Source: a virus
Reading direction: 5' to 3' (one strand)
Length of the DNA stretch: 64,000 bases
IMG/VR virus record: IMGVR_UViG_3300043409_001318
Location: 120,353-184,352 of that record
Under the pieces are notes generated by a model. The model ran no database searches, was not told where the DNA came from, and was given only the letters and a program-made list of their open reading frames with translations. The first letter of the stretch is position 1; each line of letters begins with the position of its first letter. Below are positions 1 through 64,000 of the stretch, one piece after another. A program made the translations under genes and the position numbers.

Positions 1-1017
1 AGTTGGACTTCTGCCGGTGGTGATTATCATACCTCTCCTACGGCTTCATATTTCTTTAGCAAAGGCACAGAAGACCTTATAGTGGACGTAAGCCATATAG
101 TAGAACAATGGATAACTGGTAGTAAAACAAACTACGGATTTGGTGTAAAACTTTCATCAAGTCACGAACAAGCTGCACAATCATTTTATACTAAAAAATT
201 CTTTGCCAGAGGAACAGAATTCTTCTTTAAGAAACCAACATTAGAAGCTCGTTGGAATTCTGTTCGTCGCGACAATAGAGGTTATTTCTTTGCTTCTAGC
301 TCACTAGCTTCAGCAGCAGATAATCTAAATACAATTTATCTTTATAATGTAGTGAGAGGACAACTCAAAAATATCCCAGCAGTAGGAACAGGTAGCATAT
401 ATGTGAAAGTATTTACTGACTCTTCTGGTAGCACTACAATTACAACAACACCAAATACCCCTGTAACTGGTGGTTGGGTATCAACAGGGATTTATTCAGC
501 TTCGTTTGCTTTGAACACAACATCAAGTGAAGCATTTGATAGATGGTTTAATTCTACACTAACAACTTGTTTCCACACAGGAGCAATAGATATTTATGAT
601 TTAGATTCACAAGATTATAGCCCATCAAATAGGTATGTTGTTTCTTGTACAAATCTTAAAGCAATTTATTATCCAGAAGAACAAGCAAGGTTTCGTTTCT
701 TTACTCGTAAAAAAGATTGGTCACCCACTATTTATACTGTAGCAACAAGTTTCATACCATCGGAGATAATCGAAAGCGCGTCATACAAATTGGTTAGAGT
801 GTCAGATAACCTAGAAGTTATACCATACGGAACAGGTTCTTTATTACACACAGGTCTTTCTTATGATGTTTCTGGAAGTTATTTTGACTTGGATATGAAC
901 TTATTAGAAACAGATTATTCTTACCAGATTAAATTAAATTTTTATGATGGTGCTACAAATAGTTGGAAAGAGCAATCAGAAACCTTCAAATTCAGAGTAG
1001 AAAAGAATGAGCCTTAA
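1..1017 (+). CDS. Phage structural (tail/baseplate-type) protein, 5' end outside window
   Basis: The reading frame is open from base 1, so the gene begins before the window and at least 338 C-terminal residues are seen. The GTG at 82 is internal, not a start. The product is rich in Ser, Thr, Gly and aromatic residues, without membrane segments or enzymatic motifs, as in beta-rich virion proteins. It overlaps the next gene by 11 bases, indicating co-translation with that very large LamG protein. No specific family was recognised; the tail or baseplate role is inferred from the run of structural genes that follows. Confidence 0.7.
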   Translation, partial: SWTSAGGDYHTSPTASYFFSKGTEDLIVDVSHIVEQWITGSKTNYGFGVKLSSSHEQAAQSFYTKKFFARGTEFFFKKPTLEARWNSVRRDNRGYFFASSSLASAADNLNTIYLYNVVRGQLKNIPAVGTGSIYVKVFTDSSGSTTITTTPNTPVTGGWVSTGIYSASFALNTTSSEAFDRWFNSTLTTCFHTGAIDIYDLDSQDYSPSNRYVVSCTNLKAIYYPEEQARFRFFTRKKDWSPTIYTVATSFIPSEIIESASYKLVRVSDNLEVIPYGTGSLLHTGLSYDVSGSYFDLDMNLLETDYSYQIKLNFYDGATNSWKEQSETFKFRVEKNEP

Positions 1018-4000
1018 AGATTACTTCTTAAAAAATACCACAATAATAAATCAAGCTAGTTCTCAAGATATTGAGCAAGAAGTAGATTCAAAAGGTTATT
1101 TAGAACAATTCAAAAAAGATAAAAATGAATTTGTTCCCTTGGTTGATTTTGAAGATCCAGCAAATTTTATATTCTTTGGTTCTGCTAGAAAACAATATTT
1201 AAGCACAATTTTTAGAATATACAACACTTATCCTTATGATGGTTCAAGAACAGAGAAACTTAAATGGCAAAATGAATCATCTTATTTTGATAAATGGTTT
1301 TTAACTAATAAGTATCCAAAAACTACTGGTTATGCAATTATCTCTGCTAATGGTTGGGGATCGAAAGTAGGAAGCACAGTTAGTGGTTATGGTGAACCAT
1401 TATCAAAAGAATATATACAATTTAAAGGTGGCCCAAATACAGCATCTATGGGTATGGCTGGTGTACCTATAAGCAATACCTTTGCTTATTCAAACATCTA
1501 TGATCCAGACACAAATAGAGTTTCTAATTTAGAATTGGAGACAACAGGTGGTGTTACAGTTGAATTTTGGTTAAAAAAAGATTCATTCAATACATCAAAC
1601 ACACAAAAAGAAGTTGTATTTGACCTTTGGAATAGTCAACTATCTTCAAGCACTTCTTATGGTAGATTAACTGTTGAATTATCTGGTAACACCTCTTCAC
1701 CATTTTATGTAACATTACAATCTGGTTCTGCTGGTTTTTATAACCAACAAATTGGTTCATCAGTTACAACTTCTTCTTTATCTACTTGGCATCATTACAC
1801 TTTAAGTTTTGTTAATAACTCTACAAGTGGAATAGATGTTAAATTTTATGTAGATGGTAACCTAAATACTTCTACAACATTAGGAACTTCTATTAACGAA
1901 GTTGCTGGTGCTTTAATAGCAAATGTTGGTGCTTTAAGAACTGCTCCGTCTGGTGTATTAGGTGTCAGTGAAGGTTGGGGTAAATTATCTGGTTCGCTAG
2001 ATGAATTTAGATATTGGAAAGTTAAAAGAACTTCGCAAGATATAGGAAGAAATTGGTGGTCCACTATTAACGGTGGTTCAAATACTGACGATTATAATAC
2101 AGATATTGGAGTATACTATAAATTCAATGAAGGTATCACTACTAATAATTCCAGAGACGCAGTAGTATTAGATTATTCTGGTCGTGTATCAAACGGTTAT
2201 TGGACAGGGTATACAAGTAATTCAAGAAATACAAGCTCTGCTATCAACGAATATAGCACAGATTATACAGAATTAGCAGAACCAATAATATATTCTAACC
2301 ATCCAAGCGTATCAAACGCAATAGAAGAATATACCCAATCTGGTTCATATTATGATTATAACAACCCTTCTTCAGTTTATAACTCTTTGCCACAATGGAT
2401 ATTGGATGAAGATGCGGAAAATGGTGAACAATTACTAGAACTTATTTCTATAATGTCAAGTTATCTTGATAAATTATATTTACAAATTAAAGCTGTTCCT
2501 TCGTTAAAAAATCAATATGATTTTGTATCTGGTAGTTCGGCAAAGCCTCTTCCTTATTCAAGAGAGTTATTAAACTCAACAGGCTTAACTTCTCCAGATT
2601 TATTTCTTGATGCTACAGTTTTTGAATCAATTTTATCAAGAACCAATACAGAACAATTTGAAGAAAATTTATACAATATAAAGAATTTAATTTATCAAAA
2701 CATATATTCAAATTTAGTAAACCTTTATAAGTCTAAAGGAACAGAAAAAGCATACAAGAATCTTTTACATTGTTTTGGTATAGATGAATCATTAGTAAAA
2801 ATTAATCTTTACACTTCTAATGTAACTTTTGAATTTAAAGACAGTTTTGAAACTCGCGCAATTAAAAAACGTATGTTGGACTTTAACAATCCAGATCGTA
2901 ATGTTTCTACAGTTTACCAATTTAAAGATTCAACAAATACCAATAGCACTTCTTATTTAACAGGTAATTTAGAATCTGTTTACGTTCCTGTTACAATTGA
3001 AGCAGAAGCATATTTTCCTGTAATACAATTAGATTTTGATGATTCATATAATAGCTTGTTTATCAATTCTTCAATATTTGGTATGCACGCAGCAAAAGTT
3101 GATGCTGATGATTTAACATGGGCTTCAACTGATTACGCAAACTTTCAAGTTAAATCACACAAATTTTCATTAGATTCAAAAGATGCTTATTTCTCAATTT
3201 CATCATCAGCACCGTTTCCAATACCATATTTAACATCAAGTTTATTTACAGACGTATATGATAATACTAAATGGAATTTTGCTGTATCAATACAACATAA
3301 TAAGAATAATTTATCTAATTTTGTATCTGGAAGTACGGATGTTGATTATACCTTAACGTTCTCTGGCTACAATTTAATGGGTGATACAACTATTAATGAG
3401 TTTTCAGTATCAGCTTCTATAGATAAAACAACAGCAACCAATTTTCTTTCATCTAATAAAAGATTATATGGTGGCGCAGAAAGAACTAATTTCAGTGGTT
3501 CTGTAATTACACAATCGGATATAAGATTAAGCGATCTTAAATATTGGAATCTTTATTTAGACGAAACAGAAATATTAGCACATTCAAGAGATTTAGAAAA
3601 TTACGGAACTTTAAATCCATTAAACAACACTTTAGCCTTTAATTTAAGCGCAAGTAACTTTGTTTTACCAGAATCAAAAGCTTTATTATTACACTTAAAC
3701 TTTGAGAATGTTACAGGTTCTGATTCAAACGGAAGATTCACAGTAATAGATGCTTCATCTGGTAGTGTTGGAAACCCATATAGATATCCAACTTGGCTTT
3801 CTTCTCTTACAGATAAACATTATACTGCTAGAGGTGATTATTTTACTACTAGTGATACAACAGTAATTGATACAAATTATATTGTTTCTGCCGTTCAAAA
3901 ATTACCAGAGTTGATTAATAGCTCTGATATGATTAATATCCTCACACAAGATGATGATATTTTTACAAAGGAATCAAGACCAGTTAAATATCAAATTAAT

Positions 4001-6868
4001 TTTGAAAAGAGTATGTACCAAACAATATCTAGCGAAATGCTTAAGATGTTTGCTACTATAACAGAATTCAATAATCTTATTGGTAGACCAGTAAATAAAT
4101 ATAGATCAGAATATAAAGATATTAAATATCTAAAACAATTATTCTTTGAGAAAGTAGGTAACGAACCAGATCTTGATAAATATTTGGATTTCTATAAATG
4201 GTTTGATTCAGCACTTGGCTCATTCTTAATACAATTTACACCAGCTTCAGCAGATACTTCTAATGGTCTTTTGAATGTAATTGAAAGCCATGTATTGGAA
4301 AGAAATAAATATCAACATAAGTTTCCTTCATTAGAGTTTAAACAAAGAGATTTAGAAGCTGGTGCTGAAACAATTAATCGCCACCTCTACAATTGGAGAG
4401 TTGGTCACCGCCCAATATCGAATAGAGAAGATGATAATTGTTTTTATTGGAACGAAAGAGCAGAACGTAATGTAGTCCCAATATCTTCATCAAATAGCGG
4501 TGTAAATGAATCAAGAAAACAAATATTAAATGTTTCTTTACAAGTTCTTAATCGCTCATTTACCACACCATATCACTTTAAACTTGATGAAAACAAAGCA
4601 ATTCAAGGTGGAGTAAACTTTGATAATAATAAGAACCTTGAATTTGCTACTATTGCTCTTGCTCCTCACGGTCCTATGGATGCAGATAGTATAATCAATG
4701 TTCCAGCTAACTATCTATTTGCTGGTGTTCCAAATACTTCATCACTACTTCAAGATTGTAATGATGTTTTAGATCCAAATAAGAAAGTCAAATATCATTT
4801 CACAACTATTCACGGCAGAGATTATCTTTCATCTTCATTAAGTTATGGAGAAGTATTAAGTTCTAAAATTGCCTTACCAGCTAACTTTATAAGTGGAACG
4901 ATAAATACTGGTTATCAATCACAAGTAGCAAGAGAATTTATGAATGGAGTTATAATAACTAACATTCACAACGATACTTATGGTTCAAGAAACGAAGTTC
5001 CAATTCAAGGTCCATTTACAAATCAATGGGTTGGTGGTCGTCAATCAAGACACGTTCCATTAAACCAAGGCACAGATACCTACACAACTCGTCCAGAAGC
5101 TTGGAAGATACTTATGGGTACTGGTAGCTTCTCTGGCTCATATCAAACAGCCATAGGCTTTGTAGGGGCTGATTATCCATATCCAGAAGGTAACGAGGAT
5201 GAACCATCATATCCAGTTCGTGCTCATTTAAGAGCCACATATTTAAGAGACGAAACAGTAAAAAGACCAGTAAATATAAGAAATATTCAATCTTCTACTG
5301 GTTCTTTAGCACTTGGTAATTACAGACACAGTTATGAGGTTCTTCACTCTGTTGGTACAACTACAAATAACAGAATGTTGGTTGATGCTATAAATCCAAC
5401 AATCAACACAGAATTGTATGGAATCTTAAGAACGGATATAACTGATGGAAGAGTAGATTTTGAATTACCAGTTAGAGCAAGATCAACAACAATATTTAGA
5501 AATAAATTTTCTGCTCCCGGTGATTACAGAACAATGTCGAGAGGTTATTTAACTCGTTATTCAGAAGAAACCTCACCTTACAACGCTTTACCGTTTAGAA
5601 ATCGTCAAATTATTGGTGATGGAAGAAGAAATGCAGAATCTATAACAGTTGATACAACACAATATCCACAAATTGTTTCTGGTTCATCAAAAGATTTAAA
5701 TACACTTCTTACAATTCCATCTGCATTTGGTGGTTATCAATCTGGTTCTACCACGATACCTTCATTACATAAGATTCAAAGAAATACTTATCCAATAGTT
5801 ATTTCATCTTCAACTGGTTTTCAATTAACTGATGCAAAAGATAATGGATTTGTAACTCACGCTATACCACAATCGGATGAAGGTTATAGTTGGATTACTG
5901 CTTCTATGGCCCCAAATACTTCAAGAAGGTCAACATACTTAGCTGGTTTAAGATTAGGACCAGCTAGATTATTTAGTAGATTTTCTACTGCATCTGGTAG
6001 CACTTCCGAGTATATTAAAAATACATTTATATCTTCAAGTGATATAGTAAGTTATTTCGATGGTTCTAATAGAAAATTTCCAGCAGATATTACACAACCA
6101 AGTATAAGTGGATTGGAACCAATATATGTAGACTTTGTTGGATTAAATTCAAATATTTATGAAGTATCTTCTTATGAAAGTTTAGGAAATACTGGTTCTA
6201 TATTAACAGAATATACTGGTGGACTAGTTCAACAAGTGGTTACAGCTAATAACCAACAAAGTGGAATATTTAATGCTTTGTTACTTCACAGAAATGGTCC
6301 ATATGGATATCCTATTTTTAAACAAATAAGAACTGGTGAACATAGAGTAGCAAGAAATCTTAGAGAAGATAATTATATTTCTATAGATAAAGGATTTAGG
6401 CTTGTAAGTGTTGTTTACCGTGGTTCTCCTAGAAGATTCTTTCCAATTACAGAACAAATAGTTGGAACCGAACTTGGAACAGAAATTTACAGAGAACCAT
6501 CAGTAGAATTAAATTCTTTGCCTTTAATAATAAAAATTAAAGATATGCTAACACCAGAGACACCAACTTATATAACTCTTAAAACATCATACGAAAATTT
6601 AATAAAGAATTTTTCAAATGATGATTTAAATTCAATATTAAACTTGCCTAAATTTAAAAATGAAGTTACTGTTTATGATACATTATTATCTTTACAAAAT
6701 TTACGCAATACAAGATATATAATACAACAGATAGAATATGAAACAGTAGTATTTCCAAGTCCAAGAAATACTACACTTGAATCCAATAGAGAAAGAACAA
6801 ACTTCTCATTTAATTGGAGAGATTCTAGAAGCAACAGAACAAGAACAAACGTTACAAATATATTTTAG
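1007..6868 (+). CDS. Giant virion protein (1953 aa) with LamG/concanavalin-like domain(s)
   Basis: Residues about 170-350 read as a laminin-G/concanavalin-type lectin fold: a TVEFWLK strand, a WHHYTLSF strand, a VKFYVDG strand and the closing SGSLDEFRYWKV strand are all visible in the usual order. A second, weaker copy lies around residues 660-870 and ends in LSDLKYWNLYLDETEI. The rest is a long Ser/Gly/Tyr-rich beta structure ending in an Arg-rich tail. LamG domains in phage fibres bind glycans, so surface recognition or a baseplate-fibre role is inferred. The ATG overlaps the end of the preceding gene. It is one of the largest genes in the window; no enzymatic motif was seen. Confidence 0.75.
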   Translation: MSLKDYFLKNTTIINQASSQDIEQEVDSKGYLEQFKKDKNEFVPLVDFEDPANFIFFGSARKQYLSTIFRIYNTYPYDGSRTEKLKWQNESSYFDKWFLTNKYPKTTGYAIISANGWGSKVGSTVSGYGEPLSKEYIQFKGGPNTASMGMAGVPISNTFAYSNIYDPDTNRVSNLELETTGGVTVEFWLKKDSFNTSNTQKEVVFDLWNSQLSSSTSYGRLTVELSGNTSSPFYVTLQSGSAGFYNQQIGSSVTTSSLSTWHHYTLSFVNNSTSGIDVKFYVDGNLNTSTTLGTSINEVAGALIANVGALRTAPSGVLGVSEGWGKLSGSLDEFRYWKVKRTSQDIGRNWWSTINGGSNTDDYNTDIGVYYKFNEGITTNNSRDAVVLDYSGRVSNGYWTGYTSNSRNTSSAINEYSTDYTELAEPIIYSNHPSVSNAIEEYTQSGSYYDYNNPSSVYNSLPQWILDEDAENGEQLLELISIMSSYLDKLYLQIKAVPSLKNQYDFVSGSSAKPLPYSRELLNSTGLTSPDLFLDATVFESILSRTNTEQFEENLYNIKNLIYQNIYSNLVNLYKSKGTEKAYKNLLHCFGIDESLVKINLYTSNVTFEFKDSFETRAIKKRMLDFNNPDRNVSTVYQFKDSTNTNSTSYLTGNLESVYVPVTIEAEAYFPVIQLDFDDSYNSLFINSSIFGMHAAKVDADDLTWASTDYANFQVKSHKFSLDSKDAYFSISSSAPFPIPYLTSSLFTDVYDNTKWNFAVSIQHNKNNLSNFVSGSTDVDYTLTFSGYNLMGDTTINEFSVSASIDKTTATNFLSSNKRLYGGAERTNFSGSVITQSDIRLSDLKYWNLYLDETEILAHSRDLENYGTLNPLNNTLAFNLSASNFVLPESKALLLHLNFENVTGSDSNGRFTVIDASSGSVGNPYRYPTWLSSLTDKHYTARGDYFTTSDTTVIDTNYIVSAVQKLPELINSSDMINILTQDDDIFTKESRPVKYQINFEKSMYQTISSEMLKMFATITEFNNLIGRPVNKYRSEYKDIKYLKQLFFEKVGNEPDLDKYLDFYKWFDSALGSFLIQFTPASADTSNGLLNVIESHVLERNKYQHKFPSLEFKQRDLEAGAETINRHLYNWRVGHRPISNREDDNCFYWNERAERNVVPISSSNSGVNESRKQILNVSLQVLNRSFTTPYHFKLDENKAIQGGVNFDNNKNLEFATIALAPHGPMDADSIINVPANYLFAGVPNTSSLLQDCNDVLDPNKKVKYHFTTIHGRDYLSSSLSYGEVLSSKIALPANFISGTINTGYQSQVAREFMNGVIITNIHNDTYGSRNEVPIQGPFTNQWVGGRQSRHVPLNQGTDTYTTRPEAWKILMGTGSFSGSYQTAIGFVGADYPYPEGNEDEPSYPVRAHLRATYLRDETVKRPVNIRNIQSSTGSLALGNYRHSYEVLHSVGTTTNNRMLVDAINPTINTELYGILRTDITDGRVDFELPVRARSTTIFRNKFSAPGDYRTMSRGYLTRYSEETSPYNALPFRNRQIIGDGRRNAESITVDTTQYPQIVSGSSKDLNTLLTIPSAFGGYQSGSTTIPSLHKIQRNTYPIVISSSTGFQLTDAKDNGFVTHAIPQSDEGYSWITASMAPNTSRRSTYLAGLRLGPARLFSRFSTASGSTSEYIKNTFISSSDIVSYFDGSNRKFPADITQPSISGLEPIYVDFVGLNSNIYEVSSYESLGNTGSILTEYTGGLVQQVVTANNQQSGIFNALLLHRNGPYGYPIFKQIRTGEHRVARNLREDNYISIDKGFRLVSVVYRGSPRRFFPITEQIVGTELGTEIYREPSVELNSLPLIIKIKDMLTPETPTYITLKTSYENLIKNFSNDDLNSILNLPKFKNEVTVYDTLLSLQNLRNTRYIIQQIEYETVVFPSPRNTTLESNRERTNFSFNWRDSRSNRTRTNVTNIF

Positions 6869-6876
6869 GGAGTAGC

Positions 6877-9726
6877 ATGAGCATAACAATACCAAGTCAA
6901 AGTATGTGGCCTTTAGATGGAAGATTAAACTATAACGCTCCTTCCACAACTGGTTCTACTGGTGGCGAAGGTATACTCCAAAATAATTATTCTTTTCTTA
7001 CTGGTTCTGTATTATCTAATTTTACTTCATCAATAAGTTATATTTATAAACATTCTATACAATCACAGGCAAGCGTTAAATCAAAATCTGGTATCTCACA
7101 TATTATTACTAGTAGTACCTCTATACCAACTTCATCATTATATATAAACACAGCAAATTGGGATGTAGCAAACCAAGCAGGAAAAGGTCCATATTACGAT
7201 AATTATGAATCTTGGTTAGGTGTTTCAAAATATGCTACAAAAGAGTATAGTATATTACCAGAATATAAGATTAGTGATGCCGGATTGAGAGTTTATAATG
7301 ATAATACTTTAGATTTAACATCTGGTGATGATTACTTCTTAAGTTTGACGGGAGCCTTATATTCTTCTTCAATTGAAACAAATTTTTATGAAACGTTCGC
7401 TCACTCAGACAATAATGAAAAATTATTAAAGATAGTAACTGATATTCCAAATAGCACAGGTAAAATTGATATTGATATTTCAGCACTAATAAAATTTAAT
7501 CCATATGAAGGTTTTTATCCAGCAGAAAGAACAGTTCAATTAGCAACATTATTTTCTTCTTCTTATGCTGATAAGTTTTTCTACTCTAAAAGCGGAACAA
7601 GAGTTACAAGTTCGGCAGATAAAAAAGCATTATTAGGTAAAGCAATACAACCATTTTATGCACCCGGAATTATGTTTAATACAATTAAATCTGGTATTGC
7701 TGTTGATTACCCTTTAATAAGTTCGTCAATTACTAGTGATAGAAGAATATACACAACTGTAGATACAAGTAATTGGGTAATCACGAACAATAGATTTGAT
7801 TATAGATTACCATTTGAAGCAATAATTTATCCAGAACAATATTATGATAGAGCAGTTGATATGAACCCAAATCCATCAGCAAGTTTTGGTTATACTTCAT
7901 CTTTAAATGGAAACTTTACTGCTGATTATTATTCTACTGCTGTTAACAACTTTCTTGGTGAGGTAGAAGACTTCTTTGTAAATAAAGATAATTCTACTAT
8001 AGAAATTATTCCAAACACACTTGGATTAAGTTTTGGAGGCGATACATCAAAAGTTAATATTTCTCAAAATAAATTAGGTAAACAATATTCTGCTTTATTA
8101 AAATTATATAAAACAACAGACGAGACTGTAAGATTAACAACTAATTTCACACCATTTAATACCTCGTCCGCTCCAACTCCACAAACGTTTGAAGAAGAAA
8201 GTATAACTATGTATTCTCTTCCAACTGCTTTTGGACCTCCTTGTGGTGGTGGAATACTAAATACTAATGATAGTGCCACCAATTCAAGCGGTACTATAGA
8301 TACATTAAACGGTTATAATGCTCCATTTACACCTCCTTATTATGACGGAGAAGCTTGGGCTTTTATAGATTTTACACCAACAAGAGCAGATACTTATACT
8401 ATGGATGAAATTTTTAATTCATCCAGCATAACTTATTTAAGATATGAATTTAATTCTGCCAGCATTAATGATGGGTTTGGTTATGAATATGGAGATAGTG
8501 AAACCAAAAACGAACCTCATGGTTGGGATAATATTAACGAAAATGCCATGCAACTTAATGCTTCAGTTAACATAACAGCAACTCCAACTTCTTGGTTGAT
8601 AAGTCCTAAATTTGAAACTCCAATATTAAATTTTAATCCTGCTTATACGGGATATCAAATGAATACAGGTTCAGTAGATGATACTCCCGGTGTAAGTATG
8701 ATGCCAAGAGGTATGTGGCATCAATATGGGGTAAAACCATCAGTAGATCAAGGTATTTTTTTAAAGATTGGAGATATACCAGAAAGTTATAAAAAATATG
8801 GTAGTAGAAGTTCTTTAAGAGTTACTGGAACCGTTTATGCTAATCCGTCATTAACTGGTTCCCTTCTAACAGATATATTTAGATTTGATGGTGATAAGAA
8901 TATGAAATTAGGTAAAGTAAAAGATTTTAAAGATGTAGCTGAAGCAATTGTAGCTATACCGTTTACAATCAAAAATAATAAAAGAGAATTTTTTGTAATA
9001 CCACTACATTATCAATATCCAGAAAAAGTAAAATTTGAAGGTTTTGTTGGAACAGATAGAACTAATGATCCAGTATATGGTCCATACAATATTTCTGGTG
9101 AAACAATAAGATTGTATAATGATTGTTTAAATCTAATTAATAGACAAAAAACTTATATGAAAAAATATAATTTACCACCTCATTTTGATAGTTCAAAGTA
9201 TTTAAATGTACCAAAATATTTAATGTTTTTTGCTGAGTTTAACGAGGCATTAAATCAACAAGACTTAATTGATTTGTGGCAAAATATACTTCCATCTATT
9301 GGTGTTTCTGATTCATTAAAAATAAAATCAAATACAATATCAGATATACCTATTCAATTATTTAATGATAAAGTTAAATATGCTTTAGAACCAGTAATTG
9401 AAACTGGAAATGTTAGGACAACTACCGAAGACGGGGATACTTTAAATACGTCAGATTCACAAGTTGTTGGAAGTACCGAATCTGAATTTATACAAGGTGA
9501 TGATGATCTTATCAATTATACAATACTTGATAAGATTGAAAATCTACAGTGGTTATTTTTTAAAGTAAAACAAAATTCAACAACACTTATTAAACAATCA
9601 TCAAATGCAAGCGCAAACAGTATTCCATTATCGTATCCTAATCCAACAAATATTTATCACAATTGGCCTTACGATCAATTTTCTTTAATAGAGAGCGCAA
9701 AGATTAAAATTAAATACAAGAACTAA
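6877..9726 (+). CDS. Large virion structural protein (949 aa), unknown family
   Basis: It starts 8 bases after the LamG gene with a GGGAG Shine-Dalgarno. The N-terminal 100 residues are Ser/Thr/Gly-rich. The C-terminal third (after about residue 680) is more compact and charged, with helical segments such as YLMFFAEFNEALNQQDLIDL. No signal peptide, membrane helix or catalytic motif is visible. Its place in a co-directional run of giant structural genes suggests a tail or baseplate component probably assembled with its neighbours. I do not recognise the family. Confidence 0.65.
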   Translation: MSITIPSQSMWPLDGRLNYNAPSTTGSTGGEGILQNNYSFLTGSVLSNFTSSISYIYKHSIQSQASVKSKSGISHIITSSTSIPTSSLYINTANWDVANQAGKGPYYDNYESWLGVSKYATKEYSILPEYKISDAGLRVYNDNTLDLTSGDDYFLSLTGALYSSSIETNFYETFAHSDNNEKLLKIVTDIPNSTGKIDIDISALIKFNPYEGFYPAERTVQLATLFSSSYADKFFYSKSGTRVTSSADKKALLGKAIQPFYAPGIMFNTIKSGIAVDYPLISSSITSDRRIYTTVDTSNWVITNNRFDYRLPFEAIIYPEQYYDRAVDMNPNPSASFGYTSSLNGNFTADYYSTAVNNFLGEVEDFFVNKDNSTIEIIPNTLGLSFGGDTSKVNISQNKLGKQYSALLKLYKTTDETVRLTTNFTPFNTSSAPTPQTFEEESITMYSLPTAFGPPCGGGILNTNDSATNSSGTIDTLNGYNAPFTPPYYDGEAWAFIDFTPTRADTYTMDEIFNSSSITYLRYEFNSASINDGFGYEYGDSETKNEPHGWDNINENAMQLNASVNITATPTSWLISPKFETPILNFNPAYTGYQMNTGSVDDTPGVSMMPRGMWHQYGVKPSVDQGIFLKIGDIPESYKKYGSRSSLRVTGTVYANPSLTGSLLTDIFRFDGDKNMKLGKVKDFKDVAEAIVAIPFTIKNNKREFFVIPLHYQYPEKVKFEGFVGTDRTNDPVYGPYNISGETIRLYNDCLNLINRQKTYMKKYNLPPHFDSSKYLNVPKYLMFFAEFNEALNQQDLIDLWQNILPSIGVSDSLKIKSNTISDIPIQLFNDKVKYALEPVIETGNVRTTTEDGDTLNTSDSQVVGSTESEFIQGDDDLINYTILDKIENLQWLFFKVKQNSTTLIKQSSNASANSIPLSYPNPTNIYHNWPYDQFSLIESAKIKIKYKN

Positions 9727-9746
9727 TTACAGAGTAGGAAACATAT

Positions 9747-10802
9747 ATGTCATTTCTTAACTCCAAAGAAGAAGTCCTTGATATTCAACTAACTCCGTAT
9801 GGAAAGTTTCTTTATTCACAAGGCAAATTAAAACCTACTTACTATACTTTCTTTGATGATGATATTATATATGATAATCAATACGCATCTGTTACAGAAT
9901 CACAAAACAGTATAGAACCAAGAATTCAAGAAGAAACACCTTATAATATGTGTCTTGCTAACAACTTTCCAGCAGAGACAAACTTAAGAAAAAGTTTTGA
10001 TGTTATAAATCCAAATATAGATAATCAACTCTTTACCTTTACTAAAATATTAGGAACATCGGATTTAGATTTGAATTATGGTGCTTCTTGGGATGTAAAA
10101 TTAATCAAAGGAAGTATCACTAATTTTAGTTCAAATTTTACAGGCTCCAATCAACAATCTATTAATGTTCCTCAATTAAACACACCTGTTATATATGAAA
10201 CTTCTATCAACAAAGTTTTGGTTAGTAGAACAAGTGACAGAGTTCCTATAACACCAGAAGATTATGCAGCAGCAGAATTGGGTGCTGGTATGGTTGACGA
10301 TACAACAACTAATTTAGAAAGCATTATACAAAAAGCAAGAGAAAATAATAATTACAACACTTTTAATATGTCTGGTAGATTTGAAGATGGTACTGCTGTG
10401 TTAGTTGAGGAAAAATCTGTTATTATTGATATATCAGAGAAAAATACTCAACTAATAAGTGATATGTATGAAATAGAAGTATTTAGATACGATAAGGATT
10501 CTTCTGGTAATGATTTATTAACAAAATTGTTTTTTAAACACAAAAAACCAACGATAGTGAATAATATTCTTTTAGACGATCAACAACAAAATGACATAGA
10601 AATTACAAGAGACTTTGTTGAATATTACTTTAATGTATTTGTAGATAATGAAATAGATAATCAAGTTGTTTGCGATTATATCCAACCAACACAGAAAGGA
10701 AGAAATACTATGGTTACTATTGTTTCTTGCGACGAAACAACGTCCCAGCAAATAACCAATAGCCTTTATAACACTAATGCTAAGGCTAGGGGGATTTGTT
10801 GA
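9747..10802 (+). CDS. Virion protein with N-terminal LTxxGR/K-type motif (351 aa)
   Basis: The N-terminus has the pattern FLxxxxxxxDxxLTxxGxxxLxxGxxxxxxxxFxDDxI, which is shared with the protein at 16473-17387 (FLDNSGDIILDAVLTDTGRA, then a DDEI). Such N-termini recur in tail or baseplate proteins of marine phage metagenomes. The rest is acidic and beta-rich, with no enzymatic motifs. The stop TGA shares one base with the ATG of the next gene, so the two are translationally coupled. Structural role is inferred from context and the shared N-terminus. Confidence 0.6.
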   Translation: MSFLNSKEEVLDIQLTPYGKFLYSQGKLKPTYYTFFDDDIIYDNQYASVTESQNSIEPRIQEETPYNMCLANNFPAETNLRKSFDVINPNIDNQLFTFTKILGTSDLDLNYGASWDVKLIKGSITNFSSNFTGSNQQSINVPQLNTPVIYETSINKVLVSRTSDRVPITPEDYAAAELGAGMVDDTTTNLESIIQKARENNNYNTFNMSGRFEDGTAVLVEEKSVIIDISEKNTQLISDMYEIEVFRYDKDSSGNDLLTKLFFKHKKPTIVNNILLDDQQQNDIEITRDFVEYYFNVFVDNEIDNQVVCDYIQPTQKGRNTMVTIVSCDETTSQQITNSLYNTNAKARGIC

Positions 10803-13570
10803 TGTTTGCACCAGAAATAGTAATCAAAAATGCTGTTATTGAAGGTGGCGGAAAACGTGTAGAAGTTTCAAATCCTCACATAGCCAGCGAACAAGAGGGT
10901 AGTATATCGACCGATTCTGGTTTATACACTGTAACATTAAATTTTTCTGTTATCGATCAATATAATGATAGTGGTCTTGGATCTTGGATTGAAAGTGAAG
11001 ATGTTAGAAAGTATATTAAATTTTTAATTAAATTTAATCCAGTACAAAATCCAATAGAATTTGAACCATTATTTGAAAATGAAGAATTAGTTTCGTTACC
11101 AGATTATATCAAAAATATTGATATACAAAATTTTTTAGTCACTAATTCAAACGGAACTCGACAATATCAATATCCTATTGTTTATGAATTACCAGCATTT
11201 TCTAAAACAGTTTTAAACCAAAAAATTGAACTATATTCCTATTTTGATTTAAAGCAGTATGTTTTAGATCAAGGATTATCTAATTCTGGTATTCTTAATG
11301 AGTTTGGTGCTACCGTACAAACAATACAGGTTATACAAAATGGAGAAATATTAAATTCTCCAAATATTATAAACAACGTGATAATTGAAGATATAGAAAA
11401 ACTACAAATCAATTTGTCTTTTGTTGATTCTTTTGAGAAAAATATAGTATCTATAATTGAAACAGATACAAATAAAAATAAAGATATATCTGTTTATGTT
11501 ACTGATTTATTTATAAGTAAAAATGAGGATAATACACATTCTTTCTTGTTTGGTATTGATAAAAAGAAAATTATACAAACTAAAACGCAATTAGGAAATT
11601 ATATAACTGCTGTTTCTAATGAACCTCAATTACAAACAACGATAAATGATAACATTATAATTAATAAAATATATGTTACCAAAAGACAAGTTAAAAAAGT
11701 AAAATCATTTAGTAAACTTGGTAATGTAGATAATGATTATACTGCTTATGATGATACACCAAATGTCTTATTTATTTTAGATGGTTCAAATAAAACAAGA
11801 ATATCTAATAATTCTGCTTATGATTTTTACTCTTTTACAGATACTTCGATAAGTAATGATAACTCTATATTTCAGTATACTCTAACAATACAATTACAAG
11901 ATTCTTTTAAGGAATCTTTGGTAGCGTTACAAACCACTTTATCAAACAACATTACAATTTTAGAACAATACTATAATCAAATATCAATACCTTTTATAAA
12001 TTCTAAAACTATAGATAATAGAAATCCTCACATAGACAGTTCTTCAGAAAGTTTTGGTATTACTAATATATTTGGATATTATGATATACAAACAAATACA
12101 TTTAAAAACAATGCTGTGTCTTTAGTTCCTTCTAGTCTTTTAGAGATAGTTACCAATTTTTCAGTATTGTATTTCTTTATATCAGCAATAAATAAGAGTG
12201 ATTTAGATACTGCATTTGTTTATTTAAACTCGACAAGATTAATATCTTCTTTACAAAAAAGTTTATCAGTATCAACTTCTTCATTATATACAATTAAAAA
12301 AACAATTGAAATAATGAAAAACTTTGCTTCAACTGTAGAAAGAATATTAGATATTCAATTAGTAGATGTACAGCCAGAACGTGAGGGTTCACAAACTATA
12401 AAGATTGGCACCAACGCTACAGAAATTATAGATTTAACTTATGTTTTTAATAACGTTGTAGAAAACACATATTATAATAATTTTAAAGAAAACAAAATAT
12501 TAATTGTTGAACCATCACAAGAAGTAAATAATTTTCCAATAGTAACAACTTCTAAATTAGGTTCGTTGTTTAGAGATACGGAAACTAAACAAATTTATTT
12601 TCCAATATTAGGATTAAATATACATAAACTTTTTGGACAGGATACTTCAATTGGACAAGTTACTGGAATTGATAGCAAAGAATCAAGATTATTGATAACA
12701 TATTTAAATAATTTAATGTCTTATTTGCAAGAAAAAGATTTAAATATTAAAAATAATAATACGGATGAAGCAAGCAATAAAATTGTTTTTGCGAACACTG
12801 TTAAGTATTTAGATTATAAAACTTTAATAGGTGATTTATTATCACAAAATGGTGTAGAGATATTATCATTTAAACAAGATTTACTACAAGAGAAACTTAC
12901 AAGTTCACCTAATGAAGTTTATACAGCTAGAGATCCTTTGGCTTACTCTCCTACTACTCCTAGAGATTACCCATTATCATCTAATAATCTTTTTAATTCT
13001 TCACAGCAAGACAATTCCTCAAGAGATGAATCCGTGACTAGATTATTAAATTATATATTGTCTAAATTAAATCTTGGTAATAATGTAGTGAGCCGCGACG
13101 TAGGCCCCCTCCGTGTTGAACCAGCCGGTGAAAAGTTTGCTAAATTAGATAATGAAGCAGCAAGTGACTTGATTAATAAATTTATACCAAATTATAATAT
13201 TCAATATTTAAATAATTTTGGAGAAAATATTAAAGATTATACTTGGACTAATTTTAATAATATAACATTTTCTATTTTTCCGTTAAGAACAAGTCTTTTA
13301 TGTAGACTAAAACCAATCATAAGCAACGACCAAACAATTGAATTAAAAAATGTTATAGATAAGTTGCAGGTTCCTTATATGTACTTTATACTAGTTAAAG
13401 ATAGTAACGAATACAATAATCAAACTCCTTCTGTTACAATACCATTAATTAATACAACACGACTAACATTAAGTGCTTCTGTTCTTTCACAAGGAAGATT
13501 TACTAGCAATCAAACACAAAGATTTGAACCTAATAGAAGTAGAAGAATTATAAAGATTAGGACAAAATAA
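10802..13570 (+). CDS. Large virion protein (922 aa), unknown family
   Basis: The ATG at 10802 is chosen because its A is the last base of the preceding TGA (TGATG coupling); the TTG six bases upstream is not needed. The product is Asn/Ile/Lys-rich with a long mixed alpha/beta body and a basic Arg-rich C-terminus. Around 13081-13130 there is a short GC-rich patch, encoding SRDVGPLRVEPAG, unlike the AT-rich flanks. No motif identifies a function. Operon position suggests a tail or baseplate component. Confidence 0.6.
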   Translation: MFAPEIVIKNAVIEGGGKRVEVSNPHIASEQEGSISTDSGLYTVTLNFSVIDQYNDSGLGSWIESEDVRKYIKFLIKFNPVQNPIEFEPLFENEELVSLPDYIKNIDIQNFLVTNSNGTRQYQYPIVYELPAFSKTVLNQKIELYSYFDLKQYVLDQGLSNSGILNEFGATVQTIQVIQNGEILNSPNIINNVIIEDIEKLQINLSFVDSFEKNIVSIIETDTNKNKDISVYVTDLFISKNEDNTHSFLFGIDKKKIIQTKTQLGNYITAVSNEPQLQTTINDNIIINKIYVTKRQVKKVKSFSKLGNVDNDYTAYDDTPNVLFILDGSNKTRISNNSAYDFYSFTDTSISNDNSIFQYTLTIQLQDSFKESLVALQTTLSNNITILEQYYNQISIPFINSKTIDNRNPHIDSSSESFGITNIFGYYDIQTNTFKNNAVSLVPSSLLEIVTNFSVLYFFISAINKSDLDTAFVYLNSTRLISSLQKSLSVSTSSLYTIKKTIEIMKNFASTVERILDIQLVDVQPEREGSQTIKIGTNATEIIDLTYVFNNVVENTYYNNFKENKILIVEPSQEVNNFPIVTTSKLGSLFRDTETKQIYFPILGLNIHKLFGQDTSIGQVTGIDSKESRLLITYLNNLMSYLQEKDLNIKNNNTDEASNKIVFANTVKYLDYKTLIGDLLSQNGVEILSFKQDLLQEKLTSSPNEVYTARDPLAYSPTTPRDYPLSSNNLFNSSQQDNSSRDESVTRLLNYILSKLNLGNNVVSRDVGPLRVEPAGEKFAKLDNEAASDLINKFIPNYNIQYLNNFGENIKDYTWTNFNNITFSIFPLRTSLLCRLKPIISNDQTIELKNVIDKLQVPYMYFILVKDSNEYNNQTPSVTIPLINTTRLTLSASVLSQGRFTSNQTQRFEPNRSRRIIKIRTK

Positions 13571-13981
13571 ATGAGTTATTCAATATCAAAAAAAAATTAT
13601 ATTATAAATGCTGTTTCTTATGGGAGAAACAGAACTCAAAGAGGTTCAACAGATTTTGGTATTTATGAACCATCCAGTGAATCCGATGGTGCTGAACCTT
13701 CCTTCCCAACTAGAGCATTAGAGGGACCACAAGTTACATTTGGTGAGGATGTTTCTCGCGGATCTGGCTTCGGTGTGGCTATTGATTCTCCCGATGATCC
13801 TCCAATTTCATTTGGAGGTGGAGGCGTAATTAGAACTGGTGATGATGCCTTCATGGGGGTTAACACAAATTTAGGAGGAGGAGTAGAGTTACAAGGTTCT
13901 AATGCGAACTCTCCGTTTAATGAGGCATTAAATGATGCGCTATTTAATAATAGAACGGGCGGTGGTCGTGGTAACCTCTAA
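13571..13981 (+). CDS. Small Gly/Asp-rich protein (136 aa)
   Basis: The ATG follows the preceding TAA directly (TAAATG). The first 30 residues are basic and Tyr/Asn-rich, and the rest is acidic and Gly/Pro/Ser-rich with low complexity (GGGG and GGG runs), probably disordered. There are no cysteines and no membrane segment. It belongs to the structural operon. Function unknown; a flexible linker or decoration protein is possible but only inferred. Confidence 0.5.
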   Translation: MSYSISKKNYIINAVSYGRNRTQRGSTDFGIYEPSSESDGAEPSFPTRALEGPQVTFGEDVSRGSGFGVAIDSPDDPPISFGGGGVIRTGDDAFMGVNTNLGGGVELQGSNANSPFNEALNDALFNNRTGGGRGNL

Positions 13982-14027
13982 CACAACGAAATTTATAATT
14001 TTTAAAAGCGTTAGAGAAGGAAAAAAG

Positions 14028-14066
14028 ATGAAATTAATTACATTATTATTTTTGAGAAAGGAATAG
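14028..14066 (+). CDS. Possible 12-residue leader ORF
   Basis: A 12-codon ORF (MKLITLLFLRKE) with an AGAAGGA Shine-Dalgarno about 7 bases upstream occupies most of the 91-base gap before the 787-aa structural gene. Its stop lies 6 bases before the next ATG, and its last codons contain the next gene's Shine-Dalgarno (GAAAGGA). It could act as a coupling leader, or it may be chance. Confidence 0.25.
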   Translation: MKLITLLFLRKE

Positions 14067-14072
14067 AAATTA

Positions 14073-16436
14073 ATGGCTACATTATCAGAAATAGCAAAAA
14101 AAGTTGTAGAGATAGGAGGAACTAGTGTAGTCGATCCTTTACGTTCTGTTCTTGGAAAATATAAAACTGTAGATGAAAATGAAGTTTTTGTTTCCTTAGA
14201 AGCTACAGATCTTTGTTCTAAACTTTTTAGAGTAGAATTCTTAACTAGCGAAACACTTTATAATTCTTCCTCAATACCTTCAATATTTAATAATATTCAT
14301 GGTTATAATGCTAATAAACAACAATTACAAATAACTTTTGATACAGTAATAATAAGAGAATTTCTTACATCAATTGGTGTTGAAAATGTTACATCAACTT
14401 TAATTAATGAATTTAAAACTTTATTAAAAGATAATATACTTGCAAAAATATTTATCGTAAATCTTGATCCCCGCGATGCGACCTTCGGTACTCGAATGGG
14501 AAAATTATTTGAAGAATATTCATTTGATTATGGTACTCCATTTTCTTTAATAGAGCAACAAGCATATAATTTTGGATTAGCAGATTACTATGATATAAAT
14601 TCAAACTATAATTTTTATGAAAAATCCTTTGAACAAGCAATAGAAAATGTTGATGAAAGAATAATACCAAATCTTTATTTATCTCAACAAGAAACAGGTT
14701 CATTTGGAGAACAACATACAAGGTTAAAGTATACTGATGGATTTGCTGGAGCAGGTTATTACGTTTCATCAAATACCGTAGATAATGGTTTTTATTTTGA
14801 TTCGTGGGCAGATAATGTTAGTAGTATACTTGCTGGTTCTTCAATAAACGACTACCAGAAATTATTTATACCAGCAACTTATCTTGGTATAAATAAAAAT
14901 TTCTCTTTTATTGCTGACACAGATAACAATAGGGAAGATTTTCCTATCTATAATAAAATAGAATTTACAACCGATTCTGGTGAACTTGGAATAAATACAA
15001 TATTAAATGAATCAAATATAAATTGTTCTTTTATAAATACATCATTAAAAGAAGGATTAGGAACTATATTTACACTTGGAAGAGGAACATTAGGTGGAGA
15101 AATTGTTGGAAATTATAGTATAGTTAAAAATTCTTCCATATCTTTTGACGAAAATAATAATCCAATAATACAATATTCTTATCAAAATAATCGTTTTATT
15201 GGATTAGAACTTGATTTTCAAAACATCTTATCATCTTCAATCTTCACAGGGCAACCACCATCAACAGGCTCCATTCCACTAATATCATATTTAGATCCTT
15301 GTGATGATTCAAACACTGATATTTTTTCTAAAAATTTAACTTATATTTTATCCAAGTTAAAAATAAATAATATAGCCAATTCAAATTATAGAATTTATAA
15401 ACAAATATTTGATGGTGAATTAGCACAGAACGAAACATTAATTTATATTGTTAAAAAAATTACAACTTCAAATCAAGTTCAAGGTTTTATATTTTTAAAT
15501 CCATTAGAAGCAAGAAACTTTGTTTATTATGATACACAAGTAAAGTACGGACAAAAATATAAATATGAAGTTGACGCTTACCAAGTTGTTATTGGAACAA
15601 ACTATACTTTTGATAATTTTCAAGATAGATCTAATGGGTTTGAAATAGACTGTATTAGTATCCCGTCATTAAAACTCGTACAGACCAAGTATTGTGAAAA
15701 AGAAATAGTAAATGCGGATTCTCCTCCAATTCCTTTGGATATTATGTTTGTTCCTTATTTTGGTATAAACAATAAAATATCAATTTATATGAATTCACAA
15801 GTTGGAAGACAACATACAGAACCTGTTATAATTTTAGATCAAGATCAACAAAGTTTTGATAACAACAGAGAAGCACAAGGAATTGAAACAGGACCAATAT
15901 TGTTTGAGTCGGAAGACCCAGCATCACTATTTCAAATTATGAGATTAGAGAATAAACCAACTTCATATCAAGATTTTAAAGATTCTTTAATAACAAACAT
16001 ATATGTATTAGAAAATTCTTTCTCTAATACATATTTAGATATATTAGAACCAAATAAAACTTATTATTATATATTTAGAACTAAAGACGTTCATTCAAAT
16101 GTATCAAACCCAACACCTGTTTATCAATTAACTTTAAGAGATGATGGTGGTGCAGTTTATCCAGAAATAGAAGTTTTATATAATTTTGATGTTGAAGTAG
16201 AAAAAGATGCTTTTAAAGCAGCAAGAAAATATATACATTTATCACCATCTATAACACAAACATCAATTGAAATTGGGGAAGAAGCAGAAAGCGCAAATAA
16301 CTTGGAACAATTAAAACTTGGTTACGCAAATGATCCAGTATGGGGTAAACAATTTAAAGTAAGAGTTCGTTCAAAATCTACAGGAAAATTAGTTGATTTT
16401 AATGTAACGTTTACAAATAAAGAAATAAGAGAATAA
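14073..16436 (+). CDS. Structural protein with fibronectin III-like region (787 aa)
   Basis: A GAAAGGA Shine-Dalgarno precedes the ATG. The C-terminal half holds stretches typical of FN3-like sandwich domains: VKYGQKYKYEVDAY at about residue 490, and LEPNKTYYYIFRTKD at about residue 660 followed by HSNVSNPTPVYQLTL. The N-terminal 250 residues are alpha/beta without a known motif. FN3 modules are common in phage tail and fibre proteins. A short GC-rich patch at 14464-14500 encodes DPRDATFGTR. Role in the tail or baseplate is inferred. Confidence 0.6.
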   Translation: MATLSEIAKKVVEIGGTSVVDPLRSVLGKYKTVDENEVFVSLEATDLCSKLFRVEFLTSETLYNSSSIPSIFNNIHGYNANKQQLQITFDTVIIREFLTSIGVENVTSTLINEFKTLLKDNILAKIFIVNLDPRDATFGTRMGKLFEEYSFDYGTPFSLIEQQAYNFGLADYYDINSNYNFYEKSFEQAIENVDERIIPNLYLSQQETGSFGEQHTRLKYTDGFAGAGYYVSSNTVDNGFYFDSWADNVSSILAGSSINDYQKLFIPATYLGINKNFSFIADTDNNREDFPIYNKIEFTTDSGELGINTILNESNINCSFINTSLKEGLGTIFTLGRGTLGGEIVGNYSIVKNSSISFDENNNPIIQYSYQNNRFIGLELDFQNILSSSIFTGQPPSTGSIPLISYLDPCDDSNTDIFSKNLTYILSKLKINNIANSNYRIYKQIFDGELAQNETLIYIVKKITTSNQVQGFIFLNPLEARNFVYYDTQVKYGQKYKYEVDAYQVVIGTNYTFDNFQDRSNGFEIDCISIPSLKLVQTKYCEKEIVNADSPPIPLDIMFVPYFGINNKISIYMNSQVGRQHTEPVIILDQDQQSFDNNREAQGIETGPILFESEDPASLFQIMRLENKPTSYQDFKDSLITNIYVLENSFSNTYLDILEPNKTYYYIFRTKDVHSNVSNPTPVYQLTLRDDGGAVYPEIEVLYNFDVEVEKDAFKAARKYIHLSPSITQTSIEIGEEAESANNLEQLKLGYANDPVWGKQFKVRVRSKSTGKLVDFNVTFTNKEIRE

Positions 16437-16448
16437 TTAAACTAGTAC

Positions 16449-16457
16449 ACTATTTAT
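16449..16457 (+). promoter_or_regulatory. Late-promoter-like element ACTATTTAT
   Basis: ACTATTTAT lies 15 bases before the ATG of the next gene, with an AGAGG Shine-Dalgarno in between. It is one of a recurrent set of intergenic elements in the structural region. Confidence 0.5.
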
Positions 16458-16472
16458 GAAAGAGGTATTAAA

Positions 16473-17387
16473 ATGGGTTTCTTAGATAATAGCGGCGATA
16501 TAATACTTGACGCAGTTTTAACAGATACTGGAAGAGCAAGATTAGCTAGAGCAGATGGTTCTTTCCAAATAACTAAATTTGCTCTTGGCGATGATGAAAT
16601 CAATTATGGTTCATATAACAAAAATCATCCATCTGGTTCTGCTTATTATGATTTAGATATTTTACAGACACCTGTTTTTGAAGCGTTTACAAACAATTCA
16701 TCAGTATTAAAATTTAAACTTCAATCTATTTCAAGAACAAATTTGCTTTATTTACCAATTATTAAAATTGATACTAATAATGCTGGTTTAAATGGTACTA
16801 GTAATTCTTATATTGTTGCTGTTGATACTGATTCGGTAGACGATTTAGAACCAAACTCAGCCGCAGGTATTGGTATCTTAAATGGCGTATCACCATTTAC
16901 TGGAAAGCATATAAGAGTTGACCAAGGATTGGATACAAGTGAAATTTCACCAGAATTTACAATTGACTCTGATCTAAAAGAAACACAATATTTAATTGAA
17001 ATTGATAATAGATTTGGAAGTATTTTTTCTACGGATGATTCTACTGCTGCATCTTTATCTTATATAGATGATGATAATGTTGCTAGTTATTATTTATCTG
17101 ACACAGACACCAAATTTGTCCAACTAATTACGGAAACAACCTCTGGAGGGTCAGTAATAGCAGGTCCAAGAGGAACTTATCTCAAATTTAAAATTAGATC
17201 ATCAATTGAATTAAATAGTAGTACATTTTTGTTTACCCAATTAGGAACTTCTAATGTGAACGGAACTAGTATTGCAACTACTGGTAGTGGAACTTATTAT
17301 GTTATAAATACAATTATAAGAATAACAGGTGTAACAACAGGATATTCCATTAACATTCCAGTAAAATTTGTAAAGAAACAAACATAA
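16473..17387 (+). CDS. Virion protein with LTxxGR N-terminal motif (304 aa)
   Basis: The N-terminus (about residues 2-45) has FLDN, DAVLTDTGRARLA and FALGDDEINYG, a pattern common at the start of phage tail-associated proteins and shared in degenerate form with the gene at 9747. The body is Ser/Thr-rich and predicted to be beta. It starts a new transcription unit after a 36-base gap with a promoter-like element. It is probably a tail or fibre component; the exact role is unknown. Confidence 0.65.
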   Translation: MGFLDNSGDIILDAVLTDTGRARLARADGSFQITKFALGDDEINYGSYNKNHPSGSAYYDLDILQTPVFEAFTNNSSVLKFKLQSISRTNLLYLPIIKIDTNNAGLNGTSNSYIVAVDTDSVDDLEPNSAAGIGILNGVSPFTGKHIRVDQGLDTSEISPEFTIDSDLKETQYLIEIDNRFGSIFSTDDSTAASLSYIDDDNVASYYLSDTDTKFVQLITETTSGGSVIAGPRGTYLKFKIRSSIELNSSTFLFTQLGTSNVNGTSIATTGSGTYYVINTIIRITGVTTGYSINIPVKFVKKQT

Positions 17388-17403
17388 GAAAGGATTAACT
17401 TAA

Positions 17404-18438
17404 ATGGCCTCAACATTCAAAACTTTATCTTCAACAGATACTACAACCACTAGAACACTTTTAAACGAAGTTATTCCTTTAACTGGAACAATAGTTTCTG
17501 GTACTTATAGTGATGCTAATATCAAAAATTATTCACATGGTATATTTCAATCCGTATATGATTATCCATACTTAAGTTCTTCAGCAAATCATATATTTGA
17601 TTTAACTGTTGGATATCATAGTTCATCTACAATAGCAAATAGCGCAAACACTCTCAACACAAAAAAAATTAATATTTATAATCAAATGGCTCAAGTCCTT
17701 GTTGGTCACGATACAACTGGTAGTATTCAACTTTTCGACCAAGATGGAGATTTAACTTCTGGTGGAACAAAACTTAAAGAATGTATCTTCGTTAACTTCG
17801 CTCGTTTATTAACAAAAGATGAAGTAAAGAAAGGTTCGTTTGAACTTAAAGTCTTTACAGGAAGCGCAAACACCACCCCAGCCAATTTATTGACTATAAG
17901 TGATTACGGTGCTGCTTCTTCTTTCAAAGTTAATTCACCAGCAGGAGAATACGGTATACTTTATACTTCTTCTGCAACTCCAAGTGCTACAAGCGGTGTT
18001 GGATTACTTTACTATCAAGCTGGTATTGCAGTATTAACAGCTTCTATATTCAATGGAAAGTTTGGACCAAGAACTGATACAACTACTTCAACTGGTTCCA
18101 TAAGCACATATTTTCAAACAGGTTCAATAACTGGTTCAGCAGATGGATTTAGAAATAGGTTATATAACGTTCAATTTAATAATACTACAGAATTAAACTC
18201 AACAATCTACTTCTGTCGTGCATCACATAATGAATTTAACTATTCATCTAATCCAACATATCTTTCATCAAGTAAAATTGTTGTAAAGAACACTTCAACT
18301 GATGCTCCTGTATCATATATAACAACAGTCGGTCTGTATTCAGCAGATAATGAATTACTAGCAGTAGCTAAACTTTCAGAGCCTTTAAAGAAAGATCCAA
18401 CCAACGAATTGACAGTAAGAGTAAGATTAGACTACTAA
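17404..18438 (+). CDS. Structural protein, first of a tandem paralogue pair (344 aa)
   Basis: A GAAAGGA Shine-Dalgarno precedes the ATG. Its C-terminal third is homologous to that of the next gene: a SNPTYL motif, then VGLYSADNELLAVAKLSEPLKK, as against VGIYDENKNLIAIAKLAKPVKK next door, both ending in a short charged strand RLDY or KLDL. The middle also has matching strands (GLLYYQAGIAVLTAS and GVVLYTEGFIVLTGS). It is a beta-rich virion protein without catalytic motifs, probably tail or baseplate. Confidence 0.65.
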   Translation: MASTFKTLSSTDTTTTRTLLNEVIPLTGTIVSGTYSDANIKNYSHGIFQSVYDYPYLSSSANHIFDLTVGYHSSSTIANSANTLNTKKINIYNQMAQVLVGHDTTGSIQLFDQDGDLTSGGTKLKECIFVNFARLLTKDEVKKGSFELKVFTGSANTTPANLLTISDYGAASSFKVNSPAGEYGILYTSSATPSATSGVGLLYYQAGIAVLTASIFNGKFGPRTDTTTSTGSISTYFQTGSITGSADGFRNRLYNVQFNNTTELNSTIYFCRASHNEFNYSSNPTYLSSSKIVVKNTSTDAPVSYITTVGLYSADNELLAVAKLSEPLKKDPTNELTVRVRLDY

Positions 18439-18442
18439 TTAA

Positions 18443-19618
18443 ATGTCATTTTATAAATTTAAAGAATCTGATTTATTAATCAATAATATAAAAGCTTATC
18501 CACAAAATAACTTTTTTATATATGATTCAAAAGTTTATTACGATAACAAACCAGAAATAAGTGGTGCTTTTACTAATAATATAACTTGTGTTCCTTCTGG
18601 ATACATAGAATTATACGAACAGAATATCGATAGAAATTCTGGTTCAACTGGTTTTATTTATCCATATATAACAAAGAATGGAACTTTAGATTCATTTAGA
18701 TCTGTTACAACGTCTGAATTTGATAGTGAGTTTGACTATGGAGACATAATTACTGGCTCTTACGTTCTTTCTTCAAGTTTATATAGAGAATATTTTCAAA
18801 TAGGTCAAACAAGACTTCACGTTAGCGCATTAAGAAACACCTTAAACTATTACTCAGTTAATTCATCACACTATCTTTATTCATCTTCATTGGGGAATAA
18901 AGACACCCAAGAAATATGTTTGATTAGTGTTCCTTCAATTTTTTATGGTTCTCAAATTAAAAAGAGATCTGTTAAATTAGACTTTTATATAACAGGAACT
19001 TTAATAGGAAGATTAGAAGATAAAAATGCTAATGGTGAGTTAATACAAACATTACCATATGGTTCTACAGGTTCTGGTTCTGTTGCTGGTGTTGTTCTCT
19101 ATACCGAAGGTTTTATAGTTCTCACAGGTTCTTGGGCACTTGAAACTGGAGTTGCTAGAGATTATATTAATGATGCTGGTAACTTACTTACTTCATCTTG
19201 GGTTTATTTTGGTAATGGTATAAATGGTAATATAGAAACGCCTTCCGGTGTTTTATCTGATGTTGCTTCCAAAGTTTATTTTGAAGGTGTAACAATAACA
19301 CCTGTAGTTACAATGTTCGCTCATGCTCCAAGAGGAGAATTAAACCATTCTAATAATCCAACTTACTTAAGGTATAATACGTCTAGTTCTTATTCTAGTG
19401 GTTCTTCTGCCTATATAGAAAACAATACACTTGAAGTAAAAAATACAGTCTATTCTAATTACGCTGATCCTACTGGTTCATTTCAAAAACAAACTTTCAT
19501 TAGCAAAGTTGGAATATATGATGAAAATAAAAACCTTATTGCTATTGCTAAATTAGCAAAACCAGTTAAAAAGACAGAAGAAAGAGATTTAACTTTCAAA
19601 CTAAAATTAGACTTATAA
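18443..19618 (+). CDS. Structural protein, second of a tandem paralogue pair (391 aa)
   Basis: It starts four bases after its paralogue stops, with no clear Shine-Dalgarno, so coupling to the upstream gene is likely. It aligns with the 17404 gene over the C-terminal half through SNPTYL, VGIYDENKNLIAIAKL and the final KLKLDL, and has a longer N-terminus. The pair looks like an old duplication of a beta-rich virion protein. This is the last structural gene before the DNA-metabolism block. Confidence 0.65.
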   Translation: MSFYKFKESDLLINNIKAYPQNNFFIYDSKVYYDNKPEISGAFTNNITCVPSGYIELYEQNIDRNSGSTGFIYPYITKNGTLDSFRSVTTSEFDSEFDYGDIITGSYVLSSSLYREYFQIGQTRLHVSALRNTLNYYSVNSSHYLYSSSLGNKDTQEICLISVPSIFYGSQIKKRSVKLDFYITGTLIGRLEDKNANGELIQTLPYGSTGSGSVAGVVLYTEGFIVLTGSWALETGVARDYINDAGNLLTSSWVYFGNGINGNIETPSGVLSDVASKVYFEGVTITPVVTMFAHAPRGELNHSNNPTYLRYNTSSSYSSGSSAYIENNTLEVKNTVYSNYADPTGSFQKQTFISKVGIYDENKNLIAIAKLAKPVKKTEERDLTFKLKLDL

Positions 19619-19625
19619 GGAACAG

Positions 19626-20159
19626 ATGGAAAAACCAATTTGTGTATTGGGACTTGATATAAGCAGTTCCAAGATAGGTATTGCTGTATTAGATGAAAAT
19701 AAAAATATATTAACCTCGGAAGTATTAAAACTATCTTCTGATCTTTCATTAGAAGAAAGAGGTTTAATGTTAGAGAATAAATTAATTAAATTAAATAAAC
19801 ATTATTATATTGATGATGTTTTTATAGAAGAACCTTTTATAGCGTTTGGTGGTGGTAAAACAACAGCACAAACTATGGCTATTCTTCAAAGGTTTAATGG
19901 TATGTGTTCTTATATAGCATTTAAAGTATTTGAGATGAAACCAATAATGGTTGCTGTTAGATCTGCTAGAACCAAGTTAGGAATCAAAATACCAAAAGGA
20001 ACGAAGAAAGGCGATTCTAAGAAGTTCATTATTGAGTATGTTGAAAAGAACCATCCAGATTTTAAGTATAACATGACCGTCCACGGAAATCCAGCACCCG
20101 GAACCGATGACAGAGCAGATGCTATTGTTATTGCTTTGTATGGTCTAGAAACTACTTAG
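19626..20159 (+). CDS. RuvC-fold Holliday junction resolvase
   Basis: RNase H-like fold of the RuvC type, 177 aa as expected. Acidic residues sit in the family order: D11 in LGLDISSSKIG, E68/E69 in VFIEEP, and D161/D162/D165 in TDDRADAIVIA. Such enzymes cut four-way junctions in replicated or recombined DNA before packaging; here it would fill the role of T4 endonuclease VII. An AAGGA Shine-Dalgarno overlaps the end of the preceding structural gene's spacer. It is followed at 4 bases by the J-domain gene. Confidence 0.88.
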   Translation: MEKPICVLGLDISSSKIGIAVLDENKNILTSEVLKLSSDLSLEERGLMLENKLIKLNKHYYIDDVFIEEPFIAFGGGKTTAQTMAILQRFNGMCSYIAFKVFEMKPIMVAVRSARTKLGIKIPKGTKKGDSKKFIIEYVEKNHPDFKYNMTVHGNPAPGTDDRADAIVIALYGLETT

Positions 20160-20163
20160 GTAT

Positions 20164-20820
20164 ATGAAACCTTTTCTTATATCAAAAAAAAATAAAAAAC
20201 AATTTTTAGAACTTGATTATCTTTATGCTGAATTGGATTACTACGAAGAAGGCTTAAAAGAAGCTCAAAATGAGTTTCAAGAAGCCTTTTTTGATTATTC
20301 AAAGACAAATAACTTAGGATATAATCAACCACAAAAACCAGCTAATTCTTTATCAACTGATATTTCTACCTTTGTCGAGAAAGAAGATGAAGGTAATTCC
20401 TATGAACGTTATGAAACTCCACCAGAAGAACAACAACAAACTGAAAGTGAACCAGAAGAAAAGGATGAAGATCTTTATAAGTTATACAAGAAAATTGCTT
20501 CGTTAACTCACCCAGACGTTATACCCATTAGCGAAAAAGAAGAATTAAAGCAAAAAAGAATTCAACAATTTATTGAAGCACAAGAAGCTTATAAACAAAA
20601 GAATTGGTATAAATTATGTCAAATAGCAATCTCATTAGGGTTAGAAGTTCCAGAACCTAAGAAACAACACTTAAAGTGGATGGAAAGCGAAGGTGTTAGA
20701 ATAAGGAATAGGATCGAGCATATCAAATCAACGTTTGCTTGGGTTTGGTACAACGAAGAAGATGATAAAAAAGATTTAGTAATGAGAAATTATTTTAGAG
20801 TCATTGACCCTAAAAAATAA
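20164..20820 (+). CDS. J-domain (DnaJ-like) protein
   Basis: Residues about 100-150 read as a J-domain: a helix LYKLYKKIASL, the diagnostic HPD at 116-118, then charged helices ending in AQEAYKQKNWYKLCQIA. The N-terminal 45 residues form a charged helix, followed by a Glu/Gln/Pro-rich linker (about 55-100). J-domains stimulate Hsp70/DnaK ATPase, so this protein may recruit host DnaK for replication or virion assembly; the substrate is not known. The family is seen in marine phage genomes. It sits between resolvase and primase genes. Confidence 0.75.
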   Translation: MKPFLISKKNKKQFLELDYLYAELDYYEEGLKEAQNEFQEAFFDYSKTNNLGYNQPQKPANSLSTDISTFVEKEDEGNSYERYETPPEEQQQTESEPEEKDEDLYKLYKKIASLTHPDVIPISEKEELKQKRIQQFIEAQEAYKQKNWYKLCQIAISLGLEVPEPKKQHLKWMESEGVRIRNRIEHIKSTFAWVWYNEEDDKKDLVMRNYFRVIDPKK

Positions 20821-20838
20821 CTATGTTATGGTTTAGCC

Positions 20839-21765
20839 ATGACCAAAACCTCACTACTTTCTGCTGCCCTTGGAGAATATCGCCGTTCTGGTGACGAACT
20901 CCTTTTCTTCTGTCCTTTCTGTCAACATCACAAGCGCAAACTCTCTGTAAACTTAAAATCTAATAACTTTAAGTGCTGGATTTGTGATGAACGCGGAAAG
21001 AATGTTCGTCGCTTACTCAAATCAAGACTAACCAATTCCCAGCTTTATGAGTGGGATAAAATCAATAATGTTGTAGATTTAACACAACTTGATGATAATA
21101 TCTTTCAAGAACAATCTGCTCCACTTGAAGAAGTTATTTTACTGCCAGAAGAATTTGTTTCTCTCGCAAATAAAAATCTTCCATTAAGTTCTAAATTTGC
21201 TATGAGATATCTTTTGGATCGTGGTTATACAAAAGAAAATATTGTAATGTGGAAGATTGGTTATTGTTCTTCTGGTGAATATGCAGGAAGAGTTGTTGTT
21301 CCATCTTTTAATAATAATGGTGATATAAATTATTTTATTGCTCGTTCTTATGCCGACAAATTTCCAAAGTATATGAACCCAAAAGTATCTAAGGATATTG
21401 TTTTTAATGAACTTTATTTAGATTGGAATACAGATATTATTTTGGTTGAAGGTGTATTTGATGCGATGAAAGCAAAAAACGCAATTCCTCTTCTTGGTTC
21501 AACTCTTAATCAGCAATCAAATCTGTTTAAGAAGATTGTTTATTATGAACCAAACATTTATATCGCATTAGATCCAGATGCAGAGAAGAAAGCATCACAT
21601 CTTATTGAAAACCTTATTCAATATGACTTAAATTTGTTTAAGATTGATGTTGAAGGATTTGGTGATGTTGGAGAAATGACGAAAGAACAATTCCTTGAAG
21701 CAAAAGCAAACGCTCAACCAATTGGAGATGATTGGGTATTAGAGAAAGGATTGCTTGCTATCTAA
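20839..21765 (+). CDS. DNA primase (CHC2-like zinc finger plus TOPRIM)
   Basis: 308 aa. The N-terminal zinc ribbon has C25-x2-C28 and C46-x2-C49 around a short beta hairpin, and the TOPRIM core has the glutamate E204 in LVEGVFDAMKAK and D245-x-D247 in IALDPDAEKK. This is the DnaG/T4 gp61 arrangement and would make RNA primers for lagging-strand synthesis. No helicase gene is in the window. The Shine-Dalgarno is poor. Codon use here and in the next gene includes more CGT/CGC arginine codons than the flanking structural genes. Confidence 0.85.
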   Translation: MTKTSLLSAALGEYRRSGDELLFFCPFCQHHKRKLSVNLKSNNFKCWICDERGKNVRRLLKSRLTNSQLYEWDKINNVVDLTQLDDNIFQEQSAPLEEVILLPEEFVSLANKNLPLSSKFAMRYLLDRGYTKENIVMWKIGYCSSGEYAGRVVVPSFNNNGDINYFIARSYADKFPKYMNPKVSKDIVFNELYLDWNTDIILVEGVFDAMKAKNAIPLLGSTLNQQSNLFKKIVYYEPNIYIALDPDAEKKASHLIENLIQYDLNLFKIDVEGFGDVGEMTKEQFLEAKANAQPIGDDWVLEKGLLAI

Positions 21766-21798
21766 CCTTATTGGGGTTATAATCATCAAGAGGTAGTA

Positions 21799-24700
21799 AT
21801 GAAATTCGCTCATATTGCAGATACACACATTAAAAACTTAAAGTATCATAATGAATACAAAACAATTTTTAATAAAATGTATGAAACTCTCTTAAATGAG
21901 AAAGTAGATTACATTATTCATTGTGGTGATATCGCACATACGAAAACTCAAATCTCACCAGAGTTTGTTGAAATGGCAGCAGATTTCTTTATCAATCTTG
22001 CTGCTATTGCTCCAACTTATATTATTCTTGGTAATCATGATGGTAATTTAACAAATGATAATCGACAAGACGCATTAAGTCCAATTGTAAACGCTCTTGG
22101 TATGGAAAATCTTCATCTTTTAAAGAAGTCGGGCGAGACAAAACTAAAAGATAATTTTTCTCTTAATGTTCTTTCTGTCTTTGACGAAGAAGGATGGGTA
22201 AAACCATCTGATCCAAACGCAGTTAATATTGCTCTTTATCATGGTTCTATTAGTGGAGTAAAGACAGATACTAATTTTGTCTTGGAACATGCTGACCATG
22301 ATATCTCTATCTTTGAGGGGCATGATTATGCTTTCCTTGGGGATATTCACAAGACAAATCAAATCTTAGATGAAGGTGGAAGAATTAGATATCCCGGCTC
22401 CACGGTTCAACAAAATCATGGTGAGACAAACGATAAAGGATTTCTTATTTGGGATATTCAAGACAAGCTCTCATTTGACTGCCAGCACGTTTTAATTCCA
22501 AACCCTAATCCTTTTATCACATTAGAACTAAAAGAGAATGGAGAACTTCCAGAGGGTATTAACGTGCCTCCTAATGCTCGTCTTCGGCTTCTATCTAAGA
22601 ACAATCTACCAGCAGAAATGATGAAGAACGTTGGCGATGTAGCAAAAGAAAAATGGAAGCCAGAAAGTATTTCTTTCTTATCAAAGAACGTTGCCAGATC
22701 AAAAGAATTAAGAGAAGTTGTAGATGGAATTAATAAAGAAGATCTACGAAATCTAAAAGTTCAAGAACAACTTATTGAAGAGTTCTTGGTAAATTATAAA
22801 GTTGAAAGAGAAATTCTTGATAAAGTTTTTGAGATCAACAAAAAATATAATACAGAAGTAGAAGCAAAAGAAGAAGTTGCTCGTAATGTAAATTGGAATG
22901 TAAAGTCAATTGAGTGGGATAATCTTTTTAATTATGGCGAAGGAAACAAAATTGATTTCTCAAACCTTAAAGGAATTGTAGGCATCTTTGGAAAGAATTA
23001 TTCTGGTAAGTCTTCTGTAATCGATAGTATCCTTTATACTCTTTTCAACACAACCTCAAAGAACGAAAAGAAAGTATCTAACGTTATTAATACAGCCAAA
23101 AAGAACGCAGTAGCAAATCTTACAATCTCAATTGGAGATAGCGATTATGTAATTGCTCGTAGTTGTGAAAAAAGCATGAAGAAGAATGGAACAGAGGAAA
23201 CTAAAACTGAACTAAATTTCTTGTGTGATGGTGTTTCTATGAATGGTAATACAAGAGTAGAAACAGATCAAAACATCAAGAAACTATTTGGGACTATGGA
23301 TGATTTCTTACTAACCTCTATGTCTTCCCAGCTTGACTCACTTTCTTTTATTCGTGAAGGTTCAACAAAAAGAAAAGAAATCTTAGCTCGCTTTTTGGAC
23401 CTTGAATTGTTTGATGCTAAAAACAAATTAGCAAAAGAAGAAAGTGGATCACTAAAAGCAATTATTAAAAAACTTGAAGCAATTGATTACGATACAGAAA
23501 TCTTAAAACTTGATAATGAACTTGATACTACAAACCAACTTGTAAGTCATAATAATTCTAATTCTGTAAAGATTTCACAAAATCTTGTAGAACTTCGTAA
23601 TGAGATTTCTATTATTGAAGGACAACTTAAAAATAACAACACAGAAATAATCAATATTAACGAGACATTAGAACGTAAAACATATCTGGAACAAAGTTTA
23701 GATAAAGCCACAAAGCAAAAAAGTTCTAAACAAAGTGAGCTTGGTAATAAACAAACCGAACTTGAAAAAATTAAATCAATCATTACCAAAGATTATTCTA
23801 ATATTGATGAATTAAAAGAAAAGAAAAAGCAAAAGAATGTAGTTATTTCTAACCTTCAACAAATTAATTTTGAACTACAATCAATTACAAAAGAAGAGAC
23901 AGCACTTAAAAGTAAAACAGAACTTCTAACAAAAGTTCCATGTGATTCAAAATTCCCAAGTTGTATGTTTATCAAAGATGCGGTAGAGGCTTCGCCAAAA
24001 CTAATTGAAACACAAGTTAAAAAGAAAAAGATAGAAGAAGATAAAGAAGCAACTTCAAATCTTCTTGAAAGTTATAAAGGCATTGACGAACAAATCAGCA
24101 AATACGAAACCCATGTAAATGATATTCATAAATTTGAAAAAGAAGAATTACAACTAAAAGTAGAAGTTGAGAAGATGAACACGATCATTTCAAACATTAA
24201 AAAAGAAATGATTATCACAGAAGAAAAAATTGATAAATACAAAAAGAATGAAGAAACATTTAGCAGGGCAACAGAATTAAGAATTGATAAAACACAGAAA
24301 GAAAAAGAACTTAAATTGTTAGAAGAAGTTTCAAAAAAGACTAACGAAGAACTTACCAAATCTCATATGAAGATTGGTTCTTTAACTGAAAAAGTAGCTA
24401 CCCTTCAAGGAGCAAAAAAAGAGTTAGAGGATTACAGAAATCAATTTGCTGCTTATGATTACTTTATGAAAGCAACAAGCACAAATGGAATTTCCTATGA
24501 AATTATTAAGAAGAAACTTCCATTTATTAATGAAGAGATTTCAGCAATTCTTTCTAATGTTGTTGATTTTAATGTGTTCTTTGAGGACGATGGTTCAAAA
24601 CTCAATATCAATATTCAGCATTTAGATAGTGACCCACGACCAATTGAAATGGGCTCTGGTGCAGAGAAATCTATTGCTGCTATGGCTATACGACTTTCTC

Positions 24701-24924
24701 TTCTACAAGTATCCAATTTACCAAAATCAAATATGTTTATCTTGGATGAACCCGGAACTGCTTTGGATAGTGAAAACATGGAAGGGTTTATTAGAATTCT
24801 GGATATGATTAAGAACTACTATGATACGGTCCTTCTAATTTCTCACATGGACGCTTTAAAGGATGTAGCAGATCAAATAATTACAATTGATAATAAAGAT
24901 GGTTTTGCTTCCATTACTATTTAA
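21799..24924 (+). CDS. Single-chain SbcD-SbcC (gp47-gp46) recombination nuclease/ATPase
   Basis: 1041 aa. Residues 1-330 form a Mre11/SbcD calcineurin-type phosphoesterase: D8/H10, D44 in HCGD, N79-H80-D81 in LGNHD, H148, and D182/H184 in GDIH. From about residue 370 a Rad50/SbcC ABC ATPase begins with Walker A GKNYSGKSS (about 398-406). Long coiled coils follow, broken near 715-722 by C715-x6-C722 (a non-standard zinc hook; the usual is CxxC), then the signature GSGAEKS (about 952) and Walker B FILDEPGTALD (about 980). T4 and bacteria use two separate genes. It would process DNA ends for recombination-dependent replication. A GAGG Shine-Dalgarno precedes the ATG. Confidence 0.93.
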   Translation: MKFAHIADTHIKNLKYHNEYKTIFNKMYETLLNEKVDYIIHCGDIAHTKTQISPEFVEMAADFFINLAAIAPTYIILGNHDGNLTNDNRQDALSPIVNALGMENLHLLKKSGETKLKDNFSLNVLSVFDEEGWVKPSDPNAVNIALYHGSISGVKTDTNFVLEHADHDISIFEGHDYAFLGDIHKTNQILDEGGRIRYPGSTVQQNHGETNDKGFLIWDIQDKLSFDCQHVLIPNPNPFITLELKENGELPEGINVPPNARLRLLSKNNLPAEMMKNVGDVAKEKWKPESISFLSKNVARSKELREVVDGINKEDLRNLKVQEQLIEEFLVNYKVEREILDKVFEINKKYNTEVEAKEEVARNVNWNVKSIEWDNLFNYGEGNKIDFSNLKGIVGIFGKNYSGKSSVIDSILYTLFNTTSKNEKKVSNVINTAKKNAVANLTISIGDSDYVIARSCEKSMKKNGTEETKTELNFLCDGVSMNGNTRVETDQNIKKLFGTMDDFLLTSMSSQLDSLSFIREGSTKRKEILARFLDLELFDAKNKLAKEESGSLKAIIKKLEAIDYDTEILKLDNELDTTNQLVSHNNSNSVKISQNLVELRNEISIIEGQLKNNNTEIININETLERKTYLEQSLDKATKQKSSKQSELGNKQTELEKIKSIITKDYSNIDELKEKKKQKNVVISNLQQINFELQSITKEETALKSKTELLTKVPCDSKFPSCMFIKDAVEASPKLIETQVKKKKIEEDKEATSNLLESYKGIDEQISKYETHVNDIHKFEKEELQLKVEVEKMNTIISNIKKEMIITEEKIDKYKKNEETFSRATELRIDKTQKEKELKLLEEVSKKTNEELTKSHMKIGSLTEKVATLQGAKKELEDYRNQFAAYDYFMKATSTNGISYEIIKKKLPFINEEISAILSNVVDFNVFFEDDGSKLNINIQHLDSDPRPIEMGSGAEKSIAAMAIRLSLLQVSNLPKSNMFILDEPGTALDSENMEGFIRILDMIKNYYDTVLLISHMDALKDVADQIITIDNKDGFASITI

Positions 24925-24939
24925 TATAAAGGAAAATAA

Positions 24940-25158
24940 ATGTTGAAGAACGGATTAGACAAATTCTTAGATAAGATTGTATCAAGAAAATTATTGGTTT
25001 GGATAACAGCAACGGTTTTGATGTATGGTTCTAAAATTACATCGGACGATTGGGTTTTAATATGTATGATTTATTTAGGTTCGCAAGGAGCATTGGATAT
25101 AGTGGAAAAATTCTTAAGTGTTAAAAATACAACTACAACCATTAATAAAAATGTTTAA
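24940..25158 (+). CDS. Small membrane protein, holin candidate (72 aa)
   Basis: Two hydrophobic segments (about residues 18-30, LLVWITATVLMYG, and 37-50, DWVLICMIYLGSQG) are separated by a short polar turn. The N-terminus is basic and the C-terminus Thr/Asn-rich. An AAAGGAAA Shine-Dalgarno is present. It overlaps the next membrane-protein gene by 8 bases, which is the compact layout of a lysis cassette. Size and topology fit a class II-type holin, but no sequence motif proves this. Confidence 0.5.
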   Translation: MLKNGLDKFLDKIVSRKLLVWITATVLMYGSKITSDDWVLICMIYLGSQGALDIVEKFLSVKNTTTTINKNV

Positions 25159-25516
25159 CTTTATAAAAGACAATTGGAAATTAATTGCTGCTATTATATA
25201 CGCAGTAGCAATTCCTTTATATTTCTATCAATCTACAAAAGCAGTATCCAATGCTTTAGATCTTTCAATAAATTCTTCAAAAGAAGAAGTATTAATACTA
25301 AACGATACTTTACAAAATCAACAAGCTTATTACGAAGTTCTAATAGAACAACTTACAATGTCGTTAGAAGTAGAACAATTAAAACATGACGATGAACTAA
25401 GAGCCATAAGAGAAACACAAGTTTATCAGCAATCGTTATTGACCGAAAGTTTTAGAAACGATCCTACTCAAATAACAATTATATTAAAAGATAGGTATAA
25501 ATTAAATGGTAATTAG
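25151..25516 (+). CDS. Inner-membrane anchored coiled-coil protein, i-spanin-like (121 aa)
   Basis: The ATG at 25151 is preferred because an N-terminal anchor then begins at once (WKLIAAIIYAVAIPLYFY, about residues 8-25); a longer reading frame upstream overlaps the previous gene. The rest is a soluble, heptad-like helical region (about 45-100). This N-in, one-anchor, periplasmic coiled-coil layout is that of Rz-type i-spanins. It overlaps genes on both sides, consistent with a lysis operon. The spanin role is inferred from topology alone. Confidence 0.5.
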   Translation: MFNFIKDNWKLIAAIIYAVAIPLYFYQSTKAVSNALDLSINSSKEEVLILNDTLQNQQAYYEVLIEQLTMSLEVEQLKHDDELRAIRETQVYQQSLLTESFRNDPTQITIILKDRYKLNGN

Positions 25517-25925
25517 TTTATTGTTATTAACCAAGCTTGCGTTCGCCCAAGACTTTCAAAACCTATCACAAGGTCAAGTAGCTCCATTTACAGGGACACT
25601 TATAACCCCAGATGGAATTGCTAAAATAATAACAACTGAAGATGCTAAACTCTCCGAGTGTGAAGAAACCTCAAGACACAAAATAGAAGTATTAACAATC
25701 TCCAAAGAAGCACAAATAGAAAAATTAAAGTTTGATTTGAAAGAACAAAAAGAAAGTTCAAGTAAAATTATAGAAGAAAAAAATAAAGAATTAGATAGAA
25801 CTTATGAGATTATAAAAAAACAAAATAGAAACTTAACTCCTTTGTGGATTGGAGTTGGTTTTACTGCTGGACTTGCTACCTCAATTGGAACTATCTATAT
25901 TTATAAGGAATTAACAAATGATTAA
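25506..25925 (+). CDS. Secreted/anchored coiled-coil protein of the lysis cassette (139 aa)
   Basis: The N-terminus (ISLLLLTKLAFAQ) looks like a signal peptide cut after AFA. It is followed by APFTGTLITPDGIAKI, a motif I associate with small envelope-facing proteins of aquatic phages, then a charged coiled coil (about 45-108) and a C-terminal membrane helix (LWIGVGFTAGLATSIGTIYI, about 114-133). It overlaps the preceding gene by 11 bases. It could be the partner of the i-spanin candidate or a unimolecular envelope-spanning protein. No lipobox is seen. Confidence 0.5.
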   Translation: MVISLLLLTKLAFAQDFQNLSQGQVAPFTGTLITPDGIAKIITTEDAKLSECEETSRHKIEVLTISKEAQIEKLKFDLKEQKESSSKIIEEKNKELDRTYEIIKKQNRNLTPLWIGVGFTAGLATSIGTIYIYKELTND

Positions 25926-26325
25926 AATTTTGGTAAAAGACTTAAATAAGTTGAAATCTTTTAAGTGTCCAGAAGCAACAAGAAATATAAATTTAAATTT
26001 ACAAAATAGAAATAAAGCTATAAAAGAACAACATTATGGCCCACCAAACCCTAATGAGCCAAATAACAATTTTTGGCAATCTAAAGCTGATATGTGGAAT
26101 GTTGATAGTCTTGAAGAAGTTAAATCTATGTTATGTGGAAATTGTGCTGCATTTGATATGACAAATAAAATGAAAACTTGTATAGCAAAAGGAATTGGTA
26201 ACGAAGATGATCCTTGGGCAACAATTAACGCAGGAACTTTGGGATATTGTAAATTTTTAAAATTTAAATGTGCCGCTAAAAGAACTTGTGATGCTTGGGT
26301 AGAAGGTGGACCAATAGAAGATTAA
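25918..26325 (+). CDS. Cys-rich conserved phage protein (135 aa)
   Basis: Cysteines cluster in the C-terminal half: a CGNC pair, then single cysteines in KTCIAKG and GYCKF, and FKCAAKRTCDAWVEGGP, six in all, with one more in the N-terminal FKCPEAT. The spacing suggests an iron-sulfur or zinc site of the HiPIP-like kind, but this is not proven. The N-terminal part has YGPPNPNEPNNNFW, seen in aquatic-phage homologues. Its stop overlaps the stop of the convergent minus-strand gene in a shared TTAA. Confidence 0.55.
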   Translation: MIKILVKDLNKLKSFKCPEATRNINLNLQNRNKAIKEQHYGPPNPNEPNNNFWQSKADMWNVDSLEEVKSMLCGNCAAFDMTNKMKTCIAKGIGNEDDPWATINAGTLGYCKFLKFKCAAKRTCDAWVEGGPIED

Positions 26326-26798
26326 TCAACTTTTAATCTTGTTTTATGATATTCAGTCCAATTATCAAAATATTTTGTAGACTTTAAAGATAACTCTGCT
26401 TTTTCAACTTCTGGTCTTGGTGTCACTATTACTAATGGATATTCATTTGTTCTTGAGAAAAACCCGTTAAACGATAAATCTTCATTAGCAAGTAAATAAA
26501 CAGCCCAATAATTTTTACATTTATCGTTTATAATATCTTCAAATTTTTCTTTTTCGTCAATTTTTAACTTATTGTGAGTATCTATTAATAATAGTGTAGT
26601 TTTTTCATTAAAATTATTATTATTAATTTTGTCAATAATATTGTCTATATTAGATAAATCAGTTATAATATAATTTATTTTATTTTGTATTCTTTCTTTT
26701 CTGGCAAAAGGACAAACAGGTAGATTTCCAAACGCTGGTGTTTTTACCTCTACAAAATTTATAATCCAACTTTTAATATTGTTAACAATATCATCCAT
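26322..26798 (-). CDS. Only minus-strand gene: conserved protein of unknown function (158 aa)
   Basis: A 158-aa ORF with a compact alpha/beta pattern. It contains FGNLPVCPFARKERIQNK near residues 22-40, TTLLLIDTHNK near 75, and a YPLVIVTPRPEVEKAELSLK segment near 123-142. It converges on the Cys-rich gene, sharing a TTAA at the stops, and is divergent from the next + strand gene by only 21 bases. A CTATTTAG element lies four bases before its ATG on its own strand and there is no Shine-Dalgarno, matching the element seen before late + strand genes. Function unknown; it is unlikely to be a shadow ORF because no + strand gene covers it. Confidence 0.7.
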   Translation of the reverse strand: MDDIVNNIKSWIINFVEVKTPAFGNLPVCPFARKERIQNKINYIITDLSNIDNIIDKINNNNFNEKTTLLLIDTHNKLKIDEKEKFEDIINDKCKNYWAVYLLANEDLSFNGFFSRTNEYPLVIVTPRPEVEKAELSLKSTKYFDNWTEYHKTRLKVD

Positions 26799-26801
26799 AA
26801 A

Positions 26802-26809
26802 CTAAATAG
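26802..26809 (-). promoter_or_regulatory. Late-promoter-like element CTATTTAG on the minus strand
   Basis: On the minus strand the sequence reads CCTATTTAGTTTATG, placing the element three bases before the start codon of the sole minus-strand gene. This is the key support for an oriented promoter role of the motif. Confidence 0.5.
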
Positions 26810-26819
26810 GTTTTAAAAA

Positions 26820-27212
26820 ATGAAAGATCCAAATGAAATTGTAAAAATTGAAAAAGCCATAGCACAAAAGTATGGTGAAGATACAATAGCAAATCCAAAA
26901 CATTATTGGAATGAAGAAAAAGAAAAAGAATATGTAGAGCAATTAAAAGAATTATCAGCAATACAAACAAAACAAGAAGAAAAAGACCAAAAAATAAATA
27001 TTGATGGTATTTTTATTTCTAAAAAACTACTTAATAAAGATAGCAAAAGAACTTGTCCTATTTGTTCTGTTTATTCATTTAGCAGCAAAGACGATCTATA
27101 TATGAATAGATATGAATGTTGTTACAAATGTTATATTCAATGGGTAGAAGGAAGAGAAGAAAGATGGAAAACAGGTTGGAGGCCAAATGAAAGTAACGTT
27201 AACAAGAAGTGA
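26820..27212 (+). CDS. Zinc-ribbon-type small protein (130 aa)
   Basis: The C-terminal half holds CPIC (about residue 78-81) and a later CCYKC (about 103-107), enough for a four-cysteine zinc site, followed by YIQWVEGREERWKTGWRP, a Trp/Arg-rich segment conserved in aquatic phages in my recollection. The N-terminal half is a charged helix. It overlaps the next gene by 26 bases. A role in packaging or virion assembly is only suggested by neighbours. Confidence 0.55.
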   Translation: MKDPNEIVKIEKAIAQKYGEDTIANPKHYWNEEKEKEYVEQLKELSAIQTKQEEKDQKINIDGIFISKKLLNKDSKRTCPICSVYSFSSKDDLYMNRYECCYKCYIQWVEGREERWKTGWRPNESNVNKK

Positions 27213-27507
27213 ACTAAAACAAATAATTCAAGAAGAATGGAACAGAGCAGAAATTTTGGAACAAAGTTCTCCAACTGGCGGATATGACGAAACAGTCGAG
27301 GGACAAGATCAAGAATTAGATTATGAAGGTTACATGACAAAAAGCCAACTTTTTAAAATTGGTGAATATGCTTTAAAACTTCACGATATGATTAACGACG
27401 GCGATAATCTACCAGAGTGGATGCAATCAAAAGTTTCTCAAATGGAAAAAGATATTGGCTCTGTCTACCATGCACTTAATTATGATACAAAAAGAGGAAC
27501 TATATAA
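27187..27507 (+). CDS. Small protein with (K/R)QIIxEE N-terminal helix (106 aa)
   Basis: The N-terminus MKVTLTRSELKQIIQEEW matches a helix motif found in at least four other small proteins between here and 36.9 kb. The remainder, about residues 50-105, reads as a helical domain (FKIGEYALKLHDMINDGDNL, then PEWMQSKVSQMEKDIGSVYH). The start lies inside the previous gene, and the stop shares a base with the next ATG (TAATG). A virion-internal or head-assembly role is inferred from the shared N-terminus and the neighbouring terminase. Confidence 0.6.
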   Translation: MKVTLTRSELKQIIQEEWNRAEILEQSSPTGGYDETVEGQDQELDYEGYMTKSQLFKIGEYALKLHDMINDGDNLPEWMQSKVSQMEKDIGSVYHALNYDTKRGTI

Positions 27508-28076
27508 TGGCTACAACCCTTGAAATAATCCAAGGCATCTCACAAGCTGCCGCAAACGCATACGACGGCTCACATATGGCAAAATATAATGCTGATGGTG
27601 AGGAAAGAAAGATCGGACTTCGTAGAGAAGACGGTGATCCAATATTGGACTCAAGAGTTATTGATGGTTTTAAAGTTAAGTTCAAAGGCAACAAACTTTG
27701 TATTACTTACCAAAGTGAAATTTCTATGAAAGAAGTTCACAAAGGTGGAAAGTTTGAAAACGAAATGGAACAAGTTATGGCTGACATTGTTAAGTTCTTA
27801 AAAAAAGAATATAAGACAATTACAAAAAATAGTTTATCCCTAAAAGCAATTGGAGAAGTTGATATATTTGTTCAACCAATTTCAAGAACCAGAACAGACC
27901 TTAGAATGTATCAAGAGTTTGAAATTTCTTCATTAGATAAGAAAGCAGTTATTTCCGTAGGGCTTCCAAGTGAAGATATTGTAAATGACGTAACAAGAAA
28001 ATTTCTTGCTATGGGAAGAGAGAAAGCTAAGAAACCTTCAAATGTAACAAGACCAGACGAAAAGAAAAAAGAATAA
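27507..28076 (+). CDS. Conserved protein upstream of terminase (189 aa)
   Basis: Coupled to the preceding gene by TAATG and ending 8 bases before the terminase ATG. It has an alpha/beta core (VKFKGNKLCITYQSEIS, MKEVHKG, then a helix VMADIVKFLKKEYKTI) and a C-terminal strand-rich part (ISRTRTDLRMYQEFEISS), and it ends in a Lys-rich tail. The position is that of a small terminase subunit, but no HTH or coiled-coil motif typical of gp16 is clear, so I leave the function open. Confidence 0.5.
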   Translation: MATTLEIIQGISQAAANAYDGSHMAKYNADGEERKIGLRREDGDPILDSRVIDGFKVKFKGNKLCITYQSEISMKEVHKGGKFENEMEQVMADIVKFLKKEYKTITKNSLSLKAIGEVDIFVQPISRTRTDLRMYQEFEISSLDKKAVISVGLPSEDIVNDVTRKFLAMGREKAKKPSNVTRPDEKKKE

Positions 28077-28084
28077 AATGAAAA

Positions 28085-29674
28085 ATGTCTACAGCATACA
28101 AATTAACAAAAGAACAAGTTAAGTCCGAAATTGTAAAGTGTGCTAAAGATCCAATTTATTTTCTAAACACATACGCAAGAATTTCGGACACACAAAAAGG
28201 TCCAATACCTTTTAGAACTTATAGTTTTCAAGACGAAGTTCTAAAAGATATGAAGGACTATCGTTTTAACGTAGTTCTAAAAGCCCGTCAGTTAGGTCTT
28301 TCAACAATCGTAGCAGGTTATATAGCTTGGCTAATGTTGTTCCATAGAGACAAGAATGTTCTTATCTTAGCAACCAAATTACTTTCAGCATCAAATATGG
28401 TTAAGAAAGTTAAGTATATTATTAAAAGTTTACCAGATTGGTTGATGATTGCTGATGTATCAATCGACAATAGAAACTCATTTGAACTTACAAATGGTTC
28501 ACAAATTAAAGCTTCCGCTACGTCTGGTGATGCTGGACGTTCGGAGGCTCTTTCTTTACTTGTTCTGGACGAAGCTGCGTTCATTGAGAACATGAAAGAC
28601 CTATGGACAGGTGTATATCCTACGCTTGCTACCGGTGGTCGTTGTATTGGTATCTCAACTCCAAATGGTGTAGGTAATTGGTTTCATCAAACTTACTTAG
28701 ATGCTGAGACAGGCACAAATGAATTTCACCCAGTAAGACTACATTGGTCAGTCCATCCAGATAGAGATCAAGCTTGGTTTGAAAGAGAAACCAAGAATAT
28801 GTCTAAAAGAGAAATCGCACAAGAATATGAATGTTCTTTTAATGCTTCTGGTGAAACCGTAGTTGGTGCAGAACAATTAGAATATATAGAAAAGAATTGT
28901 AGCGAACCAAAATTTAGAATTCACATAGACAGAAATCTTTGGGTATGGAAAGGATATAATCCAAACCATTCGTATGTTCTTGTAGCAGATACAGCAAGAG
29001 GCGATGGAAAAGATAATTCAGTATTCCATCTTCTTAATCTTGATACTATGGAAATAGTAGCAGAATATCAAGGAAAAATAACAACAGAAGACTTTGCTGA
29101 TCTTGTTATCACAACAGGCAAAGAATATAATAATTGTATGGTAGTTATAGAAAACAATAATCTTGGATTTTCAGTCTTAGAAAAGATTGTTGATAAAGGA
29201 TATACAAATGTTTATTATTCTACCAAAGGTTCTGCTGAATATATAGATCAAATCTCAGCAGAGGGAACAACAAACACGGTCCCCGGATTTACTACTTCAC
29301 ATAAATCAAGACCTCTTATAGTAGCAAAGATGGAAGAATTTGTTAGAAATAAAAGTGTTAAAATAAATTCTATAAGAACCTTCCACGAACTAAGCACATT
29401 CATATGGGTATTAGGAAGACCACAAGCGATGCAAGGATACAACGACGATTTAGTTATGTCCTTGGCAATTGCTTGTTGGGTCAAGGATACGGTATTCCAA
29501 ACCAATCAAAGGGAACTGGAATATAAGAAAGCCATATTGACAGGCTTCACAAAAAGTAATACTATATTTGATACTAAAATTTCGGGGATGCAAGGATACA
29601 ATAGAGACTTGTCTGTATCCTTAGAAAGAGCGAAACAAGAACACGCACAATATTTTTGGATATATAAAGGATGA
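28085..29674 (+). CDS. Terminase large subunit (gp17-like packaging ATPase-nuclease)
   Basis: 529 aa. The ATPase has a Walker A variant KARQLGLST (66-74), Walker B LLVLDEAAF with D162/E163, and coupling motif GISTPNG (189-195). The C-terminal RNase H-fold nuclease has D302 in VADTARGDGKD, E356 in VVIENNN and D454/D455 in GYNDDLVMSL. This is the T4 gp17 arrangement: it pumps DNA through the portal and cuts concatemers. It is followed three bases later by the portal gene. Confidence 0.96.
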   Translation: MSTAYKLTKEQVKSEIVKCAKDPIYFLNTYARISDTQKGPIPFRTYSFQDEVLKDMKDYRFNVVLKARQLGLSTIVAGYIAWLMLFHRDKNVLILATKLLSASNMVKKVKYIIKSLPDWLMIADVSIDNRNSFELTNGSQIKASATSGDAGRSEALSLLVLDEAAFIENMKDLWTGVYPTLATGGRCIGISTPNGVGNWFHQTYLDAETGTNEFHPVRLHWSVHPDRDQAWFERETKNMSKREIAQEYECSFNASGETVVGAEQLEYIEKNCSEPKFRIHIDRNLWVWKGYNPNHSYVLVADTARGDGKDNSVFHLLNLDTMEIVAEYQGKITTEDFADLVITTGKEYNNCMVVIENNNLGFSVLEKIVDKGYTNVYYSTKGSAEYIDQISAEGTTNTVPGFTTSHKSRPLIVAKMEEFVRNKSVKINSIRTFHELSTFIWVLGRPQAMQGYNDDLVMSLAIACWVKDTVFQTNQRELEYKKAILTGFTKSNTIFDTKISGMQGYNRDLSVSLERAKQEHAQYFWIYKG

Positions 29675-29677
29675 TAA

Positions 29678-31687
29678 ATGGCAGATCAAAATAAGAATAA
29701 CACTAAGAACATAGACTCAGCTTTATTTAAAAGACTAACAAAGCTTTTGTCTGGTCCTATAGTAAATTATAATCAACCAGTTCAAAGTAGATATAGACGT
29801 AACCAAATGGATAAACTTGGTTCAAAGTTTACTTCTGCTTCTGGTTTAGAGTTTAAGAAAACTGCTTATAATCCTTATGAGAATTTCTCTTCCAAACTTA
29901 TGACAAATCAAAATCGTGCCGAAAGGTATATAGATTTTGACCAAATGGAATACATGCCAGAGATAGCATCTGCCTTAGATATTTACGCAGATGAAATGAC
30001 TACATCAAACGAACTTACTCCCTTAATGAGTATCAAATGTCCTAACGAAGAAATTAAAACAATTCTTCAAACACTTTATATTAAAACACTTAACTTAGAC
30101 GCTAACTTGTTTAATTGGTGTAGAAATATGTGTAAGTATGGAGATCACTTTGTTTATCTTGATATTGATGAACATTTAGGTATTAAATCTGCTATTGGTC
30201 TTCCATCAAATCAAGTTGAAAGAATGGAAGGTAAAGATCCAACCAATCCAAATTATGTTCAATTTCAATGGAACTCCGCTGGTATGACGTTTGAGAATTG
30301 GCAAGTAGCACACTTCCGTATTCTTGGAAATGATAAACATTCTCCATATGGAACTTCTGTTTTAGACTCGTCAAGAAGAATTTGGAGACAACTTACTTTG
30401 CTTGAAGATGCGATGATGGCTTATCGTATTACAAGATCTCCAGAACGTAAAGTATTTTATATTGACGTTGGAAATATTCCTCCACAAGAAATCGAACAGT
30501 TCATGCAAAGAGCCATGACTACGATGAAAAGAAATCAAATTTTAGATGCTACAACTGGTCGCGTTGATCTTCGCTATAATCCTATGTCCGTTGACGAGGA
30601 TTATTTTATTCCTGTTCGTGGTGGAGTAAATAATAATAAAATTGAAGCACTTCCCGGTGGTCAATTTGCTTCTGCTATTGAGGACGTAAAATATTTAAGA
30701 GACAAATTATTTGCTGCTCTTAAAGTTCCTATGTCTTATCTTATTAGAGGAGATGGAGCAAGTGAAGATAAAGCAACATTAGCACAAAAAGATGTTCGCT
30801 TTGCAAGAACCGTTCAAAGATTACAAAGAGTAGTTGTTGGAGAATTAGAAAAGATTGGTATAGTCCATTTGTTTACACTTGGATACAGAGGATCAGATTT
30901 AATTTCATTTAAACTTTCTCTTAACAATCCATCAAAGATTGCAGCACTACAAGAACTTGAACATTGGAAAACTAAATTTGATGTTGCTGGTTCAGCTACC
31001 GAAGGGTATTTCTCTAAACGTTGGATTGCTCACAATATATTTGGTATCTCCGATGAAGAATTCCTCCGTATCCAAAGAGAACAATTCTATGATCGTAAAT
31101 TCACAGCTACACTTGAAGCAGCAGGAGCACAACCACAAGGAGGTGGCGGCGGCGGTGGTGGAGGTGGCCTTGGAGGCGGCTTAGGTGGTGGACCAGAAGA
31201 AATGCCACCAGATACAAGCCCAGAAGGAGGCCCACCAGAAGCCCCAGAAGGTGGAGGAGCACCAGAAGGTGGAGTAGGAGGCGCAGAAGCCCCAGAAGCC
31301 CCACCAGCAGCAGGAGACGAGGGAGGAAGCACATTATTAGCAGCACCCCCCGGTAAAAGAAGAGATACGGCAGGAAAAGTAATAACAACAACTCCAGCTT
31401 CAAAAGGAAAATGGTATGAACCAGTTTTCAATAGAGGCGACGATAAAAGGAATATTGGAGCAAGAGCCAGAGGGTTTAAAGCTTCTGGTGGAGGTTTCAC
31501 AGCAAGTCCAAGTGTTAAAAACATTTTCCCCGGTCTACAAGATATTAAATCTTTAGCAAATGCAGCAGGTATTAGTGAAACTTCGCAAGAAAGATACACA
31601 GATGAAGAATACGAACTATTTACATTAGAAAAAGAAACTAGAGTTCTTTTAGAAAGTCTGGAGATAAAAAAGAATGCAAAAGCTTAA
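29678..31687 (+). CDS. Portal protein (gp20-like) with Gly/Pro-rich insert
   Basis: 669 aa, immediately after the terminase. Conserved gp20-type stretches include FDQMEYMPEIASALDIYADE (about 88-107), VYLDIDEHLG, and the stem and loop region PEEDxF-like YNPMSVDEDYFIPVRGG (about 305), then DVKYLRDKLFAALKVPMSYL. Residues about 487-560 are a low-complexity Gly/Pro/Glu insert that T4 gp20 lacks. The C-terminus carries a short basic and acidic tail. It forms the dodecameric DNA channel at the head vertex. The end overlaps the next gene by 14 bases. Confidence 0.93.
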   Translation: MADQNKNNTKNIDSALFKRLTKLLSGPIVNYNQPVQSRYRRNQMDKLGSKFTSASGLEFKKTAYNPYENFSSKLMTNQNRAERYIDFDQMEYMPEIASALDIYADEMTTSNELTPLMSIKCPNEEIKTILQTLYIKTLNLDANLFNWCRNMCKYGDHFVYLDIDEHLGIKSAIGLPSNQVERMEGKDPTNPNYVQFQWNSAGMTFENWQVAHFRILGNDKHSPYGTSVLDSSRRIWRQLTLLEDAMMAYRITRSPERKVFYIDVGNIPPQEIEQFMQRAMTTMKRNQILDATTGRVDLRYNPMSVDEDYFIPVRGGVNNNKIEALPGGQFASAIEDVKYLRDKLFAALKVPMSYLIRGDGASEDKATLAQKDVRFARTVQRLQRVVVGELEKIGIVHLFTLGYRGSDLISFKLSLNNPSKIAALQELEHWKTKFDVAGSATEGYFSKRWIAHNIFGISDEEFLRIQREQFYDRKFTATLEAAGAQPQGGGGGGGGGGLGGGLGGGPEEMPPDTSPEGGPPEAPEGGGAPEGGVGGAEAPEAPPAAGDEGGSTLLAAPPGKRRDTAGKVITTTPASKGKWYEPVFNRGDDKRNIGARARGFKASGGGFTASPSVKNIFPGLQDIKSLANAAGISETSQERYTDEEYELFTLEKETRVLLESLEIKKNAKA

Positions 31688-32477
31688 ACTCAAACACAAT
31701 AAGAAAAGAAACACAGCTTTTCTTTTTGAGTCATTAACAAAAGAATTAACAAAGACAATCGTAAATAAAGACGAGAAAACAAAACAAATTATTTTATCTG
31801 TTATTAAAGAACATTTTAAAAAAGGTTCAATACTATCAAAAGAATTAGATGTTTATAAATCTCTTTATGAAACAAGAGGTCTTAATAAAGATACAGCCAA
31901 TAGAATGTTGAATGAAGCAAAAAGAATGTATGCTACTTTTATGCCTCAAGATATTTTTAATCAACAAACCAGAATTATAAATGATGTAAATAAAAAAGTA
32001 AATGCTTCTGTCTTTACAAACTTTATGTCTAATTACAAAGACTTAGCAACAATAGCTCAAATCTTTGATAACGAAATTCCTATGAAGACAAGAGTTATAT
32101 TAGAAGAATATTTAATTGATAGATTGTCAACCCAAGATGATCCACAAAATAATCTTAAACCAATTGATAGTCTTGTATATAAAGAATTCGTCAAGAAGTT
32201 TAACGATAAGTATGGTGCTTCTTTAATGGAAGAACAAAAACAACTTCTTACAAAATATATTGCTTCATATTCAAACGACGATATTGATTTCAAAGTTTAT
32301 CTTAATGAAGAAATTGGAAGAATAAAACAAATTGTTATTTCATCCAAACAAATCACAGAAAGTAAACAAAGAGAAGGGTTGGTTAATATTTTAGAGTCAT
32401 TTAGAACAAATCAAATAACTCCAGCCATGATTGAAAAAGTTTTGAAACTACAACAATTAGTTAAGGAACTTGTTTAA
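31674..32477 (+). CDS. Helical head-locus protein after portal (267 aa)
   Basis: Begins inside the end of the portal gene. The N-terminus is basic (KLKLKHNKKRN), followed by TAFLFESLTKELTKTIV, and the whole protein is strongly alpha-helical and charged, without cysteines. The TAxLxExLxxELTK pattern after a basic start is familiar from proteins next to portal genes in aquatic T4-like phages. It may be a prohead core component; this is inferred from position and helicity only. Confidence 0.55.
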   Translation: MQKLKLKHNKKRNTAFLFESLTKELTKTIVNKDEKTKQIILSVIKEHFKKGSILSKELDVYKSLYETRGLNKDTANRMLNEAKRMYATFMPQDIFNQQTRIINDVNKKVNASVFTNFMSNYKDLATIAQIFDNEIPMKTRVILEEYLIDRLSTQDDPQNNLKPIDSLVYKEFVKKFNDKYGASLMEEQKQLLTKYIASYSNDDIDFKVYLNEEIGRIKQIVISSKQITESKQREGLVNILESFRTNQITPAMIEKVLKLQQLVKELV

Positions 32478-33052
32478 TGTCAATAAAGATTAAAGTTAAA
32501 GACGATAGCATGAAAGGAATTGGGGAACCAGAAATCCCCAAGACCAAAGTTCGTCTTGATATAAGAAAAACCTTAGATGGTAATTTTATCATCCAAGATC
32601 ATCCTTATATTGATATTATAATATCTCCATCAAAAAATAAAATTTTAGCCTTATCTACTATTGCGATGGATGATAAAGTATATTATACTCAAAATAAATA
32701 CTTTGACTTTCTTTACAAGCGTGGAGTAATAGATCCATCAACAATTCAAGCTGGAAATATTTATGCCTCAATGGAAGCTGCTATCCCTCAAACAACAGAG
32801 AAAGTAGATCCTATTGAAGTTATTATATTTTCAACTGCTTTGTTTATAGATAAAGAAAGACCTTCGTTTGAATATGAGAAGGCTATGAGAAAAATGCAAG
32901 ACGATTATCTTACTGACCCAAGTGATCAAGACACAACTGAACTTGGAGAAGTGCCACAGAAAGCTCGTCAAGGTTCAATTGGAACTGCTGCTTACTCTCT
33001 TAATAAACATTACAATATCGCTTATTTAGGCGAAAGGAAAGACAAAAAATGA
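32477..33052 (+). CDS. Conserved head-locus protein (191 aa)
   Basis: The ATG overlaps the preceding stop by one base (TAATG). Residues 1-110 form a beta-rich domain (KVRLDIRKTLDGNFIIQDHP, then IDIIISPSKNKILALS), and 110-190 are helical with a Lys-rich end. No catalytic motif is seen. It lies between portal and protease genes. Function unknown, probably related to head assembly. Confidence 0.5.
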   Translation: MSIKIKVKDDSMKGIGEPEIPKTKVRLDIRKTLDGNFIIQDHPYIDIIISPSKNKILALSTIAMDDKVYYTQNKYFDFLYKRGVIDPSTIQAGNIYASMEAAIPQTTEKVDPIEVIIFSTALFIDKERPSFEYEKAMRKMQDDYLTDPSDQDTTELGEVPQKARQGSIGTAAYSLNKHYNIAYLGERKDKK

Positions 33053-33294
33053 AACTCACAGAAAATTATTTAAGAAATATGATCAAACAAGTTATTAAGG
33101 AAATGGATTATGGTACGTTACCAACGAACCCTACGTCTAACTTTAAGGAAGAGCCAGTTGATACTGATCTTCTTTCTTCATTAGAAGACCAAGGATATAA
33201 AGTTAGAGAAATGGGTAATGGTAGTTATGAAATTATACATCCAACAGATTCATTTAAAAGTTATATTTTACAGCCAAAACTTAATAGAATGTAA
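33049..33294 (+). CDS. Small protein with N-terminal KQVIKE helix (81 aa)
   Basis: It overlaps the previous stop by 4 bases (ATGA). The N-terminus has MIKQVIKEMD, a variant of the (K/R)QIIKEE helix shared by several proteins of this locus, followed by a Pro/Asn linker and a short beta-rich C-terminal part (LEDQGYKVREMGNGSYEIIH). It could be an internal head protein. Confidence in its being a real gene is good because of the coupling and lack of any other frame. Confidence 0.55.
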   Translation: MKLTENYLRNMIKQVIKEMDYGTLPTNPTSNFKEEPVDTDLLSSLEDQGYKVREMGNGSYEIIHPTDSFKSYILQPKLNRM

Positions 33295-33300
33295 TTAATA

Positions 33301-33612
33301 ATGTTCCTCCCATACTTCATACTAATTTGTTATGGTTTAACCAATATCCTTGTTTATGGTTCTATATTTAATTGTATAAGACCAAAACAAGGATTATTGG
33401 GAGAACTATTCAAATGTCCTATGTGTATGGGATTTCATGTTGGATATATAATTGCTCTATTATTAAATGCTTCTGATCTATTTAGTATATCAATCAACAT
33501 AATCGATATGTTTATGTTGGCTTGTCTTTCATCGGGGACTTCTTATGTTCTTTGTTCATTATTCACGGATTTTGGAATTAATTTCAATATCAACAAGCAA
33601 GATAACAAATAA
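33301..33612 (+). CDS. Membrane protein with CPMCMGF motif (103 aa)
   Basis: Three hydrophobic segments (about residues 3-22, 42-60 and 64-88). After the first, on the loop, lies FKCPMCMGFHVGYI, resembling the CPxCxGFW motif of DUF1360-like small membrane proteins. The family function is not known. It sits among head-assembly genes just before the prohead protease; in T4 prohead initiation occurs at the inner membrane, so a membrane role in assembly is possible but speculative. Confidence 0.55.
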   Translation: MFLPYFILICYGLTNILVYGSIFNCIRPKQGLLGELFKCPMCMGFHVGYIIALLLNASDLFSISINIIDMFMLACLSSGTSYVLCSLFTDFGINFNINKQDNK

Positions 33613-33642
33613 GTAAACTAATTAAAATAGTCGGAGATAATT

Positions 33643-33732
33643 ATGAAAGTTAATTTAACACAAAGCTTTTGGACTCGTAAGTGGGCTCTACAACCAGTTC
33701 GTCTGTGTTGCAGGGGCAAGCCGAAAGGTTAG
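33643..33732 (+). CDS. Very small basic protein (29 aa)
   Basis: A 29-codon ORF, MKVNLTQSFWTRKWALQPVR then LCCRGKPKG, has a strong CGGAG Shine-Dalgarno 7 bases upstream and ends 12 bases before the protease ATG. It is the only ORF in the 132-base gap and is more GC-rich than its surroundings in its 3' half. It is basic, with two Trp and a Cys pair. Function unknown; a short RNA element instead of a peptide is an alternative. Confidence 0.45.
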   Translation: MKVNLTQSFWTRKWALQPVRLCCRGKPKG

Positions 33733-33744
33733 GAAAACATATAA

Positions 33745-34338
33745 ATGAATAAAACGTTATTAAGAGAATTTTTTGAATTATGCCCCGATGGAATCTGCGA
33801 AGACATACTTACAGAGTCCGATAAACACTTTATTAAAAGTGGTGGTATGATGTTGTCTGGTGTAATCCAAAGAGCAGATGCAAGAAATGGAAATGGAAGA
33901 ATTTATCCTCATTCTGTTTTATCGAGAGAAATGGATACATACAAACAACTTGTTCAAGAAAGAAGAGCACTTGGAGAATTAGATCACCCAGATCAATCAA
34001 TAATTAATCTTAAAAATGTTTCCCATCTTGTCACAGAAGTATGGTGGAGTGGAAAAGATGTAATGGGAAAGATCCAAGTTCTTAACACCCCATCTGGTCA
34101 AGTATTAAGAGAATTAGTTAACGCTAATGTTAAAATTGGTATATCTTCAAGAGGTACAGGTTCTGTTAGAGAAAACAGAGGCGAAACTATTGTTGAAGAT
34201 GATTTCCAATTAATTTGTTTTGATATTGTTTCGGAGCCTTCTACTCATGGAGCCTTTATGTTTCAAGAGAGAAAAGGAAATGTAAACGAAAATAAACAAG
34301 CAAGAGTTTCAAATCTTATCAAAGATATTTTAAAATAA
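33745..34338 (+). CDS. Prohead core protease (gp21-like)
   Basis: 197 aa. The family signatures are present: NGNGRIYP (48-55), the catalytic histidine H81 in LGELDHP, and the serine in IGISSRGTG (S134/S135), followed by D160 in CFDIVSEPST. In T4 this serine protease sits in the prohead core and cuts scaffold, core proteins and capsid protein after (L/I)xE. A TTAGGA Shine-Dalgarno precedes the ATG. It lies in the middle of the cluster of IKEE-type small proteins, its likely substrates. Confidence 0.93.
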   Translation: MNKTLLREFFELCPDGICEDILTESDKHFIKSGGMMLSGVIQRADARNGNGRIYPHSVLSREMDTYKQLVQERRALGELDHPDQSIINLKNVSHLVTEVWWSGKDVMGKIQVLNTPSGQVLRELVNANVKIGISSRGTGSVRENRGETIVEDDFQLICFDIVSEPSTHGAFMFQERKGNVNENKQARVSNLIKDILK

Positions 34339-34352
34339 AAGGAGTTTTATAA

Positions 34353-34685
34353 ATGCAACTTACAACACAACGTCTCAAGCAAATCATCAAAGAAGAACTT
34401 GAAGCAATCGTCTCGGAAATGAGCGACGAAACAGAAACAGAACTTACAGCAGAAGAAGAAAAAGTAGCTTCACTTGAACAACAACTTGCAGAAGCCAAAA
34501 AGAAAGTTGAAATGGAAAAGAAAGGTGGCAAAGAAACTGCTATGAAAGGTAAACAAGCTGCTATGAAAGGTAAAAGCGCACCAGTAGGCAAAAGAGGAAC
34601 AGCCCCCGCTGCCACACCTATGAAAGCAAATAATGTTGGCAACCTTTATGGCAAGGGCGCAACAAAAATGTCTACAAAAAAGTGA
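34353..34685 (+). CDS. Small head-locus protein, IIKEEL N-terminus, basic tail (110 aa)
   Basis: An AAAGGAG Shine-Dalgarno precedes the ATG. The N-terminus TQRLKQIIKEELEAIVSEM gives the clearest copy of the shared helix, with IKE and VSE triplets that fit T4-type protease sites. Residues 25-60 are an acidic to mixed coiled coil, and 60-110 are Lys/Ala/Gly-rich, with two AMKGK repeats, as in DNA-binding internal proteins. A hairpin terminator follows. Internal (packaged) protein or core protein is the inferred role. Confidence 0.6.
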   Translation: MQLTTQRLKQIIKEELEAIVSEMSDETETELTAEEEKVASLEQQLAEAKKKVEMEKKGGKETAMKGKQAAMKGKSAPVGKRGTAPAATPMKANNVGNLYGKGATKMSTKK

Positions 34686-34693
34686 AATAAATT

Positions 34694-34715
34694 AAACCTT
34701 AATTGAGGTTTTTGA
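34694..34715 (+). terminator. Weak hairpin terminator
   Basis: AAACCT (34694-34699) pairs with AGGTTT (34706-34711) across a 6-base loop, followed by TT. It lies directly after the preceding stop codon. Confidence 0.45.
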
Positions 34716-34719
34716 ATAT

Positions 34720-34747
34720 GAGGTGGTGTATTTACTTACATCACCTC
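34720..34747. terminator. 9-bp hairpin overlapping a promoter-like element
   Basis: GAGGTGGTG (34720-34728) pairs with CATCACCTC (34739-34747), with one G-U pair and a 10-base loop. It lacks a long T-run. Its last base begins the CTATTTAT element, so folding could couple termination to promoter control. Confidence 0.4.
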
Positions 34748-34754
34748 TATTTAT
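34747..34754 (+). promoter_or_regulatory. Late-promoter-like element CTATTTAT
   Basis: It ends 21 bases before the ATG of the next gene and is followed by an AAGGAAA Shine-Dalgarno at 34761-34767. It follows two hairpins in the spacer. Confidence 0.5.
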
Positions 34755-34775
34755 ATTTAAAAGGAAATCTTGTTT

Positions 34776-35540
34776 ATGAATGTTAATGAAACTAAAGTTA
34801 GACAAATAATCAAAGAAGAACTAAAACAATATTTAATTGAAGAAGGTTTTTTTGATACCATAAAAAGTTTTGGTAAAAAAGTATTTGGTGGAGAACAAAA
34901 GAAAGGCAGAGACGAAACTGACAGACCAAGTTCACAACAAGTACAATCAGTTAGAGCAAATTATGCGAAAGACGTTCAAAGTTATAAATATGGATTTCCT
35001 ATAAAAGCTTTACCAGATTTGGAAAAAGCGTTAACTTATTATAGAACACTATCAAAACGTGATGAAGCTGGTGCTGTTGAAGCTGTAGCAAAAGTTATGA
35101 TGCATCTTCAAAGAAGTTTGGTTAAGAAAAAATCTTTGAATGATTTGGCTAATGGAGAAATTCAATCATACCAAACATTTATAAAAGATATAGAAGATCA
35201 TATTAAACAACCATCACTTGAACTAAATGAAAATCTATCTTCCGATAAAGCTATTGATACTGCACTTGTAATACCAAATAATATTGTTTCACAAGTATTA
35301 GTAGGATTACAAGATTTTATATTTGATGAATTATCAGACAAATATGATTTTAATGAAATATTTAATAAAGAACGAATAAGACAAGAATTTCAAGCATTAA
35401 AAAATGAAGTTAATAGTTCTGCCCCAAAAAAACAACAACAATCAAAACCAGCTTCGCAAACAAGTGCCGAAGAAGGTTTTACAGATACTTATTTAGAAGA
35501 AATTAGACGTAAGAGAGCGAAATGGATAAAAATGATTTAA
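34776..35540 (+). CDS. Head-locus protein with RQIIKEEL N-terminus (254 aa)
   Basis: The ATG at 34776 is chosen over a TTG six bases upstream because of the AAGGAAA spacing. The N-terminus TKVRQIIKEELKQYLIEEGF is a strong copy of the shared helix, with IKE and LIE triplets. The rest is helical and charged (SDKYDFNEIFNKERIRQEFQ), with a Gln/Lys/Ser linker at about 208-225. Repeated glutamates suggest a core or scaffold-like protein. It overlaps the next gene by 19 bases. Confidence 0.6.
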   Translation: MNVNETKVRQIIKEELKQYLIEEGFFDTIKSFGKKVFGGEQKKGRDETDRPSSQQVQSVRANYAKDVQSYKYGFPIKALPDLEKALTYYRTLSKRDEAGAVEAVAKVMMHLQRSLVKKKSLNDLANGEIQSYQTFIKDIEDHIKQPSLELNENLSSDKAIDTALVIPNNIVSQVLVGLQDFIFDELSDKYDFNEIFNKERIRQEFQALKNEVNSSAPKKQQQSKPASQTSAEEGFTDTYLEEIRRKRAKWIKMI

Positions 35541-35944
35541 AGAAAATTTTAAAACCTCTTGTTAAAGCCTTAGTAAAAGAAGCGATGCAAGAGGAATTAT
35601 CCACAGTAATAAGTGAGATAATAAAACAAACAGCAGGATCATCACAAATAGTTGAAAGAAAACAACCAACTATCGATCCAAGATTACAACAAGAAAGAAC
35701 GATTGCTAAACAACAAGCACAAAGCGAAAGAAAGAAGATGCTTGAAGAATTAAGCAAAAAGTCTTATGGTGGTATAAATATATTTGAAGGAACAACTCCA
35801 TTAGGAAAAGGTGGAGATTTAACAGAAGGCAGATCGTTAACACCATCAGCAGGAGAACCCTTGTCTGGTGTAGACCCACATGATCCGGGTGTTGATATTG
35901 GTGGCCTTCTTAAACTTACTGGTGGTTGGAGACAAATTAAATGA
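35522..35944 (+). CDS. Head-locus protein with helical N-terminus (140 aa)
   Basis: It starts 19 bases inside the preceding gene and ends overlapping the next start (ATGA). The N-terminus LKKILKPLVKALVKEAMQEE is a related but diverged amphipathic helix with a VKE triplet. The middle is a Gln/Arg/Lys helix, and the C-terminal 45 residues are Gly/Pro-rich. The tight overlaps show one operon with 34776-37210. Function unknown. Confidence 0.5.
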   Translation: MDKNDLKKILKPLVKALVKEAMQEELSTVISEIIKQTAGSSQIVERKQPTIDPRLQQERTIAKQQAQSERKKMLEELSKKSYGGINIFEGTTPLGKGGDLTEGRSLTPSAGEPLSGVDPHDPGVDIGGLLKLTGGWRQIK

Positions 35945-36936
35945 AAAGAATAACAGAGCAACAAATTAGAAAAGTTATAAGAGAAGAAATTAAATCTTAT
36001 CTTTTGGAACAAGAAGAACCAAAAAAAGATGATAAACCAAAATCTAAATTTAGAAAAATTATAACTTCTACAGCAGTTGCTTTGTTAGGATTTTTAGCTG
36101 GAACTTCCTATAACCCAGAAGTGCAAGCAGTAATACCAGCACCAATAGAAGACATTGGTAGTGATGGTGGTAGTGGTGGAGGTGGTAGTGGTAGTGGTAG
36201 TGGTCTGGAGGAACTATCAAATCTTATTGAACTTACTACGGAAGAATTAATAAAGTTAGGCGCAACAGAACAATACGCACAAAGTTTAATTTCTAGAACT
36301 GTTGAATATGGAAATATAGAATTTGAAAGGTATGTTACAAAAAAAGGTATTAAGGATCGAGACAGAGCAGAACAATATGAATCATTTATGTTATCTAGGT
36401 TTTCTGCTTTACAAAATCCAGAAGCACTTTCAAAAGTAGCATCACAAGATTTCTTACAACAAGCGCAATCAGTTGGTACACATCGCATTATGGCTACACA
36501 GATAAAACCAGTAACTAGAGAAACGAAGGTTGGAACACCTATTCCATCTTATTCTTTACAAGTTGCTTTTGCTTATGAAATGTTAACTATTGTTGAAGAA
36601 GAAGATAAATTACCAAAAGAAACACCAAAGGTATACACTCAAATGATTGTTGATTCTTTTAATAAAGAAACAAATTCTTATGTAATAATACCAACTATTC
36701 TTCCATTTTTCCAACAAGTAGCAAAAGAGGGTTCTCCATTCCAAAAAGCCATATTAGATGTAATACCACAAGTAAAAGTCGATGCTTCTATATTTGAAGA
36801 AGAACAAAATAATAATGTTATGGAAAAAATAAACAAAGGATTAGGTGCTACAGTTAGAAATAAAAAATCAGTAGAAGAAAATAAAGTTAATAAATTAAGA
36901 CAAAAAATAAACGAATTGAGAGGTGTTTATGTCTAA
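35941..36936 (+). CDS. Head-locus protein with IREE helix, membrane segment and Gly/Ser linker (331 aa)
   Basis: The N-terminus TEQQIRKVIREEIKSYLLEQ carries the shared helix with IRE and LLE triplets. A hydrophobic segment, ITSTAVALLGFLAGTS (about 41-56), follows a basic stretch, then a Gly/Ser linker (about 75-88), then a long helical domain. If the N-terminal helix is cut off in the prohead, the hydrophobic segment would be near the new N-terminus. It overlaps the bS21 gene by 8 bases. Function unknown. Confidence 0.5.
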   Translation: MKRITEQQIRKVIREEIKSYLLEQEEPKKDDKPKSKFRKIITSTAVALLGFLAGTSYNPEVQAVIPAPIEDIGSDGGSGGGGSGSGSGLEELSNLIELTTEELIKLGATEQYAQSLISRTVEYGNIEFERYVTKKGIKDRDRAEQYESFMLSRFSALQNPEALSKVASQDFLQQAQSVGTHRIMATQIKPVTRETKVGTPIPSYSLQVAFAYEMLTIVEEEDKLPKETPKVYTQMIVDSFNKETNSYVIIPTILPFFQQVAKEGSPFQKAILDVIPQVKVDASIFEEEQNNNVMEKINKGLGATVRNKKSVEENKVNKLRQKINELRGVYV

Positions 36937-37210
36937 AAGTAAGAATCTTCACGCAAAAGTAATCCCAAAGAAGGGAGAACCTTTTGAAAGAATGGTAAAG
37001 AGATTTTTAAAGAAAGTAAAAAAAGAACAAGTTATAGAACAAGTTAAAGATAGAAGATATTATGAAAAACCATCTGTTACCAAAAAGAAAGAAAAACTTG
37101 CTGGAATTGCTAGATGGAAAAAGTTTGAAGCAGATAAAAGAAAGAAAGAAACATTAAAAGAAGCTAATTATAATAAACGTGTAGATAACAATAAAAGAAG
37201 GGAAGATTAA
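36929..37210 (+). CDS. rpsU: Ribosomal protein bS21 homologue
   Basis: 93 aa, very basic. Residues 12-65 match bacterial S21: IPKKGEPFERMVKRFLKKV aligns with the ENEPFxxALRRFKR region, and DRRYYEKPSVTKKKEKLAG aligns with the RREFYEKPTxxRKRKxxx region. The C-terminus extends about 25 residues as a Lys/Glu/Asn tail. S21 sits near the 3' end of 16S rRNA and helps initiation; phage copies could replace host S21 on ribosomes and bias translation toward phage mRNA. The ATG at 36929 is preferred to an in-frame GTG at 36923. It is embedded in the head operon. Confidence 0.85.
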   Translation: MSKSKNLHAKVIPKKGEPFERMVKRFLKKVKKEQVIEQVKDRRYYEKPSVTKKKEKLAGIARWKKFEADKRKKETLKEANYNKRVDNNKRRED

Positions 37211-37212
37211 AA

Positions 37213-37638
37213 ATGTCACAACAATATCCTTATGGTGTTGGATTACAGAATGTAGGTTCTTATCAAGTATCTGGTATACCATTTTTAACCGGTTCGATAC
37301 AAGTAGTTAAAGATGCTGCACCAATAGAAATATCTTTTCCACAAGTTACTAAAAGAATAGTAGTAGGTTGTAAAAATGGAAGTAACGATGTTAGAGTTGG
37401 TTTCTCTAGTAATGGAGTAAGTAATGGTAATTTCTTTTCACTTTCTGCTGGTACAACCGCAGCCTCAAGATTAACTCTGGATGTTAAAGTTTCAAGTATT
37501 TGGTTATTTTGTAATGTTGGTTCTACTACTTCAGTAGTAGATGTTTCAGCAGAACTTACAAATATAGATACTAATTTATTATTGCGATCTGGTCCAACTG
37601 GTTTACCAAATTGGTCTGGTTCAGTAGGGGTAGGATAA
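37213..37638 (+). CDS. Small beta-rich virion protein (141 aa)
   Basis: Starts two bases after the bS21 stop. The sequence opens with YPYGVGLQNVGSYQVSG and continues as alternating strands (KRIVVGCKNGSNDVRVGF, then VSSIWLFCNVG), an Ig-like or jelly-roll pattern. It opens the fibre/adhesin segment. The role, perhaps a capsid- or tail-fibre component, is inferred from neighbours. Confidence 0.55.
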   Translation: MSQQYPYGVGLQNVGSYQVSGIPFLTGSIQVVKDAAPIEISFPQVTKRIVVGCKNGSNDVRVGFSSNGVSNGNFFSLSAGTTAASRLTLDVKVSSIWLFCNVGSTTSVVDVSAELTNIDTNLLLRSGPTGLPNWSGSVGVG

Positions 37639-37639
37639 A

Positions 37640-38920
37640 ATGAGTAGATTTGGTTGGGCTTATGTTAATGATGTTATAACTGGCTCTGGTGGAACACCCG
37701 GAGGAACTGATAAAGCAATTCAATTTGCTTCTGGTTCTACTTTCAGCGGCTCAACTAATTTTACTTTTGATTATACAACAAATACAGTAAGATTAACTGG
37801 AACTTTACATGCTGATAATTTAATTGTATCTTCATCAACAATCTTTAAATCTGGTTCAACTAAATTTGGTGATGATCCAACAGACACACACCAATTTACT
37901 GGTTCTGTTCTTGTTTCTGGTTCACTAACAGCAACAAACACAATAACAGCAACATCAGCATCATTTTTAGATTACGTCCAATTAGGAACTTCTTTAAGTG
38001 ATGAAGTTTATTTTAATGCTAGTTCAAAAACAAATATTCAACCAGCAACAACAAATGACGTAGATCTTGGTGCTTCATCAAGATTTTGGAGAACTGGTTA
38101 TATAACAACCTTATCTTCTTCCGCTATTTCTTCTTCTGTTAGCGTAAAGACAGGAGAGATAACAGCAACTGCTATTGTTTTAAATGGTAATCTTTCCAGT
38201 TCTGGTAACATAAACGGCTCTGGATTACAAATATCTGGTGGTGGTTCTTTTGGATCAAATGTTACTGTAACTGGCTCAATATCATCCTCAGCCAATTTAC
38301 AAACTGCTGGTGATGTTACAGCAGGAATGAATTTAACAATAAATAATTTTGCTATTATTAAAAATGGTTTAACAGTAACTGGTAGTTCTATTATTACTGG
38401 TAGTCTGACTGTAATAGGTATTATGTCTGCTAGTTCTATTAGTGGTGATGGAAACAATATAACTGGTATTAATGGTGCTAACGTTAATGGTGTTGGAGAT
38501 GATTGGACTATTCAATTTAAAAATGGAGTAGGTGGAACTTTAACAGGTTCTTCTAACTTAACTTTTAGTGGAAGCACATTTATTTTATCGGCAAACCTTA
38601 ACGTAACTGGTGCAATTAAAGGTGGATATGCTACATATTCATCTAACACTTCCATACCAAACACATCTTATTTTGTTGGTTTAAATAGCGTATCTTCTGT
38701 TCTTACTGCCAGTTTAACAGGATCAATTAACTATCCACAAGGACAAATTTTAATATTTAAAGATGTTGGTGGATATGCTGGAACAAACAATATTTTAATT
38801 CAAGCAAGCGGATCAGAAACTATTGATGGTGCTTCTGGTGTTTCACTAACAGCAAATTCATCAAGTGTTTCAATTATATCAAATGGTTCAAATGGATTTT
38901 ATATAGTAGGAATAGTTTAA
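37640..38920 (+). CDS. Fibre protein with C-terminal cap domain (426 aa)
   Basis: One base after the previous stop. A Gly/Ser/Thr-rich fibre body contains repeated short strands ending in SGS, TGS and SSS turns (about residues 50-300), typical of trimeric beta-helical fibres. The last 90 residues match the cap domain seen in four other proteins here: SYFVGLNSV, QGQILIFKDVGGYAG, ETIDGASGVSL and a final aromatic strand. It probably binds host surface or decorates the virion. Confidence 0.65.
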   Translation: MSRFGWAYVNDVITGSGGTPGGTDKAIQFASGSTFSGSTNFTFDYTTNTVRLTGTLHADNLIVSSSTIFKSGSTKFGDDPTDTHQFTGSVLVSGSLTATNTITATSASFLDYVQLGTSLSDEVYFNASSKTNIQPATTNDVDLGASSRFWRTGYITTLSSSAISSSVSVKTGEITATAIVLNGNLSSSGNINGSGLQISGGGSFGSNVTVTGSISSSANLQTAGDVTAGMNLTINNFAIIKNGLTVTGSSIITGSLTVIGIMSASSISGDGNNITGINGANVNGVGDDWTIQFKNGVGGTLTGSSNLTFSGSTFILSANLNVTGAIKGGYATYSSNTSIPNTSYFVGLNSVSSVLTASLTGSINYPQGQILIFKDVGGYAGTNNILIQASGSETIDGASGVSLTANSSSVSIISNGSNGFYIVGIV

Positions 38921-38921
38921 T

Positions 38922-39089
38922 ATGGCAAAAGAATTAGTATTAATAAATAATGTTTGGGTCATAAGAACTGTTACCCCAACAACTTCGGAAAGAACAGTAA
39001 CTTATTCTTACGGTTCTACAATAACTCAAGCAGAATTTGGTTCTGTTTCAAATATAAATATAAGTTCAACAACAGGGAGCGTAGCATAA
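38922..39089 (+). CDS. Small protein between fibre genes (55 aa)
   Basis: An ORF of 55 residues (MAKELVLINNVWVIRTVTPT and onward) fills the 170-base space between two fibre genes, with one-base spacings on both sides and the same strand. It is Thr/Ser-rich and ends INISSTTGSVA. The exact fit between stop and start codons makes it very likely real. Function unknown, probably structural. Confidence 0.55.
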   Translation: MAKELVLINNVWVIRTVTPTTSERTVTYSYGSTITQAEFGSVSNINISSTTGSVA

Positions 39090-39090
39090 C

Positions 39091-40074
39091 ATGAGTTTAC
39101 CAGTATTAAATTGGAAAGCATTACCATTAGTAACTTTAACGTCTGGCACAATAGGCGCAGTTATGAAAGGTATTTATGATGCTTTTACATCTTCCGTTTA
39201 TATAGATGGAAGCCCCAGAGTTACAGGTTCAGCTTCTGCTTGGACTTTCGCACAAGAACTTTCTGGTTCCACAGTTGAAGCAGTTTGGGGTATTGCTCCA
39301 ACTGGTTCATTAAATCAAAGAGTTGTTTTAGCTGGTTCTTCCAGAACTGGTTTAACTCCTTTTTTAGCATTTCCAGACACAGCATACGCTCCTGCCACAC
39401 TTTATACAAGCGTTGCTAAAAATGCTTCTACTTATACAACTTGGAATGGAGCTGAACCATTTAGTTCTGGTTCTTTCTTTGGTTATTGGAAAACTTGGGT
39501 TACTTCATCTGGTACTCCACAAATTGTAAGATGTTTAGAATCACAAGAAGCAATAGCAGTATTTATACAAAATACTACTGCTAATAACGTTTATGGTTCT
39601 ATTGCTGGTGCTATTCTTGATCCAGAGTCAACAGATACAGCAATTGACTCCGAGACAGATAATAGGCTTTATGGTATAGTTACTACTGGTACAAGTATTA
39701 TGGCTATAAATAATTCTGATATAGGTACAGCAGCCAATATGTTTGCTCATGGTACAGTAGCAGGAAATAATCATATGGGAATTTTTACTCCTAATACTGG
39801 TAGTATTAAAACAGTTGAAAAAAATACAAGATTAGGAACTATAATTATAGAAGAACTAACTTCAAGATCTGGTAGATTAGTAAAAATGCCAATAATAACA
39901 AAATTTACTGTATCTCCAATTAATTTTGCTGGAAGACTAAGAGAAATTTGGATGTTTAGAGATGCTATTATTGGTAATACCGTAACAAATGGTGCTACTG
40001 TAAACGGATATATCATAGGAAATAATACATCTACTATTGCTGATTGTGTTCTATTCTCAACAGGTTCAACCTAA
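39091..40074 (+). CDS. Virion protein of fibre locus (327 aa)
   Basis: Begins one base after the preceding stop. A beta-rich protein with many Thr/Ser/Ala, including LNWKALPLVTLTSGTIGAVM at the start, then STAVxDG-like turns and a C-terminal domain with KFTVSPINFAGRLREIWMFR. The stop shares a base with the next ATG (TAATG). No enzymatic motif. It is probably a fibre or head-decoration protein, based on context. Confidence 0.55.
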   Translation: MSLPVLNWKALPLVTLTSGTIGAVMKGIYDAFTSSVYIDGSPRVTGSASAWTFAQELSGSTVEAVWGIAPTGSLNQRVVLAGSSRTGLTPFLAFPDTAYAPATLYTSVAKNASTYTTWNGAEPFSSGSFFGYWKTWVTSSGTPQIVRCLESQEAIAVFIQNTTANNVYGSIAGAILDPESTDTAIDSETDNRLYGIVTTGTSIMAINNSDIGTAANMFAHGTVAGNNHMGIFTPNTGSIKTVEKNTRLGTIIIEELTSRSGRLVKMPIITKFTVSPINFAGRLREIWMFRDAIIGNTVTNGATVNGYIIGNNTSTIADCVLFSTGST

Positions 40075-40262
40075 TGACCGAGCAATTTTTACAATTAGTT
40101 GTTGATTATCCAACTGCTGCTACTTTTATTCTTCCTTCTTACTTTGGAACAAGATTAGATTTCTCTTTAATAGGAGTATCATATTCTTTTCATCAACAAG
40201 ATTATATTGAGATATTAGATGCTGGTAATAATGTAATAGGTAGAGTTAAATTAACCGACTAA
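40074..40262 (+). CDS. Small protein of fibre locus (62 aa)
   Basis: The ATG at 40074 shares its A with the preceding TAA; an upstream in-frame GTG lies inside the previous gene and is not needed. The 62-residue product is beta-rich with Tyr and Phe (FGTRLDFSLIGVSYSFHQQD) and ends in GRVKLTD. Function unknown; probably a small structural partner of the preceding gene. Confidence 0.5.
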   Translation: MTEQFLQLVVDYPTAATFILPSYFGTRLDFSLIGVSYSFHQQDYIEILDAGNNVIGRVKLTD

Positions 40263-40263
40263 C

Positions 40264-40271
40264 CTATTTAT
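40264..40271 (+). promoter_or_regulatory. Late-promoter-like element CTATTTAT near ATG
   Basis: Only five bases separate this element from the ATG at 40277, and no Shine-Dalgarno is present. With a T4-late-like spacing the transcript would start at or near the ATG, giving a leaderless mRNA. Confidence 0.45.
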
Positions 40272-40276
40272 AATTA

Positions 40277-41326
40277 ATGGCAAGACCTAGAAAGAAAAAA
40301 GAAGAAACTGCTTGGACGCAGCCCGCTCAACCTCCTCCTCCCTTATTTACAGGGGAGAAGGAGCGTAACCTTGTTAAGCAAGTTAATGACGAACTTATTG
40401 AAAGAGTTATTGGTCAGCAAATTGCTTATTTTTCTATTGATATTGATCGTTCTAACTTTCATCCTCTTTACGGAGAAGCAATAGAAAAAACTTATCTTCC
40501 TCCAATAAGAGTTTATGCTTTGGTTAAATGGGAAGGTCAAACACAATCATTCACACAAAATATTGGTATTGATAAAGCAACATCAATAGAAATTCACTTT
40601 CACAAAAAACGTCTAACAGAAGATCAAGATGTTTTTGTTCGTGAAGGTGATTTTGTTTTATATGGTGATAGATATTATGAAATTGTTAAACTTGATGAAC
40701 CAAAACAATTATTCGGACAGATAGAAAATAAATTTGAAATTGTAGCAAAAGGTATAAGAGCAAGAGAAGGATTGTTTAATCCACAATTTATTGCTAATAC
40801 TGTTCCAACAACAAGAGTTACAACTTCAACTTCATCTGGATCATCAGCACAAGGTAATTACTCAAACAACTATTCATTTAATAATCTAACAGTTGTAAAT
40901 GATTTAACTGTTGGAGGAAATTCTTATTTAGGTAATGGAGCAAATGATAGTGTAATAATAACTGGTTCTGTTTCTATAAGTGGAAGTTTATTATTAAATG
41001 GTTCACAAATTACTTTATCAAGTTCAGCGATAACAAATAAAACAATTTTAATTACATCAAGTTATTCAGTTGTAAGTGATGATTATTTTATTGGTGTTGA
41101 TAGTACCTACTCTGGTATAACAGTATCACTACCAACCTTAGCTTCAACAACAAACGGAAGAATACTATATATTAAAGATATAACTGGATTAGCCACTACA
41201 ATACTACCAATTACGGTATCAGCTTCTTCCGGTCAATATATAGATTTAGAACCATATGTTAAAATTGATGTAGACCACGGTTCAATAAGTTTATATAAAG
41301 CTTCAAATGGATGGAACTTGTTTTAA
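40277..41326 (+). CDS. Connector/tail-type domain fused to fibre cap domain (349 aa)
   Basis: Residues about 25-165 form a compact domain (RNLVKQVNDELIERVIGQQI, then FHPLYGEAIEKTYLPPIRVY and EDQDVFVREGDFVLYGDRYY), which I remember as a conserved virion protein of aquatic T4-like phages. After a Ser/Thr linker it ends in the shared cap domain (SSYSVVSDDYFIGVDS, then GRILYIKDITG). The stop and the next ATG overlap by one base. A junction between the virion body and a fibre is inferred. Confidence 0.6.
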   Translation: MARPRKKKEETAWTQPAQPPPPLFTGEKERNLVKQVNDELIERVIGQQIAYFSIDIDRSNFHPLYGEAIEKTYLPPIRVYALVKWEGQTQSFTQNIGIDKATSIEIHFHKKRLTEDQDVFVREGDFVLYGDRYYEIVKLDEPKQLFGQIENKFEIVAKGIRAREGLFNPQFIANTVPTTRVTTSTSSGSSAQGNYSNNYSFNNLTVVNDLTVGGNSYLGNGANDSVIITGSVSISGSLLLNGSQITLSSSAITNKTILITSSYSVVSDDYFIGVDSTYSGITVSLPTLASTTNGRILYIKDITGLATTILPITVSASSGQYIDLEPYVKIDVDHGSISLYKASNGWNLF

Positions 41327-41736
41327 TGGGATATAAAACATATAAATCTACACCTAAATTTATAGGAGATCAACAAGTAACAAATGCTATTAAAGCTGAC
41401 TTTGTTGAAACAAATTTATTAAAAATAGATGGATTAATAATTAATAGAACGGTTGTATCTTCTTCTTATAGCATTAAAAGAAATGAATACTTTATTGGAG
41501 TTCATACCGAAAATGCAGCTCGTAGTATTACTTTAACCTTACCAAACGCTTCTGGTTCTGTTAATGGAAGAACTTATATTATAAAAGATGAAGGTGGAAT
41601 GGCTGATACTTATCCAATAGTAATTAATACTTTAAATGGTGATATAGTAGACGGAGAAAATACCTTTACAATTGACTCACCTTATGCTTCATTAAATCTT
41701 TATACAGACGGATTTCACAAATGGTTTATCTATTAA
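41326..41736 (+). CDS. Small fibre-cap protein (136 aa)
   Basis: The ATG at 41326 overlaps the preceding TAA. After a 45-residue N-terminal region, the protein is almost only the cap domain: SSYSIKRNEYFIGVHTEN, GRTYIIKDEGGMADTYPIV, IVDGENTFTI and a final W-F-I-Y strand. It is most like the C-terminus of the preceding protein, suggesting duplication. Likely a trimer-forming tip or head fibre. Confidence 0.6.
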   Translation: MGYKTYKSTPKFIGDQQVTNAIKADFVETNLLKIDGLIINRTVVSSSYSIKRNEYFIGVHTENAARSITLTLPNASGSVNGRTYIIKDEGGMADTYPIVINTLNGDIVDGENTFTIDSPYASLNLYTDGFHKWFIY

Positions 41737-41802
41737 ATTTTTGCTAACAACATTTTTTAATCTGTCAAGTGCTTTTGGAAAATAAGTTTACTAATTACTT
41801 TT

Positions 41803-41852
41803 ACGATGCATAGTTTAATCGTTTCGACTTTTAAACTATGTGTCGTTTTTTA
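41803..41852 (+). terminator. Strong rho-independent terminator (16-bp stem)
   Basis: Bases 41803-41818 pair with 41831-41846 over 16 positions, two of them G-U, with a 12-base loop, followed by a run of six T. It isolates the following fibre gene from upstream transcription. The rest of the 133-base gap holds a degenerate ACTAATTAC element at 41790. Confidence 0.8.
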
Positions 41853-41869
41853 TTTGGAGAATAAAAAAT

Positions 41870-43669
41870 ATGGCTTATAAATTTCAATTAGGTAAAGCAA
41901 AACTTTCTGGTTCAGTTGAAACCACACAAGGGATTACCTCAAATGGTGGTCTTCTTGTTACTGGTTCAGTTGATCTTCCAGCCGCTTCAATTCAAACCGC
42001 AGAACTTACTGATCTAAATGTTACAGCAGTTAAGTTAGCTGCCGATGCAGTTGAAACAGCAAAAATTCTAAATGGAGCTGTTACAAACGACAAACTTGCT
42101 GGTAGCATAGCAAATGCTAAACTTAGCAACAGCACAATTTCTGGTAAAGAACTTGGTGCAAGCCTTGATACTCTTTCTGCTGCTACTAACGGTGGTCTTT
42201 CTACCTTCTCATATGATGGTAGCGGTGCTGTAACAGTCGCTTTAACATCATCAATTGCTGGTGCTGGTCTTGCTTATAGTGCTGGTGTTCTTAGTGTTGA
42301 TACTGCTGAAATAGCTGCTGGTCTTTCTGGCTCAGTTGAAGCTATGATTGGTGCTTTCGTTGAAGGTTCCGATTTCGTAACATTCGATGATGTAAATGGA
42401 ACAATTGGCGTTGATGCAGATAAATTCTCTGGTTCATTCAGCGCAGCATTAGCAACTAAGAGCACAACAAATCTTGCTGAAGGTACAAACCTTTATTACA
42501 CAGAAGCAAGAGTAAGAGGAGCTGTTGGTGCCGATGGTCAAGGTATACAATATGCTTCTGGAACTGGTGTATTCTCACTTGATCTTAGCGGTACAGCCCT
42601 TCAAAAAGATGCAAATGGTTTAAGAACCAACATCTCAGTCAATAAACAACCAGCATTCTCAAACGGTGACGTTCTTTTCGATAATGATAGTGGTGAATTA
42701 ACCTTCAAGCCAGTTGAGGAAGCATGGGTTAGACAACGTTTAAGTGCAGTAGACGCTGTTAAATATAACATCGCCTCTGGTTCAATTTCACTTCTACTTA
42801 CTGGTTCATCACTTTTCCAAAATGCTAGTGGTTTACAAGTACAACAAAGCTGGGTTAGAGATCAATTCTCTAATGGTGCTGGTCTTGATTACTCCGCTGG
42901 TGTATTCTCTGTTGGAACTGGTGATATCACAAATGCTATGTTGGCTGGCGCAATCGCAACCTCTAAACTCGTCAGCGACTCAGTAACCATTAACGGAACT
43001 GCTGGCGAAGTAACAGTTGTTGGTTCACCATTAACTCTTGGTGGAATTGCTACAGTAAGCCTTCCAAGCACAATCTCCAAGAATTTAACCTTCACTGGTC
43101 AAGTTACGATGGAAAACCTCAATATAACTGGTACTTTAACCACAGTTAACGCTACAAATCTTGAGATTTTTGATAGAAGAATCCTTATGGCTTCTGGCTC
43201 AACTGCTTTTGCTGCTGACGTTGGTATCGACTTTGGTTCACACGTTGGTCACGCAACATTATTAACTGCTGACGTAACTATGGGTGGTGTTGCTGGTGTT
43301 GATTCACTTTCTTCATCACTTCCATTAGTTGCACCAGCAGTTAAGGCTGAAACATTCTATGGTAACTTCGTAGGTGCGTCAATACTTGGTATAGAAACAA
43401 TATCTGCTGCAACAGCAGATATTTCTGCTAACGTAACAAGAGCTAACGCTGCATCACAAGTTCTTACTCTTCCAGCTTCGCCAGCAGTTGGTCAAGAGCA
43501 CAGAATTAAATGTGTTGTTGCTGATGCCTCAGACCTAGTTATCGTAATCAAGCCAGCTACTGGAGGAAAGATTGAAGGTGTAGTTAATGCACAAATCACT
43601 CTTGAATCATTCGGTGCAGCCGTTTCATTAGTATACGGTGGTTCAACAGAAGGTTGGATGGTATTCTAA
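41870..43669 (+). CDS. Long fibre-type virion protein (599 aa), probably highly expressed
   Basis: The ATG at 41870 is chosen because GGAGAA lies 13-18 bases upstream and the next protein starts alike (MAYKFQLG here, MAFKFNIG at 43769). It is Ala/Ser/Gly/Thr-rich with fibre-type motifs such as NLYYTEARVRGAVG (about 220) and AWVRQRL/SWVRDQF repeats. The last 80 residues resemble the cap domain (ITLESFGAAVSLVYGGSTEG). Codons (CTT, GGT, AAC, ACC) look more optimised than in neighbours. It is bounded by strong terminators on both sides. Structural role as fibre is inferred. Confidence 0.65.
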   Translation: MAYKFQLGKAKLSGSVETTQGITSNGGLLVTGSVDLPAASIQTAELTDLNVTAVKLAADAVETAKILNGAVTNDKLAGSIANAKLSNSTISGKELGASLDTLSAATNGGLSTFSYDGSGAVTVALTSSIAGAGLAYSAGVLSVDTAEIAAGLSGSVEAMIGAFVEGSDFVTFDDVNGTIGVDADKFSGSFSAALATKSTTNLAEGTNLYYTEARVRGAVGADGQGIQYASGTGVFSLDLSGTALQKDANGLRTNISVNKQPAFSNGDVLFDNDSGELTFKPVEEAWVRQRLSAVDAVKYNIASGSISLLLTGSSLFQNASGLQVQQSWVRDQFSNGAGLDYSAGVFSVGTGDITNAMLAGAIATSKLVSDSVTINGTAGEVTVVGSPLTLGGIATVSLPSTISKNLTFTGQVTMENLNITGTLTTVNATNLEIFDRRILMASGSTAFAADVGIDFGSHVGHATLLTADVTMGGVAGVDSLSSSLPLVAPAVKAETFYGNFVGASILGIETISAATADISANVTRANAASQVLTLPASPAVGQEHRIKCVVADASDLVIVIKPATGGKIEGVVNAQITLESFGAAVSLVYGGSTEGWMVF

Positions 43670-43710
43670 TCCTTATACTTTTGTATTTGGTTTAGTCTCA
43701 AACAAAATGT

Positions 43711-43748
43711 GGTGGCATCTTCTTCGGGGGGTGCCACCCTTTTTATTT
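43711..43748 (+). terminator. Strong terminator with UUCG tetraloop
   Basis: GGTGGCA pairs with TGCCACC and the stem continues inward through G-U pairs to C(TTCG)G at 43722-43727, about 12 pairs in all, followed by CTTTTTATTTG. The UUCG tetraloop is a very stable cap. A promoter-like element begins about 10 bases later. Confidence 0.85.
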
Positions 43749-43755
43749 GTTTAAT

Positions 43756-43764
43756 ACTATTTAT
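43756..43764 (+). promoter_or_regulatory. Late-promoter-like element ACTATTTAT near ATG
   Basis: It starts 8 bases after the terminator's T-run and ends four bases before the ATG at 43769. No Shine-Dalgarno lies between. Confidence 0.5.
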
Positions 43765-43768
43765 TTTC

Positions 43769-45013
43769 ATGGCATTCAAATTTAATATAGGTTCACAAGT
43801 AATTGGCGATTTAGTATCAGCCGACGATCCACAAAGAAATACTAAAATTGATTTTGGTGATGATCAAATTAATTTTGTTGTAAGTGGAACAATAGTAGCA
43901 TCAATAACTTCAAATCAGTTTAGTGCTTCTTATTTTGCTGGTGATGGTTCTTCTTTAGCTAATATTTCTGGTGGAGGTGTTGGAGGAAGTGGAGATATAA
44001 CTTCCGTAACTGCTGGAACTAATTTAACTGGTGGAGGAACAAGCGGAGCAGTAACATTAAATTTAGCAGAAAGCATTTCCTTAACAACAATAACAGCTTC
44101 TAATTGGGTTGGATTACCACCTTCTATATCCAGCGATTTCTTTGGGGGACAATTTGGTGATGGTAGTGATGGTGATTTAACTGTTGTTGGAACTTTTACC
44201 GCTGCAAGAGAAATGCATTTTAATAATCTTACAATTCCAACAGGCGCAACATTTAAGCCAAATGGTCACCGTATATTTGTATCAAATACACTTTCTATTG
44301 CTGCTGGTACTTCCTTTAATGATGATGGAAATAATGCTACAAACCAAGCAGGCGGATTAGCTTTAGCAAGTAGAAATTATTTAGTAGCAGCATCTGGTCA
44401 AGGCAGTAATGGTATTGCTTTAACTGCTGTCAACTGGTCGAACGCAACTGCTGGTAGTAATTCTACGAACAGTTCCCCAAATAATTTAAATCAAGCTGCT
44501 AACGGCGGAAAAGGTGGTAACGTCACTCTTCGTAGTAACTTTGGTGGAGCAGGCGGAACAGCAGCACAAGCTTTATATAGTCAAAAATGGAATGGAGCTT
44601 GGCAGACAGCAAGATGGTCTGGTGGTGGGTTTGGTGGGGGAGCAGGAGGAGGAGGAGGCGCAATTAACGTTACAGTTCGCACATCTGGAACTTTTACTTC
44701 TGGTGGAGGTGGTGGTGGCGGCGGAATAGTTTGGATTGCTGCTAAAAATATCTCTAATCTTGGTCGTATCTCAGCAAACGGTGGAAAGGGTGCTGATGGT
44801 GTTCTTGCGGTAGGAACTGCTGAATGTGCTGGTGGTGGTTCTGGTGGAGGTGGAAATGTTTGTATTATCACAAAGACGGCTTTATCCTCATTAGGAACGG
44901 TTCAAGCTAACGCTGGTGTCGCTGGAATTTCTGCTTTTAATACAGGAACAGGGGTTGAAACAAATGGAACTACAGGTAATGCTGGTTCTCTTTGTATTAT
45001 TGTATTATCTTAA
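43769..45013 (+). CDS. Glycine-rich adhesin-like fibre protein (414 aa)
   Basis: The ATG at 43769 is chosen (MAFKFNIGS) because it matches the N-terminus of the preceding fibre protein. After a 60-residue head, residues about 130-200 have DGSDGDLTVVGTF, FNNLTIPTGATFKPNG and RIFVSNTLSI. The region from about 240 to 385 has repeated Gly runs (GGGFGGGAGGGGGA, GGGGGGGGI) alternating with short strands. This resembles the polyglycine-II sandwich adhesins described for T4-like phage tail tips (S16 gp38), so receptor binding is inferred. There is no signal or membrane segment. Confidence 0.65.
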   Translation: MAFKFNIGSQVIGDLVSADDPQRNTKIDFGDDQINFVVSGTIVASITSNQFSASYFAGDGSSLANISGGGVGGSGDITSVTAGTNLTGGGTSGAVTLNLAESISLTTITASNWVGLPPSISSDFFGGQFGDGSDGDLTVVGTFTAAREMHFNNLTIPTGATFKPNGHRIFVSNTLSIAAGTSFNDDGNNATNQAGGLALASRNYLVAASGQGSNGIALTAVNWSNATAGSNSTNSSPNNLNQAANGGKGGNVTLRSNFGGAGGTAAQALYSQKWNGAWQTARWSGGGFGGGAGGGGGAINVTVRTSGTFTSGGGGGGGGIVWIAAKNISNLGRISANGGKGADGVLAVGTAECAGGGSGGGGNVCIITKTALSSLGTVQANAGVAGISAFNTGTGVETNGTTGNAGSLCIIVLS

Positions 45014-45034
45014 TAATATACAGGAATTATAAAA

Positions 45035-45229
45035 ATGAAAGTTGAAACAACTATTAAAACTCTATTAGCACCTAACTTAACACACGAAGAAGCAAAAACA
45101 ATAGCAGAGCAAGAAGGCTGTTCTGGTTATTATTTAATCATCCCTCCTTCTATGCAGGGTAGTGTAACAGAAGAAACAATATATCCTTTTGTTGTTTCTC
45201 AAACTTTTGAAGAGATAATAGGTGAGTAA
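45035..45229 (+). CDS. Small protein after the adhesin gene (64 aa)
   Basis: A CAGGAA Shine-Dalgarno is 13 bases upstream. It begins MKVETTIKTLLAPNLTHEEA and is acidic, with YYLIIPPSMQGSV in the middle. It belongs to the same transcript as the adhesin gene. It could be an adhesin chaperone, as genes after T4-like adhesins often are, but there is no sequence proof. Confidence 0.45.
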   Translation: MKVETTIKTLLAPNLTHEEAKTIAEQEGCSGYYLIIPPSMQGSVTEETIYPFVVSQTFEEIIGE

Positions 45230-45262
45230 TTTAATTAAATTGGGGTTTTTCTAAACTTAGAC

Positions 45263-45271
45263 ACTATTTAT
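45263..45271 (+). promoter_or_regulatory. Late-promoter-like element ACTATTTAT
   Basis: Ends 30 bases before the scaffold ATG, with a TTGGAG Shine-Dalgarno at 45287-45292. Confidence 0.5.
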
Positions 45272-45301
45272 TTTTGATTATATATATTGGAGAACTCCTT
45301 A

Positions 45302-46330
45302 ATGTCTTCTTTGTTAGAACAAGCAATTATAGATGCTACAGCATTAAAAGAAGCTGCACTTAAGAATGCAGAAGCACAAGTATTAGAAAGATATTCAACT
45401 GAAGTAAAAGACGCAATAAAAACCTTATTAGAACAAGACGAAGGCTTTAATTCACCAGCAGCATCGGAGGGTTCGACCTCTGGTATTAATGGTGGAAGTG
45501 TTGGAGATCAAACAGAACAAGCTTATAAAGATGGACAAAAGATGTGTCCTTGTCCAGAAGATGGAGAACAAATTACAATTGATTTAACACTTGGCGATAT
45601 TGATGGAATGGCAAAAGATACTGGAATTAATCTTTCTGGTAATAATGGTTCTGCTATGTCCCGTGACGACTTTATTCAATCACAAGCAGCACAACTTCAA
45701 GAAGGCGAAGAATATGAGATTGATAAAGGAGAACTTTTAGATCTCTATGAAAAACTTACAGTAGATGCAAGAGTAGTTCCATATGGTAATATTGAATATC
45801 CAGCAAACACACTTGAAGTAGAATATGCAAAAGATATTGCAGCAGCCAAAAGAGTTCAACTTGAAGCAGAAGAAGAAGTTGAAGTTAAGGTTGAAGAAAA
45901 CAAAAAGCTTACAAGACAAAATAAAAATTTACAAGTTGAATATAAAAAACTTGAAAAGATTACTGAAGCACTTGCAAATAAAGTAGAAAATTACGAGAGC
46001 AAGATATCACAACTTAAAGAGAGGTTTGATCGTTTGAGTTTATCAAATGCTAAACTTCTTTTCACAAACCGCGTATTAAATAGTAACTCCTTGAATGAGC
46101 GACAAAAAGATAAAATTGTCGAAGCACTATCAAACGCAAAATCAGCAGATGAAGCAAAGACAATTTACGAAACACTTCAAAGCACCGTGCAGGGCAATAA
46201 CAAAGTTAATGCTCCAAAATCACTTAGCGAAGCAATAAGTAGATCTTCTTCAACTGTAGTTCAAACAAAGCAAAATGATACAGCAACTCCAGAAGTGGAA
46301 AGAATGCGTCGTTTAGCAGGTATTAAATAA
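45302..46330 (+). CDS. Capsid scaffold/core protein (gp22-like)
   Basis: 342 aa. The ATG at 45302 has a GGAG at 45289, so the upstream TTG is not the start. It lies just before the capsid gene, as T4 gene 22 does. Residues 1-50 are helical, 55-90 Gly/Ser and Cys containing, and about 180-260 a long coiled coil. The C-terminus ends RMRRLAGIK, common in aquatic-phage scaffold proteins. It would be broken down by the prohead protease after assembly. Confidence 0.75.
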   Translation: MSSLLEQAIIDATALKEAALKNAEAQVLERYSTEVKDAIKTLLEQDEGFNSPAASEGSTSGINGGSVGDQTEQAYKDGQKMCPCPEDGEQITIDLTLGDIDGMAKDTGINLSGNNGSAMSRDDFIQSQAAQLQEGEEYEIDKGELLDLYEKLTVDARVVPYGNIEYPANTLEVEYAKDIAAAKRVQLEAEEEVEVKVEENKKLTRQNKNLQVEYKKLEKITEALANKVENYESKISQLKERFDRLSLSNAKLLFTNRVLNSNSLNERQKDKIVEALSNAKSADEAKTIYETLQSTVQGNNKVNAPKSLSEAISRSSSTVVQTKQNDTATPEVERMRRLAGIK

Positions 46331-46355
46331 ATAAACATTTAAGGAGTTTATAATT

Positions 46356-48113
46356 ATGTCTATTATAGAAAAGTTAACAGAGGGCATGGTTCACCGTGAC
46401 CTCGCAAGAGAAGGAACAGCCCTTCTTAAGAAATGGGAAAAAACAGGTCTTCTTGAAGGTATTCGTACAGAAAGATCACAACACACAATGGCTCGTCTTC
46501 TTGAAAACCAAGCAAAAGAGCTTCTTCGTGAGTCAAACTCAATGGCTGGTGGCGATGTAGAAGGTTTTGCAGCAGTTGCATTCCCAATAGTTCGCAGAGT
46601 ATTCGCTGGTCTTATAGCCAACGATTTAGTTTCAGTTCAACCAATGTCACTTCCATCCGGTCTTATCTTCTTCCTTGACTTCAAAGTTTCGGACAGCAAC
46701 GGTGCTCCAAGACTTGGTTATGGCGCAAATGATTCACTTTATGGTGGTGGCGTTCTTGGTCAACAAATCACTGGTGGTGTTTCACTAACTGGTGCAAATG
46801 CTGAGAAAGGCTTCTACAATATGAATAATGGTTATTCATCAGCAACAGGTTCAGCCGTTATCGCAACAACTATAGTTGCTTCTGGTTCGGTAACCGATGG
46901 TGGTATTCCAGTATTCGATGGTGGAACTGCTGCTTACACCGCTCTTTCAAGTCTTCTTCGTTTTGACGCAGACCTTGTAAGCGGATCAAACTTTGCTGCT
47001 GCAACTATTACACTTGCTTCACTTACTGGTGCTCAATTTAACGGTAGAGATTTCGTAGCAGTTTCTTTCGTTACAGCAAGCTCGGGCTTACCATCAATTA
47101 CTGATGGTCGTTTGGTTCGTCGTCTTACAAGAATTGACCCACTAGACTCAACAAAAGTGCTTGTTGTTGTTGAAGCTGCTGCCGGTGAGTCCGCTACTAC
47201 ACTTAAAACTGCACTTGATAACGTAGTTCAATGTACCTTCCCAATTACTGATGCTTTCGGTACATCAGTAGCTGCTGGTTCAACCAACGCTCTTGGTGCA
47301 ATTGCTGGACAATCAACTTGGGGTCTTGAAGGCAACTCAAACATTCCAGAAATTGATATAAGAATTGACTCAGTATCGATTACTGCTGTCACCAAGAAAA
47401 TGAAAGCAAAATGGACACCAGAACTTGGTCAAGACCTTAATGCTTATCACAATCTTGATGCAGAAGTTGAACTTACTTCAATTCTTTCGGAACAAATTGG
47501 TCTTGAAATCGACCGTGAAATTCTTGAAGACCTTATCAAAGGTGCAACTGCTGGTTCGTTCTACTGGTCAAGATCACCCGGTTTATTCGTAAATCGTGTA
47601 ACTGGTGTTGAAGTTGGTGCATCAACCAAAGCTCCAGACTTCACTGGTACTGTGTCACAATGGTATGAAACCCTCATTGAAACAATCAATGATGTATCAG
47701 CCCAAATCCACAGAAAGACACTTCGCGGTGGTGCAAACTTCATCGTATGTGGTCCAGAAACCGCTAACATTCTTGAATTCACTTCTGGCTTTAGAGCCAA
47801 AGTAACTCACGAAGACGAGAAGGGTGAAATTGGAGCAGTTAACGTTGGTTCAATCTCCAAGAAGTTTGACGTTTACGTTGATCCATACTTCCTTCGTAAT
47901 GTAATTCTAATTGGTCGTAAGGGTAGTTCATTCCTTGAGTCTGGCTATGTATACGCACCATACGTTCCATTACAAGTAACTCCTACCATCTTTGGTACTG
48001 ACGATTTCGTCCCACGCAAAGGTGTTATGACACGTTACGCTAAGAAAATGGTTAAGCCAGATATGTACGGCTTGGTCATTATTCGTGGTCTTCTTGGCGA
48101 AAGCGGTTCTTGA
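46356..48113 (+). CDS. Major capsid protein (gp23-like)
   Basis: 585 aa, with an AAGGAG Shine-Dalgarno. Residues 75-110 (FPIVRRVFAGLIANDLVSVQ and PMSLPSGLIFFLDF) align with the gp23 segment VRRAIPNLIAFDICGVQPM. In the N-terminal 60 residues, ELLRE ends at E59 and is followed by SNSMAGG, a fitting (L/I)xE cut for the prohead protease (T4 cuts gp23 at E65). Later segments EIDIRIDSVSITAVTKKMKA and FYWSRSPGLFVN are gp23-like. Codons are strongly optimised (CTT, CGT, GGT, AAC). A strong terminator follows. Confidence 0.93.
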   Translation: MSIIEKLTEGMVHRDLAREGTALLKKWEKTGLLEGIRTERSQHTMARLLENQAKELLRESNSMAGGDVEGFAAVAFPIVRRVFAGLIANDLVSVQPMSLPSGLIFFLDFKVSDSNGAPRLGYGANDSLYGGGVLGQQITGGVSLTGANAEKGFYNMNNGYSSATGSAVIATTIVASGSVTDGGIPVFDGGTAAYTALSSLLRFDADLVSGSNFAAATITLASLTGAQFNGRDFVAVSFVTASSGLPSITDGRLVRRLTRIDPLDSTKVLVVVEAAAGESATTLKTALDNVVQCTFPITDAFGTSVAAGSTNALGAIAGQSTWGLEGNSNIPEIDIRIDSVSITAVTKKMKAKWTPELGQDLNAYHNLDAEVELTSILSEQIGLEIDREILEDLIKGATAGSFYWSRSPGLFVNRVTGVEVGASTKAPDFTGTVSQWYETLIETINDVSAQIHRKTLRGGANFIVCGPETANILEFTSGFRAKVTHEDEKGEIGAVNVGSISKKFDVYVDPYFLRNVILIGRKGSSFLESGYVYAPYVPLQVTPTIFGTDDFVPRKGVMTRYAKKMVKPDMYGLVIIRGLLGESGS

Positions 48114-48139
48114 TAGTATAGCCTAATTAGGCAAAGAAT

Positions 48140-48173
48140 CCCCCCTCTCCGAAAGGATTGGGGGGTTTTCTTT
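48140..48173 (+). terminator. Strong terminator after the capsid gene
   Basis: CCCCCC (48140-48145) pairs with GGGGGG (48160-48165), and the stem is capped by an inner TCC/GGA and a GAAA loop, followed by TTTTCTTTTG. A small perfect inverted repeat, GCCTAATTAGGC, lies just upstream at 48121-48132. Confidence 0.8.
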
Positions 48174-48182
48174 TGTTTCAAT

Positions 48183-48191
48183 ACTATTTAA
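48183..48191 (+). promoter_or_regulatory. Late-promoter-like element ACTATTTAA
   Basis: Begins about 9 bases after the capsid terminator's T-rich tail and lies 38 bases before the next ATG, which has a TAGGAGGG Shine-Dalgarno. Confidence 0.45.
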
Positions 48192-48229
48192 TAATGCAAT
48201 TGGTATTTATCCAATAGGAGGGTTTTAAA

Positions 48230-48646
48230 ATGGGTTCTAAATTTAGCGTAGCAAGAATGAGAAAAGAGCTTGCTGCTCAAACTATGACAAGCGTTTCTAC
48301 AAGTGGTGATTCAACAGTTGGTGGCGGATTAGTTTTATCAGATGTAGCCTCAGCAAATTTAACTGCTGATGGCTCTAGCGTTAATGATTCAGTAGCATTA
48401 GTAAACCATGTAACTAATGTTTCTGGTACTGCTAATACTGGTGTTAAACTTCCAACAGATGCAACTTCTGGTGAGGTTTACATCGTTTCAAACGTAGGAA
48501 CAGCAAACGTTTTAGTTTATGCAACTGGCTCAAACACTCTAAATGGTTTAGTTTCTACAACTGGTTTGATTTTATCAGCAAGTTGTGGTGGTATGGTTGT
48601 AAAGGCTGGAACTAACAATTGGGCTTTCATCTACTCCAAAGTTTAA
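48230..48646 (+). CDS. Small cap-domain virion protein after capsid gene (138 aa)
   Basis: A very strong AGGAGG Shine-Dalgarno precedes the ATG. Residues 1-20 are basic (KFSVARMRKELAAQ), and the rest is beta-rich with a cap-domain-like pattern: TGVKLPTDATSGEVYIVSNVG, NTLNGLVSTTG and an aromatic finish NNWAFIYSK. Bounded by terminators on both sides, it forms its own transcription unit next to the capsid gene. A capsid decoration or head-fibre protein is likely but inferred. Confidence 0.6.
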   Translation: MGSKFSVARMRKELAAQTMTSVSTSGDSTVGGGLVLSDVASANLTADGSSVNDSVALVNHVTNVSGTANTGVKLPTDATSGEVYIVSNVGTANVLVYATGSNTLNGLVSTTGLILSASCGGMVVKAGTNNWAFIYSKV

Positions 48647-48665
48647 TATAACTTAGCTATTATTG

Positions 48666-48697
48666 AAGCCCTCCTTAATTGGAGGGTTTCTTTTTTA
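48666..48697 (+). terminator. Terminator hairpin
   Basis: CCCTCC (48669-48674) pairs with GGAGGG (48681-48686), extended by three A/G-T pairs, with a 6-base TTAATT loop, followed by TTTCTTTTTT. Confidence 0.8.
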
Positions 48698-48700
48698 GAA

Positions 48701-48709
48701 ACTACTTAT
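48701..48709 (+). promoter_or_regulatory. Late-promoter-like element ACTACTTAT
   Basis: Directly follows the previous terminator's T-run. It ends 21 bases before the neck gene ATG, with AAAAGGAAA in between. Confidence 0.5.
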
Positions 48710-48730
48710 TGTAAAAGGAAATAATATTTA

Positions 48731-50020
48731 ATGGCAGTTCCTGTTTTAACTCCTGCTTCTACTTTAAGTGCTATTGTATTACCATCAGCAGGAAATCTGG
48801 TAGATGTAGCAGCAACTTTACCCTTTGGTATATATGCTTCCTCACAAGCGTTTCTAACGGGTGCAGTTGACCAAGTAGGATATGTATATAAAAAGCTTGG
48901 CGGTGATGTATTAGATATTGAAATAACAACAGGAAATGTATACGCTGCTTATGAAGAAGCTGTATTAGAATATTCTTATATTGTTAATTTACATCAAGCA
49001 ATTAACGCTATGCCAACTTTTCTTGGAGCAGCAACAGGAACATTTAATAGTGATGGAGAGTTTACTTCTGGTTCAGCATTAGCAGGTCAAAATCCTCAAT
49101 TAGCTTATCCAAGATATAACTTAGATTACTTTTCAAGATACGGTGATGCTTTTTCACTTGAAGCTGGTATAGGTTCAACACAGCAAATATATTCAGCTTC
49201 CTTCAGTGTTACTCCAAGTATTCAAGATTATGATTTACAAACTATTATTGAATCATCTTCTTTAAGTAACGTAGATGAAGCAAGTGGTGGTCCTGTTCCT
49301 TATTCTGGTTCAGTTGGAAACAAAAGAGTAATAATAAGAAAAGTATTTTATAAAACTCCAAATTCAATGTGGAGATTTTTTGGTTACTATGGTGGCTTAA
49401 ATGCTATCGGTAATTTATCTTCATACGGTCAATACGCAGATGATAGCACATTTGAAGTAATCCCAACATGGCACAATAAATTACAAGCTATGGCTTATGA
49501 AACAGCAATCTATACAAGAAATTCTCACTTCTCTTATGAGATTAAAAATAATAAAGTTAGATTATTCCCATGCCCAAGTGATATAGGTGTAGATCATATG
49601 TGGGTTGAATTTAGTATATCAAACGAATCAAACCCTTGGGAAACAACTTCAAATTCAAGTGACTCACAAACTGGTGGGGTTAATAACATAAACACACTTC
49701 CCTTCTCCAATATACCATATGAAAATATAAACGCAATAGGCAAACAATGGATAAGAAGATATGCTTTAGCAGTATGTAAAGAAATGTTAGCACAAGTAAG
49801 ATCTAAATTCTCAACACTTCCAATTCCGGGTGATTCAGTTACCTTAAATGGTCCTGCTCTTATGTCCGAAGCAAAAGAAGAAAAGAAAGAATTGAAAGAA
49901 GAATTAAATAAGATTCTTGATCAAGTAACTTATCATAAGATTGCTGAGACAGAAGCTAAAATGTCTGACGATGTTCAAAAGGTTTCTCAAAAGATTCCTG
50001 TTCTTATATATACAGGATGA
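48731..50020 (+). CDS. Neck protein (gp13-like)
   Basis: 429 aa. The region near residues 335-380 (GKQWIRRYALAVCKEMLAQV, then LPIPGDSVTLNGPALMS) resembles the W-RYAxAxxKxxxG ... LPGGVTLNG segment of T4 gp13 neck proteins, and the C-terminus is a charged coiled coil. It lies between the capsid gene and the sheath-terminator gene, as expected for the neck. It would seal the filled head and join it to the tail. The sequence match is partial. Confidence 0.65.
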   Translation: MAVPVLTPASTLSAIVLPSAGNLVDVAATLPFGIYASSQAFLTGAVDQVGYVYKKLGGDVLDIEITTGNVYAAYEEAVLEYSYIVNLHQAINAMPTFLGAATGTFNSDGEFTSGSALAGQNPQLAYPRYNLDYFSRYGDAFSLEAGIGSTQQIYSASFSVTPSIQDYDLQTIIESSSLSNVDEASGGPVPYSGSVGNKRVIIRKVFYKTPNSMWRFFGYYGGLNAIGNLSSYGQYADDSTFEVIPTWHNKLQAMAYETAIYTRNSHFSYEIKNNKVRLFPCPSDIGVDHMWVEFSISNESNPWETTSNSSDSQTGGVNNINTLPFSNIPYENINAIGKQWIRRYALAVCKEMLAQVRSKFSTLPIPGDSVTLNGPALMSEAKEEKKELKEELNKILDQVTYHKIAETEAKMSDDVQKVSQKIPVLIYTG

Positions 50021-50025
50021 TATAA

Positions 50026-50940
50026 ATGAGTGAAACACTACAAGAAATAACTTTTGAATCATCTACCATAGAAACAGTTGATTTTGCTGTCTATAATTGG
50101 TTAGATGAAAAAATGAATGTTTATGCTACTACCTCTGAGGGATGGAAAAAAGTTCCTGTTATTTGGGTGTCAGCAGAAAGAGCACACCAAATTAAATCAG
50201 ATAAAGATATTCGTGATTCATCTGGCATGATTAAATATCCTATTATATCTATTGAAAGAACATCTATGAATAAAGATATAAATAAGAAAGGTTCTGTTCC
50301 AGCAAACATAAGAAATGTAAATGATGAAAAGGGCGGAACAATAACAATAGCAAGAACAATTCAACAAGAAAAAACATCTAATTTTGAGAACGCAACATTA
50401 AATAAATATGTTGGAGGAAACGAAGATATTAGAAGAGCCATTGAAAGAAACAGAAGAAATGGTAATAAAAAAGGATTATTTGAATTAAGAGATCAAAGAT
50501 CAATATCTGGAAGCAAAACAGTATATGAAACAATAACAATTCCTATACCTATACACGTTACTATAACTTATTCAATATTTATTAAAACAGATTACGTTCA
50601 ACAAATGAATGAAATATTGGCACCATTTTTAACAAAGAATGGTAATACAAGGTCTATAATATTACATAACGAAAATCATAGATTTGAAGCATTTATGAAT
50701 GGTGATATAACACAAGACAGTAATTACCTAAGCCTTAACGAAGAAAGAAAAACATATGGTTCAAAGATTATGTTAGAAGTTTTAGGTAAACTTATTGGTG
50801 GTGATAGTAATGAAGATAAACCAAAAATTGTTAGAAGAGAAAATGCTGTTGAAATTAAGTTTCCAAGAGAGAAAGTAATACTTCAAGACGAGATTGAAGA
50901 ATTAGATTCAAATAAAAATAAACGTTATTACAGAGAATAA
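50026..50940 (+). CDS. Tail sheath terminator (gp15-like)
   Basis: 304 aa. Stretches VPVIWVSAERAHQIKSD (about 42-58), KYPIISIERTSM, IPIHVTITYSIFIKTDYVQQ and MNEILAPFL, and the late GSKIMLEVLGKLI, follow the order of T4 gp15 (VPITYASKEH ... KMIYELSIFTRYEDDMFQIV ... EWSLTFEVNGW). gp15 caps the tail tube and sheath and joins the tail to the neck. Adjacent to the neck gene and directly before the sheath gene, as in T4. The C-terminal 40 residues are charged and unique. Confidence 0.65.
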   Translation: MSETLQEITFESSTIETVDFAVYNWLDEKMNVYATTSEGWKKVPVIWVSAERAHQIKSDKDIRDSSGMIKYPIISIERTSMNKDINKKGSVPANIRNVNDEKGGTITIARTIQQEKTSNFENATLNKYVGGNEDIRRAIERNRRNGNKKGLFELRDQRSISGSKTVYETITIPIPIHVTITYSIFIKTDYVQQMNEILAPFLTKNGNTRSIILHNENHRFEAFMNGDITQDSNYLSLNEERKTYGSKIMLEVLGKLIGGDSNEDKPKIVRRENAVEIKFPREKVILQDEIEELDSNKNKRYYRE

Positions 50941-50960
50941 TGCTTTTTGCTCCTTATATT

Positions 50961-50969
50961 ACTACTTAT
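50961..50969 (+). promoter_or_regulatory. Late-promoter-like element ACTACTTAT
   Basis: Ends 38 bases before the sheath ATG; GAGGGAG lies at 50993-50999 near the ATG. Confidence 0.5.
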
Positions 50970-51007
50970 TTATGATTATATAAATCCATTAAGAGGGAGT
51001 GAAAATA

Positions 51008-53863
51008 ATGTCCGTATCAAGTTTCAAGTTTGTATCCCCCGGCGTATTTGTTAAAGAGTTTGATAACTCACAAATCACAGCCACACCAGCAGGAGTTGGT
51101 CCAACAATTATCGGTCGTCTAGAAAGAGGACCAGCTATGCGTCCAGTTCGTATTGGTTCTATGTCACAGTTTGTTGAAATCTTTGGCAATCCAGTAGCTG
51201 GTAGAGTTTCAAATGATGCTTGGAGAAATGGTAATTACTCCGCTCCAACTTATGCTGCCTATGCTATTCAAGCTTGGTTAAGAAATACTCCATCAGTAAA
51301 CGTTGTTAGATTACTTGGAACACAACACACAAACGCAACCGATGCTGGTAAAGCTGGTTGGGATTTGGCTGCTCCTACTGGATCTGCTGGTGGTTCTTAT
51401 GGGTTGTTCTTGGTTAATTCTGGTTCAACTAATTTAACTGGTACTCTTGCTGCTGTTTGGTATCTTACTACTGGTTCAATCGCTCTTTCCGGCACATTAG
51501 CAGGTGGCTTACCAACTGATACTGCTGAAGGTTCAAATGCTTTGTTTAGATCAAATGATGTAAATGGAGAATTCAAAGCTGTAGTGTTTGATGGTTCTGG
51601 TGCTCAAACTTTCAAAACCTCATTTAACTTTAATGCTGATAGTAATAAATATATTAGAGACGTATTCAATACAAATCCAGTATTAACAAATAACGCAATT
51701 ACATATAGTAATTTGAAAACGCATTGGCTTGGTGAGACATTTGACCGTTCAGTAGCCGAACATGTTACCTGTTTAACAGGTTCTGGAACAGTCTACGGCT
51801 TTATCGCTCCATTAGCAAGTGGTTCACTACACGGTGGTAATTACCGTACTGGTATGCAAAAATCAAAAACTGGTTTTGTATTTGGTCAAGATCTTGGATT
51901 TAATAATGCAACCTATAACCCAGCAAATATGCCACAATTATTTAGATTTGTTACAGTCGATTCTGGCGAGTGGGAATCAAAAAATCTTAAGATTTCAATT
52001 GTAGATATTAAAGGTCCAAGAAATCCACAATTTGAAGAATATGGTACATTCTCTGTTGAAATTAGAAGAGCAGAAGATCTTGATGTAGTTCCAAAAATTG
52101 TTGAAAGATTTACAAACCTTAACCTCAATCCAGCTTCTGAAAACTATATTGCCAGAAGAATTGGTGATCGTTTCATCGAATGGAATGATAATGAGAAGAG
52201 ATACAGAGAATTTGGTAATTATTCAAATCTTTCTAAATATGTTTATGTAGAAATGAACGCACAAGTTGATAATGGTACAGCAGATCAACAACTTGTTCCA
52301 TTTGGTTTCATAGGCCCAGCAAGATTTAAGAAAGTACAAGTATTAGGTACTGGTTCAACAGATACACCTTCAAATACTTTTGTTAAAGCAATTGGCGCAC
52401 AGAATATTGCTGGTGCCAATAAATTTTTAAAGATTACAGGTAGTATCTCGGCTTCATTTGACGCACAATTCTTATTCCCAGCACCAGCTTTAAGAGTATC
52501 AGCAGCAGCAGAAGGTCTTTCAGATTTAACTAAAGCTTACTTTGGTTTTGATGTTACAACAAAAGCTAACAAAACACAAACAGACAAATCATATGTAGAT
52601 TATGTAAGAATGACTACAGCAGATTATTCAACTTATGATGCTGGAATTGCCGACACAAATAGAGAAATTTCATTTTACTTCACATTAGATGATCTTTCTG
52701 GTTCATCAAATGGTGCAGTATATGTTTCTGGTTCAAGAGTATTGGGTACTTCAATGACCGCTACTGGTGCCTCAAGTTCCTTTGGTTCTATATTTACATC
52801 AGCAAGTTACGAATCAGTTCTTAACGCTGGTTACAACAGATTCACTATGCCATTAGTTGGTGGTTTTGATGGTGTTGATATTACAGAAGCAGATCCATTT
52901 AGAAATTCAGTCTTCAATACCATAACTCCAACTGAAACAACAAGCTATGAATATTATACACTTCGTAGAGCAGTTGATACAGTAGCAGATCCAGAAACAA
53001 TCGTAACTGATATTATTTCAATTCCCGGTATAACATATGCTGGTATTACAAATCACGTTATCGCAACTGCTGAAAATCGTGCTGACTGTATGGCTATTAT
53101 TGATCTTCCAAATGTTTATACCCCAGATCACGAAGCTGCAAACGTTACAACCGCAAATCGTCTTGGTGATGGTGTTGACCAAGTTGTTAATACTCTTAAA
53201 GGAAGAGGTATAAACTCAAGTTATGCCGCAACCTATTACCCTTGGGTTCAAATCAGAGATACTATCAATAATCAAAATGTATGGGTTCCACCTTCGGTTG
53301 TAGCCATTGGTGCTCTTTCTTACGGTCAAGCAACACAAGAACTTTGGTTTGCCCCAGCAGGGTTCACCAGAGGCGGATTAAGTGAAGGTCGTGGTGGTAT
53401 TCCAGTATTGTCTGTATCACAACGTCTCAATTCAAGAGAACGTGATTTACTTTACGAAGCCAACATTAATCCTATCGCACAATTCCCAGCAGAAGGTATA
53501 GTAATCTTTGGTCAAAAGACACTTCAAGTTACTCCATCTGCTCTTGATAGAATTAACGTTCGTAGATTGATGATTTACTTGAAGAGAGAAATTTCAATTA
53601 TTGCTTCAAGATTACTCTTCGATCAAAATGTAAGTTCAACTTGGGGAAGATTTAAGTCACAAGTTGAACCATTCCTCAATAGTGTTAAAACAAGATTGGG
53701 TGTAACTGAATATAGATTAATTCTTGATTCAACAACAACAACACCAGATCTAATCGATAGAAATATACTTTACGCTAGAATTTACTTGAAGCCAGCTAGA
53801 TCAATTGAATTCATCGCAATTGATTTTAATATTTCAAGTTCTGGTGCATCATTTGCAGATTAA
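51008..53863 (+). CDS. Contractile tail sheath protein (gp18-like)
   Basis: 951 aa, with the start at ATG 51008 (GAGGGAG upstream; the GTG at 50999 is part of the spacer). The N-terminus SPGVFVKEFDNSQITATPAG and the GPTIIGRLERGPAMRPV stretch are gp18-type. The C-terminus (INVRRLMIYLKREISIIASR, then FLNSVKTRLGVTEYRLILDS) is the classic sheath C-terminal domain. It is longer than T4 gp18 (659 aa), with extra surface insertions in the middle, where Ser/Thr/Gly are abundant. It forms the contractile sheath around the tail tube. Confidence 0.93.
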   Translation: MSVSSFKFVSPGVFVKEFDNSQITATPAGVGPTIIGRLERGPAMRPVRIGSMSQFVEIFGNPVAGRVSNDAWRNGNYSAPTYAAYAIQAWLRNTPSVNVVRLLGTQHTNATDAGKAGWDLAAPTGSAGGSYGLFLVNSGSTNLTGTLAAVWYLTTGSIALSGTLAGGLPTDTAEGSNALFRSNDVNGEFKAVVFDGSGAQTFKTSFNFNADSNKYIRDVFNTNPVLTNNAITYSNLKTHWLGETFDRSVAEHVTCLTGSGTVYGFIAPLASGSLHGGNYRTGMQKSKTGFVFGQDLGFNNATYNPANMPQLFRFVTVDSGEWESKNLKISIVDIKGPRNPQFEEYGTFSVEIRRAEDLDVVPKIVERFTNLNLNPASENYIARRIGDRFIEWNDNEKRYREFGNYSNLSKYVYVEMNAQVDNGTADQQLVPFGFIGPARFKKVQVLGTGSTDTPSNTFVKAIGAQNIAGANKFLKITGSISASFDAQFLFPAPALRVSAAAEGLSDLTKAYFGFDVTTKANKTQTDKSYVDYVRMTTADYSTYDAGIADTNREISFYFTLDDLSGSSNGAVYVSGSRVLGTSMTATGASSSFGSIFTSASYESVLNAGYNRFTMPLVGGFDGVDITEADPFRNSVFNTITPTETTSYEYYTLRRAVDTVADPETIVTDIISIPGITYAGITNHVIATAENRADCMAIIDLPNVYTPDHEAANVTTANRLGDGVDQVVNTLKGRGINSSYAATYYPWVQIRDTINNQNVWVPPSVVAIGALSYGQATQELWFAPAGFTRGGLSEGRGGIPVLSVSQRLNSRERDLLYEANINPIAQFPAEGIVIFGQKTLQVTPSALDRINVRRLMIYLKREISIIASRLLFDQNVSSTWGRFKSQVEPFLNSVKTRLGVTEYRLILDSTTTTPDLIDRNILYARIYLKPARSIEFIAIDFNISSSGASFAD

Positions 53864-53896
53864 TACTAATTATAGTATACTAGGAGAAAATAAGTA

Positions 53897-54559
53897 ATGG
53901 CAACATTTTGGAGTTCAGCAAACGTAGAACCAAAAAGAAAGTTTAAGTTTTTGGTAAGATTTAACCCAACAAATATAGCATATGATATACCGTCATTTGT
54001 TGTAAAGAAGGTTGATAAACCCGGATTTACAATTACAGAAACTAAACATACTTTCTTAGGTCACAACTTCTTTTTTCCCGGTAAATTAGAATGGAAAGAA
54101 ATTAGTATGTCCATAGTAGACCCTGCCGGAACTGGTTTAAAGGGTGTAGGTGGTACTGAAATACCAATTAACGAGGCAGCACCAGATATGTCTTATAGAT
54201 TAGTAGAAATTTTAGGTCTATTTGGGTATCAATCACCAATAAACGTTGGTAATGCTTTGAATGGTGGTCCCGGTGGTTCTGGTGATGTTAATGTTTCTGC
54301 TGGTGGAACAAGAATTAAATCTTTTTCAAAAGCGGGTTCTGTTGCTGCCTCCGGTAACATAGAAATATTACAGATAGATGATGATGGTAATGTTGTTGAA
54401 ATTTGGGCATTAAAAAATGCTTGGATCAAAGATATTCAATTTGGCTCAAATGATTATAGTTCAGACGATGCACAAGAAGTTACTATTAAATTTAGATACG
54501 ATTGGGCAGAATTTACAGGCGGTCCAGAAGTTAAACCTGCTAGTTACGCAAAAACTTAA
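53897..54559 (+). CDS. Tail tube protein (gp19-like)
   Basis: 220 aa, follows the sheath gene with an AGGAG Shine-Dalgarno. The N-terminus FWSSANVEPKRKFKFLVRF, then KKVDKPGFTITETKHTFLGH, and the C-terminal ALKNAWIKDIQFGSNDYSSD, EVTIKFRYDW are typical of gp19. Residues about 115-150 form a Gly/Ser-rich loop. The inner tube guides DNA ejection. A palindromic TACTAATTATAGTA lies upstream at 53864-53877. Confidence 0.88.
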   Translation: MATFWSSANVEPKRKFKFLVRFNPTNIAYDIPSFVVKKVDKPGFTITETKHTFLGHNFFFPGKLEWKEISMSIVDPAGTGLKGVGGTEIPINEAAPDMSYRLVEILGLFGYQSPINVGNALNGGPGGSGDVNVSAGGTRIKSFSKAGSVAASGNIEILQIDDDGNVVEIWALKNAWIKDIQFGSNDYSSDDAQEVTIKFRYDWAEFTGGPEVKPASYAKT

Positions 54560-54575
54560 TAATATTTATATAATC

Positions 54576-54584
54576 ACTATTTAG
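54576..54584 (+). promoter_or_regulatory. Late-promoter-like element ACTATTTAG near ATG
   Basis: The element ends four bases before the ATG at 54589 and there is no Shine-Dalgarno. It has the same final G and near-identical spacing as the minus-strand example at 26802. Confidence 0.45.
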
Positions 54585-54588
54585 TTAT

Positions 54589-55701
54589 ATGCCACAAGAT
54601 AATTTTAAAACTGATAGAGCGTATTTTTGGAGCAATTCATACGTCCACCCAAAAGCCAAATCCAAGTTCTTAGTTGAATTTGGATCTGGCATTTTTAATA
54701 CCAATTTTAATGGTAAATATGAATGGTTAGTTAAATCAGCAAATAGACCAAAATATTCTGCTGAATATGAAGATTTTAAAAATTCAATATCATATGCAAC
54801 AACATCCGTTATACCTAAAGTTTGGAACTGGGAACCAATAACTATAAAGTTTGTAAACCCATTTAGTTTAACATTTTGGCCTAGAGACTTAACACAAGAT
54901 TTAGATGAAATGTTATCTAACTTAGCTCAAGGTATGATTAAAAGAGGAACACCGAGAACGGCTCCAGCGCAGCCAACCGCGCCACGCACGACCGAGCAAC
55001 AGGACGCGGCGGAATCCGAGGGTGCTAAATTTGATGCAAGTGCAGTACAACGTGAGAATGAATCAGCACTAAGTCCAATAGTTAAAGAATATTTTGGTTC
55101 ATCAATTAAATTACATGATGTATCTATGGGTTTTCAATCTCCAAAGTTAGGAACTGGTGGTGATCAAGATTCAAATATTAATGGAGTAACACAATATAAT
55201 GATACAAACAACCCTACTATACGTCCAGAAGAATTAAGATTAGGAAAAATGTATTCAAATGGATATTGGGAACTTTATAATCCTTGGATAACCAAATTAG
55301 ATTTTGGAGATTTTGATTATTCAGTTGATGAATTTATTGAAATATCAATAACATTTAAATATCAAAATGCTATATACTTCTCTAAACTAAGAGAAGATCA
55401 ATTTGGTAACGATGTATCTAATCAAGCGTTAAAACTGCCTCCAAGTGATAAGCAAAGAATGAAAAATATAGAAAGAGATGTTGCTGTAGCAAGAAATTCT
55501 GGTGTGTTACAATTCTTAGAAAATCCAAATAATGAAGCAACAAAATTATTAAATTCTCCATCACCACAATTTGAAGGAGCTTTAACTAATCCTGTTCCTA
55601 AATCTTCATACTCTACTTTCTTTTCTAATCGTTCTAATAGTTCAATTCCTTTAGAATACGAAGCAGATAAGATAATTTCAGATCCAAAAAGAGCAAAATA
55701 A
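54589..55701 (+). CDS. Second tail tube-fold protein (370 aa), gp19 paralogue
   Basis: The N-terminus FWSNSYVHPKAKSKFLVEF aligns with the tube protein's FWSSANVEPKRKFKFLVRF, and YNPWITKLDFGDFDYSVDEF, EISITFKYQNA aligns with LKNAWIKDIQFGSNDYSSDD. Thus it is a longer tube-fold protein. An insert near residues 122-146 is Pro/Ala/Thr/Glu-rich and encoded by a strikingly GC-rich patch (54945-55024). The C-terminal 90 residues are unique. In T4 gp54 and gp48 are tube-fold baseplate-tail junction proteins; this could be such a tube initiator. Confidence 0.65.
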   Translation: MPQDNFKTDRAYFWSNSYVHPKAKSKFLVEFGSGIFNTNFNGKYEWLVKSANRPKYSAEYEDFKNSISYATTSVIPKVWNWEPITIKFVNPFSLTFWPRDLTQDLDEMLSNLAQGMIKRGTPRTAPAQPTAPRTTEQQDAAESEGAKFDASAVQRENESALSPIVKEYFGSSIKLHDVSMGFQSPKLGTGGDQDSNINGVTQYNDTNNPTIRPEELRLGKMYSNGYWELYNPWITKLDFGDFDYSVDEFIEISITFKYQNAIYFSKLREDQFGNDVSNQALKLPPSDKQRMKNIERDVAVARNSGVLQFLENPNNEATKLLNSPSPQFEGALTNPVPKSSYSTFFSNRSNSSIPLEYEADKIISDPKRAK

Positions 55702-55757
55702 TTTGACTTTTAAATAAAATGTATTATATTACTAATTAATTAAGCATAGAGGTAAAA

Positions 55758-56621
55758 ATGCGTAACAATGAGGACAGGTTTGGTGGTTCATTAGATAATC
55801 AAGAAACACCAATTCCTGCTATGACACAACAACAGACAGAAACATTTTCATATATAACTCCAAAAGAACTTATAGATATTCCTTCAAAGGGTTTATATTA
55901 TCCACCAGAGCATCCCCTTCATATGAAAGAAAGTATAGAAATTCGTCATATGACAGCAAAAGATGAAGATACATTAACATCACGTTCCTTACTTAAAAAA
56001 GGTATTGCGGTTGATAAAATGTTAAATGATATTATTACAGACAAATCAATCAAAGTAGAAAATTTATTAATTGGAGATAAGAACGCTTTAATTATTGCTT
56101 CTCGTATTTCTGGTTATGGCGCAGAATATGAAACAAAAATTACATGCCCTTCTTGTAATGCCCCAATTCAACATTCATTTGATTTGAACGATCAACAAAT
56201 GGCTTATCCAATCCCAGAAGAAGAACTACAAAAGTTAGGTATTAATATAACTTCAAATAAGAACTTTACTTTAACCCTTCCTCTTTCAAAACTTAATATT
56301 GAAGCAAAATTTCTTAACGGAATAGATGAAAGAAACATCATTGAAAAAACTCAAGACAATCAAAAGCATAATCTTCCAGAAAATGCTATGACTCAACAAA
56401 TTAAATACTTTGTTGTTTCGATTAATGGTGAAACAGATAGAAGAAAGATAAATCAATTTATTGATAATATGCCAGCAAAAGATTCAAAATACCTTAGAAA
56501 AGTATATAAGAATATAAACCCAAACGTCTCTATGGAACAACAATTCACTTGTCCTTCCTGTGAATTCCAAGAGACAATGGAGGTTCCGTTTACCTCGGAC
56601 TTTTTTTGGCCTAAACGATAA
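55758..56621 (+). CDS. Baseplate/tail-assembly protein (T4 gp26, PF12322-like)
   Basis: 287 aa. Two CxxC pairs, C130/C133 (CPSCNAP) and C265/C268 (CPSCEFQ), suggest a zinc site. The N-terminal part has IPSKGLYYPPEHPLHMKESI, EIRHMTAKDED, and DIITDKSI, known from T4-type baseplate hub-assembly proteins. The last codons contain a run of seven T (56601-56607) at which a shift would lead into the next frame. It sits between tube and tape measure genes, where tail assembly chaperones are usual. Confidence 0.7.
   Translation: MRNNEDRFGGSLDNQETPIPAMTQQQTETFSYITPKELIDIPSKGLYYPPEHPLHMKESIEIRHMTAKDEDTLTSRSLLKKGIAVDKMLNDIITDKSIKVENLLIGDKNALIIASRISGYGAEYETKITCPSCNAPIQHSFDLNDQQMAYPIPEEELQKLGINITSNKNFTLTLPLSKLNIEAKFLNGIDERNIIEKTQDNQKHNLPENAMTQQIKYFVVSINGETDRRKINQFIDNMPAKDSKYLRKVYKNINPNVSMEQQFTCPSCEFQETMEVPFTSDFFWPKR
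56601..56607 (+). other. Candidate programmed frameshift site (T7 run)
   Basis: The zero-frame codons are TTT TTT TGG CCT AAA CGA TAA. A +1 or -2 shift on the T7 run enters the frame GGC CTA AAC GAT AAG TAT ATG, which runs on into the next ORF (56626-56799). That ORF has no Shine-Dalgarno of its own. The place between tail tube and tape measure is where frameshifted tail chaperones are found. Confidence 0.5.
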
Positions 56622-56625
56622 GTAT

Positions 56626-56799
56626 ATGGAATCTGTTTACGAACAGTTCTTCATAATGAAATATCATGGGGGCTGGTCGATAACAGAAGCATATAATCTT
56701 CCAATTGGTCTTAGAAATTGGTTTTGTGAAAGATTAGCAAAACAGTTTAAGATGGAAAAAGAACAAATGGAATCAGCACAGCGGCAGAACTCCAGATAA
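56626..56799 (+). CDS. Tail assembly chaperone second frame (57 aa from ATG)
   Basis: From the ATG at 56626 the product is 57 aa (MESVYEQFFIMKYHGGWSIT then EAYNLPIGLRNWFCERLAKQ). It is alpha-helical with a basic middle and a charged end. The frame is open upstream through the T7 run in the 3' end of the preceding gene, so it may be made mainly as a C-terminal extension of that protein, like lambda GT. T4 gp51 is a possible analogue by place. No Shine-Dalgarno is seen before the ATG. Confidence 0.6.
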   Translation: MESVYEQFFIMKYHGGWSITEAYNLPIGLRNWFCERLAKQFKMEKEQMESAQRQNSR

Positions 56800-56804
56800 T
56801 AATT

Positions 56805-56837
56805 AAGCTGGTCTTTGATAGGCCAGCTTTTTTATTA
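56805..56837 (+). terminator. Terminator hairpin
   Basis: AAGCTGG(TC) at 56805-56813 pairs with (GG)CCAGCTT at 56821-56829 around a 7-base loop, followed by TTTTTATT. A promoter-like element follows within ten bases. Confidence 0.8.
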
Positions 56838-56840
56838 TGA

Positions 56841-56849
56841 ACTATTTAT
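56841..56849 (+). promoter_or_regulatory. Late-promoter-like element ACTATTTAT
   Basis: Ends 14 bases before the ATG, with a GAGG Shine-Dalgarno at 56853-56856. It directly follows a terminator. Confidence 0.5.
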
Positions 56850-56863
56850 TTTGAGGTATTTAT

Positions 56864-57190
56864 ATGAGCGATAAGATTGTTCCAATACATATAGATTTTA
56901 CAAATCCAGATACTATTAACGAATCATGGTTATTAAGTTTTGGAACAGCAATAAAATTAATATTACAACAAATGTTTGGTCAAGATATATATTTACCACC
57001 TATTTCAGTTACAGGCGATCAATATCAAGTTGAATCCTTCGCAAGAGCTTTGGCTGGCGAGAAACGATATTTTGATTCATATGTTCGTCACGGTTTAAAT
57101 GATCCAAGAACTTATAGATCAAAATATGAACTTGAATCTTCTGTTTCTAATTTTGAAAGAGATACGGGCATTAAGTGGCCGTTTAATTAA
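56864..57190 (+). CDS. Conserved small protein before tape measure (108 aa)
   Basis: The protein opens with IVPIHIDFTNPDTINESWLL and ends NFERDTGIKWPF, a layout I recall in many aquatic-phage genomes at this place. It is about half helical, with AIKLILQQMFGQDIYLP in the middle. No motif of known function. It forms the first gene of the transcription unit with the tape measure and baseplate genes and may serve in tail assembly. Confidence 0.6.
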   Translation: MSDKIVPIHIDFTNPDTINESWLLSFGTAIKLILQQMFGQDIYLPPISVTGDQYQVESFARALAGEKRYFDSYVRHGLNDPRTYRSKYELESSVSNFERDTGIKWPFN

Positions 57191-57204
57191 GGAGATATAA
57201 TTAA

Positions 57205-60039
57205 ATGGCTGACCAAACACCAGAACAATTAGCAGAAAGATTAGTTAGAGGCGAAAGCTTAAATGATATAGAAAAACAAATTTTAGCTACATATATTAAA
57301 CAAAATGAAGAACAGAAGAAATCTGTTGATTATCAAGAACGAAGAACAAGAGAACTTGAAAGAGAATTAAAACTTCTTAACGAGAAAGAAAGCTTAGATG
57401 AAATTAATGAAAAAAGTAAACAAGCAGAATTTCTTTTAGCAGAAAAAAGATTACAAATAGAAATAAAGTTAGTAGAGTTTGCCAAACTTACTGAGGAGTA
57501 CAACAAAGCAAAAGTAGAATTAGATAGAGCGTCATTAACAACTGATCAAACAAGACAAGCTGCGGCTCAAAAAGATTATGATTTAGCACTTGAAAGGCTT
57601 AAAGCAAAAAATAAATCAATAGATTTAGATAAACAAAGTGAGATTCTTGCTAAAGCTGGTATAGATAATGCTATATCTGGCTTAAATTTGCTTGGTGTTA
57701 GAACTGAAGAACAAGACACCTCTCTAACTAAGATGTTTAGGGGGTTTTTGCGTGGAGGTGACGATGCTGAAAGTGCTTTAGCTGGTATTATTGCTGGATT
57801 AAAAAAACTTAATGTTGAAAATGTAGCAATAGGTTTCCTATCTAAAACTCTTGAATCAACAATAACGATGGTTAAAATGGCAGATACAACATTTTCTACC
57901 TTTAACAAAACAATTGGAACAACTGGTGAACTTAATAATGAGATTTATGAATTATCATCTGGTAATGCTTTATTAGGATTTACACTTCAAGAAACAGCCC
58001 AAGCTTATACCGCATTAGCTGGTGGCTTTACTGAGTTTAGAGGTTTATCCAAAGAAAATAGACAAGAATTAGCACAAACAGTTACAGAACTTCAAGCTAT
58101 CGGTATTGGCTCTGATATAGCAACAAAGAATATTTCATTCTTTTCAAAGGCTATGGGATTATCAACAGAACAATCAATATCACTTTCAAAAGAATTGGTT
58201 GCTGTTGCTGGTACTTTGGAAATGGCACCATCAAAAATAGCCTCTGATTTCGCTGCTGCTGCCTCTTCATTGGTTGTATATGGGGATAGAGGGATAGAAG
58301 TATTTAAAGGGCTTGAATCCGCTTCTAAGGCTTCTGGCGTTGAAATCTCAAACCTTATCTCAATAGCTTCAAAGATGGATACTTTCCAAGGTGCAGCAGA
58401 ATCAGCAGGTAGATTAAATGCTGTTCTTGGTGGTGGTCTTCTTAATTCTTCTCAATTGCTTATGGCTTCTGAAGAAGAAAGAGTAAGATTGATTGTTGAG
58501 TCAGTTCAATCTCAAGGTGTTCAATTTAATGACTTAGATAAATACACACAAAAAGCAATTGCTAGTGCTGCTGGTATAACAGATATGGCAGAAGCAAATA
58601 AATTATTTGGAATGTCTTTGGACGTTTATGATGATTATGTAGCAAAAACTACTTTATCAAGTGAAGAACAAGCAAATCTTGAAGATAGAATCCAAGCTTC
58701 AAAATCAGCCCAAGAAAAATTTAATTATATTTTTCAATCATTTGCCGTTGCCGTAATGCCTATTTTAAATATTTTAACTGGTTTTTTAGATTTACTTATG
58801 GAACTTAACAATCTTCTTGGTGGAAAACTTTTTATAAGTTTAACTATCCTTACAACAGCCACGGTTATCTATCGTAATTATTTGCTTATAACTGATTTTG
58901 CAACCAGAGCAAGTGTATTAAGTACATCATTATTAAGTGGTGCAAGATATATTTTAACGTTATTAACAGATAAACAAGCAGCATCTGAATTACTTAGTCG
59001 TTCTACGTTTATTTTATCAATGACCGCTATCTATGCGTCAGGAATGGCTACCAATTTACTTACTACTGCTAAAAGTAATTTAAGTTTAGCAACTATTAAA
59101 AATGGTATAGTTAGTGCATATACTATGAGTACGATAATAGCATTAAATCTTGTTAAAATAGCAGCAACAATAATAACTCTTGGTCTTAGTGGTGCTTTAT
59201 TTATTGCTGGTGTTGCTATGCAATTGTTAACTTCACCAGTTACGTTAGTTACTTTAGGTATTTTAGCTTTAGCAGCTATTATATATTATGCTTGGAATAA
59301 TTTTGATAAATTTGGTAAAATAATATTATTTATTTTAGGTCCAATAGGTTGGCTTATAATTGGTATTAAACTTTTATATGATTATTTTACAAAATCTGGT
59401 TCTCCTAAATTTTATGAAATGCCAAGATATATTGCTGAAGGTTTTATGATATTTGCTCAAGCATTACTAAAAGCAATACCAGCAGTTTACGCAATTGCTG
59501 GTGCAGTATTAATTATTGCTGTTTCTATGATAGCTTTATTTTATTCAGTTCTATCGCTTACTGTTACTCTTCCATTTTTTGCTCTTGCTCTTCTTTCTGT
59601 AATTCCTGCTATGATGGCGTTTACTGCTGCTTCTGTAGCTATGTCAGTTCTTGGTGGCAATATGTTGGAGAAAATATTAAGTTCAGTAACACCAGAAAGA
59701 TCAGTTGGTCTTAAAATAGTTACAGAATCTTTACATAAACTAACTGAAACAAGTACAAAACTAACTCCAGCAAATGTAAAAAATGTCAAGGATTTAGTCG
59801 ATGAAGTAGAAAGATATAATTTACAACTTTTAGCATCAACAGTAATTAATATTTCTGCTCCAATTAAAGAATTAATAGGTGCTATAACTGGTCAAACAAA
59901 TGCTGTAATGGAGGGAACAAAAGATAAAACTATTGTTCTTAAAGTTGGAGAAAGAGAAATGGGAAAGATTGTTTTGGATACAATTAATAGAAAGGGTAAT
60001 ATTGATACTGCTGTTAAAAGCACAAGCACAGTTACTTAA
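57205..60039 (+). CDS. Tail tape measure protein (944 aa)
   Basis: Residues 1-140 are a charged coiled coil (QQEERR/ELER-type), 150-510 mixed helices with Gly/Ala/Ser, and about 510-830 several long hydrophobic segments (for example ISLTILTTATVIYRNYLLI, then ITLGLSGALFIAGVAMQLLT), as in tape measures that help DNA cross the inner membrane. The C-terminus is again helical. Position, length and composition agree. At about 1.5 angstrom per residue a tail of roughly 140 nm would result, by the usual rule. Confidence 0.85.
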   Translation: MADQTPEQLAERLVRGESLNDIEKQILATYIKQNEEQKKSVDYQERRTRELERELKLLNEKESLDEINEKSKQAEFLLAEKRLQIEIKLVEFAKLTEEYNKAKVELDRASLTTDQTRQAAAQKDYDLALERLKAKNKSIDLDKQSEILAKAGIDNAISGLNLLGVRTEEQDTSLTKMFRGFLRGGDDAESALAGIIAGLKKLNVENVAIGFLSKTLESTITMVKMADTTFSTFNKTIGTTGELNNEIYELSSGNALLGFTLQETAQAYTALAGGFTEFRGLSKENRQELAQTVTELQAIGIGSDIATKNISFFSKAMGLSTEQSISLSKELVAVAGTLEMAPSKIASDFAAAASSLVVYGDRGIEVFKGLESASKASGVEISNLISIASKMDTFQGAAESAGRLNAVLGGGLLNSSQLLMASEEERVRLIVESVQSQGVQFNDLDKYTQKAIASAAGITDMAEANKLFGMSLDVYDDYVAKTTLSSEEQANLEDRIQASKSAQEKFNYIFQSFAVAVMPILNILTGFLDLLMELNNLLGGKLFISLTILTTATVIYRNYLLITDFATRASVLSTSLLSGARYILTLLTDKQAASELLSRSTFILSMTAIYASGMATNLLTTAKSNLSLATIKNGIVSAYTMSTIIALNLVKIAATIITLGLSGALFIAGVAMQLLTSPVTLVTLGILALAAIIYYAWNNFDKFGKIILFILGPIGWLIIGIKLLYDYFTKSGSPKFYEMPRYIAEGFMIFAQALLKAIPAVYAIAGAVLIIAVSMIALFYSVLSLTVTLPFFALALLSVIPAMMAFTAASVAMSVLGGNMLEKILSSVTPERSVGLKIVTESLHKLTETSTKLTPANVKNVKDLVDEVERYNLQLLASTVINISAPIKELIGAITGQTNAVMEGTKDKTIVLKVGEREMGKIVLDTINRKGNIDTAVKSTSTVT

Positions 60040-60053
60040 AGGAATAGATAGAA

Positions 60054-60680
60054 ATGGCAGAACCACAAAATTTATCTGGTTTAACAATAACACGATTAGG
60101 TGGAGGAACAGATACTGAAAGCATATATTTTTTAAATAGTATTATGGCTAACGTAGTTTTTAATAACGTAATTACACCTAACTTTTCAGAACAAATGGTA
60201 TATGGAAGAAATGAACCTCTTGTGGTTTATAAAAACACCACAAGAACAATTAATTTTTCTTTTGCTGTGGCTTCAACAGGTTCAACTATGGCTGCTATAA
60301 ATACGCTTCAAAGTATGGTTTATTCTTCATATGATAATATTGGTCTTGTTACAGGAACACCAATATTTAAGATTAGATATAATAATTTAATTTACGATCC
60401 ATATACCAGAGACGGTCTTATAGGAATTGTAAAAGATTTTAATGTTGGAGAAAAATTTGAGTATGGAAAAATTTTAATGGGTGACGCTGCTATAGGAGGA
60501 ACGGGTGTTACTGCTGTTGATGCATTAACTGCATATACTGATAATACTCTCGGTGTTATTACTTATGCTTCTATGAAAGTTGCTTTTAATTTTATTCCTT
60601 TACCAAGTCAGCCAATTGGTTATAATGCTACTGGATTCTCTATTCCATATAATAACTATCCATTTAAACGAAAAGCATAG
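60054..60680 (+). CDS. Baseplate or tail-tip structural protein (208 aa)
   Basis: Follows the tape measure with AAAGGAA upstream. A beta-rich protein (MVYGRNEPLVVYKNTTRTIN, FSFAVASTG) with a Tyr/Asp-rich middle (FKIRYNNLIYDPYTRDGLIG) and a long strand near the C-terminus (SMKVAFNFIPLPSQ). It resembles tube-like baseplate adaptor proteins that lie next to LysM wedge proteins in other contractile tails. This is inferred from order and beta content. Confidence 0.55.
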   Translation: MAEPQNLSGLTITRLGGGTDTESIYFLNSIMANVVFNNVITPNFSEQMVYGRNEPLVVYKNTTRTINFSFAVASTGSTMAAINTLQSMVYSSYDNIGLVTGTPIFKIRYNNLIYDPYTRDGLIGIVKDFNVGEKFEYGKILMGDAAIGGTGVTAVDALTAYTDNTLGVITYASMKVAFNFIPLPSQPIGYNATGFSIPYNNYPFKRKA

Positions 60681-60710
60681 CACCGTAAAAAAACATTTAG
60701 GAAATATTAT

Positions 60711-61046
60711 ATGTCAAGATACAACACAAGACAAATTGAGAGAAACACAAGCGAGTTCTATGAGAACTATTTAAAAGAACGTGGATTAACTCAAATTAAT
60801 CAATATACAACACCAGAATTTAAATACCCAACTGAATCACAAGATAATCAAATAAGCACAATTAAACATACTTGGACTTATGGAGATAGATTTTTTAAAT
60901 TATCATATAAATATTATGGTGATGTTACATTATGGTGGGTAATTGCTATGTATAATAAGAAACCAACTGAACACGATGTAAAGTTAGGAGATGATATTTA
61001 TATACCACTTCCTGCTGAGAAAATTTTAAGTTATATGAAACCATAG
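60711..61046 (+). CDS. Baseplate wedge protein (gp53/LysM-like)
   Basis: 111 aa. The pattern WTYGDRFFKLSYKYYGDVTL, WWVIAMYNKKPTE, then GDDIYIPLP is the gp53/LysM type seen in contractile-tail baseplates (WYxIAxxN ... xxGxxLxIP). The N-terminus is a basic helix. The protein would sit in the wedge around the hub. A TTAGGAA Shine-Dalgarno is seen and the next gene starts 8 bases later. Confidence 0.75.
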   Translation: MSRYNTRQIERNTSEFYENYLKERGLTQINQYTTPEFKYPTESQDNQISTIKHTWTYGDRFFKLSYKYYGDVTLWWVIAMYNKKPTEHDVKLGDDIYIPLPAEKILSYMKP

Positions 61047-61054
61047 GATTATAA

Positions 61055-63430
61055 ATGGCTGACCCACAAGATAGTGAAGGTTTAGAAAAAGAAGAAATAA
61101 AAGAATTTTTACCAGATGCTTATTTATTAGATTATATTGAAAATATTTTACAATTAAAATCAGCATTTAATAATCCTGTTGATAATACTGGTGGAACTTA
61201 TTTTGCTTCCAAGCACACTATTAATACTTCTTTTGAATCTAAATTTAATGAAATATTTGTTAAATTAGCAGGTAGAAGTGATATGAAGCAGTTTGGAGAA
61301 CTAACTGGTTTAAATATTGCTGGTCTTCATCCAAGAATAAAATTATATAGAATAGACCAAAGTGAAGGTGGAGTTAAGAAGAAAAGAGAGTTTGTATTTA
61401 ATTACGGAACTTCTATGAATCCAAGTACAGAGATATTTGAATCTTCACAATTTATGGGTGGTGCAGGTATTAAGAGTTTATCATATACATTAGCAGGTAC
61501 AAATCCAGCAGAAGCAGAAAGAGCAATTGATGTATCTATAACATTTGCTTTTCAATCTGTAAATGATTTTATTGGTTTTACATCTGGAGGGAAAAGTGGG
61601 TTACAACAACTGATTGAGTTTAGAAAAGATGAATTTATTACAAACTCTAAATATGCTGGTTTAGAAGATAAAACAGACAATCAAGATAAGTTTGGAACTA
61701 AATCAGATTTAGTTTCTCAAACCTTTAATTATCTTTCTTTAATTGAAAGACCAAGTTCTGTTCCAAACGAATATAACGCAAGAAATTTTGAGATAGTAGC
61801 AGAGATTGGATATTCAGTTAATCAAAGCACAGAAGTAGTCCCAGAACAATTAAGAAAAAGAATTGAAGGAATGAACTTAAATTTAGTTCTTAACTTAATT
61901 AATCACGAATTAACTTTTACAGAAGAAGGTTCCTTAGAACTTAAAGTTAATTATTATGGTTCTCTTCAACAATATATGAATGATCCAAAAACAGATTATT
62001 TTAGTATAGCATTTGAAAGTGATGAGAAGTTCAAACAAAAAAAGAATGAAGTAGATGATTTACAAGCACAAGTTAAAGACCTATCAGATCAAATAAGAAA
62101 AAAATGTGATCAAAGTAATCTTGAATCAAATAAAGAAAAACTTAAAAAAGATTTAGAAACATTAAAAACAAGAAAAGAAGAACAAAAAGAAATTAATAAT
62201 GATGTAAGATCAAATATATATTCTTCTTTTATTGGTAAATTATATGAAAAAACATTATTATATAGTTTTACAATACCAAAAGAAAGCGTTACAGCATGGA
62301 CTAAATATATTAATGATCCAGAAACAAATCCAGTTAAACCAGTATTTCCAATTAAAGTTATAGGTATTCCAACTAAACCTAATGATGATTTTAAAGAAGC
62401 AGCAGCAGAAGCAGCAAAGGAAGAACCCTCAGCAATTGATTCAAAGATTGAAGATATGAGAAATAAAAAAATTGAACCAGATAAAGAATATGCTATGTAT
62501 TATTTTTACTTTGGAGATTTATTACAAAATATAACACAAGTATATGAAGTTGGGAATACAAATAATAGAATAATTCTTGGTGATATAGAGTTTGAAGATC
62601 CAAGAAATCTTGGAACTTTTTTTAAATTTAATCTTGGTGAAATTCCAATTAACTTACAACTATTTCAATCTTGGTTTCTTGAAAAAATTGTTAAGCCAAA
62701 AAAACTATCATATAGATTAGATAATATGATAAGAGATTTAATCAATGGTTTGTTAAGACCGGCATTAGATACTGAGGTTATATTCACAAACGCAGATAAG
62801 AAAATAGATGTTAAAGTAGATTTAAGTTTTACAAATTTTTCAATTCAAACAGATAAAAATAAGGAACCAATTAATGACAAAAATTTAATTGATTATTATG
62901 GTGTTATTGAAAATAATATTTCTAATTTTTCAACTACTAAGAATAATACCCCACATTACTACAATTATTTTGTAATATATTCAAAAGTTGCTTTTTGTTC
63001 TCTTAAAGGAAATCAAATAGAAGATGAAAAGAATGGTATTATGCACCTTTATGTTGGAAGAAACGTAGGACCAGTTACATCTATAAAATTTAAAAGAATA
63101 GATCAACCATACAATAAAGAAGCAAAAGCAACAAGAGAAGGCTTTACTCCTTTATCTTCATTAAGAGATATTTATAATGTTGACGTTGGAATGATAGGAA
63201 ATCATTTCTTTTATCCCGGTATGAATGTTTTTATTCATCCTCCAGTTTCATTTGGAAATCCAGTAGATAAGAATAAATCATTAGCAAACATAATGGGTAT
63301 TGGTGGCTATTATAGTATTATTAAAGTTAATTCTGTAATAGATGCTGGCGGAAAATATGAAACCTCATTAGATTGCTATTGGCAATCCTTTGGTGATGGT
63401 TGTGGTGACCTTACTATAAAATGTAAGTAA
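61055..63430 (+). CDS. Large baseplate-type structural protein (791 aa)
   Basis: The N-terminal 350 residues are beta-rich, followed by a coiled coil (about 325-390, DLQAQVKDLSDQIRKK), and a further alpha/beta body. The C-terminus (MIGNHFFYPGMNVFIHPPVS, then SLANIMGIGGYYSIIKVNSV) closes with Cys and Trp (DCYWQSFGDGCGD). The position after a gp53-like protein points to a hub or wedge subunit. No lysozyme or protease motif is found. I cannot assign it to a named T4 gene. Confidence 0.6.
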   Translation: MADPQDSEGLEKEEIKEFLPDAYLLDYIENILQLKSAFNNPVDNTGGTYFASKHTINTSFESKFNEIFVKLAGRSDMKQFGELTGLNIAGLHPRIKLYRIDQSEGGVKKKREFVFNYGTSMNPSTEIFESSQFMGGAGIKSLSYTLAGTNPAEAERAIDVSITFAFQSVNDFIGFTSGGKSGLQQLIEFRKDEFITNSKYAGLEDKTDNQDKFGTKSDLVSQTFNYLSLIERPSSVPNEYNARNFEIVAEIGYSVNQSTEVVPEQLRKRIEGMNLNLVLNLINHELTFTEEGSLELKVNYYGSLQQYMNDPKTDYFSIAFESDEKFKQKKNEVDDLQAQVKDLSDQIRKKCDQSNLESNKEKLKKDLETLKTRKEEQKEINNDVRSNIYSSFIGKLYEKTLLYSFTIPKESVTAWTKYINDPETNPVKPVFPIKVIGIPTKPNDDFKEAAAEAAKEEPSAIDSKIEDMRNKKIEPDKEYAMYYFYFGDLLQNITQVYEVGNTNNRIILGDIEFEDPRNLGTFFKFNLGEIPINLQLFQSWFLEKIVKPKKLSYRLDNMIRDLINGLLRPALDTEVIFTNADKKIDVKVDLSFTNFSIQTDKNKEPINDKNLIDYYGVIENNISNFSTTKNNTPHYYNYFVIYSKVAFCSLKGNQIEDEKNGIMHLYVGRNVGPVTSIKFKRIDQPYNKEAKATREGFTPLSSLRDIYNVDVGMIGNHFFYPGMNVFIHPPVSFGNPVDKNKSLANIMGIGGYYSIIKVNSVIDAGGKYETSLDCYWQSFGDGCGDLTIKCK

Positions 63431-63434
63431 TACA

Positions 63435-63443
63435 CCTACTTAA
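63435..63443 (+). promoter_or_regulatory. Late-promoter-like element CCTACTTAA near ATG
   Basis: A variant element, CTACTTAA, ends three bases before the ATG at 63447, with no Shine-Dalgarno; the upstream gene's stop is 16 bases before the ATG. Confidence 0.4.
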
Positions 63444-63446
63444 TAT

Positions 63447-64000
63447 ATGGCTAAAACTCTATTAGAAATAAGAAAAAGATTAAAAGATGGAAGTATTGTT
63501 GATACTTCCAATTCAACTCCTTTGTCGGAATTATTTGGAAATAGAGAAAAATATAACTCACTAATAAAAGTAGATAATGTTATTGACTTATGGTACGACA
63601 AGACATACTATGGTAGAGTAAATTATGAACAACAAGCAGTAGTTCCTTTACAAACATCAATTAAACAATTATCAAGTAACTCAGTTTCGCTTTTAGCCCC
63701 AGCAGCAGACGCATATGAAGACTTAAAGAAAAGAATTATAAAAGATGTTAATATACAGAAGCTTAAGAAGAATTCAAATTATTATCCATTAAATCCAGTA
63801 GATGGTTACAAAAATTACTTATTAGATTATACAACAAAGGTTAGAGAGTTATTTGATTATCAATCATTACAATATGTTAAAATTTTAAATAAAAGAAAAA
63901 ACATAAAGAACTTAGAAGATTATATTAATAACTTTATTGAGTTGTCTTATTATACAAATACAATTGTAACTATTTCAAATTTTATTCTATCACAATCTCC
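63447..64000 (+). CDS. Structural protein, 3' end outside window
   Basis: The frame is open to the last base (184 residues seen). The N-terminus MAKTLLEIRKRLKDGSIVDT is followed by a charged helical part with KTYYGRVNYEQQAVVPLQTS and an Asn/Ile/Lys-rich helical stretch. No Shine-Dalgarno precedes the ATG; the promoter-like element lies three bases before it. Probably a further tail or baseplate protein, judged by context only. Confidence 0.55.
   Translation, partial: MAKTLLEIRKRLKDGSIVDTSNSTPLSELFGNREKYNSLIKVDNVIDLWYDKTYYGRVNYEQQAVVPLQTSIKQLSSNSVSLLAPAADAYEDLKKRIIKDVNIQKLKKNSNYYPLNPVDGYKNYLLDYTTKVRELFDYQSLQYVKILNKRKNIKNLEDYINNFIELSYYTNTIVTISNFILSQS

Follow-up and report, generated by a model that had tools for sequence, protein, structure and literature searches.

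We identified an N-terminal peptide of about 22 residues, hereafter the tag, that heads otherwise different proteins encoded around the head genes of a phage with a T4-like head module and that recurs, with unrelated bodies behind it, in contigs of related phages. Judged from sequence, the tag is most likely a new class of capsid-targeting propeptide. We consider it likely that it is a transferable peptide that works in the manner of the T4 capsid-targeting sequence (CTS), which it does not resemble in sequence, and that it would be cut off at about residue 22. In the proposed mechanism, the amphipathic helix of about 22 residues would carry a protein into the prohead as it forms, probably by attaching to scaffold or core. 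During maturation, the neighbouring gp21-like protease would cleave after the L-x-E that ends the tag and perhaps, in some proteins, after I-K-E as well, and the cargo thus freed within the head would be injected together with the DNA.

The window, i.e. the whole stretch of 64,000 nucleotides that was analysed, comprises positions 120353–184352 of the 184,352-base virus record IMGVR_UViG_3300043409_001318. It contains a T4-like head module (Table 1) followed by tail and baseplate genes, which were named in the same way as TerL and the portal. The prohead protease scored 97.8 bits with Pfam family PF03420 (cut-off 27) and thus belongs to Peptidase_S77 (gp21). In an alignment with 30 relatives, the expected propeptide end of the major capsid protein (...NQAKELLRE59, followed by SNSM) is likewise a conserved L-x-E, comparable to that of the tag.

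Table 1. Tagged proteins and head genes in the window (positions are those of the window; scores in bits refer to the tag profile).
Position	Strand	Feature	Tag and residues that follow	Basis
27187..27507	+	tagged protein, 106 aa	MKVTLTRSELKQIIQEEWNRAEILE, then QSS; about residues 1–25 (27187–27261)	11.2 bits
28085		TerL		ORF reading, no family search
29678		portal		ORF reading, no family search
33049..33294	+	marginal tagged protein, 81 aa	MKLTENYLRNMIKQVIKE, then MDYG; register shifted	7.7 bits, E 0.03
33745..34338	+	gp21-like prohead protease (Peptidase_S77), proposed tag cutter		PF03420 E 7.4e-28
34353..34685	+	tagged protein, 110 aa	MQLTTQRLKQIIKEELEAIVSE, then M (34353–34418)	31.5 bits
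34776..35540	+	tagged protein, 254 aa, basic	MNVNETKVRQIIKEELKQYLIEE, then GFF (34776–34844)	15.0 bits
35522..35944	+	conserved gene, 140 aa, helical, not a tag carrier		family search; AF2; tag profile
35941..36936	+	tagged protein, 331 aa	MKRITEQQIRKVIREEIKSYLLE, then QE (35941–36009)	13.4 bits
45287..46330	+	probable gp22-type scaffold		inferred from position directly upstream of gp23 and composition
46356..48113	+	major capsid protein gp23		PF07068 E 8.8e-60

The sequence-only reading had proposed a common N-terminal helix on six ORFs, and a regular expression for this helix matched only the N-termini of these six in the whole 64-kb window. The window ORFs were scored with a profile built from the tags of other phages, without rows from the window itself and without two near relatives; when all 223 window ORFs were shuffled 100 times, the same profile gave no score above 8.9 bits. 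The tag is clear on four of the six (27187, 34353, 34776 and 35941, named by start position) and borderline on 33049, for which relatives were looked for and none found; the sixth, 35522, carries none. ORF 35941 fell under the cut-off in the profile scan of the window ORFs, its score in Table 1 being that of the first 60 residues with composition correction off (E 5e-4), and two of its orthologues scored 18.8 and 19.8 bits with the tag profile. The start codon of 34776 is an ATG, the program's ORF start at 34770 being an upstream TTG. It had also been stated that the bodies differ beyond the helix, and this is true of the tagged proteins. The C-terminus of 34353 is basic and its mature form would have a pI of about 9.6, a hydrophobic segment lies downstream of the tag in 35941, and the AF2 model of 27187 (pTM 0.46) consists of a helix at residues 7–26, a low-confidence linker at 27–42, and helices at 42–68 and 77–103. 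Outside the window, the same genome encodes a further tag at 77000 (MKITEAKIRQVIKEEIQNVLNE, then M), the best match of all, and a partial tag at 23153.

The tag has the consensus MK[IL]TKxQLKQIIKEE[LI]xx[VA]LxE. Across 129 tagged proteins, whose bodies are unrelated, conservation spans residues 1–22 and is at background level thereafter. Of the positions beyond the core used for searching, residue 16 is L or I in 81%, residue 20 is L in 44% and residue 22 is E in 51% of these proteins. A motif [LIVM]xE is present within residues 19–28 in 92 of the 129, compared with 10–25 of 129 in windows deeper in the body, and is absent from residues 19–28 in the other 37. T4 gp21 cleaves after L/I-x-E (PMC9026906), and this motif ends the tag in most members but not in all: the later sites in the window are ILE25 (27187), IEE23 (34776), LLE23 (35941) and VSE22 (34353), the last of these proteins having L/I-x-E at IKE14 and LAE47. 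Because conservation continues to residue 22, the main cut is predicted near that residue, probably at L-x-E, and not after the helix-internal IKE, IRE or IQE (residues 12–14), where it had been placed before; the internal motif may be a second cut site. A glycine-capped amphipathic helix could be the source of part of the L...E pattern, which, like the 37 tags that lack the motif and the VSE of 34353, is a point against the cut model. Synonymous codons vary within the tag, indicating that selection acts on the protein.

That tagged genes lie around a gp21-like protease gene was borne out in the window, and the association holds across tagged records. Of the tagged records that are at least 60 kb long, 25 of 30 contain PF03420, compared with 5 of 19 in the baseline set (P 1.8e-4). 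The five tagged records that lack PF03420 look like fragments, since gp23 is missing from them too. The 23 tagged or protease-bearing records contain 1–12 tags each. Nearly all tags (112 of 113) are on the protease strand, a raw count that takes in any general strand bias of these genomes, and 61 of 113 lie between 20 kb upstream and 5 kb downstream of the protease gene, where 21 are expected; some lie far from it, a point against the model. The association may in part reflect the shared ancestry of T4-like phages.

For most of the 85 tagged proteins that were scanned, no known domain was recognised. Pentapeptide repeats identify two of them (best E 1.6e-50), and a third is a GNAT acetyltransferase (E 2.2e-8), all plausible injected effectors; others resemble ADP-ribosyltransferases by eye only. 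In another protein (L312:5356–6330, minus strand), MKNFGLIMESWRGFKKVVNE precedes a body resembling a DEDD 3'-5' exonuclease, which makes it a possible tagged enzyme.

The best support that the extension would be removable is indirect and comes from comparing cargo domains that bear different N-termini in different phages. The HVA1-type domain (YQGxxVxLNKP) has varied N-terminal extensions in T4-like isolates and metagenomic contigs, the isolates being C48C1, HTVC008M and Melnitz, for which the protease was confirmed, and immuto, for which it is annotated; protease state was checked for isolates and not for most of the metagenomic contigs. Just before this domain, 11 of 12 distinct extended sequences have [LI]-x-E and then A or G, the exception being Melnitz with MMESE. 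In CRP-902, CRP-901, Kolga and HTVC111P, isolates that were searched for the protease and lack it, the HVA1 protein begins with MA[KT]Y[QK]G at the predicted cut; that of HTVC202P, outside this search, has the same start. A like trend was seen for the DRCxRIAxRKY domain: several contigs and immuto have extensions whose end is near L-x-E, and CRP-901 and CRP-902 have no N-terminal extension. The two-helix domain of 27187 is headed by the tag here, by WFKYLTE followed by A in L163, and by MKTFKQLRE in cyanophage S-WAM2. A single protein of L442 (249–1061, minus strand) combines the tag, the DRCxRIAxRKY domain, an internal tag-like stretch and the HVA1 domain; Roseobacter phage CRP-902 has the two domains fused in it as two small proteins of their own.

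These observations also bear on a different role for the peptide, that of a helix for assembly or docking by which varied proteins would reach the portal, core or tail and which is never removed. Such a helix could be expected to look much like the tag, i.e. conserved and amphipathic, with the helix of the 27187 model giving way to a low-confidence linker, and the preference for L20 and E22 could be a continuation of the helix. We nevertheless consider this role rather unlikely, as conservation ends at a gp21-type site, the association with the protease is strong, and the HVA1 domains of protease-less phages begin at the predicted cut. It appears improbable that the peptide instead addresses some host or intracellular target (a compartment, membrane or chaperone) and has no role in the head: the tags are on the same strand as the head protease and cluster near it, none was found in the 23 baseline phage records, and the same cargo families bear T4-CTS-like N-termini in other T4-like phages, although the unknown function of most cargo would be compatible with such a target.

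The spread of the tag was assessed by searching viral contigs for LKQIIKEE with a degenerate DNA pattern, which yielded at least 160 matches in at least 120 stretches. Among the matches listed, an ATG lies at most 16 codons from the core in 147 of 160, with the core at residue 8 after the ATG in 111 and at residue 6 in 24, and the tag is thus located at the extreme N-terminus. The search of the genome and of related phages for more such proteins, suggested by the sequence-only reading, returned at least 129 non-redundant proteins with unrelated bodies (at most 5% shared 5-mers) in related phage contigs and, in the genome itself, 77000 and the partial tag at 23153. Tagged genes are consecutive in runs of up to five, and the tandem clusters at L109, L143, L174 and L187 would fit a single paralogous family with bodies diverged past recognition; the unrelated folds of the bodies (pentapeptide, GNAT, HVA1, helical) and the abrupt drop of conservation at residue 23 render this explanation very improbable.

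A control pattern with E and Q swapped matched 108 stretches and was rejected as a module, its matches being concentrated in two homologous families (the TerL N-terminus and a protein of about 173 aa). When bacterial and archaeal genomes were scanned, the longer MKITKxQLKQIIKEE had no match, versus 43 of 160 among the viral matches listed. K- and E-rich helices are frequent in AT-rich genomes, but chance or composition as the source of the tag is refuted by the window ORF shuffles, the swapped control and the genome-scan counts, and we regard its probability as negligible. The short core had 89 matches in bacterial and archaeal genomes, of which 54 are separated from the upstream stop by over 40 codons; about seven matches in environmental bins, mostly marine, are tag-like (L488, L490, L495, L496, L511, L522, L540) and may be phage contigs binned with bacteria or archaea. 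Searches of isolate phages with the bare tag by tblastn gave at most one weak match, a result made uninformative by the low-complexity filter. Among cultured phages, none with a strong tag was found; Microcystis phage Mel-JY01 and Flavobacterium phage immuto, which have the closest proteases, gave E 0.04 and 2e-4. Pfam and PHROGs returned nothing above chance for the tag itself, and the open-access literature yielded neither a description of this peptide nor proteomics of virions from a tagged phage.

ORF 35522, previously listed as a weaker carrier, belongs off the list: it did not match the tag profile (best 0.8 bits) and is a member of a full-length conserved family of its own (130–150 residues), whose gene is no more than 6 kb away from that of the protease in 73 of 92 loci. 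Its AF2 model has long helices at residues 3–40 and 53–79 at low overall confidence (pTM 0.23), and the protein is probably a component of the prohead core, for which we infer it to be a candidate. In related phages, tagged genes often sit between the 35522-type gene and the protease gene. With regard to a possible origin of the tag in the N-terminus of this family (MKKSELKQLIKPLVKECIHEVLLEEG), profile comparison gave a weak match (probability 8.7%, P 0.0039).

The closest functional counterpart is the CTS of the T4 proteins IPI, IPII and IPIII, likewise a short N-terminal peptide that precedes unrelated bodies and ends in the L/I-x-E motif of the prohead protease, and CTSs have been proposed as a general packaging route for varied proteins in T4-like phages (PMC9026906, section 2.6). 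The tag shares with this functional class the extreme N-terminal location, the unrelated mature bodies, the S77 prohead protease encoded by the phage and, in most members, the gp21 motif at its end. It is longer (about 22 versus 10–19 residues) and has 1–12 copies per record, and packaging and cutting have been shown in T4 whereas the tag is known here from its sequence. The alignment score of the tag with the T4 CTS MKTYQEFIAE was 11, which 71% of shuffles reached, placing it outside that sequence family, and the tag HMM had no match in the N-termini of IPI, IPII and IPIII. The earlier description of an analogous but unrelated tag is supported as regards a transferable, protease-linked N-terminal peptide with a gp21-type end on unrelated small proteins; its likely main cut site is revised to about residue 22. 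P1 DarB, compared by description only, is similar in that its N-terminal 30 residues bring a reporter into the capsid, and differs in that this was shown on one large protein, for which we found no gp21-type terminal site described (PMC9024508). In phiKZ, 201phi2-1 and SPN3US, many internal head proteins are cut by gp21-like proteases after a short motif ending in E (S/A-x-E in phiKZ; PMC9026906), and we found no common transferable tag described in that source. Kyanoviridae have T4-CTS-like N-termini on the same cargo domains as the tag (HVA1 in C48C1, the LPEW domain in S-WAM2), and a second class of peptide, MKLLxENWRxFLxE, occurs in the same contigs as the tag. Both resemble the T4 CTS, their scores being reached by 0.2–0.4% of shuffles; the tag does not.

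Of 119 tag loci, 11 also have this second class, and of 120 random loci none does. When it was scanned for separately, 17 of 18 exact matches continued into L-x-E; S77 was found in one of its seven records of at least 60 kb, which is a point against the cut model. Two neighbouring genes of L312 (925–1779 and 1792–2748; G000:C1 about 74924–76747) start with second-class peptides, MKLLLENWNRYLKE and MMKLLLENWKRYIKE, and have bodies that are kinase-like by eye. Second-class tags also precede a body starting with VVYHYT, possibly ADP-ribosyltransferase-like, in L449, L454, L457 and L461, and P-loop motifs in L452 and L462. At L085:12930–14230, the neighbouring proteins gp077 and gp076 of Flavobacterium phage immuto have a common N-terminal peptide, NF[ND]L[RK][SK]FL[TV]ENKLTxN, with an L-x-E-like end, and this peptide of immuto is a possible third tag class.

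Tentatively, marine and freshwater T4-like phages could use an interchangeable set of address peptides, i.e. the tag, MKLLxENWRxFLxE and perhaps NFDLKKFLTENKLT in Flavobacterium phages, to carry a changeable load of injected effectors, up to a dozen in number and readable from the genome sequence. If the tag acts as a capsid-targeting propeptide, head cargo would be recognisable from sequence alone, and hundreds of unclassifiable phage proteins would receive a predicted head location and mature N-terminus together with a likely role, injection at the start of infection. The mechanism shown in T4 and P1 would then extend to a large group of uncultured phages. The tag seems to be of separate origin, and it would also provide new candidate tags for the protein loading of phage heads.
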